Below the pieces are notes generated by a model, which did not search any database, was not told the origin of the DNA, and worked only from the letters and a program-made list of their open reading frames with translations. 64,000 nt of DNA from Microbotryum silenes-acaulis (taxonomy: Eukaryota; Basidiomycota; Microbotryomycetes; Microbotryales; Microbotryaceae): contig QPFY01000012.1 of NCBI GenBank assembly GCA_003665825.1, forward strand, positions 620,001 to 684,000, given 5' to 3'. The translations under genes were made by a program, and so were the position numbers. Positions 1 through 64,000 of this stretch are shown piece after piece. Numbering within the stretch: the first letter of the stretch is position 1; each line of letters starts with the position of its first letter.

Positions 1-3000
1 GGTCATTCCAATTGATCCCGAGTCGCCTCCCAACACTCTTCGTGCCTCTTTTTCTTTCCCGGACCGAGTCACCGACGCCACCTTTCGTGTGGGTGATTCA
101 AAGGTCCGGGTTGTAGTAATATACGCGCCTTCCTCCGACAAGCCAGAAAAAAAGCGCTTCCTCTCACATCTCAGCACAGCCCTTCGACAAGTCGTACGTG
201 ACGAACCCTCGCCGCCTGCGCTCCTAGTCGGGGGGGACTGGAATTGTGTTGAGTCCCAACCCCTCGATTCGGAGAACCAAAACGGAACGAATTATGGGGG
301 TCAGGAGATGCGCGACCTTGCCACGGCCAACAATCTTTTCGACGCCTATCGGCTCCACCATCCCAAAGGACGAGCCACGAGAATCGCTCAGCGCCCGGCA
401 CGTGCCGTCGCCTCGACCGCATCTATGTCTCGCCTGATTGGGTCGACCTCTTCCATGATCACAAAATTTGGGCCCCTGTCCTCAAATCGACGCACTCAAT
501 GGTTGTGGCACGGTTCCAAGTGCTGGGCGCAATCGACATCGGTCCGGGCAAATTCAAGCTGGGTTTGCACGTGATCGAGGGCGACGCGACCTGCGAGTAC
601 CTCACTTCCATTGTCCGCACCCTGTACAACGAAGCCCTCCTACAGACGCCCAACGATCCACCAGCAGCTTGGACATCCACCGAACACCGCCTGCTGCCCG
701 AGCTGCAGGCTCTGGCCCGGACGTTCGCTCGGTTCCGACGTGGAGGGTCGGAGCAAGAGAGGGGTCCCGCCTCGACCCATCTCTGGCGGGTCCCTCTTCC
801 ATCTTCATCCGCCTGCGCAAAGTGTGTTGGAATGGGTTGGTGCAACAGAAGACGATCTCGTCTGTGAGCACAGGGGGAGCCAACTGGGTTGAGGCGGTGA
901 TCGCGAGTGAGAGCGAGGCCAGGGATTCTTGGGCTCAGTATTCATTAGAAAGTGTCCAATTGGGTATTGCTTAGACGTTGGTAGGCTCCGCGCGCAGAAG
1001 CGGCTTAGTTTCTCCCCATCCGCTTCTCAATGTGCTTTCGCTGATCAGGGAGTCGATTTCCTCAACGTCTCTAAGAACACTACAAAGTGCGAGCATCCGA
1101 CCTGATCCCTTCGCTCACGGTCAACGATGTTGTTCATTCCGACCCTGATTCGATGCTTGGAGCGGCCAGCGACTACTTCGAGCGGGTCTATGAGGACCGC
1201 CCCATCAATGACGCGGCCCTGAAGGCGATCATCGACGGCCTCGCTTCAACTCGCCTCTCCCCCGCGGACTCACTCAAGCTCGAGGAAGCGTACCCGTTGG
1301 AGGAGATGACAAAGGCTCAAGAGGCGTGTAAGTCGAACTCTTCGCCAGGGCCTGACGGCCTCCCGGTTGAGTTCTATCGCGCTACGTGGCCGGCCACTGG
1401 CCCGATTCTTCGAGACGTCATCACCTCGATCCCCACCGAGGCCCGTCAGCCTGGACCTCTTCCCCGCAACACCGCCCACATCCATCTCATCCACAAACGC
1501 GGCGAGAGGGATCAGCTCTCGAACAAACGCCCCATATCGCTCATCAATGCGGACGAGCGCATCATCTCCCAAGCCCACAACCAGCGCCTCGCTCCCTTGC
1601 TCGAGTCCCTGATCGGCCCAACCCAACGTGGCTTTGTTCCGAACCGTTGGATCGGCACGAACATCGCTGAGGTCCAGTGTCTCATGGACCCTGGACTTCC
1701 GGGCTCACCACCCGTGTCCGGCATGCTAGCGGTGATGGACTTTGAAAAGGCTTACGATCGTCTCTCCCACACGTACCTTGATGCAGTCCTCTGCGCCGTT
1801 GGCCTCGGCCCCAAAGCCCGCCAATGGTACCGAGCGACCTACACCAACCAATCCGCCTCGATCTTCCTCAACGGTTGGCTCTCTGCCGCTTTCGACATCC
1901 TGTCGGGCGTTCGGCAAGGTGATCCTCTGGCTCCGTCTCTTCGTTCTGGCGATCGAGGGTTTTGCCTGTCAGATTCGATTGAGAGTCAAGGGCATCGAGA
2001 TTGCGGGCCTCCAAAACATTCGAGAACTCCTCTTTGCCGACGACGCTTGCTGCGCACTCCACAACCTCTCGGACCTCGACCACCTCAATCGGGCGATCGA
2101 GCTTTACGAACGGGCAAGTGCCAGCAAGCTCAGCAACGCCAAATCTTTCCTCTACCCCCTTGGAGCTTTTCGGGATCGGCCGATCGCCCCAGATCTCGGG
2201 ACCTGGCGTCTCAGCGATTCGCATTTTCGCTACCTGGGTATTCAGGTCGGGGTGGAGATCGCCGAGGATGCGGGCTGGGAAGATGTCAAGACCTCGACCA
2301 TCGCTCGGATACGCTCAATTCCGATGTACGATCTCCCATATGCAGCCAAGTGTTCAATCATCAACATCTACTGCTACACAAAGATCCTGTACTACAGCCG
2401 ATTCCTCCCCGCCCCCAAGAGCGTTGTCAAGGAGATCGAGGATGCGGCCATGCTCGCCATTCACGGTCGAGCGTCGGATGGTACTCAGCGACGTCCGAAG
2501 GTCTCCCGGTCGCGCCTCTGCACCCCTCTCGATCACGGCGGCTTCGGCTTGATTGATCTGCCTCGGCGTCTAGCGATCGATCACGCGAAGTGGGTCTTCC
2601 AGCTCCGGGCCCCGGACGGCTGCTTCACACGCCACCTCTTCGACATCCGCATTCGCCTCCAGGCACCGAACGAATCAACCCCTTTCACCTTGTCCAGACC
2701 GGCCCCCAACCAGCATCGTCGCCCTTGGATCTGGATCTGGTGGGCATACTTTTGCCATCCTCCCCCGAAGTGGGACCATGCGGTGAGAAAGACGAGAAAA
2801 CTACTTCCTGCACGTTGGGTCTGATACTTCGAAGCCTGGGCGTCGGTGACCACGCTCAATCCCCCGGAACTCTCCAAGAGCCAGAACCTCGAGCAATGGG
2901 CGACGCACGTACTCTACTTCCCAGCGGGCCACGGAATACAACTCGGTAAACCCGACGCTTTTTCGAGGGCCCGATGGCGAGGTGATGACGCCGTCTTCGT

Positions 3001-3551
3001 TCGTGAACGCGTCCAAACGCCACCAAGCCTTCATTTTCCCTCCTATCTTCCCCAAGGGACACCAGAAGGTATTCGATCTGCCTGAGCAACGTTGGAACGC
3101 TTGGTGGAAGGCTTTGCGCAAGGTTCGCCGGGTTCACTCGGACGCCGAGGATACCGGCCACCTTCTCTCCCTGGGGTCCCTCCATCTGGGCAGCCAAGTC
3201 GCCTCCCCAACCAGCCCTCACCCCAACAATCGATCTGCCTCCTGCGTGATGTGCCTCTCGGAAGCACCCGAGTGCCTGGCCCAGCTCGCGGTCGGCTGCC
3301 CATTTGCCCGGCGTCTCTGGTCTGCTCTGTCCCCGACCCCCCACCCAGTTTTTGTGGACTTTGTATGTCCGGTCGTGTCTCGCTCGGAACGTCGACTTGT
3401 CGAACTACGAGTCCTCTTCTTTCACTCGATCTGGAAGCTCTGTCGCCGTCGCCGATTCTCGTCGGATCTTTTGGAACCGATCGCCGAAACGGACTTCGAG
3501 GGGCTTCGAGCCTCTATTCAGGAGTCCAAGGGTCGCCTAGTGTCTCTGTAA
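1..3551 (+). pseudogene. LINE ORF2 (endonuclease / reverse transcriptase / zf-RVT), broken
   Basis: The first part reads as an AP-like endonuclease, with the catalytic GGDWN motif near 230-242 and a RLDRIYVSPDW stretch near 410-450. The RT follows from about 1090: SPGPDG, RPISL, QRGFVPNR, MDFEKAYD, SGVRQGDPL and, in another frame near 2035, LFADDA. A cysteine cluster CVMC...C...C near 3243-3305 is the zinc-binding region common at LINE ORF2 ends. Frame changes near 400 and 1935 are shared with the inverted copy, so they predate the duplication. The 31-bp deletion and the LTR insertion are unique to this copy. It cannot make a functional protein. Confidence 0.88.
825..1084 (+). repeat. Solo LTR (copia-type) nested in the LINE
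   Basis: Comparison with the uninterrupted copy near 33970 defines a 260-bp insertion. It begins TGTTGGA and ends CACTACA, so it has the TG...CA ends of an LTR, and it is flanked by the 5-bp direct repeat AAGTG (820-824 and 1085-1089). No internal domain is present, so LTR-LTR recombination probably removed it. It is not the same LTR as that of the 10.3-kb and 42.1-kb copia elements. Confidence 0.88.
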
Positions 3552-3732
3552 GCCACCAAAGGGGGTTTTAGTGGGTATGGTTGATCCTGGTTCAGGGTCA
3601 ATGAGTCCTACACTACTGGCTTCTGCCAGTATGCGTAACAGCATTCCCTCTGACTTTTCCGAAGATTTCTAGGTATTAATATAATTATGCTGTTAATGAA
3701 GTCTATCAAATAAATAAAAAATAGTATATCCC

Positions 3733-4280
3733 GTGTCGCTGTTGAAATGGATTCTCGAAGAAGTTGAAGTCGGAGAAACGGATTGTACTACGGGGCTTGC
3801 GCGTACCAGTGACGCTACAAACGTCGGATCCAGCTCGGGATCGGACTCCCACCAAAGTTCGAGTCAGGATCGAAGTCGCGTCGGAGTCGCGTATGATATC
3901 GCCTGCAACTTATCGTCGCACTTACGCCATATGAGTTTGTTCGTGACACTCAGCCTGAGCATTGGCTTAGTCCGTAGCTGAGCAGCTCATCTCTCCCCGG
4001 TATGCGCAACGCAATCTTCTGGCAGACCACTTACCGCGTCTAGAATTTGCTCTCGTCGATGCATGCCTATGCGCACAAGTGGTCCTGCCAGGTTGACTTT
4101 GATCCGCGCTTTCTACCCAATTTTGGTTTGACTGATGGCGAGAGAACCGAGCGCTTGTGGTCGCAGCTTCGAGGCATGATACCCATGAATCGATCATCGA
4201 GTGCCTCCCATCGGCTGGAGAACATCAATCATCGAGCGTCTGCTTATAACAAGCAGCATCTGGCCGATCTGTTGAGTTGA
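3733..4280 (+). pseudogene. KDZ (Kyakuja-Dileera-Zisupton) transposase fragment
   Basis: Two frames carry the pieces. VGVAYDIACNL near 3885-3912 and, from 4047, HAYAHKWSCQVDF...FGLTDGERTERLWSQLRG...HRLENINHRASAYN match the conserved core pattern of fungal KDZ transposases (YDIAC, HAYAH..C, GLSDGE..ERLWS). A frame change separates them and the remaining domains are absent. Only this transposase tail is kept, joined downstream to copia sequence. Copies lie at 8026-8500 and 30827-31301. The identification is from motif memory. Confidence 0.7.
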
Positions 4281-6046
4281 CACTTGAGGAGTACACTCTG
4301 CAGGCTACATGAGCGCGAGCGCGCGCGGGGTTTCTCTTAGCTTCCTTCTGATTCGAGCGTTCTAACGTATTGAACCACCTCGAATCAGACGCCGAGATTC
4401 AAGAGGTTATAAGCCCAACGACTTCGCACAGCTGCTGCCACGTCGCAACGGTTCACCCGAACGCTCCACCATGACTGGCGAACAGTCAACCATCGACAAG
4501 TCCGTCGACGCAGACCCTCCAACACACTCGCAAACTTCGCGTTTCCCGGCATTTGCGATTTTGAAGAACAACAAGATCGGCGTATGGCTCGATCACGTTC
4601 GCTTCACCGTCGACAGGCGTCAGTGGCAGCTCTCCTTTCCCAAGCAGTACCCATCCGCCAAATGCAAGGACGACAATGAACTCGATCGAGCTCATGATGC
4701 GGTGCACAGGGCAATGCATCAAACCTGTTCAGAAAGTGTGGCGCATCTCCTGGTCAGCTGCTACGACCTGACGCCGGAGCAGACGGTGGAATACCTTCGA
4801 AAGCATCTGGGTCGGTCTTCCCTTCGCGGCGTTATCCCGCAAATTGGAAAGTTATTCTCGGTCGGACCGCCACCAGCACAGGAAGACGATTATCTTCCTT
4901 GGGCCGGATCCATCACTCGCCTCACAACTGACTTACGGGCTCACAAGTTGACGTTCGATTAAGTGGTTGCTTGCCACCTCATTGCGATTGTGGGGGCTCG
5001 ACGACCGTCGTATCTGGATCAGTTCGACTCCAAAGACGTCGATGCGATACCAACTGTCAACACAGTGATCGCAGCAGGTCGAGCTCCAGCAAACTTGAGT
5101 CAAGAGACTGGGAACGCTGCGACGGCGTTGTTGGCCACAACTGGTGCCCAACCGAAGCCACCCGGCCCCTGCTGGAACTGCGGTGAAGACACCCACTTCA
5201 ACAAAAACTGTTCCAAGCCGAAGAAGAAGAAGTTTCCACGATGCAAGACGACCAAAGGCGAGGAACCGATGGCAAATTTGGCGCTCCCTTCGGTTGAAGA
5301 CATTCTGGGGACCGATCCCGTTGGCGCGTTTTTCACGCAATTACCAAAAGGACACTCTCGAGAAATGATCCTCTACGACACGGCAGCGACTCATCACGTC
5401 ATCAATAATCCTGCCGCGTTTGCCGACCTGAAGGCGACAGCTCCGTCTTTGTTAAAGGGCATCAATGGTGACGGAAAGACCATTATGGGAGTAGGCACGG
5501 CCTGCGTCGAAGACAAGCACGGCAAGAAGTACAACTTGGTCAACAGCATCTTCGTCCCTAGCGCCCCCGCCAATCTCTTCGCCGGGCATCGAGCCGATCG
5601 TGATAGTCGCAAGATCACCATTCAAAACGGGCGATTCACGGTGGCGGGAAATGACGACATCCTACTCACGGGACAGAAGCTCAATTTGGGGTTGTACCGG
5701 CTGGACCTCAAGTTGGTTCAAGCTCGGAGTTCACCCCATGAATGTGCGTCAGCCACAGCTCTGACAGCAGTGCCTCTCCACATCTGGCACGGACGTTTCG
5801 CTCATCTACACTGCCGTTCCCTTCACCAGCTGTCCAAGTCTGACGCTGTGATAGGTTTGAACATGAAGTCTTGCAGTGACTTGAAATGTGAATCGTGTCT
5901 GGCCGGCAACGCTACGCACAAGCCGTTCCCAAACTCCGAATCGCTAGCCGAAAAACCCCTTGATCTCGTCCACATCGATCTCTTGTCCTTCGACGGCGAG
6001 CTGTCACTCGACACGGGCTTGTCGCGACAACTCACGATCCCCAGCA
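3806..6046 (+). repeat. Left arm of a 2.24-kb palindrome
   Basis: The arm is repeated in reverse complement at 6260-8500, with a 213-bp spacer at 6047-6259. Positions of the two arms sum to 12306. The left boundary lies at CCAGTGACGC and the inner boundary at CCCCAGCA. It carries a KDZ transposase fragment (3806-4280), about 190 bp of unassigned sequence and a copia gag/integrase fragment (from 4471). Confidence 0.95.
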
Positions 6047-6259
6047 TGCCCGAGCAAAACGGTGTCGCCGAAAGGGCCAACCGCTCGATTTCGGAAGCAG
6101 CTCGAACGATGCTGTATGAATCCGGTCTGCCCACGGTGTTTTGGGCCGAAGCCGTGGCTACATACGTGTATGTGAAGAATCGTTCCCCACACTCTGCTCT
6201 TGGTGGCAAGGTGCCATTTCGGGAATGGACCGGGAAACCTGCGCACATTCATCACTTGG
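4471..6259 (+). pseudogene. Ty1/copia gag-protease-integrase fragment
   Basis: A gag frame starts at 4471 and stops at TAA 4960-4962. The same frame continues to a CCHC zinc knuckle (CWNCGEDTHFNKNC, near 5173-5214), a protease-like DTAATHHVINN (near 5378), a GAG-pre-integrase HHCC module (IWHGRFAHLH ... CESCLAG) and the beginning of the integrase. At 6046/6047 it jumps to the integrase C-terminal part (EQNGVAERANRS), so the catalytic core is deleted. The frame then runs into the inverted arm. RT and RNase H are absent. The 190 bp before 4471 show no gene; no LTR was recognised there. Confidence 0.87.
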
Positions 6260-7835
6260 TGCTGGGGATCGTGAGTTGTCGCGACAAGCCCGTGTCGAGT
6301 GACAGCTCGCCGTCGAAGGACAAGAGATCGATGTGGACGAGATCAAGGGGTTTTTCGGCTAGCGATTCGGAGTTTGGGAACGGCTTGTGCGTAGCGTTGC
6401 CGGCCAGACACGATTCACATTTCAAGTCACTGCAAGACTTCATGTTCAAACCTATCACAGCGTCAGACTTGGACAGCTGGTGAAGGGAACGGCAGTGTAG
6501 ATGAGCGAAACGTCCGTGCCAGATGTGGAGAGGCACTGCTGTCAGAGCTGTGGCTGACGCACATTCATGGGGTGAACTCCGAGCTTGAACCAACTTGAGG
6601 TCCAGCCGGTACAACCCCAAATTGAGCTTCTGTCCCGTGAGTAGGATGTCGTCATTTCCCGCCACCGTGAATCGCCCGTTTTGAATGGTGATCTTGCGAC
6701 TATCACGATCGGCTCGATGCCCGGCGAAGAGATTGGCGGGGGCGCTAGGGACGAAGATGCTGTTGACCAAGTTGTACTTCTTGCCGTGCTTGTCTTCGAC
6801 GCAGGCCGTGCCTACTCCCATAATGGTCTTTCCGTCACCATTGATGCCCTTTAACAAAGACGGAGCTGTCGCCTTCAGGTCGGCAAACGCGGCAGGATTA
6901 TTGATGACGTGATGAGTCGCTGCCGTGTCGTAGAGGATCATTTCTCGAGAGTGTCCTTTTGGTAATTGCGTGAAAAACGCGCCAACGGGATCGGTCCCCA
7001 GAATGTCTTCAACCGAAGGGAGCGCCAAATTTGCCATCGGTTCCTCGCCTTTGGTCGTCTTGCATCGTGGAAACTTCTTCTTCTTCGGCTTGGAACAGTT
7101 TTTGTTGAAGTGGGTGTCTTCACCGCAGTTCCAGCAGGGGCCGGGTGGCTTCGGTTGGGCACCAGTTGTGGCCAACAACGCCGTCGCAGCGTTCCCAGTC
7201 TCTTGACTCAAGTTTGCTGGAGCTCGACCTGCTGCGATCACTGTGTTGACAGTTGGTATCGCATCGACGTCTTTGGAGTCGAACTGATCCAGATACGACG
7301 GTCGTCGAGCCCCCACAATCGCAATGAGGTGGCAAGCAACCACTTAATCGAACGTCAACTTGTGAGCCCGTAAGTCAGTTGTGAGGCGAGTGATGGATCC
7401 GGCCCAAGGAAGATAATCGTCTTCCTGTGCTGGTGGCGGTCCGACCGAGAATAACTTTCCAATTTGCGGGATAACGCCGCGAAGGGAAGACCGACCCAGA
7501 TGCTTTCGAAGGTATTCCACCGTCTGCTCCGGCGTCAGGTCGTAGCAGCTGACCAGGAGATGCGCCACACTTTCTGAACAGGTTTGATGCATTGCCCTGT
7601 GCACCGCATCATGAGCTCGATCGAGTTCATTGTCGTCCTTGCATTTGGCGGATGGGTACTGCTTGGGAAAGGAGAGCTGCCACTGACGCCTGTCGACGGT
7701 GAAGCGAACGTGATCGAGCCATACGCCGATCTTGTTGTTCTTCAAAATCGCAAATGCCGGGAAACGCGAAGTTTGCGAGTGTGTTGGAGGGTCTGCGTCG
7801 ACGGACTTGTCGATGGTTGACTGTTCGCCAGTCAT
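6260..7835 (-). pseudogene. Copia gag-protease-integrase fragment, inverted copy
   Basis: Mirror of 4471-6046. Gag starts at 7835 and carries the same TAA stop (7344-7346). The zinc knuckle and protease-like motifs are preserved. The absence of RT and RNase H is the same. Confidence 0.87.
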
Positions 7836-8025
7836 GGTGGAGCGTTCGGGTGAACCGTTGCGACGTGGCAGCAGCTGTGCGAAGTCGTTGGGCTTATAAC
7901 CTCTTGAATCTCGGCGTCTGATTCGAGGTGGTTCAATACGTTAGAACGCTCGAATCAGAAGGAAGCTAAGAGAAACCCCGCGCGCGCTCGCGCTCATGTA
8001 GCCTGCAGAGTGTACTCCTCAAGTG

Positions 8026-8500
8026 TCAACTCAACAGATCGGCCAGATGCTGCTTGTTATAAGCAGACGCTCGATGATTGATGTTCTCCAGCCGATGGGA
8101 GGCACTCGATGATCGATTCATGGGTATCATGCCTCGAAGCTGCGACCACAAGCGCTCGGTTCTCTCGCCATCAGTCAAACCAAAATTGGGTAGAAAGCGC
8201 GGATCAAAGTCAACCTGGCAGGACCACTTGTGCGCATAGGCATGCATCGACGAGAGCAAATTCTAGACGCGGTAAGTGGTCTGCCAGAAGATTGCGTTGC
8301 GCATACCGGGGAGAGATGAGCTGCTCAGCTACGGACTAAGCCAATGCTCAGGCTGAGTGTCACGAACAAACTCATATGGCGTAAGTGCGACGATAAGTTG
8401 CAGGCGATATCATACGCGACTCCGACGCGACTTCGATCCTGACTCGAACTTTGGTGGGAGTCCGATCCCGAGCTGGATCCGACGTTTGTAGCGTCACTGG
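8026..8500 (-). pseudogene. KDZ transposase fragment, inverted copy
   Basis: Mirror of 3806-4280, with the HAYAHKW...GLTDGERTERLW block on the minus strand. It is truncated at the palindrome boundary. Confidence 0.7.
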
Positions 8501-8823
8501 CCCGCCTCTGGGACCTCAGCGCTTCGATCAACTCCGCGCACTTCTTGGAATGGTCTCGTTAGTCTCTTTGACCGGTGGGAGTGTTAGAAGTGGGGTCTGA
8601 GAGCCTAACTCTTTTCTATTAGCCTTGTTAATTCTTTATTCTGCGTGCGCGCCTATTTCTGTCTTTGCGTCTTTTTTCTTTCTGGTCTTCTTCTCCACGC
8701 TATTCTCATCATCTCACTCGTGTATCTCGGAGCTGAGTCGTGGAGTACCTCTTAGTCCTTATCTGTCAAAAACACGACCGGTAAGATTTAGAGGAAGAGC
8801 GCGCTACACTGAGGGAGTGAACA
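8501..8823 (+). mobile_element. 3' remnant of a copia element (end of RNase H frame plus start of LTR)
   Basis: From 8501 one frame reads PPLGPQRFDQLRALLGMVSLVSL..., which resembles the last residues of copia polyproteins (KxLG..R...L..LLG). A purine-rich GGTGGGAG then precedes TGTTAGAAGTGGGG at 8582, a plausible LTR start. The LTR 3' end is not resolved; 8823 is a guess at an ACACA. The palindrome arm appears to have replaced the upstream part of this element. Confidence 0.5.
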
Positions 8824-15292
<6,469 letters not shown>

Positions 15293-15297
15293 AGCGC

Positions 15298-15816
15298 CAC
15301 ACCGTTGTGCTGCGGCCCATGCGGTGCGCCCCGAGTCCTTGTAGGACAAAGGTGCGGAACCATTGGTTGTGAAGGAAGACTCCAGCGTAATCTCTGGAAG
15401 GGGGGCCGTAGATGAACGGGATGCCGGCCGCTGACTTGGTCAGGTTCCGGCGCCCGGAGCACACAGGGGCCCCCGGGCCGTGACGTAGGAAACGGTCCGC
15501 CGGGGGAAGGGGGGGGGGGGGGGGGGGATCCGAGTATGCCCAGTGATCTTGGCAGAGCCTGACAGAATGAGCATCTTGATCATATTAATTTACAATCCTG
15601 TTAAGATTAATTGCCACAATCAAGATGGCAGCTGAGACGCTGTATGCGTGTATGACAATCATCTGAAACCAAACTCAAGGATCTACACTGAAAGACGCGC
15701 CACAAACCACAGAGACATAACCAAATATCGGTCATCTTGAAGACCGACTCAGAGCATAATATGCCCAAAGAAAGACATAAGAACGGTCTCAATCCATCGA
15801 CGATGTTTTGCTTCAT
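15298..15816. other. Short gap with a poly-G run and a possible coding remnant
   Basis: On the minus strand from about 15440, a frame reads FIYGPPSRDYAGVFLHNQWF..., and it stays open across the copia insertion point once the element is removed. The family is not recognised. A run of 19 G lies at 15509-15527, a possible assembly weak point. The rest (15530-15816) shows no gene. Confidence 0.4.
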
Positions 15817-17600
15817 TCATCCTCCGGTCTCCTCCGCCAACCCCTCGGTATTTCTTTCTCTATCTTCTTCTCCGCTTTTTTCTCCGCCGCGTACCTCTCC
15901 GCCTTCGTCCCCGGCTCCACCAAATCTTGGGCTCAGTGGTCCTTCTCCGCCATTCGAGTCATCGTCGCTTGCCTCTGCCTCCGTATTGTCGTTCGGGTCC
16001 ACCGAGGGTACGATAGCGAGGTGGCCGTGACGGAGGTCGTCAATGATAGCCTTGAGCTGAGCAACGGTTTGCTTGGGCGATGTCTCTGCACTATGATGCA
16101 GAGCCATTTCGTATCTACTCTTCGTTCCGGGCTTGATCCGCAATTTGACACCCAGTGCCTTCAAGCCCTGGGTAGACCATATCATCTTCTTCTGAGGTGT
16201 GAAATCGCCTGTCGATAATCCTGTGTCGGAACGGCGATGTATAGTCTCGAGAGCAGAGTCTGTAAAGACGGAAATGATTAGCACGGAGTCGAGCCCGATC
16301 AGATGCAGACTACTTACTGAGTTGGGCGCGGAACAGAGTGCCGTGCCATTTGCCAAGAACGCCGCGAGTAGCACTGTCCATCGAGCGAGTGTTTGCTGAT
16401 AGATGAGACGAAAACATATGTCACATAATTGGTAACGGTAACGTGGTCTCATGCGCGCATAACTTGCGATGAAAGGCTCACCCTCTTTCAGATCTGCCGC
16501 TTCATTGGCCTTGAGTGTCTCATCCCAGCTCATCTTGGAAGCAAAATTAGACAACAAGGAATTGCCGGATGGATCCTTGAAGTCGTTGCAGTGAGCTGCA
16601 AATCTGAGCCCACTTATCGAATGCACGGTCGCCTTCGTCGCTGGCGACACGTCGTCTTGATAACGAGGGACAATAAAAGCCAGGGTTTCCACTCCGTACA
16701 GCTTGGACATGCGTTGCGCCAGGTCTCGCAATTCTGCAATGTACTTTTTGCATTGCTCCAGCCGAGTTGGGGAAGGAATGTCGGATGGCGACCGGGTGAT
16801 GATGGTGGGTGGTACTATCGAAGTGAAAGTCGTATTATTTCCCGCCTCTGCCGCTGCAAAAGCCGCGCGAACAAGCTCTTCATCGTCCTCGCCAAGTTGG
16901 GCAGATCCGAGGTCCCCCTGGTCTCTCAGGAAGTTCCAGAGTTGAGCGGCAAGTTTGGTGATGGATTGCGATTTCGACTGATCCGATTCTGAGCACGTTT
17001 GACACACCCAGGGTATGTAAGAACAGACATTGCGGACGCAGCGGTAAGCATAAGCGAGAGCGTAGGAGAGTGGAGTGGGCATGACCGGAAGCGCCCGGAG
17101 GACCGACTCACCCTTGCTTGCTCGCTGGTGTAAAACCTTGATTACAGGGTCCGAGAGAAATCTAGACCACGCATTGCCCTTCGAAGTGAGGCTGTTGAAC
17201 TTTTTGACGGCCTGAACGAGCCTTGCATGGGATATGCCGAGTTTCGCGGCCATCTTGAGCTCCGAGTAATATCTTCGAGCGGCCCAGCGCTTCAGCGAGG
17301 TCCACTTTCTTTGACTCATACGACCGGTCGCGTTCCGATGCGAGTTATGTATGGCCGTCCAGAGCCTGATAGCTCTTCGATGGTCGATCGCGACATCTTC
17401 AAACTCGCTTCACTGTCACTGTCACTGTCACTGTCACTGTCGCTGTCGCTGACGCTGTCGTCAGCCGAGGATTGACTGGAATCGCCCAAATTGGGCTCGT
17501 CAGAGTCAGAGTCGGACGAAGGGGTTTGGGGCACGGGCATGCGACGCTTTCTCTTCCGAGTCGGGCGGGGAGACGGTTCATCACAGGATCTGTCGTACAC
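15817..17600 (-). CDS. Hypothetical protein, N-terminal Ser/Asp repeat plus 500-codon frame
   Basis: An unrecognised gene on the minus strand. The main frame runs 17319-15817 (500 codons) with helix-rich sequence and a Gly/Glu/Asp-rich tail. At least two stretches look like in-frame introns: donor GTGAGC with acceptor CTATCAG (about 16482-16396) and donor GTAAGT with acceptor TTTACAG (about 16317-16259), so the protein may be shorter than the open frame. Upstream, 17600-17316 encodes a basic stretch (RPTRKRKRR) and a Ser-Asp repeat from a hexanucleotide array at 17411-17460. The two frames overlap as ATGA, so either a small splice joins them or the gene is frameshifted. The true start is uncertain and no function is assigned. 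Confidence 0.5.
17411..17460 (-). repeat. Hexanucleotide microsatellite coding for Ser-Asp
   Basis: CACTGT is repeated about five times and then degenerates to CGCTGT/GACGCT. Read on the minus strand it gives (Ser-Asp)n within the hypothetical gene. Confidence 0.85.
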
Positions 17601-18433
17601 ATATCAGTTGATGGTATATGGAACTACACGAATTGAATCGACTGAGTACGACAAGCTGTATGACATTTATGACATAATTCGAACTTACGAGTCTTCGGAA
17701 AGTGTTATTCGTGATGATGGTGAGTCTTACACGAACTAGTAGCCCCTTATTACTTATGACCATTTGGGGTGCACTGAGCCGGGGTGGGACGGGATGGGGA
17801 GGGCATTGGTACACCCGACCTGTACCAACCTCCAACCGGGCCAAAAACAGAAAAGCTGCCTTAACTCGCCCGCGCGGGGGAGCTCATTTGGCTGGGTTAA
17901 CGGACCTGCCGATCTGGAAATTCATGTGTGGCCCGGCCGATCTAATACCGCGGCGCGCGTTGGCCCCGGCCTTGTCCGCATACATACCACACTGTCCTTC
18001 ACGTGTCACTCCCAAGTTTACAAGACTCACTCTTTTACGATACACAAGTCCCACCGTCTTCACTCTTGATCGTCAGCGACCCTCATTACCTCCGCTCGCC
18101 CAGGCGCCTTCCCCGCCGCAACCGCGTGGTCCGCCCTTACTTCCTCGATCAACACGAACACCACTCGCCGAGATCGCGCTGGCAGTACCGGAAAGCCAAA
18201 TGACTGCTCTACAAACACGACCCCCACCGCCGGTGCACGATCAATGAAAGGACGCTCAACGAAGAGGGTTCTGTATCTGGTCATTACCCACGGAGGCGAC
18301 TCGATCGGAGAAGATCATTCCGTCGACCGGCGCTGGTGCATCCGAGGTCGGTGCGGCGATAACGACTCTGGCGCGTGTGGGGGCGGGGCCGCCGGAGACG
18401 GGAGAGGCGGCGGCGGGTTCGAAGTTGGCTGTG
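17601..18433. other. Intergenic stretch
   Basis: No frame with recognisable domain or consistent splice signals. AT-richer sequence lies near 17640-17760 and Pro/Arg-rich frames lie at 18000-18250. It separates the divergent hypothetical gene and the F-box-like gene, so both promoters should lie here. Confidence 0.5.
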
Positions 18434-19744
18434 ATGTCGACAGGCGTCGTCAGGGGTGAGGTCATATCCTCAGATCTGGACGATGATTTCACGTCCCGGA
18501 TCGAATCAGTCTCGCTCTCGACCGACCGGACCACAAGCCCCTTTCCGAATCCCTCCGGCGAAGCCTCACCCAGGACAAGAACGACCCTCTCCTCCCTCCC
18601 CACCGAAATTCTCTCCCACATCCTCAAGCTAGCGATCCAGAACACGCCCTCGTACTAACTTGCGCGTCACCTTGAGCGTTACTCCCTCATCAACCGCACA
18701 TTCTCCACCCTCGCCCAGGCGAACCTTTTTCGTCGGATCGTCATCGAGGGGAGAAGAGGGGCTAGAGCGTTCGAGGGTGCGCAAGAGCATTTGTTGGACT
18801 TCGTTAAGGCTGTTGTGGTTTTGGGCGAGCAGGATGGGTATTGGGGTATGGAGGAGTTGGAGGGTGTGCTCAGGAGGTGTGAAGGATTGAAGGAATCGAC
18901 GTTGAGGAATGTGAGATTAGATTTGGGGAGATTTGATTTGGGTGAGTACCGTCTACACAGTCTTGGGGGAATGAAATGTGCTGATTATTGATTGAATACC
19001 CTACTCGACAGTTCGCATCACTTCCCTGGAGCTGGGTCGTGTCACTCTCGAAAACTCTTCGGCATCATCTTTACCACTGCTACGCGACCTGACGATCCAA
19101 GACGTTACCTACGACTTCGAGCAACCCTTCCGTACCATCCTCCCGTCGCTTCGTTCTCTTCGATTCAACTACAAGCAAGCCACGACTTCACCCCTCTTGT
19201 TCCAGCACCTCATCCCATGCACACCTCAATCGAATCACTCGAAGTCGAACGCCTGTACCCGGCTACCCAATTCGTCGATTACCTCCTATCCCCTTCACCC
19301 AGCGGCAAGCGCGCCGCCTCGCCGCCTCTAGCAAGAACTTCATCAGCGGAAGGACCGACTGCGGAAACGTCGTCACCGTCAGCGATGGTGGAAGCCAAAG
19401 AGATCGACGCGAATTCATCGACGCCTTCGCTCGCTCGATTGACCCATCTCAAGACCTTGATCCTCTGGAGCGACAGCTCGCACCGCGCCAACTCGTCCTT
19501 CCCTCTTCTAGAGACCCTGCTCGGTGTTGAGCTGGAAGAACTCGTCGTCCGAGTCGATTGGGGTTATCGTGATCGAGTGCAGGAGATCCAAGCGATGGAG
19601 AATGAATTGTGTGCTAGGATCGAAGAGGAGGGGAGTAAGTTGGGGAGTTTGAGGAGGTTAATATTACCGAAGGAGTTTAGAGGGAGGGTTGGGAGATTAG
19701 GGAGCGTATTGGATGGCTTCGGGGTTGGGCTGAGGTTTGCTTAG
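18434..19744 (+). pseudogene. F-box-like gene with in-frame stop and frameshift
   Basis: The frame from ATG 18434 reaches SSLPTEILSHILKLA, an F-box-like start (LP.EIL..I), then TAA at 18656-18658. The same frame continues at once as LARHLERYSLINRTFSTLAQANLF, the usual continuation of fungal F-box proteins, so the stop looks like a mutation. An intron at 18942-19011 (GTGAGT...CGACAG) joins to VRITSLELGRV. Near 19213 the frame slips by one base, after which Leu-rich sequence with ESLEVERL and LKTLILWS runs to TAG at 19742. F-box proteins recruit substrates to SCF ubiquitin ligases. Two breaks argue for a pseudogene; base-call errors are the alternative. Confidence 0.6.
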
Positions 19745-19797
19745 AGTTCAAAAGGCGGACTTAGGATCATGTAGCCGATCTCTAATATGCAGCCGAA

Positions 19798-21077
19798 CTA
19801 ACACCAAGAATACTGCTCGTTCTTCAGCCATCGGATGGACTGATTCTCAAAGCCTTTGGCATACACCACCATCGCCGCGAGGTGTTCATCCCGTTCACAC
19901 GTCGTGCCCTTCAAACCTTGCTTCTGCGCTTCCTCGATCCAACTCTCCTCCACGTTCCATCCAACGATCTTGCCTTGTTCACCCCAAATCCTTCGAACAT
20001 GCTCCACAACCTTGCTCAACAAGAGCGCGTAATCCTCCCTCCTCGCACATCGGACCCTCAAAAGGTTAACGATCCTCTTTTTCGGCGCCGCATCGAAAGC
20101 GAACACGACGAAGGACCAAGTTTCGGGATCGTCCGAAGAGCCCATTTCGAAACCCCAAGGATCGGAAGCGCATTCGACACCGCCGAGATGGAAGGCTGCG
20201 ATCGAACGGGTCGTCATCCATTCGTAGGTTGAGCCTGTCGGTTCGACGATGAGGGAGGCTTCGGATTGGTGGGATAATTCGAGTTGGAGGAGGGAAGAGT
20301 CGGCTTGGGCTAGAGAGTCGAATTGCGTTCGGGTGATGGGTTGAGCCGGAAATGTGGGTTTGAAGGGAGAGTTGGAGTCTGATATTGGTTTGGGGAGGGA
20401 AGCGATCTGGTATTCGACCGTCGTCCTTCCTTGGATGTGCCATCCTGGGTCTCCACACTTGGCGTAGAATTCGCCGACGTCGGAATAGAGGAAACTCGTC
20501 TCGGCATCGTGGAAAGGGGTTTCGCTCGATCCACAAGGTCCCGAGAGGGTATCTTGCAACAACAGAGACTCAATCGCTCCGTCCGTACCATTCTTGCGTA
20601 GTTGATCATGCAGCAACGTCATCATCGTCCGCGCATGTCCTTTTCGACGATGATGAGGCGGCGTGAAGACGGAAGCGATCGAATAGGTGACGCATCGACG
20701 AACGGGGGCACCTGGTTCGGTGAGTAGGAGGATCGGCCGTCGGAACGTCTCGACGGAGCAGTAGAAATCGAGGGTGTCGGGGTTCGAAGAAGGTGCGAGG
20801 ACCCTGTTCCGAAGGAAACACCCGAGGTTTGCGACCGGGAATGATGTGAGTCAGCTGCAGCCCCGTCTCGAGTTTAGCTAATCCAAATAGGAACCCAAAC
20901 TGACCAGCATTGCAAGCAGTGTCCCTGCTGGGTCTCACCGAGCCTCTTCTCACGTTCGACGAACTGCTCGAGCGTCAATCCGGCGCCCCACTCGACCAGT
21001 TGGTTCTCGAGCGTTTGTAGGTATTGGTCTCGACTGGCCCGCTTGAGGATGCTTCCTTCGCTTGTAGGGGAGTTCAT
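19798..21077 (-). CDS. LYC1-like GNAT acetyltransferase
   Basis: complement(join(19798..20803,20905..21077)), 392 aa. The donor GTCAGT and acceptor AACAG restore CWVLAPSSNPDTLDF, and phase closes exactly. The sequence resembles the LYC1 family (lysine N6-acetyltransferase of yeasts): CSVETFRRPILL, then the acetyl-CoA loop region SVFTPPHHRRKGHARTMM (R-x-x-G-x-A), and a C-terminal domain ending YAKGFENQSIRWL. The start at 21077 (MNSPTSEGS) is preferred; the frame is open further upstream through a Pro-rich stretch. It is divergent from ALG9, with 417 bp between the two starts. The likely substrate is a free amino acid; lysine is inferred from the family name only. Confidence 0.75.
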
Positions 21078-21494
21078 GTTGGGTTGGGATGGAAATCGAA
21101 AAAGAGAGCCGAGTGGGAGATGGGGTAAAGGGGCAGCAGGACCGTGCGAGCCGGGCGCTTGCGCTTGCAAGGAAGTTGATAGTGGAGGCGGCGCTTGCGG
21201 AGGGAAAAAGAAAGGGGCCCGAAAGTAGAGCAAAAGGTCTTGTGTGAATTCTAGGCTTTTCACCATTGCGCTCGTCAGCTTTACTCAAAACGTATCGGAC
21301 GCGTGCGAGTCACTGCTGCAAGTTATGAAATATTCGTAAGATGACGCCGCCCGGCTGGATCAGGCTGGATCACGAATCAGGCCGAGTTGGGGAGGAGTTG
21401 GGTCAACTTGCGCGAGAGCTAATACTTTCGGTCCCCGACGGGTCACGTCGCGCTCGATTTTGCTTTCGCTCTCCACCTAACCCTCCAACCCAAC
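21078..21494. promoter_or_regulatory. Shared promoter region between LYC1-like and ALG9
   Basis: 417 bp between divergent start codons, with C/T-rich tracts before ALG9. No TATA box was seen. Confidence 0.45.
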
Positions 21495-23767
21495 ATGTCA
21501 GGTCGATATGGCGTCCCCGCGGCGCAGGAGCTGCGCTTCGCTAAGCAAGGGTCCACCCCGGGCGTGATGCGTCGTACTGCGGTGCTCAACCCGGCTGACC
21601 GTGGCCTGCTGCGAGACCACAACCTCCGCCTCGTCCTGCCCGGATGGTCGCCCTCGTTGTTGGTCGCGTTCCGCATGATCATCCTCGTGCGGTTCTTTGC
21701 AGCCATGTACACCTCCCTCACCGGCTACGAGGAGGCGTTTGATCACTGGGAGCCGCTACACTACCTTGTGCGCGGCCACGGGTTCCACTCGAAGGGCTAC
21801 TCGGCCGACCACCCGCTGCAGTCCTATGTTCTGTTCGTCCTCGCCGCCATCCCTGCGCGCATTGGATCTCTGTTCAATTACTCGAACAAGGTCAGTTCAT
21901 CTAGACTGCCCCAGATGCGACTCTTTACACCGACTCACGCGAGATTTCACCTCCGCAGCGCGTGTGCTTCTTCCTCGTGCGGCTCGTGCTCGGCACCGTG
22001 TCCTCTTACGCCGAGGCGCTCTTCTACCGCGCCGTCACGGACCATGTTTCGCCGCATGTCGGGCGATACGTCCTGTGGGCACTCATCTTCTCTTCCGGGT
22101 TCTACGAAGCGGCCACGTCCTTCGTCCCCGCGACCGCTGCGCTCTTCTTCGTCCTGCTCGCCTCGGCCTTCGCACTTCGTCCCGCAGACGTAACTACTCG
22201 ACGGATCGTCATGCTCGTCACGGGCTTTGTGGCCGCTTCCTTCATCTCGACGCCCTTGGTCGCATTGCTCGCAGCTCCTTTCGTCGTCGAGCACCTGTTG
22301 ATGCAAGGCACCGAGCAAAAGATCCCGGCCGGGCAGTCCGCCGCTACCATGGCGGACAGGGCCAGTCAGCTCGGCTTAGCACTTGCTGCGAGTGCAAGTG
22401 TCTTGGTGAGTTGGCAATCGGACGCGACATGGTACTGGAGCGAGTGTTGACCCACCAATAATTATGCATCACCAGTTACCGATTGTGCTCTTCGACTCGC
22501 GAGCCTATGGCCAATTCACGATCGTGCCTCTGAACGTGCTCAAGCAAACCCTCGCCACGACGTCGTTTTCGCCCAACTTCGCAACCTTGTCGTACTACCT
22601 GTACCACTCGCTGCTTCAGCTCAACGTTCTTCTCCCTCTCGGCCTTCTCTCCCTTCCCGCTTTGGCCATCACCGTCAGGGTCGACCCCAAGCGATTCGGC
22701 GACTTGCGCGATCGTCTTCCTGGACAGACCCACCCTGCTCTGTCCTTGGCTCTTCGACTCGTACCCATGCACATCTGGCTCGTCGCGCTCTCAATGCAAC
22801 CTCGACGTGACCCAACTTTGCTCTTCCCCGCTTTGCCATTCTTCTTGCTCAATGGCACCACAACGATCTACTTTGCGAGGTGCTGGGTCGAACAGGCGTA
22901 CCTGTCCGTCACCAAGTCCCCCTACAAGGTTCGTCCTTGTCTGTGACTCGTTCTCTTTGCTTGCTCGGTGAGCTTACAGGTCATCTTTATGCTCGTACAG
23001 TCGACTAAGACGGTCCTCTTTGGCAACGTCACGCGGGGATTCATGTTCGTAACGTGCCTACTTTCATTCGCTCGCATCCGAGCAGAGTACGAGCACTTCC
23101 ACGGTCCTTTGATGATCTACGCCCACCTGCAAAACTACGAGCTCCCTCGCTTGGCCATCTCGCGTTTCCCCGGAGCGTACGGCAAGAAGGCTCCCGATCC
23201 GACCCTGCCTCGACTCAACTTTAGCATCGCGCTCGACGAATGCGAAACGGTGATTCTGCTCGATCGCTTGAGCGAGTTCCACCTCCGCTTGTGCTTAGGT
23301 GCCGAGGCGAAGCGTTTCCCCAGTCACTTCTTGGTCCCTGATCAGCTCGAGGTCAAGTTCATCGAAGGTGTCGAGGGGCATGTGCCGCAACCTTGGGTCC
23401 CGAGTGATGGGTCGGGGTTGTGGGGGCGTGCGACGAACATCAGCCCGAGTCGGACGCAGGTCTTGGAAGGATTGGTTAGTTGAGAAGCCCTGGGCAGGAG
23501 AGTCTCATTTCACTGAGCTGATTCCGTCTTCTTTGACAGGTGGAGGAATCGACATGTCACTATGTGATCGACGTAGACGAAGCCGATACGGCCAAAGCCC
23601 CTCGGTTCGCCTACTCCGAGTGGGACCGCGTGCTGTGCATGCCGGTGCTCGACGTCGCCAAGTCGTCCACCTGGGCCACCAAGTGGAAGTTGCCCTTACC
23701 GGCCAGTTGGCAAGGACAGACGACGTACAGCGAATACTGTTTGCTGAGAAGTAAAAAATTGTTATAG
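21495..23767 (+). CDS. ALG9-type Dol-P-Man alpha-1,2-mannosyltransferase (GT22)
   Basis: join(21495..21890,21959..22405,22476..22928,23001..23474,23540..23767), 665 aa; all five exons are in phase 0. The enzyme adds alpha-1,2-mannose to the lumenal dolichol-linked oligosaccharide in the ER. Visible support: a lumenal-loop motif EEAFDHWEPLHYL at residues 79-91 just after the first hydrophobic segment, followed by YSADHPLQSY, many membrane segments, and a C-terminal soluble part with EYEHFHGPLMIY. The family motif is usually D-E-x-F-N-Y-W-E-P, so the acidic pair is here Glu-Glu. Length fits ALG9 (about 550-650 aa). A second acceptor at 22979 would add seven residues in frame. SMP3, PIG-B or ALG12 relatives are less likely. 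Confidence 0.85.
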
Positions 23768-24007
23768 ACCAAAGCGTCAATTGTGCGTGTAATACCAGAA
23801 GAGATGAATTGAGACGGAATCGGTTTTCGGTCGCCGGCTCGTCGGTCCGGCCGAGAGATCACGTGACCTTGGCGAATCACGCCATCGTTTTGTACGCGCG
23901 CGCCGCGAAGGAAAATCGATTGCAGTTTCGGAGTTCGACGAAGCTCAGGCTGCCCTGCCTTGCCTTCGCAGTTTCATTCTTCTCTTCTAGGACGCAGCCG
24001 CTCAAAC
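23768..24007. other. Gap between ALG9 and sulfide:quinone oxidoreductase
   Basis: 240 bp holding the ALG9 3' UTR and the promoter of the next gene. CT-rich sequence (CATTCTTCTCTTCTAG) lies just before the start. Confidence 0.6.
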
Positions 24008-26017
24008 ATGTTTTCGGCCCGTTTGAGTACTTCAAGTTGGCTCTCGCTCGCTTCACTGCGCCACGCCTCGACGCAAGCTGTAGCTCGGTCGAACTCGACC
24101 CACAAGATTGTCGTCGTCGGAGGCGGCACCGCTGGCGTCACCGTCTCGGCGCAACTGCAACGCGCTTTCAAGGCTGAAGGAAGGACCATCAATGATGGTG
24201 ATATCGCCATCGTCGATCCCGCTCAACTCCATCATTGTGAGTGGGCGATGAGGCGAGCTTGAGGCCAGGCTTGAGCTTTGGGCCGCTGGTGGTCGATCGC
24301 AGCTCGTCCGCGAAGAGGAGTGAGGAGCTGACTAATTTTCGGGTCGATCGGTGTTTGGTGCTTTTGTCCCACAGATCAACCTGGGTGGACGCTCGTGTAA
24401 GTCAAGAAAGCTGTGTTCCAGAAGTCCGAGGATCAGAGCTCACTGCCATGCCCTAACTACCTAAACACCTCACAGCGGCTCCGGTCTCGCCGAGCTCGAC
24501 CAAATGGTCAAACCTCTGCAGGATGTGATACCTTCCGGAGTCAAGCACTATTCGGCCGCTGTCGAGTCCTTCTCTCCTGAATCCAACTCGATCAAGACAT
24601 CTGACGGCTACACGATCTCGTAAGACTACGTTTTTTCTCCTCGGCCGAGCTCTTGCATACCGAGAAACCCCTGACACACCCACCCTCCCACGTAGTTACG
24701 ATTACCTCGTTGTGGCGCCGGGTCTCAAATCCGACTTTGCCAAAATTCCTGGATTGCCGGAAGGCCTGAAGGACCCCAACTCGGGCGTATCGAGCATCTA
24801 CCACTACGACTCGGTCCAAAAAGCCTGGTCCAATATCAAGAATTTCCAAAAGGGAACCGCGATCTTCACCCAACCTGCGGGGATCATCAAGTGCGCCGGA
24901 GCACCGCAAAAGATCATGTGGATGGCTCTGTCGCAGTGGAAGAACGATGGCAAGAGGGCTGCGGTTGAACCTACTTTCGCGACTGGGGCACCGGCAATGT
25001 TCGCTGTGCCCAAATATGCGAAGGCCTTGGAACAGCTTCGTGTCGAGCGCAACGTAGGTGGACTCTTCTCCCACAACCTCGTCAAGATTGACAACGCCAA
25101 GAAGACGGCGACCTTCGATGTTGGAGCCGGAAAAACGGTCGACAAAAAGTTCGATCTCTTGCACGTCGTCCCTCCTCAGGGTCCTCCCGATTTCATCAAA
25201 AACTCGCCCTTGGCCGATGCAGGAGGATGGGTCGCCGTTAATGCCGCGACGACGCAGCATGTCAAATACCCCAACATCTTTTCGATCGGCGATGCGTCGA
25301 GTTTGCCCAACTCCAAGACCGCAGCCGCGATTACAGCGCAGGCACCGGTCTTGGTCGATAACTTGAGGGCCCACTTGGATGGAAAGGCATTGCCTGCTGC
25401 GTATGGTCAGTTCGAAACCTTGGCATTGGGCCAGGTGTCAATTTTTAGACCCGATACTGACAATTTGATTGTTTCTGGATCGACGGCAGACGGCTACGCC
25501 AGTTGGTGAGTTGACGATGGTGTGGCAGAAGGGCGGCGTGGGGCTGCGGAACTGATATCTCCCCGGCTTCCTTCATCAGCCCCCTCCTGACCGGTCACAA
25601 CGAGCTCATGCTCGCCGAGTTCAAGTATGGTGGTGTACCCAAGGAGACTTTCTCCAAGTACCCTTTCTTCGAGTCACAGGACAAGCCCAACGCCACGTTC
25701 TTTTGGTTAAAGAAGTAAGACGGCCGCGATTTCCAGGATTTCTACGTGAGGAGCTTTGCACGTGATCTGACCACCACACCGGCGTCCTTCCCGGCCACTC
25801 CCAACAGGAACTTCTTCCCTCGCATCTACTGGTCCTCTTTCTTAAAGGTGAGTTCCATTCTTGGGTTTATCCGGAGGGCGGGCTCAGTTTCCGCGCCGAG
25901 AACGGAAATGAAAGGGTCGGGCGAAAGCGCTTCGGGCTGAACCTCCACGTACCCCCTCCACTTGCGCAGGGTACCTGGTTCGGTCCTAGGGGTTTCTTGC
26001 GCCCCACGGCGTATTAG
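24008..26017 (+). CDS. Mitochondrial sulfide:quinone oxidoreductase
   Basis: join(24008..24236,24375..24396,24476..24619,24696..25505,25580..25714,25808..25847,25970..26017), 475 aa. It oxidises sulfide and passes electrons to ubiquinone at the inner mitochondrial membrane. Residues 1-30 form an Arg/Ser-rich mitochondrial presequence, then the FAD-binding VVVGGGTAG (about 35-43), LHHYQPGWTLVGSG, and both family redox cysteines: GIIKCAGAPQK and GYASCPLLTGHNELMLAEF. The codon of the second cysteine is split by intron 4. The C-terminus NFFPRIYWSSFLKGTWFGPRGFLRP is the membrane anchor typical of the eukaryotic type. Exon 2 is only 22 nt and exon 6 only 40 nt; phase closes exactly. It is related to fission-yeast Hmt2 and animal SQOR. 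Confidence 0.92.
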
Positions 26018-27746
26018 AGGCGAGACGGTGCATAGCGTTGGGTTCTTGTCCATAGAGTAGAACAGGTCTGAGTGTATTTTCTAGGTTACTTCAATGCAAT
26101 GGGGCATCATATCATTATACAGGTTTGATCGAGAATCGTAATTTCATGCCGGAGCGCGATCGGGCGAGCGGCGCAGATCGGCGGATCGACTCGAGCGTAC
26201 AGGGAAGTACTTCATCGACGATGATGTCGAAAGCAAAGTGATTTCTCACCGACGTAGGTAGGTGCGACGAACCGCGCTTCGTCCGGTGGTGACGAAGTTG
26301 TGACGCCTAGTCCGATCGTGATTGCGCCGCTACGATATGTGGAGCCAGGAACACACTTCGGCTTTTGCTGCAAGAGTTTGACGCTGAGGACTTTAGCGCG
26401 CGCGACCTCAACACCCCAGCCGTAAGCCGTGCCTGCACGCCTGCCTCGAGCCTTGGCCCGTAAGCCGCACCCGCGCAGAAATTTCCCCAAGCACGCTCCC
26501 GCCGCACTGGGTCAGTTCCGCACTGCCTGCTGTTGCCGTACCAGTATTCGCTGCGTACCTCTGCCACCTCCTGCCAAGGTTGGTCGCCGTCCTAGATCTC
26601 TTCCTGCCCTCACGCCCTCTGGCTGACAGGTTCCGAGCAGCTCACAGGACCTCCCCAGCGATACGAACACGCAACTGCCTCCCAGTCTTCTGCCCTGCCA
26701 GACTACGACGGACAGCAGTCGAATGCACTTGGCCGTAAGTGGAGGGGCGGGGTAAACTTACAAACCGTACGGAAGGCTGCTCGGGGGCCCACCGGTACTG
26801 TCTACGACAAAAAAGAACTATGGACAAAAAGAAACGCGCGCCTATGGCTTCCGCCAGGTCTGGACAAAACAAAACAAAACAAAAACCACAAATGTCCCAG
26901 ACGCGTGAGCCGGGGGATGGGATGCCCAGTAGTCAGCGCCCGGCCGAGCCTCGCAGAGACCTCTGAGCAGAGTACTCACTGTAGAAGATTCCCTGCACGA
27001 TTCACCCAGTATTCAAAGAAGGTCGAGAGATGACCTGACGAAAAACAACAGAGTAACGCAAAGAGTCAGCACGATGAATCATGGTGATGTATGATGATGG
27101 AGCGAGCCTAGTCGAGGCCGGGTCCGAGGGAGTGAACCCCCCTGTGCGACCGACCGACGAGCGAGAGGTGAACGTCGCACGAGCTGACTCACCATACTTC
27201 CGACATCTTGTGAGCTTCACCGGCAATGAACCCCCTCCAATCCTGACATCCACAACAGACGCCCCACAACCCATCACTCCCTCTCCCATGTCTGTAGCAC
27301 AAGTCCGAGAGTGGCAAACGGGTCAGTCGCCGCGCACTCGGAAGGCTGAATCAAGGTCGAGCACCCACCTTCCCCCAACACGTCCAGGTCCCCGTTCAAC
27401 AGTCGGATTGCGTTTCGAACAAGCCTCCTCACCAGCTCGGAACAGGTCCATGCTTGGAGGAGGGGCGAAATCAATCTAGTGCAGATGAGCAAACATATGG
27501 TAGTGTCAGTTCATCAGGATTGCCCACGTCGCAAGGTGAGCGCCGCCAGGTCAAGTTGACCTCCTCTTGTGCGACCGCCTCCCGACCGTGCGACCGCACG
27601 CAGCAACGTCGCACGACAAGCCGACTCACCGTCCCGGAGCAGTAGGTCGAAAGTGCGTGGTCGAACATGATGTCCTCAGGAACGAAGATGAAAGCCCTTC
27701 ATGGGGCTGTGGAAGGTGAGGATGATCATGAGGGGTGGTGCGAGTC
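26018..27746. other. Stretch without a confident gene
   Basis: Ser/Pro/Thr-rich frames on the plus strand (27081-27640) look exon-like, with candidate GT-AG pairs (for example acceptor at 27478 and donor GTGAGC near 27536), but no domain was recognised. The stretch ends abruptly at the transposon junction 27746/27747, so a host gene may have been cut there. GTCGCA/TGCGAC words recur between 27120 and 27620. Confidence 0.4.
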
Positions 27747-28847
27747 AGTTGACGTTCGATGAAGTGGTTGCTTGCCACCTCATTGCGATTGTGGGGGCTC
27801 GACGACCGTCGTATCTGGATCAGTTCGACTCCAAAGACGTCGATGCGATACCAACTGTCGACACAGTGATCGCAGCAGGTCGAGCTCCAGCAAACTTGAG
27901 TCAAGAGACTGGGAACGCTGCGACGGCGTTGTTGGCCACAACTGGTGCCCAACCGAAGCCACCCGGCCCCTGCTGGAACTGCGGTGAAGACACCCACTTC
28001 AACAAAAACTGTTCCAAGCCGAAGAAGAAGAAGTTTCCACGATGCAAGACGACCAAAGGCGAGGAACCGATGGCAAATTTGGCGCTCCCTTCGGTTGAAG
28101 ACATTCTGGGGACCGATCCCGTTGGCGCGTTTTTCACGCAATTACCAAAAGGACACTCTCGAGAAATGATCCTCTACGACACGGCAGCGACTCATCACGT
28201 CATCAATAATCCTGCCGCGTTTGCCGACCTGAAGGCGACAGCTCCGTCTTTGTTAAAGGGCATCAATGGTGACGGAAAGACCATTATGGGAGTAGGCACG
28301 GCCTGCGTCGAAGACAAGCACGGCAAGAAGTACAACTTGGTCAACAGCATCTTCGTCCCTAGCGCCCCCGCCAATCTCTTCGCCGGGCATCGAGCCGATC
28401 GTGATAGTCGCAAGATCACCATTCAAAACGGGCGATTCACGGTGGCGGGAAATGACGACATCCTACTCACGGGACAGAAGCTCAATTTGGGGTTGTACCG
28501 GCTGGACCTCAAGTTGGTTCAAGCTCGGAGTTCACCCCATGAATGTGCGTCAGCCACAGCTCTGACAGCAGTGCCTCTCCACATCTGGCACGGACGTTTC
28601 GCTCATCTACACTGCCGTTCCCTTCACCAGCTGTCCAAGTCTGACGCTGTGATAGGTTTGAACATGAAGTCTTGCAGTGACTTGAAATGTGAATCGTGTC
28701 TGGCCGGCAACGCTACGCACAAGCCGTTCCCAAACTCCGAATCGCTAGCCGAAAAACCCCTTGATCTCGTCCACATCGATCTCTTGTCCTTCGACGGCGA
28801 GCTGTCACTCGACACGGGCTTGTCGCGACAACTCACGATCCCCAGCA
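27747..28847 (+). pseudogene. Copia gag-protease-integrase fragment, truncated palindrome arm
   Basis: Starts at AGTTGACGTTCGAT inside gag. It differs from the other three copies at two early positions: GAA instead of the TAA stop (27762-27764 region), so the frame reads LTFDEVVACH, and GAC instead of AAC (TVDTV for TVNTV). The zinc knuckle and protease-like motifs are present. It pairs with 29061-30161 around a 213-bp spacer (28848-29060). Confidence 0.87.
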
Positions 28848-29060
28848 CCAAGTGATGAATGTGCGCAGGTTTCCCGGTCCATTCCCGAAATGGCACCTTG
28901 CCACCAAGAGCAGAGTGTGGGGAACGATTCTTCACATACACGTATGTAGCCACGGCTTCGGCCCAAAACACCGTGGGCAGACCGGATTCATACAGCATCG
29001 TTCGAGCTGCTTCCGAAATCGAGCGGTTGGCCCTTTCGGCGACACCGTTTTGCTCGGGCA

Positions 29061-30636
29061 TGCTGGGGATCGTGAGTTGTCGCGACAAGCCCGTGTCGAG
29101 TGACAGCTCGCCGTCGAAGGACAAGAGATCGATGTGGACGAGATCAAGGGGTTTTTCGGCTAGCGATTCGGAGTTTGGGAACGGCTTGTGCGTAGCGTTG
29201 CCGGCCAGACACGATTCACATTTCAAGTCACTGCAAGACTTCATGTTCAAACCTATCACAGCGTCAGACTTGGACAGCTGGTGAAGGGAACGGCAGTGTA
29301 GATGAGCGAAACGTCCGTGCCAGATGTGGAGAGGCACTGCTGTCAGAGCTGTGGCTGACGCACATTCATGGGGTGAACTCCGAGCTTGAACCAACTTGAG
29401 GTCCAGCCGGTACAACCCCAAATTGAGCTTCTGTCCCGTGAGTAGGATGTCGTCATTTCCCGCCACCGTGAATCGCCCGTTTTGAATGGTGATCTTGCGA
29501 CTATCACGATCGGCTCGATGCCCGGCGAAGAGATTGGCGGGGGCGCTAGGGACGAAGATGCTGTTGACCAAGTTGTACTTCTTGCCGTGCTTGTCTTCGA
29601 CGCAGGCCGTGCCTACTCCCATAATGGTCTTTCCGTCACCATTGATGCCCTTTAACAAAGACGGAGCTGTCGCCTTCAGGTCGGCAAACGCGGCAGGATT
29701 ATTGATGACGTGATGAGTCGCTGCCGTGTCGTAGAGGATCATTTCTCGAGAGTGTCCTTTTGGTAATTGCGTGAAAAACGCGCCAACGGGATCGGTCCCC
29801 AGAATGTCTTCAACCGAAGGGAGCGCCAAATTTGCCATCGGTTCCTCGCCTTTGGTCGTCTTGCATCGTGGAAACTTCTTCTTCTTCGGCTTGGAACAGT
29901 TTTTGTTGAAGTGGGTGTCTTCACCGCAGTTCCAGCAGGGGCCGGGTGGCTTCGGTTGGGCACCAGTTGTGGCCAACAACGCCGTCGCAGCGTTCCCAGT
30001 CTCTTGACTCAAGTTTGCTGGAGCTCGACCTGCTGCGATCACTGTGTTGACAGTTGGTATCGCATCGACGTCTTTGGAGTCGAACTGATCCAGATACGAC
30101 GGTCGTCGAGCCCCCACAATCGCAATGAGGTGGCAAGCAACCACTTAATCGAACGTCAACTTGTGAGCCCGTAAGTCAGTTGTGAGGCGAGTGATGGATC
30201 CGGCCCAAGGAAGATAATCGTCTTCCTGTGCTGGTGGCGGTCCGACCGAGAATAACTTTCCAATTTGCGGGATAACGCCGCGAAGGGAAGACCGACCCAG
30301 ATGCTTTCGAAGGTATTCCACCGTCTGCTCCGGCGTCAGGTCGTAGCAGCTGACCAGGAGATGCGCCACACTTTCTGAACAGGTTTGATGCATTGCCCTG
30401 TGCACCGCATCATGAGCTCGATCGAGTTCATTGTCGTCCTTGCATTTGGCGGATGGGTACTGCTTGGGAAAGGAGAGCTGCCACTGACGCCTGTCGACGG
30501 TGAAGCGAACGTGATCGAGCCATACGCCGATCTTGTTGTTCTTCAAAATCGCAAATGCCGGGAAACGCGAAGTTTGCGAGTGTGTTGGAGGGTCTGCGTC
30601 GACGGACTTGTCGATGGTTGACTGTTCGCCAGTCAT
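29061..30636 (-). pseudogene. Copia gag-protease-integrase fragment, full palindrome arm of the right copy
   Basis: Counterpart of 4471-6046. It carries the TAA stop at 30145-30147. The integrase C-terminal spacer (29060-28848 on the minus strand) follows it as in the left block. Confidence 0.87.
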
Positions 30637-30826
30637 GGTGGAGCGTTCGGGTGAACCGTTGCGACGTGGCAGCAGCTGTGCGAAGTCGTTGGGCTTATAA
30701 CCTCTTGAATCTCGGCGTCTGATTCGAGGTGGTTCAATACGTTAGAACGCTCGAATCAGAAGGAAGCTAAGAGAAACCCCGCGCGCGCTCGCGCTCATGT
30801 AGCCTGCAGAGTGTACTCCTCAAGTG

Positions 30827-31301
30827 TCAACTCAACAGATCGGCCAGATGCTGCTTGTTATAAGCAGACGCTCGATGATTGATGTTCTCCAGCCGATGGG
30901 AGGCACTCGATGATCGATTCATGGGTATCATGCCTCGAAGCTGCGACCACAAGCGCTCGGTTCTCTCGCCATCAGTCAAACCAAAATTGGGTAGAAAGCG
31001 CGGATCAAAGTCAACCTGGCAGGACCACTTGTGCGCATAGGCATGCATCGACGAGAGCAAATTCTAGACGCGGTAAGTGGTCTGCCAGAAGATTGCGTTG
31101 CGCATACCGGGGAGAGATGAGCTGCTCAGCTACGGACTAAGCCAATGCTCAGGCTGAGTGTCACGAACAAACTCATATGGCGTAAGTGCGACGATAAGTT
31201 GCAGGCGATATCATACGCGACTCCGACGCGACTTCGATCCTGACTCGAACTTTGGTGGGAGTCCGATCCCGAGCTGGATCCGACGTTTGTAGCGTCACTG
31301 G
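30827..31301 (-). pseudogene. KDZ transposase fragment, third copy
   Basis: Counterpart of 3806-4280, with the same HAYAHKW...ERLWSQLRG block. About 73 bp more of KDZ-like sequence (to 31374) continue up to the LINE tail. Confidence 0.7.
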
Positions 31302-31555
31302 TACGCGCAAGCCCCGTAGTACAATCCGTTTCTCCGACTTCAACTTCTTCGAGAATCCATTTCAACAGCGACACGGGATATACTATTTTTTATTTATTTG
31401 ATAGACTTCATTAACAGCATAATTATATTAATACCTAGAAATCTTCGGAAAAGTCAGAGGGAATGCTGTTACGCACACTGGCAGAAGCCAGTAGTGTAGG
31501 ACTCATTGACCCTGAACCAGGATCAACCATACCCACTAAAACCCCCTTTGGTGGC

Positions 31556-34500
31556 TTACAGAGACACTAGGCGACCCTTGGACTCCTGAATAGAGGCTCG
31601 AAGCCCCTCGAAGTCCGTTTCGGCGATCGGTTCCAAAAGATCCGACGAGAATCGGCGACGGCGACAGAGCTTCCAGATCGAGTGAAAGAAGAGGACTCGT
31701 AGTTCGACAAGTCGACGTTCCGAGCGAGACACGACCGGACATACAAAGTCCACAAAAACTGGGTGGGGGGTCGGGGACAGAGCAGACCAGAGACGCCGGG
31801 CAAATGGGCAGCCGACCGCGAGCTGGGCCAGGCACTCGGGTGCTTCCGAGAGGCACATCACGCAGGAGGCAGATCGATTGTTGGGGTGAGGGCTGGTTGG
31901 GGAGGCGACTTGGCTGCCCAGATGGAGGGACCCCAGGGAGAGAAGGTGGCCGGTATCCTCGGCGTCCGAGTGAACCCGGCGAACCTTGCGCAAAGCCTTC
32001 CACCAAGCGTTCCAACGTTGCTCAGGCAGATCGAATACCTTCTGGTGTCCCTTGGGGAAGATAGGAGGGAAAATGAAGGCTTGGTGGCGTTTGGACGCGT
32101 TCACGAACGAAGACGGCGTCATCACCTCGCCATCGGGCCCTCGAAAAAGCGTCGGGTTTACCGAGTTGTATTCCGTGGCCCGCTGGGAAGTAGAGTACGT
32201 GCGTCGCCCATTGCTCGAGGTTCTGGCTCTTGGAGAGTTCCGGGGGATTGAGCGTGGTCACCGACGCCCAGGCTTCGAAGTATCAGACCCAACGTGCAGG
32301 AAGTAGTTTTCTCGTCTTTCTCACCGCATGGTCCCACTTCGGGGGAGGATGGCAAAAGTATGCCCACCAGATCCAGATCCAAGGGCGACGATGCTGGTTG
32401 GGGGCCGGTCTGGACAAGGTGAAAGGGGTTGATTCGTTCGGTGCCTGGAGGCGAATGCGGATGTCGAAGAGGTGGCGTGTGAAGCAGCCGTCCGGGGCCC
32501 GGAGCTGGAAGACCCACTTCGCGTGATCGAGAGGGGTGCAGAGGCGCGACCGGGAGACCTTCGGACGTCGCTGAGTACCATCCGACGCTCGACCGTGAAT
32601 GGCGAGCATGGCCGCATCCTCGATCTCCTTGACAACGCTCTTGGGGGCGGGGAGGAATCGGCTGTAGTACAGGATCTTTGTGTAGCAGTAGATGTTGATG
32701 ATTGAACACTTGGCTGCATATGGGAGATCGTACATCGGAATTGAGCGTATCCGAGCGATGGTCGAGGTCTTGACATCTTCCCAGCCCGCATCCTCGGCGA
32801 TCTCCACCCCGACCTGAATACCCAGGTAGCGAAAATGCGAATCGCTGAGACGCCAGGTCCCGAGATCTGGGGCGATCGGCCGATCCCGAAAAGCTCCAAG
32901 GGGGTAGAGGAAAGATTTGGCGTTGCTGAGCTTGCTGGCACTTGCCCGTTCGTAAAGCTCGATCGCCCGATTGAGGTGGTCGAGGTCCGAGAGGTTGTGG
33001 AGTGCGCAGCAAGCGTCGTCGGCAAAGAGGAGTTCTCGAATGTTTTGGAGGCCCGCAATCTCGATGCCCTTGACTCTCAATCGAATCTGACAGGCAAAAC
33101 CCTCGATCGCCAGAACGAAGAGACGGAGCCAGAGGATCACCTTGCCGAACGCCCGACAGGATGTCGAAAGCGGCAGAGAGCCAACCGTTGAGGAAGATCG
33201 AGGCGGATTGGTTGGTGTAGGTCGCTCGGTACCATTGGCGGGCTTTGGGGCCGAGGCCAACGGCGCAGAGGACTGCATCAAGGTACGTGTGGGAGAGACG
33301 ATCGTAAGCCTTTTCAAAGTCCATCACCGCTAGCATGCCGGACACGGGTGGTGAGCCCGGAAGTCCAGGGTCCATGAGACACTGGACCTCAGCGATGTTC
33401 GTGCCGATCCAACGGTTCGGAACAAAGCCACGTTGGGTTGGGCCGATCAGGGACTCGAGCAAGGGAGCGAGGCGCTGGTTGTGGGCTTGGGAGATGATGC
33501 GCTCGTCCGCATTGATGAGCGATATGGGGCGTTTGTTCGAGAGCTGATCCCTCTCGCCGCGTTTGTGGATGAGATGGATGTGGGCGGTGTTGCGGGGAAG
33601 AGGTCCAGGCTGACGGGCCTCGGTGGGGATCGAGGTGATGACGTCTCGAAGAATCGGGCCAGTGGCCGGCCACGTAGCGCGATAGAACTCAACCGGGAGG
33701 CCGTCAGGCCCTGGCGAAGAGTTCGACTTACACGCCTCTTGAGCCTTTGTCATCTCCTCCAACGGGTACGCTTCCTCGAGCTTGAGTGAGTCCGCGGGGG
33801 AGAGGCGAGTTGAAGCGAGGCCGTCGATGATCGCCTTCAGGGCCGCGTCATTGATGGGGCGGTCCTCATAGACCCGCTCGAAGTAGTCGCTGGCCGCTCC
33901 AAGCATCGAATCAGGGTCGGAATGAACAACATCGTTGACCGTGAGCGAAGGGATCAGGTCGGATGCTCGCACTTTGCGCAGGCGGATGAAGATGGAAGAG
34001 GGACCCGCCAGAGATGGGTCGAGGCGGGACCGCAGCGCCGCGCCGTAGCGCGAGTGGTCAGCCCTCTCTTGCTCCGACCCTCCACGTCGGAACCGAGCGA
34101 ACGTCCGGGCCAGAGCCTGCAGCTCGGGCAGCAGGCGGTGTTCGGTGGACGTCCAAGCTGCTGGTGGATCGTTGGGCGTCTGTAGGAGGGCTTCGTTGTA
34201 CAGGGTGCGGACAATGGAAGTGAGGTACTCGCAGGTCGCGTCGCCCTCGATCACGTGCAAACCCAGCTTGAATTTGCCCGGACCGATGTCGATTGCGCCC
34301 AGCACTTGGAACCGTGCCACAACCATTGAGTGCGTCGATTTGAGGACAGGGGCCCAAATTTTGTGATCATGGAAGAGGTCGACCCAATCAGGCGAGACAT
34401 AGATGCGGTCAAGGCGACGGCACGTGCCGGGCGCTGAGCGATTCTCGTGGCTCGTCCTTTGGGATGGTGGAGCCGATAGGCGTCGAAAAGATTGTTGGCC

Positions 34501-35078
34501 GTGGCAAGGTCGCGCATCTCCTGACCCCCATAATTCGTTCCGTTTTGGTTCTCCGAATCGAGGGGTTGGGACTCAACACAATTCCAGTCCCCCCCGACTA
34601 GGAGCGCAGGCGGCGAGGGTTCGTCACGTACGACTTGTCGAAGGGCTGTGCTGAGATGTGAGAGGAAGCGCTTTTTTTCTGGCTTGTCGGAGGAAGGCGC
34701 GTATATTACTACAACCCGGACCTTTGAATCACCCACACGAAAGGTGGCGTCGGTGACTCGGTCCGGGAAAGAAAAAGAGGCACGAAGAGTGTTGGGAGGC
34801 GACTCGGGATCAATTGGAATGACCACGGAGTCGCTCTTCCAGAGTATGGCAGTGTTGTTGAAAGGAGTGAAGAGAGCAGAGAGCTTTAAGTCTTGGCACT
34901 CCTGAGTCCACTGGGCCACCCTTTCGGGGGAAGGTCGGCCAGTTTCGCTCAGGAGAAAGACGTCGGCGTTATGGGAGCAGAGATTGGAGAAAAGAGAGGC
35001 ACGCTTACGGTCTTCATTGATTGACTGCACGTTGGCAGCAACAAAAGACACGTTGGGGATCTTAGTTGTGCTCATCAT
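31556..35078 (-). pseudogene. LINE ORF2, endonuclease-RT, frameshifted
   Basis: The endonuclease starts at 35078 (MMSTTKIPNVSFVAANVQSIN, LLSETGRPS, VVVIYAPSSDKPEKKRF, GGDWN). A one-base frame change near 34420 precedes RLDRIYVSPDW. The RT runs in the frame of 34326 as SPGPDG ... MDFEKAYD ... SGVRQGDPLAPSL, then changes frame for LFADDA. The zinc-binding C-terminus is at 32125-31556. Unlike copy 1, the endonuclease-to-RT join near 34000 is uninterrupted here. Confidence 0.88.
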
Positions 35079-36500
35079 CTTGGTCCATAGCGTATTCCAC
35101 ATCCTTGGGAGGTGCTTCTTGGTCTTCGGCTTCTTCGTCGGCCTCGTCGTCGGCGTCGGCGTCATTGGGTCGGGCTTTGGGCGCGGCTGAGGGCAACGGC
35201 GTGGGCGAAGAGGGCTCGGGAGTCGGCTCGGAGGCTTCGAGGGCAGGCGCAGTGGGAGGGGCTTCACAAGTGGCTGGCGTGGAGAGGGCGGCAATCGACT
35301 TGGATCGAGTTATGATCGACTTTGGCGTGGCCGGAGGAGGGCTTGGGGATGGAGAGGTGGTCTCTGAGCTGGGGGACTCGGAGGATTTTTCAACGAGGGA
35401 AGAGGCAGTTCCCTGGTTGGAGGCAGGCTGGGGGGCAGTTTGAGTGGCAGTATTGGAAGGGAAATTGAAGGAGAACTCGGGGCGGGCAGTCTTCGACAGA
35501 GATTCGGGCTGAGCCCTGTTGGACAGATCTTCAGTCTGGGTAGCCAGATCCTGTTCCACTCGACGTTTTTTAGTCGTGCGGTCGGGGGCGGAGGCCGCGG
35601 GGATCGACTTGGACCCGCGGGCGGTGGGGGCGGCGGTGGTAACGGTGGAGGCTTGCGGGGCATGTGACGTGGGGGGACCCTGGGGGCTCGACGCGTGACG
35701 GCCCGGGCAGTGCTGGGTGGCGTGCGAGGTGCTCGCGCAGGACTTGCACGCCGGAGCGACGGGGCAATCCTTACGGACGTGAGCCGCGAAACGGCAGAAG
35801 ACGCAGTGGCGCATGCCACCGGTGATCCTCAGTGGGATTCGCTCAGTGACACCGTCACGAACAATAGAAAGTGAGGCAGGGGGCAACACATCTACATCCT
35901 TAAGGGCAAGGATAAAGTCGTACATCCCAGAGATGTGTTTCGTCTTTCCAATGTATTGGATGCGACGGCGGAGGACCGTGCCATAGGCAGCGATCTGCTC
36001 ATCGAATAGGCGCGGAGGCCCTCGGGGTCGGAGAAAAAGCCCGTAAGGGTGCATTGTACAACACCTACTTTAGTAGAGCTGTACAGCTTCTCGACTTTGC
36101 ACAGAGTCTTGCCAACAGTAAGGCCGTTGGCCACCAGGGTGTCGAGATCGGCGGCCTTGGGAAAGCGGAGGCCGCGCTGACCCTTGATGACGCATGGCAT
36201 TGCGCCGGTAAGGGCAGGGTAGTGTTTGTCGAGCGCGAGGAGGACTTGCTCGACCGAGGTTGAGGGTGGGGTGTTGATGATGACACAGTTCTCGATGTTG
36301 TGCATCAGGGGATGGGCGGCGACGGCAGTCGAGGTGTTGGCGGTGGCGTTGCCGTGCTTCGCAGCGGAGCGGGCGCCGACCGCGGCGGAGTATGATTTGG
36401 TGGTGGTGGCGGGGGCTTGGCCGGGAGGATCGGGAGGGTCAGGGCGAAGAGGTGGTATAGCAGCAGGGCTGGCGTTGTTGGTGTTATTGTTGTTGTCCAT
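35062..36500 (-). pseudogene. LINE ORF1 (gag-like RNA-binding protein)
   Basis: Starts [12 protein letters not shown] at 36500. After a globular N-terminal part the frame changes near 36050. Two CCHC knuckles then follow (CVFCRFAAHVRKDC and CKSCASTSHATQHC, near 35820-35715), then a Pro/Ser/Glu-rich tail ending DQDDEHN. CCHC ORF1 proteins bind the LINE RNA. The single frame change makes it probably defective. Confidence 0.8.
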
Positions 36501-36564
36501 CGGGTGGTGCGCGGAGCGCGCCGCCGAACCTAGTATAGTTTTAAGGATTTTAAGGATAGTCAAC

Positions 36565-37224
36565 TCCCCCAGTAACCTCCAGCCCCCTCGGCCTCTCTTC
36601 TGGTCTTACAAGAACAACTACATCAATCCCGCACCTCGTCCCGTCATCCTCGCTATCGCCTGCTGCCTACGGCTCAGCAACTTCCTCAACCTTGACACTT
36701 GTCTCAACGGCCAGAAGTACTATAGACCTGTACATGCAAACTACTGTTCCCAGAGTGATACATCACACATTGCAAGAGATACAGGCGTCTACACTATGTG
36801 GTACCAAAGTCCCCATGAACGTGGTACAAGAATGACCTCGGATATGATCGATGTGATCCCAAAGTCCGCACCGATGTGATCCCAAAGTCGCCTCCGATGT
36901 GGGCCCAAAAGCCGACCTTATGTGAGCCCAGAGTGACGAGCGATTAGAGCGGTTATGTGTGCGTGCTACTTTTTATGTCTGCCCGAGGTGGAAGGGAGGC
37001 ACCAGCGCCAGTGAGGTGCGATAGCGAGGCAATGCATCGAGCCTCGCCCAACTTGTTTCTCTTGTGGACTTGGTCTAATGAAGGTCTTCTATTGAGTGGC
37101 AGAATCACGAGATTCTCCACAAACTTGAGTCTCCGGAGGCCACGACTGGCGCGGCTCTATCTCTTACTCTTTCACAGAACATTACAAGCTAATTACTGCT
37201 ATCATATACTCCCCATTGAAGACT
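36565..37224. other. 3' flank of the Fanzor gene
   Basis: No gene seen. AT-richer than its surroundings near 37150-37220. It includes the 23-bp tandem repeat described separately. Confidence 0.6.
36796..36935 (-). repeat. 23-bp tandem repeat beyond the Fanzor 3' end
   Basis: Units beginning ATGTGRKCCCAAAG start at 36851, 36874, 36897 and 36920, an exact 23-bp period; two of them share ATGTGATCCCAAAGTC. A fifth related unit (ATGTGGTACCAAAGTC) lies at 36796. On the sense strand of the Fanzor gene the core reads GACTTTGGGATCACAT. Confidence 0.85.
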
Positions 37225-40200
37225 TTACTGCTGGTCCTGCGATGCTTGCACAGCGGCGGGAGCCGACCGGAAGAAGGGGTGCCGGCCCCATAGGATCTCA
37301 TGCTCGAACGCATTCAGGCAGTTCCCCGCTCCCATGATGTCCCGGTCGGCAGGCATGTGGACGCAGGTCCCACCGCCTAGGGCAACGCGGAAACAGGTGG
37401 ATCCGTTCAATTTTTGGCTAAGACCGACCCTGCGGAGGCCAATCACAACACGGCGCGAGTGTCAGTGACCCGAGCTGAGGGCCGAACGCGGTAGAAAAGA
37501 CTCGGCAAGTGATCAAGAGGTCTCAATCATGGCAGACTCACCAGTTCCGCGTTCCATCCGTGTCCCTACAGTCCGAATGCCAGCAGAGCTTGGACGTCAA
37601 ATACTCGCTGACGGTACAGAAGTACATGCTCTCCATTCCAAGCGCCTGCAGGCAGCGAAAGATGATCTTGATGCAACTGTGGGCGTAGGAGACGCCCGAC
37701 GGATTGGGACCAGGGCTTGTGAACCCATTGCCGACTACGAGGAAGGCGGGTCGCGAGTCCTTTGAGAGTAGGTGATTGTAGGTGGTTGTCTCGGGATGGG
37801 TCGGTGGAGATGGAACGAGGTGGTTGGGTCGACGAGCCGCGGCTGCCAGGTGTCGTATAGCGTAGGTGTCAGCATAGTCCACCCAGCTCGAGCACCCGAG
37901 CCGATTTTCTTGGGTTGCAAGGAGAAACTTTACCAGCGCAAACTCACCCATGCACTCGAGACCAAACACTTTGGCCATTTGTTCGGCTTGTTGGTACATA
38001 ACCGTGAGAGTCGCCTCTCGTTGCGTACTTGAAACCGAAATCGCGTCGTGCGTGTGTCGAAGGGGAAACCCAAGTTTTGTCGCAAGCGGGGACCACTCGA
38101 GCTTGTTGGCACGCAAGGCCTCGTTGATACGATGGGTCTTGTTCGCGCGTTGACGGGCACCTTTGCGATTGCCTTCCGCTGCGATAGCTCCAAGCCCCTC
38201 TTTGCCGAACCGGAACGTCTCCAAGGCCGCCGTCTCGTCGTGCGTGAAAACACGAGCGACGGCAGTGACCGGCCGAGCGTGACCGAGATCGATCGAAATG
38301 ACGATCGAATCCTCGAAAGCACGCCAGAGATCACGGAAGAGGTCGCCACGTTGTTCAAACACCGCAATGAGGTTCTCCGTGACTACGACGTGCTGCGGAA
38401 TCAAACACATCCCGATCGACGACAGGCAAAGGCGAATTCTTCAGCCAAAATGCTACCCTGCCGCCGACTTCCGTCAGACGCAAGGAACATGGGAGCAAAC
38501 TCGACTCACCTGGGTGCCAAATTTCTTGTTCGAGTGCTCTTGGAGCCTTCCCAATACCGCTCGACGTGCCTCGGGGTTGTGTATCGATGGGATGCAGATG
38601 CGACTGTCGATGATGGGGACGTCTCGGAATCGCTTCCAGGACACGTACTCGACTCGCACGGCTTCGCGCTCAATAAGAGCTTGGCGCTCGGGATCGAGAG
38701 GGATGGGAGCGGCCGCCACCGCGCGTTCTCGGAGCTTGCGTTCCAACTCGTCAATTCGGCTCGGCTTCTCGGCGGATCCCGGTCGAGCATACGATAAGCG
38801 GAACACGTGATTGATGCCGTCGACATAGTGCTCCAAGTCGTGCTTGACCACTCGCGGGCCCTTCTTGCCTTTTGTTTGGAAGCGGAGCCACAGCCGGGCT
38901 TTGGCCACCGTCCGGTCGAGCGCGGAGCCGATCGAGACGTCGGGATTATTGTACCAGGACTTGTTACGCTCTGTTGATGCCACGCTCGACACATTCAAGA
39001 CTCGTAGACGAACTCGGTGTCCGTTCGTTGTGAACGACCCCGCCGGTATTTCGTCCTTGTCGAGAATCCTGTCTGTGTCGAAGAGGATGTCGACGAGGCG
39101 AGGACCAAAGGCAGCGAACGCGTCCGACTCGAGAAGCCTCTCCTCGGATAGCTCAGGTGGGACGGTCGGGGTCGACGGGTCCGAGCCAGCCAGGGGTCGG
39201 CCGAAACAGAGGTGCTGCAGCGCCTTGACGCCGGCCACTGCGTCACGAGCCCACTCCGGTCTGACGTGCATCGTCTTCTCGTCCTTAGATGTGGTGAAGA
39301 TCAGGTTGAACCCTCTTCCTAGCAACGCTCGAAGGACGGGGAAGTGAGTCGGACTTGCGGCGTTACCCGCGGGCTCCGATACGTCATTGACGACAGACGC
39401 AGCAACAAGCTTGTGCAACCAGTCGAGCTGCGTTCGGACGAGCGAGACGGGGTACGTGAGGATCGCGCCGAGATACCCCGGCGAACAGTTCACAAAAGGT
39501 CGTTTGCCCTCGGTCTGTCCGAACATCAAACAGATTCCCCAACGCAGTCAAGGTCAGCACTCGATCGCTACACCGGCTGGGGTGACAGAGTGCCAGCTGT
39601 CGAGTGTCGGACTCACGGGTACGATGCCCCTGCCATGTCCGGATTCGAGGAGAAGATGGTGGTAGACGGGCAGGAGCGCGATCGGGTTTTTGAGCTTGCC
39701 GCCGGGTCCAAAATCGGAGAGCTTGGCGCCGACCAGACGAGTGACGGAAGCTTGATCTCGTCCAAATCCCCATCGCATCCGCTGGTCTCGACTTCCGCAA
39801 GCCTCTTGCAAGCACGCTCGCATGACCGCGCGGAGGTGTTCGTGGTCGGGATCAGACTGGTCTTTGGCGATCCCGGCCACCAACGCCTCGAGGTCCGCTC
39901 GATGGGAGCGCCAGGGAAATGGGACCTCCGAGAGCGCGGTGACGAGACAGTCGAGCAGTCGCTTGCGCCCCTTGGGCTGACGGAAGTCGTCGTCCGGGTC
40001 GAGCGGCGAAAGCGCCGATTCGATGTCACGAGACTCGAACATGTGCCGGGCGTAGGTGGCGAGAACGTAATCTCCTCGGTCTTTCCAACTAAGGAGATCT
40101 GTTGCATAGCGCTGGGCCACGTTTTGGTAGTATGCCGAGTCGAGCTTGTAGCGCGGGAGGAAGACTCCTTTCTCTCGAAGTTCCTTGACGGCTGAGGCCA

Positions 40201-41870
40201 GCAACCCTGAAGCCTACATCACCGCCGCAAAATAAGTGATTCCGAGTCGACGAGTCAGCTCCTCCATCTTGAAGTTGGCGGATCTCTCTCTCTGAACTCG
40301 AAGACTAGTCGACTCACCGCGTTGTACAGGAGAGGACCATCATCATTGGCCGCTCCCTCGAACTGTTCGACGTGCCGACCATACTCCGCCGGGGTCATCG
40401 TTGCGAGGTCGACTGAGACGGTCGCCGTGAGTTGCCCCGGTTTCTTCGAGACACGAGATAACGTGAGGGAATCACGGGGCTGGAGCGCATCCTCGTCACC
40501 AGAGCCGAGTCGCTCGACGCGATCTCGTGCCAGTCCCTCTGGGTCCATCCGTTGAGGTAGTCGAGCAGGACTGCGTTCACGACTTTGAACTCGAGCTCTC
40601 GCGCGAGCTTTTGTAGTCGCATAAGCGAGGATAACGTGTTCTTCCATCGCTGGTTGTCTGTTTCGGGGTGGTCGGGTGATAGGGGCGGAAGAATCTCGCG
40701 CACGCTCGCCCGCAACCCTCGGCGTCGAACAGGAGCATGATACTCCTTGTTCGCCGGCGTGCCTTGACCTTGTCGACTCCCTCCCTCGCCCTCGTCCTCG
40801 TCTTCGCCGCCGTCCTGAAAGTCGTCGTCATGAGGAGCAGTGATGGGATCTGGCTTCGGCTCCCCCTCGTCGACCTCATTCTCCCCGAACTCGTCCTCCC
40901 CGTACTCGTCTTCCCCGCACTCATCCTCTCCGAACTCGTCCTCCCCGAACTCGTCCTCTTGCCCATCATCATCATCATCATCATCATCATCGCCATCAAC
41001 ATCGTCCTCCTCCTCGTCCAAGGTGCCGCAGCCCATGCCCGAAGCCCGATCCTCCGAGCCGAGATCGTGATCGTCGACATCGAGATCACTCGCACTCGGC
41101 GAATCCAACACAGGAGGTGTGGGTCGCTGCAGTCTGCGCTCGCCTTCCGGCTTGGACTTGCTTCGATTGAGCAACGGACCGGTCTCCATCCTCGTGGTGT
41201 CGATGTACCTCCATGCATGGTATCCCATGATGGATCGGTACAGAGGACTCCGTACTCGAGCGACTTGGGCGCCCAGCTTCTCCCGGCAGTGCCCCACCTT
41301 CGTGACCACCTTGAGGTACTCCTTGCGAAGGTCAGGGCGCGCGCCCAAAGCCTGCCATGCTTGCGAACGCAGCGTAGTCATCTTCTTGCGGGGCTGCTTG
41401 AGGAAGAGCTTGGCCGCTGCGAGGGAGGGTGGCTGCGCGGAGGGAAGTGGAGGTGCAGCGAGAGTGGCAGGTCCGGCGATGACACCCGAAGCGGTGACGA
41501 CGGTCGTCAAGGCGGCGAGAGTGGGTGCTAGGGGTATCGGGGGTGGAGAAAGCAGCCAGCTGGCGGGTGGTGTTGCGGAGGTGGTGGAGAACAAGGGTCG
41601 AGTCCTCTGCGGGGGTGTAACCGGAGCTTGAGGTGGAAACGTCGTCGCTCTGGGAAGGGGTGCACCCCAAGGGGTCCTGAAGCCACGGAGGGGGATGTTG
41701 CGTGTGGTGGGAGATGCCTTCTGTGCCTTGAGTCGGTCGAATCGATCGCCGACATCGTTCGTCACAAGCGTGTAGATCTTGCCCATCTCGTTCCGAGCAC
41801 GTTCCAGCCCCTCAACGCGCTTGGTTCTTGACGATCTGTTCTTTGTTGAAGGTGTTAGTAGACCTTGCAC
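37225..41870 (-). CDS. Fanzor-type (eukaryotic TnpB-like) RNA-guided nuclease
   Basis: Best model: complement(join(37225..37429,37542..38392,38510..39514,39617..40213,40318..40479,40500..41870)), about 1396 aa if translation starts at 41870. Fanzor proteins are eukaryotic homologues of TnpB that cut DNA guided by an RNA encoded at the gene's 3' end. The C-terminal signature is readable: RuvC-I VISIDLGHARPVTAVARV (Asp codon 38288-38290), then GNGFTSPG, EYLTSKLC with a four-cysteine finger (C codons at 37583, 37568, 37393, 37363) and ADRDIMGAGN (RD motif Asp at 37339-37341). This fits the family pattern D-x(n)-[TS][TS]xxC4-RD. The second cysteine pair and RD lie on the last exon. The N-terminal part is Pro-rich, then has nine Asp and FGEDE repeats. 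The join at 40500/40479 is unresolved: 20 nt must be skipped, or a frameshift exists. An acceptor at about 41840 is possible, so 41870 may not be the real start. The RuvC-II glutamate was not located. Confidence 0.72.
40868..41010 (-). repeat. Minisatellite coding for FGEDE units and an Asp run
   Basis: 15-bp units around GAACTCGTCCTCCCC are followed by a CATCATCAT run (about 40967-40992). On the minus strand they encode nine consecutive Asp and repeated E-F-G-E-D in the Fanzor N-terminal half. Confidence 0.85.
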
Positions 41871-41880
41871 TGATATCAGG

Positions 41881-41964
41881 GGCCGGATAGCTTAGTTGGT
41901 CAAAGCTTTTCCAATGAATGGAAGCGACCCAGGTTCGACTCCTGGTCCGACTCCTGGTCCAGCC
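41881..41964 (+). tRNA. tRNA-like gene, probably degenerate
   Basis: A perfect A box (TAGCTTAGTTGG, 41888-41899) and B box (GGTTCGACTCC, 41932-41942) are present, with TTTT at 41975-41978 as a Pol III stop. Acceptor, D, anticodon and T arms all fold; acceptor GGCCGGA pairs with TCCAGCC with one mismatch. Two faults: TCCGACTCCTGG is tandemly duplicated in the T-arm/acceptor region, and position 33 is A in place of the universal U (loop AATGAAT, nominal anticodon TGA without a Ser-type variable arm). The isotype is not assignable. It lies antisense to the 5' region of the Fanzor gene. Confidence 0.55.
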
Positions 41965-41989
41965 GTTCTTCTTCTTTTGTTGATCATTT

Positions 41990-42127
41990 CGGGATCATCG
42001 TTGATTCCAACATTCTTGAGGCAGTCTCCGAAGGCCTCGTGGATGGTCGTGATGTCCGCTTGCCAGAATTGGAACGAGAGGCAGAATCCGTACTTCTCGA
42101 AGGCTCGTCGAAGTCCGATGCCCGGTA
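41990..42127 (-). pseudogene. Probable upstream Fanzor coding exon, downstream fragment of a split exon
   Basis: Minus-strand sequence reads PGIGLRRAFEKYGFCLSFQFWQADITTIHEAFGDC... and joins in frame to the fragment at 47082-47443 if the copia element is removed at a GGTACC. The donor that would lead to the main Fanzor frame is uncertain (a GTCGGA or GTCGAA near 41950). A CTAAC branch site and AG acceptor lie at 41860-41840. Membership in the Fanzor gene is inferred. Confidence 0.45.
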
Positions 42128-50324
<8,197 letters not shown>

Positions 50325-50948
50325 GGCTGAGTGAGGCTGCGGCTGGCTGCGGTCGAGCGGGCGGGCTGATATCGGCGCGGTAAGGCGAGGTCAGGTGGGG
50401 CAGCGGCGCAACAGGCAACAGGCGGCGAGGCGCGTGGTTTGGCAACACGCCACAAGAGCAACAAGAGCAGCAAGGTCAGCCCGACGTGACATCGATCAAG
50501 GTGACATGTACACAGACTGACCTGGTGATAGAGAAGCGGGGTGAGAGGGTCAATGCGTGCTGTGGTGGTCGGTGTAGGTCGGTGTTGGGTGGTGGCTGAG
50601 GCTGAGACTGAGCAAGCCTCGACTCGCCCAGACGCGTCCGCTCACAGAGACAACTCGCGCCTATTATCAAATGGGGAACTACCAATCGACATCGACCATC
50701 TTTAATCGTCAATTGGCCTCGCTCGGACCTCCCAGCCAAGTGCACGACGAGCCGAGCAGCAGCAGTGCACGGGTTCCACCTCGACGCTCATCATACTCTC
50801 TCTCGCCTCCGTTTCGCCCACAGCTCCTCGGGACTCTTCCATCGGCCCGTCGACTCGTGCCCTTGTACTACCGTCTCCCCTCACGTCGCATCAACCTGAG
50901 AGTTGATTCATCTGCACGTGGACGAGCCGCCAGCGGAGCAGGTCCAAC
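50325..50948. promoter_or_regulatory. Intergenic promoter region between ATG8 and ERG26
   Basis: 624 bp between divergent starts. It contains repeated CAACAGG/ACAAGAGCA words near 50408-50475 and CT-rich sequence before ERG26. No TATA box was recognised. Confidence 0.45.
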
Positions 50949-52521
50949 ATGGCGTCTAAGGTCTCGGAACTGTACAAGGCCTCCCCGGACGAGTCTTTTG
51001 CCGTCATCGGCGGCGAAGGCTTCCTGGGGCAAGCCTTAGTGCAGGCCTTGCAACGCGCGTTCCCGTCGCATCGTGTCACCTCGCTCGGGCTCACCCAGCG
51101 CACCTTCACACCTGGCTATCGCTTCCTCCGCACCGACATCACCTCCGAGACCTCGCTGTTGGAGTCGTTCAAGAACGCAGGCGCGACGACCGTGTTCCAC
51201 ATGGCATCTCCCCACGCCGGAGCCGGGACCGAGCTGTGCGAAAACGTCAACGTCGTCGGCACGGCCAACGTCATCAAGGCCTGTCGCAACGCCAAGGTGA
51301 CCAAGCTCATTTTTACGAGCAGTGTCACCGTATGCTTTGACGCGGAGGCGATGCGCAACGTCGATGAACGCTTGCCGACGACAAGCAAAGTCGATCCGCC
51401 CTATGTCTCGACCAAGGTCAGTCTTCGGTGCAAAACGGGCGTATGTCTGACGGGGACGTTTGGCTCACACAATCTGCTCTCTTTTTGTGTAGGTCAAGGC
51501 AGAAAAGCTGGTCATCGAGGCCAATGGGAAAGCCGGGTTCTCGACCTGCTCGATTCGGTTGTGTGGCATCTTTGGGTGAGAAACGAGCAGCGTGTTCATG
51601 AACCTGGACTGCACCTTATCTGACGTGTGGCCCCCACCTTTTCAGAGCCGGTGATCGACAAGCCGTACCAGGCTTCATGCGCCTCCTCAAGGCCAGACAG
51701 ACGTGCTTCCAACTTGGGTCCAACAAGTACCTCTTTGACTTTGTCCACGTCGCGAACGTCGTCCACGCGCACATCCTCGCCTCTTCTCGCATGCACGATG
51801 CCCCCTTGCCCCTCTCCGACCTCAGCAAACCCCTCCCTGTCATCTCAATCGATACACCTCGACGACCCTTACCCATTTCGACCCATACCGACGTCGTCAC
51901 TTCCCCGCCCCCCGCCGATCCCCCCATCCCCCATCGCCACAACCGCTTCAACCATTTCTACGACGTCCCCGACCGCTCCGTCCTCGCCGTCCCAGGACAA
52001 ATTTTCATCATCACCAACGGCGAACCCGTCGCGTTCTGGTCCTTCGCCCGAGCCCTCTGGTACGCTTACAATGGCCACGTCCCGGCTTTCACGTTGCAAA
52101 TCCCCGAAACGATGGGCATGGCTTTAGCGACTGTGGTCGAAGCGGTGGCCTGGCTGAGGGGTATCCCGAAGGAGGATTGTGGGTTGCCTAGAGCGCATGT
52201 GCAGTACGTCGTCAGTGATATGTATTTTGATATCGAAAAGGTGAGTCCCGCGATTCTCCGGCAACATTACGGAGAGCGGATCTGACGTGAAGATTGAGAT
52301 CTCATAGGCTCGCCGAGTGTTGGGGTACGAGCCGATCATTTCCCTGCAGGATGGCATCAAGGAAGCGATAGAGGTATGTTCGAAAATCGTCTCTATGTGA
52401 AGATCATTTTACTAACCTCTCTTCTCTTCGATTGGCGTGCTCCTAGGACTACAAGAACACCGAAGCTGCAGCCCTGGCATCGAAGGAGTCTTCGTCTGGA
52501 AGGAAGACAAAATCGCAGTAG
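50949..52521 (+). CDS. Sterol-4-alpha-carboxylate 3-dehydrogenase, decarboxylating
   Basis: join(50949..51416,51493..51575,51646..52240,52308..52373,52447..52521), 428 aa. It belongs to the 3-beta-HSD/extended SDR family and acts in C4-demethylation of sterols at the ER. Nucleotide-binding GGEGFLG is at residues 21-27, the substrate-region VFHMASPHAG follows, and the catalytic YVSTK (Y152...K156) ends exon 1, split from VKAEKLVIEA in exon 2. KYLFDFVHVANVVHAH matches the family's YVDNV block. A Pro/Asp-rich insertion lies at about residues 240-275, longer than in yeast Erg26. A hydrophobic stretch MGMALATVVEAVAWL follows. Other 3-beta-HSD members are possible, but the fungal context favours ERG26. 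Confidence 0.88.
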
Positions 52522-52624
52522 ACCCTCGCAGAAGCGAAGAGCAAGCATACATCCACACTTTTTGTTGTACAACACGCTTAAACTTAAACTTAATATCTAC
52601 ATGATTCGAACGCGTTGCTCCTGG

Positions 52625-53855
52625 TCATTTTTCCCAAGCGGTCTCGTGCAAAGCATCCTTGATGTCAACCCATCGCTTGTCCTCCCCTTTCCATTCCTCG
52701 TACATCCTCCTCACCATATCCCCACCTTCATTCTTCTCCTCTTGCTCCGTAGGAATCAATTCGTCCCTTCCACTTCTGAACCACAGGGTTTTCAACCCTT
52801 TCAAACCCTCTGATCCCTCGGTCATGTTGTCGACCTGCGCGATCGCATCCCATCGATCGAAAACGCACGGTCCTAAATAGTGATAAGGCAACCAGCGTTG
52901 TGGGTAGATCGCTCGTAGCATGTAAGGGATCGAAGGGAGGGGATTCTCCAACACCAGAGCTTTGATGCGCGTTCTAAGTTCGAGCGGAAGGAGTTCACGA
53001 CGCAGTAGGAGAAGTACGGCCGCTGCTCCACCTAGAGAATGACCGTCAAGAATGATCTTGGCTTGAGGGTGAAGACGAATCGTCTCCTCCAGTGCGGAGA
53101 GGTAGTCCGATAAGAACGTCGCTTCGGTCGGTGTGGAGCGTGTTGAGAGCCAGTAGGAACGAGGGGCGAAGGCGACGACGGTCGTTGCTGTGGAAGGGGT
53201 GTTGGGTATCCCGTTGAGGAGGACTCGGAAGAGTGGGAGACGATGGAGCGGGGTTCCGGCGTTGCCTTGAAGGTAAAAGATGACGACGGGTCGATCTAAC
53301 CCGTCGGCACTCTCTTTGTCCAGCGATCGCGTAGGAGTAGAACTCTGTATCGATGACATATGCTTTTTCGTGTTTGGTCGTCGTTTGACCTGTATCCCTC
53401 TAAGCACCACCTCGCGACCCCATCGAGTCGATCTCGCCCTACTAGTGCACTCCACCGAGGCCCAATCGAAACCTCCCAACTCCTTCTCCAATTGAGCCGA
53501 ACGATCCTCGGCGGGAAGGAGGGTTTCTGTACGTCCGCCTAGGGGTAGGAAGGGTAGATTTATGATCTTGCCTTGGAAGAGGACCATCATCGTGCACTAC
53601 GAACGGGTAGAGATCGATCGCCTCACGTCAGGAACCGCATGTGGGGGGGTAGCCACTGAGTCAACGCGAGATCAGAACGGACCAACCGACCTTGTACGTC
53701 CACAACACGATCGGAAACCCGATCCCAATCTCGAGCAAGAACAACCAAGGGATACTATCGCTCGCTGCCGAGGTGGTGCCAGCTAAAAGCAAGTTGGAAG
53801 GCTCGCCGAAGAGGGTCCGACGCTGCTGTTGATGACGCTGGGGGCTTGTTAGCAT
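52625..53855 (-). CDS. Alpha/beta hydrolase (BEM46/ABHD-like serine hydrolase)
   Basis: complement(join(52625..53596,53691..53855)), 378 aa. The N-terminal exon encodes a hydrophobic anchor (SIPWLFLLEIGIGFPIVLWTYK), then FQGKIINLPFLPLGGRTE. The nucleophile elbow GHSLGG, an oxyanion-region FYLQGNAG, an acid candidate SGRDELIP and His in KDALHET give a full triad. The arrangement resembles membrane-anchored BEM46/ABHD13-type hydrolases. The substrate is not known. Intron GTCGGT...TTCGTAG joins in phase 0. It is convergent with ERG26, with 103 bp between stop codons. Confidence 0.8.
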
Positions 53856-54178
53856 GCCATGGTGGAGATAGAGAGAAGGGAGGAATACGGGTAGCTTATG
53901 CCCAGAGATCGGGCGGATCGATTGATGGAATCGAAGCATGCATGAGTTGCAGGCGTTGCAGAGCGTTTTCGGAGGAGACGAATGGAGCGGAGCCAAGCGC
54001 TCTCTGAGCCGCTCATCGCTCAGCTCGGAACTTTGACAAAAACAGGTACTAGATGTCTTTTCAGAACAAGCGAGGGTAAGGTAAAGCCAGAGCAACACCA
54101 AACAAAGAATCTACAATTTAGTCGGGTTGCTGAGCGACCGAGATTGTATATGGACGTCCCCTAAAAAAACACTTTCTT

Positions 54179-56177
54179 TCAAGCCGAGTTGTCTGCGCAG
54201 CTGAAGGCGGTCAAGGCTTTGCCCGCGTACTGGGCTCGGATTAACACGGCGGAACCGTACGTTCTATAAAGAGGAAGCCGCTTGTCAGACCACTCTTATC
54301 GCACACGACAGTCGAACTCGTAGTCAGACTCACCCGGCCAACATGAGGAAAGCCCCTCCCGCAATCATCCAGATATTCCATGCTACCAAAGCTCTATACC
54401 TCCACGTCGTATTTGAATGTCGCTCCTCCAAATGATCGTACAACCACATCACACCCATGATACTCAAACTCATCATCGTACCGAACAGCGATCCAACGAG
54501 ATCGATCAACCCGCTAAAGACGGGGATCGCTTCGGCGATGAAGAAGGCGATGATGAGGCAACCTAGAACGGACGAGAGCCAGGTGATCCAATGAATCGCC
54601 GAGTTGGAGACGAGATGGGGTCCTCCGCGGAGTAGACGGACAAAGAGGTACTTGGCAGAGAAGTGGAGGTATATGACAGAGCTACCAAGCGTCGTCCAAG
54701 TGAATATGAGCGCACTGGGGCAGGGGGCCTTGCGCAGGAGACGAACTTACCCGACGATCAAAGCTGGCAGCGCAAGACCGTAGCACACCTTTTTGAGGAC
54801 GGGACCGGCCGATCCGAGAGCGGGAGATGTGACATAGTCTCCGCAGAATGCGTAAACGATGATCCCGACGACCAGGTAGACGAACGTGATGGAGCCTTGG
54901 CACAGAAGCACCGTCTTTGGAAAGTCCTTGGGGTCGCGCATCTCGGAGACCACGTTGAAAAACGCAGGCGTACCACCGAACCCGACCACGATCGCCCCTA
55001 GAGCACGCGAAGCTTCGAAAAACGTCGGGTGTCCCACCAACTGAAAGTGTCCGTCCCATGGACCCGTCTGAGGTGCTGCGGCAGGTCGATCCTGGACGCC
55101 GACTGCAACTCCGAGTGTGAAGATGGCCGAGAGGATTGAGACCATTCCTATCCACCCGAGGAACGAGATCTTGTCAATCGTACGAATAATGGACAAGAAG
55201 TATACGGCGATGGATCCTGCCGCAACGAAAGTCACGCTGCATGTCCCGTGATTGGTCAGGGCGTTGAGTGTGATCGAGATGCTGAGTAGCCCAGAGGCAC
55301 AGATGCACAAGGTGTCTGTCGTGAGAAATTTGATGAGCGCGGGGTTCCGGAGTGGGCTCTCATAGCGGCGGGACTCACACAAGGCGTAGAGCGAGCCCAA
55401 GAGTTCTTTTCCAAAGCGTCCGCCAAGAATGAAGCCTACGTCCGCGATCGAATGTACCTCAGGATGTCGCAGCTTGAAACTGACCGCGGTGAGGCGGCAA
55501 AGTCCGAAGGTTTCAGCACGAGTACTTTCCGTTTCAAGACACAGCGGTACACGTTCAGTGCTTACGTGCCGACAACATAGCTACTCCAAGTCGACATCAT
55601 AGACAAACCGATAATTCCTAGAATACCAGGAATGAGTCCGATTGCCGAAAAGACGAATGGAACCCCTACAGCGCTCGCCTGATAGATAATCAGCGACTTT
55701 TGCCTCACGAGCCCGCCAATATCCGAGCACTTGTGCACAGTCGCATGAGACCCACCTAGAACTCCGAGCCCGACCTGCGACTTCCTGTCGAAGCATTCGG
55801 AAGTTGGTAGGGATGTCAGCTAGATTGTAACAATGCGGCTGACACAGCGGCCCGCTGTACTAGAAGCTTGCGATAGGCGCCGCGGAAAAAGCGTACATGA
55901 GAAACACGGCCGCTCGGATCCAGCCGACATTGACGTAGCTTAGTTTCGCGGAAAAACGGGCGGGAGTCGTTAGGTTTTCCGAGCTAAAAGGTTTCGAGGA
56001 GCACGTCGAGTCTCACTTGGGAGCGCCATCAATTCGAGGGATGCCGAAGACGGCATCGTGGCCCTTGACGAACGTCGTTGCTGGGGCATCGGCGTTTACG
56101 CGTTCTTTGGAGATGTCCAGGGACGGGAGCTCCCTGTCGGTCATTTCGCTCGTGGTTTCGCCAGATCCCAACATCAT
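54179..56177 (-). CDS. AAAP-family amino-acid transporter A
   Basis: complement(join(54179..54263,54334..54681,54751..55315,55379..55479,55566..55665,55756..55784,55897..55938,56017..56177)), 476 aa. A proton-coupled amino-acid permease of the AAAP/PF01490 family (fungal N-type/Mtr-like), expected in the plasma or vacuolar membrane. Hydrophilic N-terminus, about 11 hydrophobic segments, GLGVLG, HPEVHSIADVG, GGTPAFFNVVSEMRDPKDFPKT and ending KALTAFSCADNSA. Seven of the eight exon lengths match gene C exactly (42, 29, 100, 101, 565, 348, 85). Exon 4 uses the acceptor at 55666-55668; the more upstream CAG would break the frame. The transport substrate is unknown. Confidence 0.88.
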
Positions 56178-56792
56178 GTTGAAGGTAGCGCTCTTATGAA
56201 AGGGAGAGCTGGTGAGGGTTTCGTGCGTCTTGGAGAGGCAGGAAAGCAACACCGGAAGCTGGACGCTCGGAGGCAATGCATCGGAAAGGAGAAGGCGGCG
56301 AAGCGGGCGAGGTCCTCTCACCGCCACTCTTTAGCCAATCAGTGCACACTAGGTATCACTATTTAAATCCGGGTGAAGTCGGGTAATTATGGCGGATTTC
56401 CCCCTGAATTCGGTCAGGGGCTAGTTGGCAACTGCATCTGTGGCTACTAGCGGGTACCTGCCACTGAAATGTTCGGGTGGCGGCCCGGTGGCCCACCGAG
56501 CTGGGACAGGGGCGTCGAATTCGCCTTCGGAATCCACGCCGGAGGAAGAAAATCGCCTTCAAAGGACCACTGCCGGATATTCGACGGCGCACATACAGCG
56601 TGTACAAGGCTATACAACACTGTTAGTACTGGGAGGACATTTTCGAGTGTATTTTCGACACCATTGGCGTTGCAGCCGTCGTTAGCGGTGATCTGACGAA
56701 CGAATTTCGGCCGACCTAGAGGATCGCTCGTCACCCACACAGAAAGGGGCATGTATTGCACTTCTAAGACACGTATCAGCATCATTGCGCAC

Positions 56793-58732
56793 TCAGATGG
56801 AGTTGTCTGAGCACCTAAAAATAGGCAATGCTTTGCCCCGGTGCGCCACAATCATGAGAGCGACCGACCCATAAGTACTGAAGAACTAACTCGACGTGTC
56901 AGTCCGTTGAGATCAGGTTGAACCGGTGTGACCTTGCTTCATCCGAACTCACCCCGCAATGCAAATGAAAAGACCCCCTACAATCATAAAGATGTTCCAA
57001 GCCACAAGCCCCCTGAATCTCCACGTCTGTTCGCAATGCCGCCGATGAAAGTTGTCGTACAGCCACATCATCCCCATGATGTTAATGCTCATCAGGCTCC
57101 CAAAGAGCGCGCCGATGAAGCCGACCAAGTGCTCGCTGACCGAGACGGCTTGGGCGACGAAGAACGCCACCACAAGACATCCAGTGACGCTCGAGATCCA
57201 AGTGACCCAGTGCTTGACGGAATTTGTTGTGAGATGAGGGCCTCCGCGCAAGACACGAACGAAGATGTATTTCGCCGCTAGGTGGAGGTAGATGATGGAA
57301 CTTCAATCCATGGAACATGGGGATGGTCAATTTAAGCAGTAGCTACGGCTTCGAATCGCAGTGTATTGACGTACCCAATGATGATGGCCGGGGAGGCAAG
57401 AGAGTAGCATACCTTCTTAAAGACGGGTCCAGCTGACTTCAAGGCGGGTGACAATACCACATCGCCGCAAAAGATGTAGATCACCAGCCCGACAAGCAGG
57501 TAGGTGCCGGTGGTGAACCCCTGGCAGCAGAGCACAACCCGGTGGAACTTCTTCGGTTCGCGCATCTCTGCGACGACCGTGAAGAATGCTGGAACGCCTC
57601 CGTAAGCGAACACTATCGATCCAAGGGCGTGCGTTGCGTCGACCAGAGAGGGTCTGCCGAAGAAATGGAACGTGGCCAGCCCGTAGTCGGTGTGTCTCGA
57701 GGCCGAAGGCTGCTTGTTCTGCAGGGCGATAACGATCGCTGTCGTCGTCACGGCTATCAAACTTGAAGTGACACCGATCCATCCCAAGAATGAAAGCTTG
57801 CCGATTGTTCGGATGAAGGCGAATATATAGGTGATTACTGCGGAAACCAGGACGAACCAAACGGTGCAGGCGGAGTGGTTCGAAACCGCATTGAGGGCGG
57901 TCGAGAATCCCAATAGTCCACCCGCGCAAACCGAGAGCATGTAGAAGGTGTACACGACTCCAAGTACCTCCTGTCCGATATGACCACCGAGGATATATCC
58001 AGCGTCCGCAATCGAATGCACTTCTGGATGACGCAGCTTGAATCTGTGCGGCGTGGTAGGGTGGAAGTCGGCACCATCAGTTCCTGGCGCCTGGGAACCG
58101 GGCTCTACAGATCCTTCACCCGGTGGTTTGGGTCCACCCCTTCCCTCCTTTGAGAATCGCTATACTCACGTCCCCACCACATAGGCACTCCATGTCGTCA
58201 TGGTTGAAACTAAGATGAACATCAGAACGCCGGGCACGAGTCCCACTTTCGAGAAAACTCGAGGAAGAACTGAATGGTACAGGGAGGTGGGTATACTTCT
58301 CGTCATCAGCCCAAGCTCCACTCTCCATATCCGATGCTCTATGACACTCGAATACTTGCCCAGTATACCCAGGCCGATTTGAGTTTTCCTGTTCAAGTCC
58401 CGACATTTCACACAGGTCTCATGAGCTGAGCTGCCACAGAAGAGATATCCCTCGCGCGGGCACTCGTCAACTCACATGAGGAACACAGTGGCATGCACCC
58501 AGCCGAGGGTGACAAAGCTGGGAAGGGTGCGTTTGTTGAATTTACAAATCTTCCAACTGAATCGTTCTAACAGATGTTTTCTTACTCACTGAACGCCCTC
58601 TTTTTGTGTGATACCGAAGACAGCATCCTTTTCGGTGTCTGGGTCCGAACTTGGCAGCGTCGGAACATCGAGAAAGTCTTCCTCGCGCAAGCCTTCGAGC
58701 GACTTGTCATCCACCTGAGTTGTAGGATCCAT
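56793..58732 (-). CDS. AAAP-family amino-acid transporter B
   Basis: complement(join(56793..56877,56953..57300,57375..58043,58170..58269,58360..58388,58476..58517,58590..58732)), 471 aa. Paralogue of A and C with the same exon frame. Exons 5 and 6 of the others are one exon here (669 nt), an apparent intron loss. Intron 3 has a GC-AG donor (GCAAGT at 58359). Signatures: GILVLPRVF, HPEVHSIADAGYILGG, YGGVPAFFTVVAEMREPKKFHRV. The C-terminus (RCSDNSI) is diverged. Regulation is not readable from the sequence. Confidence 0.88.
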
Positions 58733-59523
58733 TTGCAAGTGATCCAGCGACTTCGTTTAATTGTTTTGCGACGCAATAGCTCCGAGCGTTCCGATCCTCC
58801 GTGAATGAACTGCCGAGGCTTGAGAAAGTGAAGCTGGTCCCGATGTGGCAGCTGGCTTTGTGGCGCTTCGCCGATGGGAATCGCGATCGAAGAGCTGCAC
58901 TTCGATGAGGGGTTGAACAAGTTGTCGGAAGAAGGAGAAGGAGAGCACGAACTCAGATCCACTTGGCAGGTCAGAATCGCCGTACTCATTCCGAATCGTT
59001 CCCACCACATGTATACGCTGTTGCATGCTACACGTGTAGCAGCTGCTTCCAATACCTACTAGTACCGGTCGAGGAAAGTTGGCGGCGCCTTTACGGAGAC
59101 TCGGCCGCTGCCGGGGCCGATGGGCGGTACACTCGGCGATCTCTTGCCGCATTCAGCCTTTGCTCGCAGCCGCGTGTCAAAAATCCGAGGCCTTTTACAC
59201 AACTGTCCTGCTCGCATCGCCTGCATAGTGCGCCAAGTCTGCCAGGAACCGCGGAAACAGGGCTCGGCGGAATAGTGCGCTACACATGCACGACTTTGCG
59301 TCGTCACTCGTCACGAACGTTTGAGGCGTTCGTAACCGCTGCGACCCAAAGCTCGGATGGCTGGACAAAGAGTCGCTTAATTGATTTCAAGGACCGGCCG
59401 GTCTCGAACAAGCACTCGCGAGATATACCTAAGTACAAAAGAAAACCCACTATACGTCATCTCTTTATCTAAATTCGCTGATTGGCCTCCTAAGCAAACT
59501 ATTTGACCACCGTTCCACAGCTC
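58733..59523. other. Gap between transporter genes B and C
   Basis: 791 bp holding the promoter of B and the 3' region of C. Short frames on both strands lack domains or splice support. The 615-bp gap between A and B (56178-56792) is similar and includes a GC-rich stretch at 56470-56530. Confidence 0.5.
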
Positions 59524-61449
59524 TCACTGCGAGTTGTCTGCGCAGCTGAAAACGGTCAAGGTCTTGCCCGCATAATCATCGACGATAGACTTGATGGACG
59601 CGTATGATCTGTGATGTTAGATAAGGCAGTAAAATCTTTGCCAAATGGAAAATCATGAGGGAGGGTCAATCAATGCCGAGGCTTACCCTGCAATCGTGAT
59701 GAACGTCCCGGCGGCGATCAAGTACACGTTCCACGCCACCAGCACTCTGAACCTCCAGGATTTGTCCTCGTGTTGAAGTCCAAAATTGTCGTAAAACCAC
59801 ATAGCACCCATAACGTGCATATTCATCAAGCTGCCAAAGAGTGCTCCGATCAATCCGATCAGCCCACCAAAGACGGGGATCGCCTCGGCGACGAAAAAGG
59901 CGAACGTGACGCAGCCGAGCACGAGTGAGAGCCAGGTAATCCAGTGAGTTGAGCTATTTGAGTTCAGATGTGGACCGCCTCGTAGCGCGCGAACGAAAAA
60001 GTATTTTGCCGTCAGATGGAGGTAGATGCCGGATCTGCGGGGTGCCGACGGGTCAGTAGCTGCAAAGCCAGTGCGAGCAAAAACTGCAAACAGTGGCGAG
60101 ACGAACCCTATGATGAGCGAGGGTAGAGCAAGACCGTAGCAAACCTTCTTCATCACTGCTCCCGCGGACCCCAAAGCAGGGGATTCAACGTATTGGCCGC
60201 AGAAGAACCAGACGATCACTCCAAGGAGGATGAACACGGTCGTTATGACGCTCTGACACAGGGCGATAGTCTTGGGGAAATCCTTGGGCTCACGCATCTC
60301 GGAGAAGACGGTGAAGTACGCTGGCGTCCCACTGAAGGCAAAGACGAGGGTACCAATCGAACTTGATGCATCGGCGAATGATGGGTTGCCGAAAAGACGA
60401 AGATTTTTGCTCCATGGTCCGGTCGGAGGTGCTGCGGCAGGCCTAACTTCGACGCCGACAGCGATGGCAAGCGTGAAGAGCGCAGATAGTACCGAAGCCA
60501 ACCCGACCCAACTGAGGAATGAAAGCTTGTCGATGGTGCGGATGCTCGCGAGAATGTAGACGATGACGCCCCCCACGACGACGAAACCGACGGTGCACGC
60601 TCCGTGGCTTGAGAGCGCATTGAAAGCGATGGAGATGCTGAGTAAACCAGAGGCGCAAACACACAGCATGACTGCAGGCGGTAGCAACATGTTCAGAATA
60701 CAGAACTATTAAGGTGGCCTTGCTGGAACATGGTCACTCACAGAGTGAACACATAATCCCAAGGGCTTCTCGTCCGACCCGGCCGCCGAGCACGAAACCG
60801 GCGTCCGCGATTGAGTGGCATTCAGGGTGACGCTGCTTGAATCTAGACGGTGTGCCATGTTCTCAGTGCGCACGAGCAGCTATTTGTTTGAGCGAGGACA
60901 TGGTATAAGTATACGCACACTCCTACCACGTAGGCGCTCCAAGTGGCCATCACACCAAGGATGATGATGAGAAAAAGACCGGGGAACAGTCCGACCGTCG
61001 ACATTACTTGAGGTATCCCTGCGTTTTTACGAGAAGGGAAGGTCGTGCATCAGTACCCTTCAGCGACCGATATGCACATAAAGAGCATACTGATTGACTC
61101 ACCCAAGACCCCGAGCCCGATCTGCGCTTTCCTGCATTCGCTCGTGTGGTCAGGTGAGTGGATTTTCGGAGGGGCACTCTCGGCGGAAAGCCCATTCACA
61201 TCAAAAAGACAGCTGCCCTGATCCATCCGACGTTGAGGTAACTGCAAACGGTAAAAATAAATAAGTGTCTTAATTGGCTTCCATCCCGTTTTTTTATTCA
61301 ACGCACTTAGGTCCGTCCGCGTTAACACCGAAGACGGCGTCACCGACCGTGCCCTGCGACTCCCTATTGTCCACCGTCACCGCTTCTAGTTCTTTCGAGT
61401 GACTAGTCTTGTCCTCAAGGTCGCTCTTCTCATTCGATATGGACTGCAT
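59524..61449 (-). CDS. AAAP-family amino-acid transporter C
   Basis: complement(join(59524..59608,59687..60034,60107..60671,60742..60842,60919..61018,61103..61131,61200..61241,61307..61449)), 470 aa. Same family as A and B. N-terminus MQSISNEKSDLEDKTSHS is hydrophilic; then GLGVLGIPQV, HPECHSIADAGFVLGG, FSGTPAYFTVFSEMREPKDFPKT and ending KTLTVFSCADNSQ. The intron between exons 6 and 7 (60035-60106) is a multiple of three without stops, so retention would insert 24 residues. Order and identical exon lengths indicate tandem duplication of one ancestor. Confidence 0.9.
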
Positions 61450-62259
61450 TGTGTGAGATTAGGTTGAGTAGCAGGTGAGGGCGCTTGGGAGGGGACGACG
61501 ATTCCGCCAAGTCTTGGCCGGGGGATGGGGAGCAAGGACAGGAAGCAAAGGGGAGAGGCCTGGGGCTTTCGACAATCGATCACGCAATCGTCCGAAAGGA
61601 GCGCAGAAAGCTAGGGTAATGGGCGGAGAAAGAGTCGACGTACTCCACCTCCGTACAAACTCCCGCGTGGTCCGTTCACCGATATATAAAATACCTCAGG
61701 AGAGCAAGGGCGACCAAGCTAAAGCATGGGCGTCTTTGTTGAGTCCGGCACACTTACATGTCCGACGCTTCTCGGCTTAGCCCGAAGCTCCGGACATCAG
61801 CGTGGGCCTTAGCGCAAGTCCTTGAATAGGGGACGCACTGCGTCAATCTTGGCCGGCTGCGACTTGGGGCGGAGGCCAAGCCACATTGCATTGCTCTATA
61901 CTGGGTCGTCGAGAGCAGCTAGCATCCCTCCATTTTTTTATCGAGACGTCGCAGGTACGCATCGAGACCGAACAGGCCATAATGTGACAGGGGATAGGTC
62001 TCCTAGATCACATGACCGAGTCACCGGGTGCGACCTCGGGCAATTATCTCGGCTGATCGTTTTGTATCAATTCGCCGCCGGGAACCGGGATTCTCGTGCA
62101 CTACTCCGAACGCTCGGATCCCGACTCGGAGGTACGTACACCACTTCTGAGTCGAACCGTTCTTCCGAAGCACGGAATCAAGCGGCTGACAGATATTAAT
62201 GCATACATAGCGAATACAGGAGTCGGTACAGTGAGGAACTACAACACTGATCGCCAGCC
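61450..62259. other. Intergenic region between transporter C and the kinase
   Basis: 810 bp. A TATATAAA-like sequence at 61684-61691 lies about 235 bp upstream of gene C and could be its TATA box. No gene was seen. Confidence 0.45.
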
Positions 62260-64000
62260 TCAGATCCCAACTAGGTAGCACGAGGGAAGGGTTGGTCAGC
62301 CCCATGCCAAACGAGCAAACTAGAAGCTTGTGACTCACGTTGTTCACGCAAGTTGAGGACCCATCTCATGTAGAGCATCTGCGCGATCGGCGATCGGGGC
62401 TCGTCGTCGTCCCTCTCGGCCGTCACTCGTGCTTCTCCATCTTCTGCCTCAACCTCACCCAAGGAGCCTGACGAGGTTGCGGCAGTCGTATCAGCTTCTA
62501 GGAATGTCGTATCGGCGTCACTTGTCACCATATCAGGTAATCGCGTGTTGACTCCTGAGCGATCTACAGCCGCGGCAAGCTCGGGAACGCTGGCAAGAAA
62601 AACGACGTCAGCACAGGAAGATCAATATTTGATACCCATTGTCGTAGCTTATCAACATCATACTCACCCCTGAATCGAATGTATAAGCTCCTGTACCAAT
62701 GACCAAGCTTCTGCCGTGCCCATCTGCTTGAAGCCCATCCTGATCGACTCGAGCCCCTGAACTTGCTTAGCCGACATCGGCCCAAGTGACTCGCGACGGC
62801 GATCCAGGATGGGATCGAGGATGATCCGACAAAACATATCTCCCTGAGCAGAAGTCAAGGTCTCGGACGAGCGAGAACGATCCACTTGGTTCGAGAAACG
62901 AAGATCGGGGGTGGTGTGAGTACTCGAGAGCGGAGAGGTCGAGGAAAAGATTGAACTGCGGATGGAGGAGTTTCTGGAGGCCGGAGAGTTGGATCGTGCA
63001 TCCCCGGTGCTCGGATTGTCGTGGTGTGCTTCGGTAGAGGCATCGGCAGATGAAGTAGATGCTTCCAGATCCGATTCTGTGTCCGTTCGCTTGGCAGGTC
63101 GTAAAGTGCGGTGCCTGTGACAAGCATGATTAGGAGATCAGTCTACGTTCAACGACAGGATTTCATGTGATGCCGAGGAATGCACTAACCCGCTACCCGG
63201 TGGTTTGGATCCTGCAGAGATTGGCGCATTCGCACTTCGTGATGCAGAATGGGGGTGATAGGGCAGGTCGGCCTCCGAAGCCTGAAACTCATCAGCGCTA
63301 CTTTGTGCAAGCAAGACGTCAAATGTCGGTTCTTGCAGGGACACGAGTTCGACATCTTGCGGCATGGGATACTGCTGGGAATGGACATCAGCCCAAGGAG
63401 TCAAGGGTACAGTATTTGGCAGCGGGGGCGACTCACCTGATTCCGCAGGCTGGTCAAATTGCGAGCATCCTCATCACCACCTGAACGATCTCGCAGCGTG
63501 TCAAACTCCCAAGCACTGATTACACTCGCATTGGCCACGTCGTTTTCCTCGTCCCCGTCCTTGCTCGGCTTGGCTTTCTTCGGTGTTTTGATCCGCCATG
63601 CCTGATACTTCTCGGTCAGTTCTGTCAACTGGGTCGTCCGCCTCGCATATTTGACAAATCGATGTTGTAACAGCTCTTTTACGGAAGGACGCTGAAGGGG
63701 TGATGGTGGAGCAACACACGTTAGCAAGCCTCTCATGGAAAGATCTGTCGACAATGGCGAAATGACAGACCTCTTTCGGATCTTTGATCAGACACAAAGC
63801 GACAAAGTCTTTGAAAGCATTCGAGAACGGGCCTTCGAGCAATGGCGGTCGGGCTTTGGGTATGAGGAATAGGACGCGCATGGGATGATACTCGGCCAAA
63901 GGGGGTTCGCCGAGGGCGAGCTCGATAGCGGTGATGCCGAGGGACCAAACATCGGCTTTGGCGTCATATCCGGCTTGTCGGATTACCTCTGGTGCCATCC
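62260..64000 (-). CDS. STE20/GCK-III-like protein kinase, C-terminal part
   Basis: Partial; the N-terminal half lies beyond 64000. Exons: 64000-63771, 63691-63437, 63374-63190, 63114-62668, 62589 to about 62271-62283, and possibly 62270-62260. The visible catalytic part has APEVIRQ (APE motif), [25 protein letters not shown] and [18 protein letters not shown], then [33 protein letters not shown]. That last stretch matches the post-catalytic segment of MST3/MST4, Sid1, Nak1 and Kic1-type germinal-centre kinases (polarity, septation). A Ser/Thr-rich linker and a short helical C-terminus follow. If the last intron is spliced (GTGAGT...ACCTAG) the protein ends NLREQLGI; if not, it ends about 22 residues later at 62271. 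Confidence 0.85.

What the first reader, a model, noticed from the sequence alone, without database searches (positions are those of the whole stretch)
37225..41870. Fanzor-type RNA-guided nuclease gene in a fungal transposon island
The C-terminus shows the family signature: RuvC-I Asp in SIDLGHARPV, EYLTSKLC, a four-cysteine finger and ADRDIMGAGN. The finger and the RD motif are split by an intron, so a frame-by-frame reading misses the last exon. The protein is large (about 1400 aa) with an acidic, repetitive N-terminal half, and it lies between a LINE and a copia element. Fanzor proteins are known eukaryotic TnpB relatives; this member may be undescribed.
Basis: partly seen in the sequence, partly recalled or inferred. 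Interest (0 to 1): 0.92.

Follow-up and report, generated by a model that had tools for sequence, protein, structure and literature searches.

The report
Broken Fanzor-like gene with flap nuclease
This stretch of what is most likely an anther-smut fungus genome holds the damaged remains of a repeated-element gene that, in a close relative, joins a flap-nuclease-like domain to a distant cousin of the RNA-guided DNA-cutting protein Fanzor.

Summary
The motifs and the split last exon are real. A minus-strand gene (37225-40488) reads open through five exons and four GT-AG introns, with the same joints as an annotated Microbotryum saponariae protein (P0001, 1718 aa; 92% identical over the RuvC region). 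TnpB/Fanzor kinship is supported but remote: full superfamily motif, shifted RuvC-II glutamate (E-x6-C), a genome scan with the TnpB zinc-ribbon model whose five sub-threshold hits are all relatives of this gene, and a profile match (38 against at most 19 in 60 shuffles). Against: the window has DLG, not Fanzor's DPG (two own-genome relatives and one M. intermedium protein have DPG), an odd finger, no curated cut-off passed, no usable fold. FEN-like and Fanzor-like parts lie in tandem at 8 of 15 loci. I read it as a new variant: a two-nuclease system seen so far only in Microbotryum. RNA guidance, cleavage and element ends are unshown.

The parts
42012..42128 (-). remnant of the FEN/XPG-like domain (P0001 residues 296-334, LPGIG...); residues 1-295 not found in the window
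   Evidence: tblastn, 72% identity
41840..42019 (+). tRNA-Ser-like dispersed repeat (SINE by inference) lying between remnant and linker
   Evidence: tRNA-Ser call 41881-41954; at least 25 further genomic places at 91-99%
40489..41880 (-). acidic/proline-rich linker and start of the Fanzor-like half (P0001 about 337-791), open frame
40318..40488 (-). exon, in another frame than the linker (frame break near 40488)
40214..40317 (-). intron (GTGAGT...TAG)
   Evidence: same joint in P0001
39617..40213 (-). exon
39515..39616 (-). intron
38510..39514 (-). exon
38393..38509 (-). intron
37542..38392 (-). exon with RuvC-I (SIDLG), the Gly at the presumed canonical Glu place (VVGNG), the shifted Glu (SEYLTSKLC) and the first two finger cysteines
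37430..37541 (-). intron splitting the finger
37225..37429 (-). last exon with two finger cysteines, ADRDIMGAGN (RuvC-III) and the stop codon
42137..47081 (-). copia element whose LTR end abuts the gene remnant

Best explanation
The window holds a decaying copy of a Microbotryum repeated-element gene. The ancestral protein had an N-terminal FEN/XPG-like structure-specific nuclease domain, a long acidic linker, and a C-terminal RuvC nuclease half that is a highly divergent member of the TnpB/Fanzor superfamily. Inferred mechanism: a guide RNA made by the element steers the RuvC half to DNA, which it cuts, as in Fanzor; the FEN-like half trims the flaps or branched ends that result, which helps the element copy itself or stay in place. 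Shown here: gene anatomy, remote homology of both halves, conserved acidic positions, repeated tandem pairing, purifying selection on the RuvC half of relatives, and the damage in this copy. Inferred only: RNA guidance, cleavage, and a role in mobility.
For: Same splice joints in P0001. Superfamily motif with D-to-TS spacing 230 and RD six residues after the last Cys; E-x6-C in 8 of 8 aligned sequences. Genome scan with PF07282: 5 of 5 places, all sub-threshold, lie in copies of the related L006-L009 family. A relative's only Pfam match at E<=1 is PF07282, E 0.005. hhalign to TnpB 38.3, P 5e-4, 60 shuffles at most 19.0. FEN half: seven acidic positions invariant in 3 aligned sequences; only Rad2 in the PDB, E 0.0035 for one relative and 0.026 for the profile; hhalign to FEN 37.5, P 1.6e-4, 20 shuffles at most 24.6. 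Tandem pairing at 8 of 15 loci. dN/dS 0.08 to 0.27 in five comparisons of the RuvC half.
Against: Window RuvC-I is DLG, finger is C-x4-C / C-x9-C. No model over its cut-off; the XPG_I scan finds other places only; P0001 itself matches no FEN in Pfam or the PDB. FEN N-half dN/dS 0.70 at dS 0.06 between two copies, so no clear constraint there. In the C2 and C18 copies the FEN-like ORF ends with a stop before the Fanzor-like part. Structure model unusable, pLDDT 31.6. No folding signal in 3 stretches of 3' flank. 16 of 24 FEN-like loci are unpaired.
Confidence: 0.72

Rival explanations
1. It is a divergent Fanzor in a fungal DNA transposon, and the FEN-like part is a passenger or separate gene of the element without joint function; P0001 as one protein is a gene-caller's fusion.
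For: In the C2 and C18 copies the FEN-like ORF has its own stop; P0001 has one doubtful intron; 7 of 15 Fanzor-like loci have no FEN-like place found upstream.
Against: In the window the FEN remnant and the linker are separated only by the repeat, and P0001 runs through the place without a gap; pairing recurs in about three subfamilies.
Confidence: 0.3
2. The C-terminal half is a RuvC/RNase H-like nuclease with a zinc finger that converged on the motif and is not descended from TnpB/Fanzor, and is not RNA-guided.
For: DLG instead of DPG, odd finger, no significant library match, profile alignment limited to 59 columns; no guide RNA evidence.
Against: DPG plus E-x6-C in two own-genome relatives, and DPG in P0002; the five PF07282 places in the genome all fall in this family.
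Confidence: 0.12
3. The truncated window copy is still a working gene: a FEN-less Fanzor-like protein of about 900 aa starts at an internal Met in the exon at 40488-40318.
For: Open frame through all downstream exons with good splice sites; RuvC region 92% identical to P0001.
Against: Upstream damage; no expression data; near-neutral divergence from the only close fragment, dN/dS 0.64 over 80 codons, which may be due to that fragment.
Confidence: 0.15

Closest known systems
Fanzor1 (for example SPu-1-1p / SpuFz1 of Spizellomyces punctatus)
   Same: Superfamily motif and its spacing, shifted glutamate six residues before the first finger Cys, Gly at the presumed canonical glutamate place, repeated elements of a fungal genome
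   Different: DLG in the window, C-x4-C finger, an FEN/XPG-like domain ahead of it, no sequence match to solved Fanzors, no guide RNA or element ends shown
Bacterial TnpB (ISDra2)
   Same: Colinear finger and RuvC-III stretch in profile comparison
   Different: TnpB has its glutamate about 50 residues upstream (PMC10711439, passage), is about 400 aa, and has no FEN domain
FEN1 / Rad2 (XPG) nucleases
   Same: Order of the acidic positions and the GxDYxxGxxGxG stretch in P0001 and own-genome relatives
   Different: Encoded by repeated elements, fused to or beside a Fanzor-like nuclease; missed by the XPG_I model; lost from the window copy

Membership tests
TnpB/Fanzor superfamily | D-X(125,275)-[TS][TS]XX-[C4 finger]-X(5,50)-RD (PMC3627910) | tested here: met
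   D to TS 230, TS..C, four Cys, RD six residues after the last Cys in window and P0001; the own-genome copy C2_949k has only three Cys
TnpB/Fanzor superfamily | Match to the zinc-ribbon model PF07282 over its cut-off | tested here: not met
   No match in the window exons; relatives reach E 0.005 to 0.09, below cut-off
TnpB/Fanzor superfamily | Profile similarity to TnpB above controls | tested here: met
   38.3, P 5e-4, over 59 columns; 60 shuffles at most 19.0, reversed 16.4
Fanzor | DPG in RuvC-I (PMC10711439) | tested here: not met
   Window and P0001 DLG; of 6 other own-genome sequences 2 DPG, 2 DLG, 1 DTG, 1 DSG; P0002 DPG
Fanzor | Shifted RuvC-II glutamate, E-x6-C (PMC10711439) | tested here: met
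   8 of 8 aligned sequences
Fanzor | CxxC...CxxC finger | tested here: not met
   Window C-x4-C and C-x9-C; other subfamilies C-x4-C and C-x3-C
Fanzor | RuvC fold with the three catalytic residues together | tested here: inconclusive
   Model of one exon with a two-row alignment, pLDDT 31.6
Fanzor | Guide RNA from the 3' end of the element | tested here: inconclusive
   Folding of 3 stretches of 3' flank not different from shuffles; no RNA data
Fanzor element (transposon) | Defined element ends, TIR or TSD | tested here: inconclusive
   Common right end in three copies, no inverted counterpart in the DNA held; left ends outside it
FEN/XPG nucleases | Acidic active-site positions | tested here: met
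   For P0001 and two own-genome sequences: D8, D55, E138, D140, D168, D170, D252 invariant; the window copy has lost them. Roles are recalled; six of seven lie in the columns hhalign aligns to FEN
FEN/XPG nucleases | Match to the XPG_I model | tested here: not met
   7 places in the genome, none of them a FEN-like place

The most novel reading that the evidence does not exclude
A eukaryotic element family, with no transposase recognised in the parts examined, that moves or persists by a self-contained two-nuclease machine: an RNA-guided Fanzor-type cutter coupled, and in one branch fused, to an FEN/XPG-like flap nuclease that processes the cut or the R-loop.
Probability: 0.2. Interest if true: 0.87.

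Novelty: new variant of a known kind. Interest (0 to 1): 0.62.

Why it matters
Fanzors are the eukaryotic relatives of TnpB and Cas12, and what they do for their elements is unclear. A family that pairs such a nuclease with a flap nuclease, with the acidic positions of both kept in relatives, points to a concrete and testable role in processing DNA ends while the element spreads or persists. It would also be a natural two-nuclease architecture, and it shows that Fanzor-like genes can lie below the thresholds of current models.

Tried and rejected
Considered and set aside: a chance motif (1 of 50,000 shuffles); a misread last exon (P0001 has the same joint). Led nowhere: viral contigs (152 pattern matches, none confirmed); three searches of 5.8 billion proteins (none of 7997 scored at E<=0.001; P0001 alone of 2706 at E<=10; P0002 alone of 8000 at E<=10). 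These searches need shared 5-residue words and limit candidate length, and could not have returned proteins as long as P0001, so kin elsewhere may be missed. PDB by sequence (nothing significant). NCBIfam (none). PHROGs (two sub-threshold matches to a relative, a 'transposase' family at E 0.15 and one of unknown function at 0.25; none for the window exon). Rfam (the tRNA only; none). RNA folding of 3 stretches of 3' flank. A transposase among 7 further plus-strand ORFs of the C18 copy (three weak unrelated matches in one ORF; minus-strand ORFs not scanned). Structure prediction (too poor, so no fold search was run).

Literature: searches (Fanzor with fungi, basidiomycete, FEN1, flap endonuclease, anther-smut, Microbotryum, fused domains; TnpB with XPG). 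Listings only, and capped (15 of 126 and 15 of 127 seen). Passages read: PMC10711439, PMC10432273, PMC3627910 (first of seven parts, and passages), PMC10502011, PMC11071296, PMC11423790. None described an FEN/XPG domain joined to a Fanzor. One passage of PMC11071296 uses the words 'candidate Fanzor flap endonuclease homologs' for viral genes; I could not tell whether that is only a name. Subscription papers, and supplements, were not seen.
Full report
What is there. On the minus strand the exons 40488-40318, 40213-39617, 39514-38510, 38392-37542 and 37429-37225, joined by four introns that begin GTGAGT and end AG, read open to a stop codon. The annotated protein P0001 (Microbotryum saponariae, 1718 aa) is 92% identical over the RuvC region and has the same four joints. 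P0001 lacks 18 residues that the window keeps in frame and that align with residues of own-genome relatives, so that further intron in P0001 is probably a gene-calling error. The genome (29.85 Mb in 88 contigs) is therefore most likely a Microbotryum, a basidiomycete (taxonomy); the identification is my inference from that one protein.

The window copy is broken. P0001 residues 296-334 lie at 42128-42012; residues 1-295 were not found in the window. The remnant abuts the LTR end of a copia element at 42137. A tRNA-Ser-like repeat with at least 25 further copies lies at about 41840-42019; 'SINE' is my reading of it. Near 40488 the frame changes, while P0001 and the scrambled fragment L018 stay in one frame there. 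From that point the frame is open to the stop codon.

The RuvC half. Window and P0001 carry the superfamily motif of Bao and Jurka (PMC3627910): D to TS 230 residues, TS..C, four cysteines, RD six residues after the last Cys. Yoon and colleagues (PMC10711439, passages) define Fanzors by DPG in RuvC-I and a glutamate six residues before the first finger Cys. The glutamate rule is met by 8 of 8 aligned sequences. DPG is not met by the window or P0001 (DLG); of the 6 other own-genome sequences two have DPG, two DLG, one DTG and one DSG; the M. intermedium protein P0002 has DPG. The finger is C-x4-C with C-x9-C in the window and C-x4-C with C-x3-C in the other subfamilies, with one Cys lost in the C2_949k copy. 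A strand about 40 residues before the shifted glutamate carries Gly (VVGNG; FIGDG, FIGAG, FIGVG and FVGEG in relatives), which I take for the place of the canonical glutamate; Bao and Jurka report a highly conserved Gly and Glu pair in Fanzor1 (passage).

Tests of kinship. Pfam gave only weak matches below cut-off for the window exons, and the PDB nothing significant by sequence. A scan of the whole genome with the TnpB zinc-ribbon model PF07282 (E<=10) gave five places, none over the cut-off, E 0.07 to 0.09, and all five lie in copies of the related family of L006-L009 and L051. One relative's only Pfam match at E<=1 was the same model, E 0.005. hhalign of the family against an alignment of at most 18 TnpB proteins gave 38.3, P 5e-4, over 59 columns of finger and RuvC-III, RuvC-I not included. 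The highest of 60 column shuffles was 19.0; reversed 16.4; against FEN 14.3.

The FEN-like half. P0001 begins with a domain that has the acidic positions of FEN/XPG nucleases. In a three-row alignment with two own-genome sequences, each 33% identical to P0001 and close to each other, D8, D55, E138, D140, D168, D170 and D252 are invariant; their roles are recalled, and all but D8 lie in columns that hhalign aligns to FEN. An own-genome FEN-like ORF of 564 aa matched only yeast Rad2 in the PDB at E<=1, E 0.0035, over 190 residues; the three-row profile matched only Rad2, E 0.026, weakly residue by residue. hhalign against three FEN sequences gave 37.5, P 1.6e-4; 20 shuffles at most 24.6, reversed 16.9, against TnpB 13.4. 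Against this: P0001 itself matched no FEN in Pfam or the PDB; among the three rows Pfam gave only PARP_regulatory (E 0.018) and Pox_G5 (E 0.31), both below cut-off; and the XPG_I scan of the genome gave seven places, none of them a FEN-like place.

Pairing. Of 15 distinct Fanzor-like loci (17 rows), 8 have a FEN-like place (28 rows, 24 distinct, E<=1) on the same strand within 10 kb upstream, where chance gives about 0.004 per locus; 16 of 24 FEN-like loci are unpaired. One of the 8 is the window with its 40-residue remnant. Three of the FEN-like places rest on weak matches (E 0.02 to 0.04), but the own-genome FEN-like ORF confirms them. The copies fall into few subfamilies, so I count about three independent cases. 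In the C2 and C18 copies the FEN-like ORF ends with its own stop before the Fanzor-like part; the single-protein form rests on P0001 and on the window, where only the repeat stands between FEN remnant and linker.

Selection. Between subfamilies the RuvC half gives dN/dS 0.08, 0.15, 0.15, 0.16 and 0.27; a sixth comparison is saturated in dS. The FEN N-half between the C2 and C18 copies gives 0.70 at dS 0.06, so it shows no clear constraint. The window against the L018 fragment gives 0.64 over 80 codons (all).

Not shown. The AlphaFold2 model of the main RuvC exon, from a two-row alignment, has pLDDT 31.6. Folding of 3' flanks gave no signal. Three copies share a right end without an inverted counterpart in the DNA held; left ends lie outside it. 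Three protein searches found kin only in Microbotryum and a viral scan none, within the limits told under Tried and rejected.

Verdict. The gene is a relic of a family, seen so far only in Microbotryum, that sets an FEN/XPG-like nuclease beside a divergent Fanzor-like nuclease and in one branch fuses them. I do not file the window copy as a canonical Fanzor, because DPG and the finger spacing fail; I do place it in the TnpB/Fanzor superfamily. The working model, RNA-guided cutting followed by flap trimming, is inference from the known biochemistry of each half.

Noticed in passing
window 1-7360 and 27747-34824: Near-identical inverted repeat (99.7-100% in pieces), with a further inner inverted pair of 2241 bases at 100% (3806-6046 and 6260-8500).
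   Followed up: no
window 10271-15215 and 42137-47081: Two copia copies in opposite orientation, 99.7% identical over 4945 bases.
   Followed up: partly
window 41840-42019: tRNA-Ser-like repeat of about 170-180 bases with at least 25 further places at 91-99% identity, perhaps a SINE.
   Followed up: partly
L052/L047 (C2:945000-958800) against L053/L008 (C18): Mosaic elements: upstream region and FEN N-half nearly alike (about 87-93% DNA, dS 0.06) while the Fanzor-like half is about 72-78% (dS above 1).
   Followed up: partly
L046 (C10:397500-407400): Looks like an internal deletion derivative: the upstream region joins directly to the Fanzor-like half, the FEN-like part being absent.
   Followed up: partly
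L008:5645-5839: The last 195 bases of the C18 copy recur at eight other genomic places, 89-97% identical, one of them shorter.
   Followed up: no
L023:4510-6392 (C6): A 97.7% palindrome whose two arms both carry a fragment 34-36% identical to the window gene.
   Followed up: no
L018:4788-6305 (C12:1003500-1013400): Scrambled, partly inverted fragment of a close relative of the window gene, 73-92% identical in pieces.
   Followed up: partly
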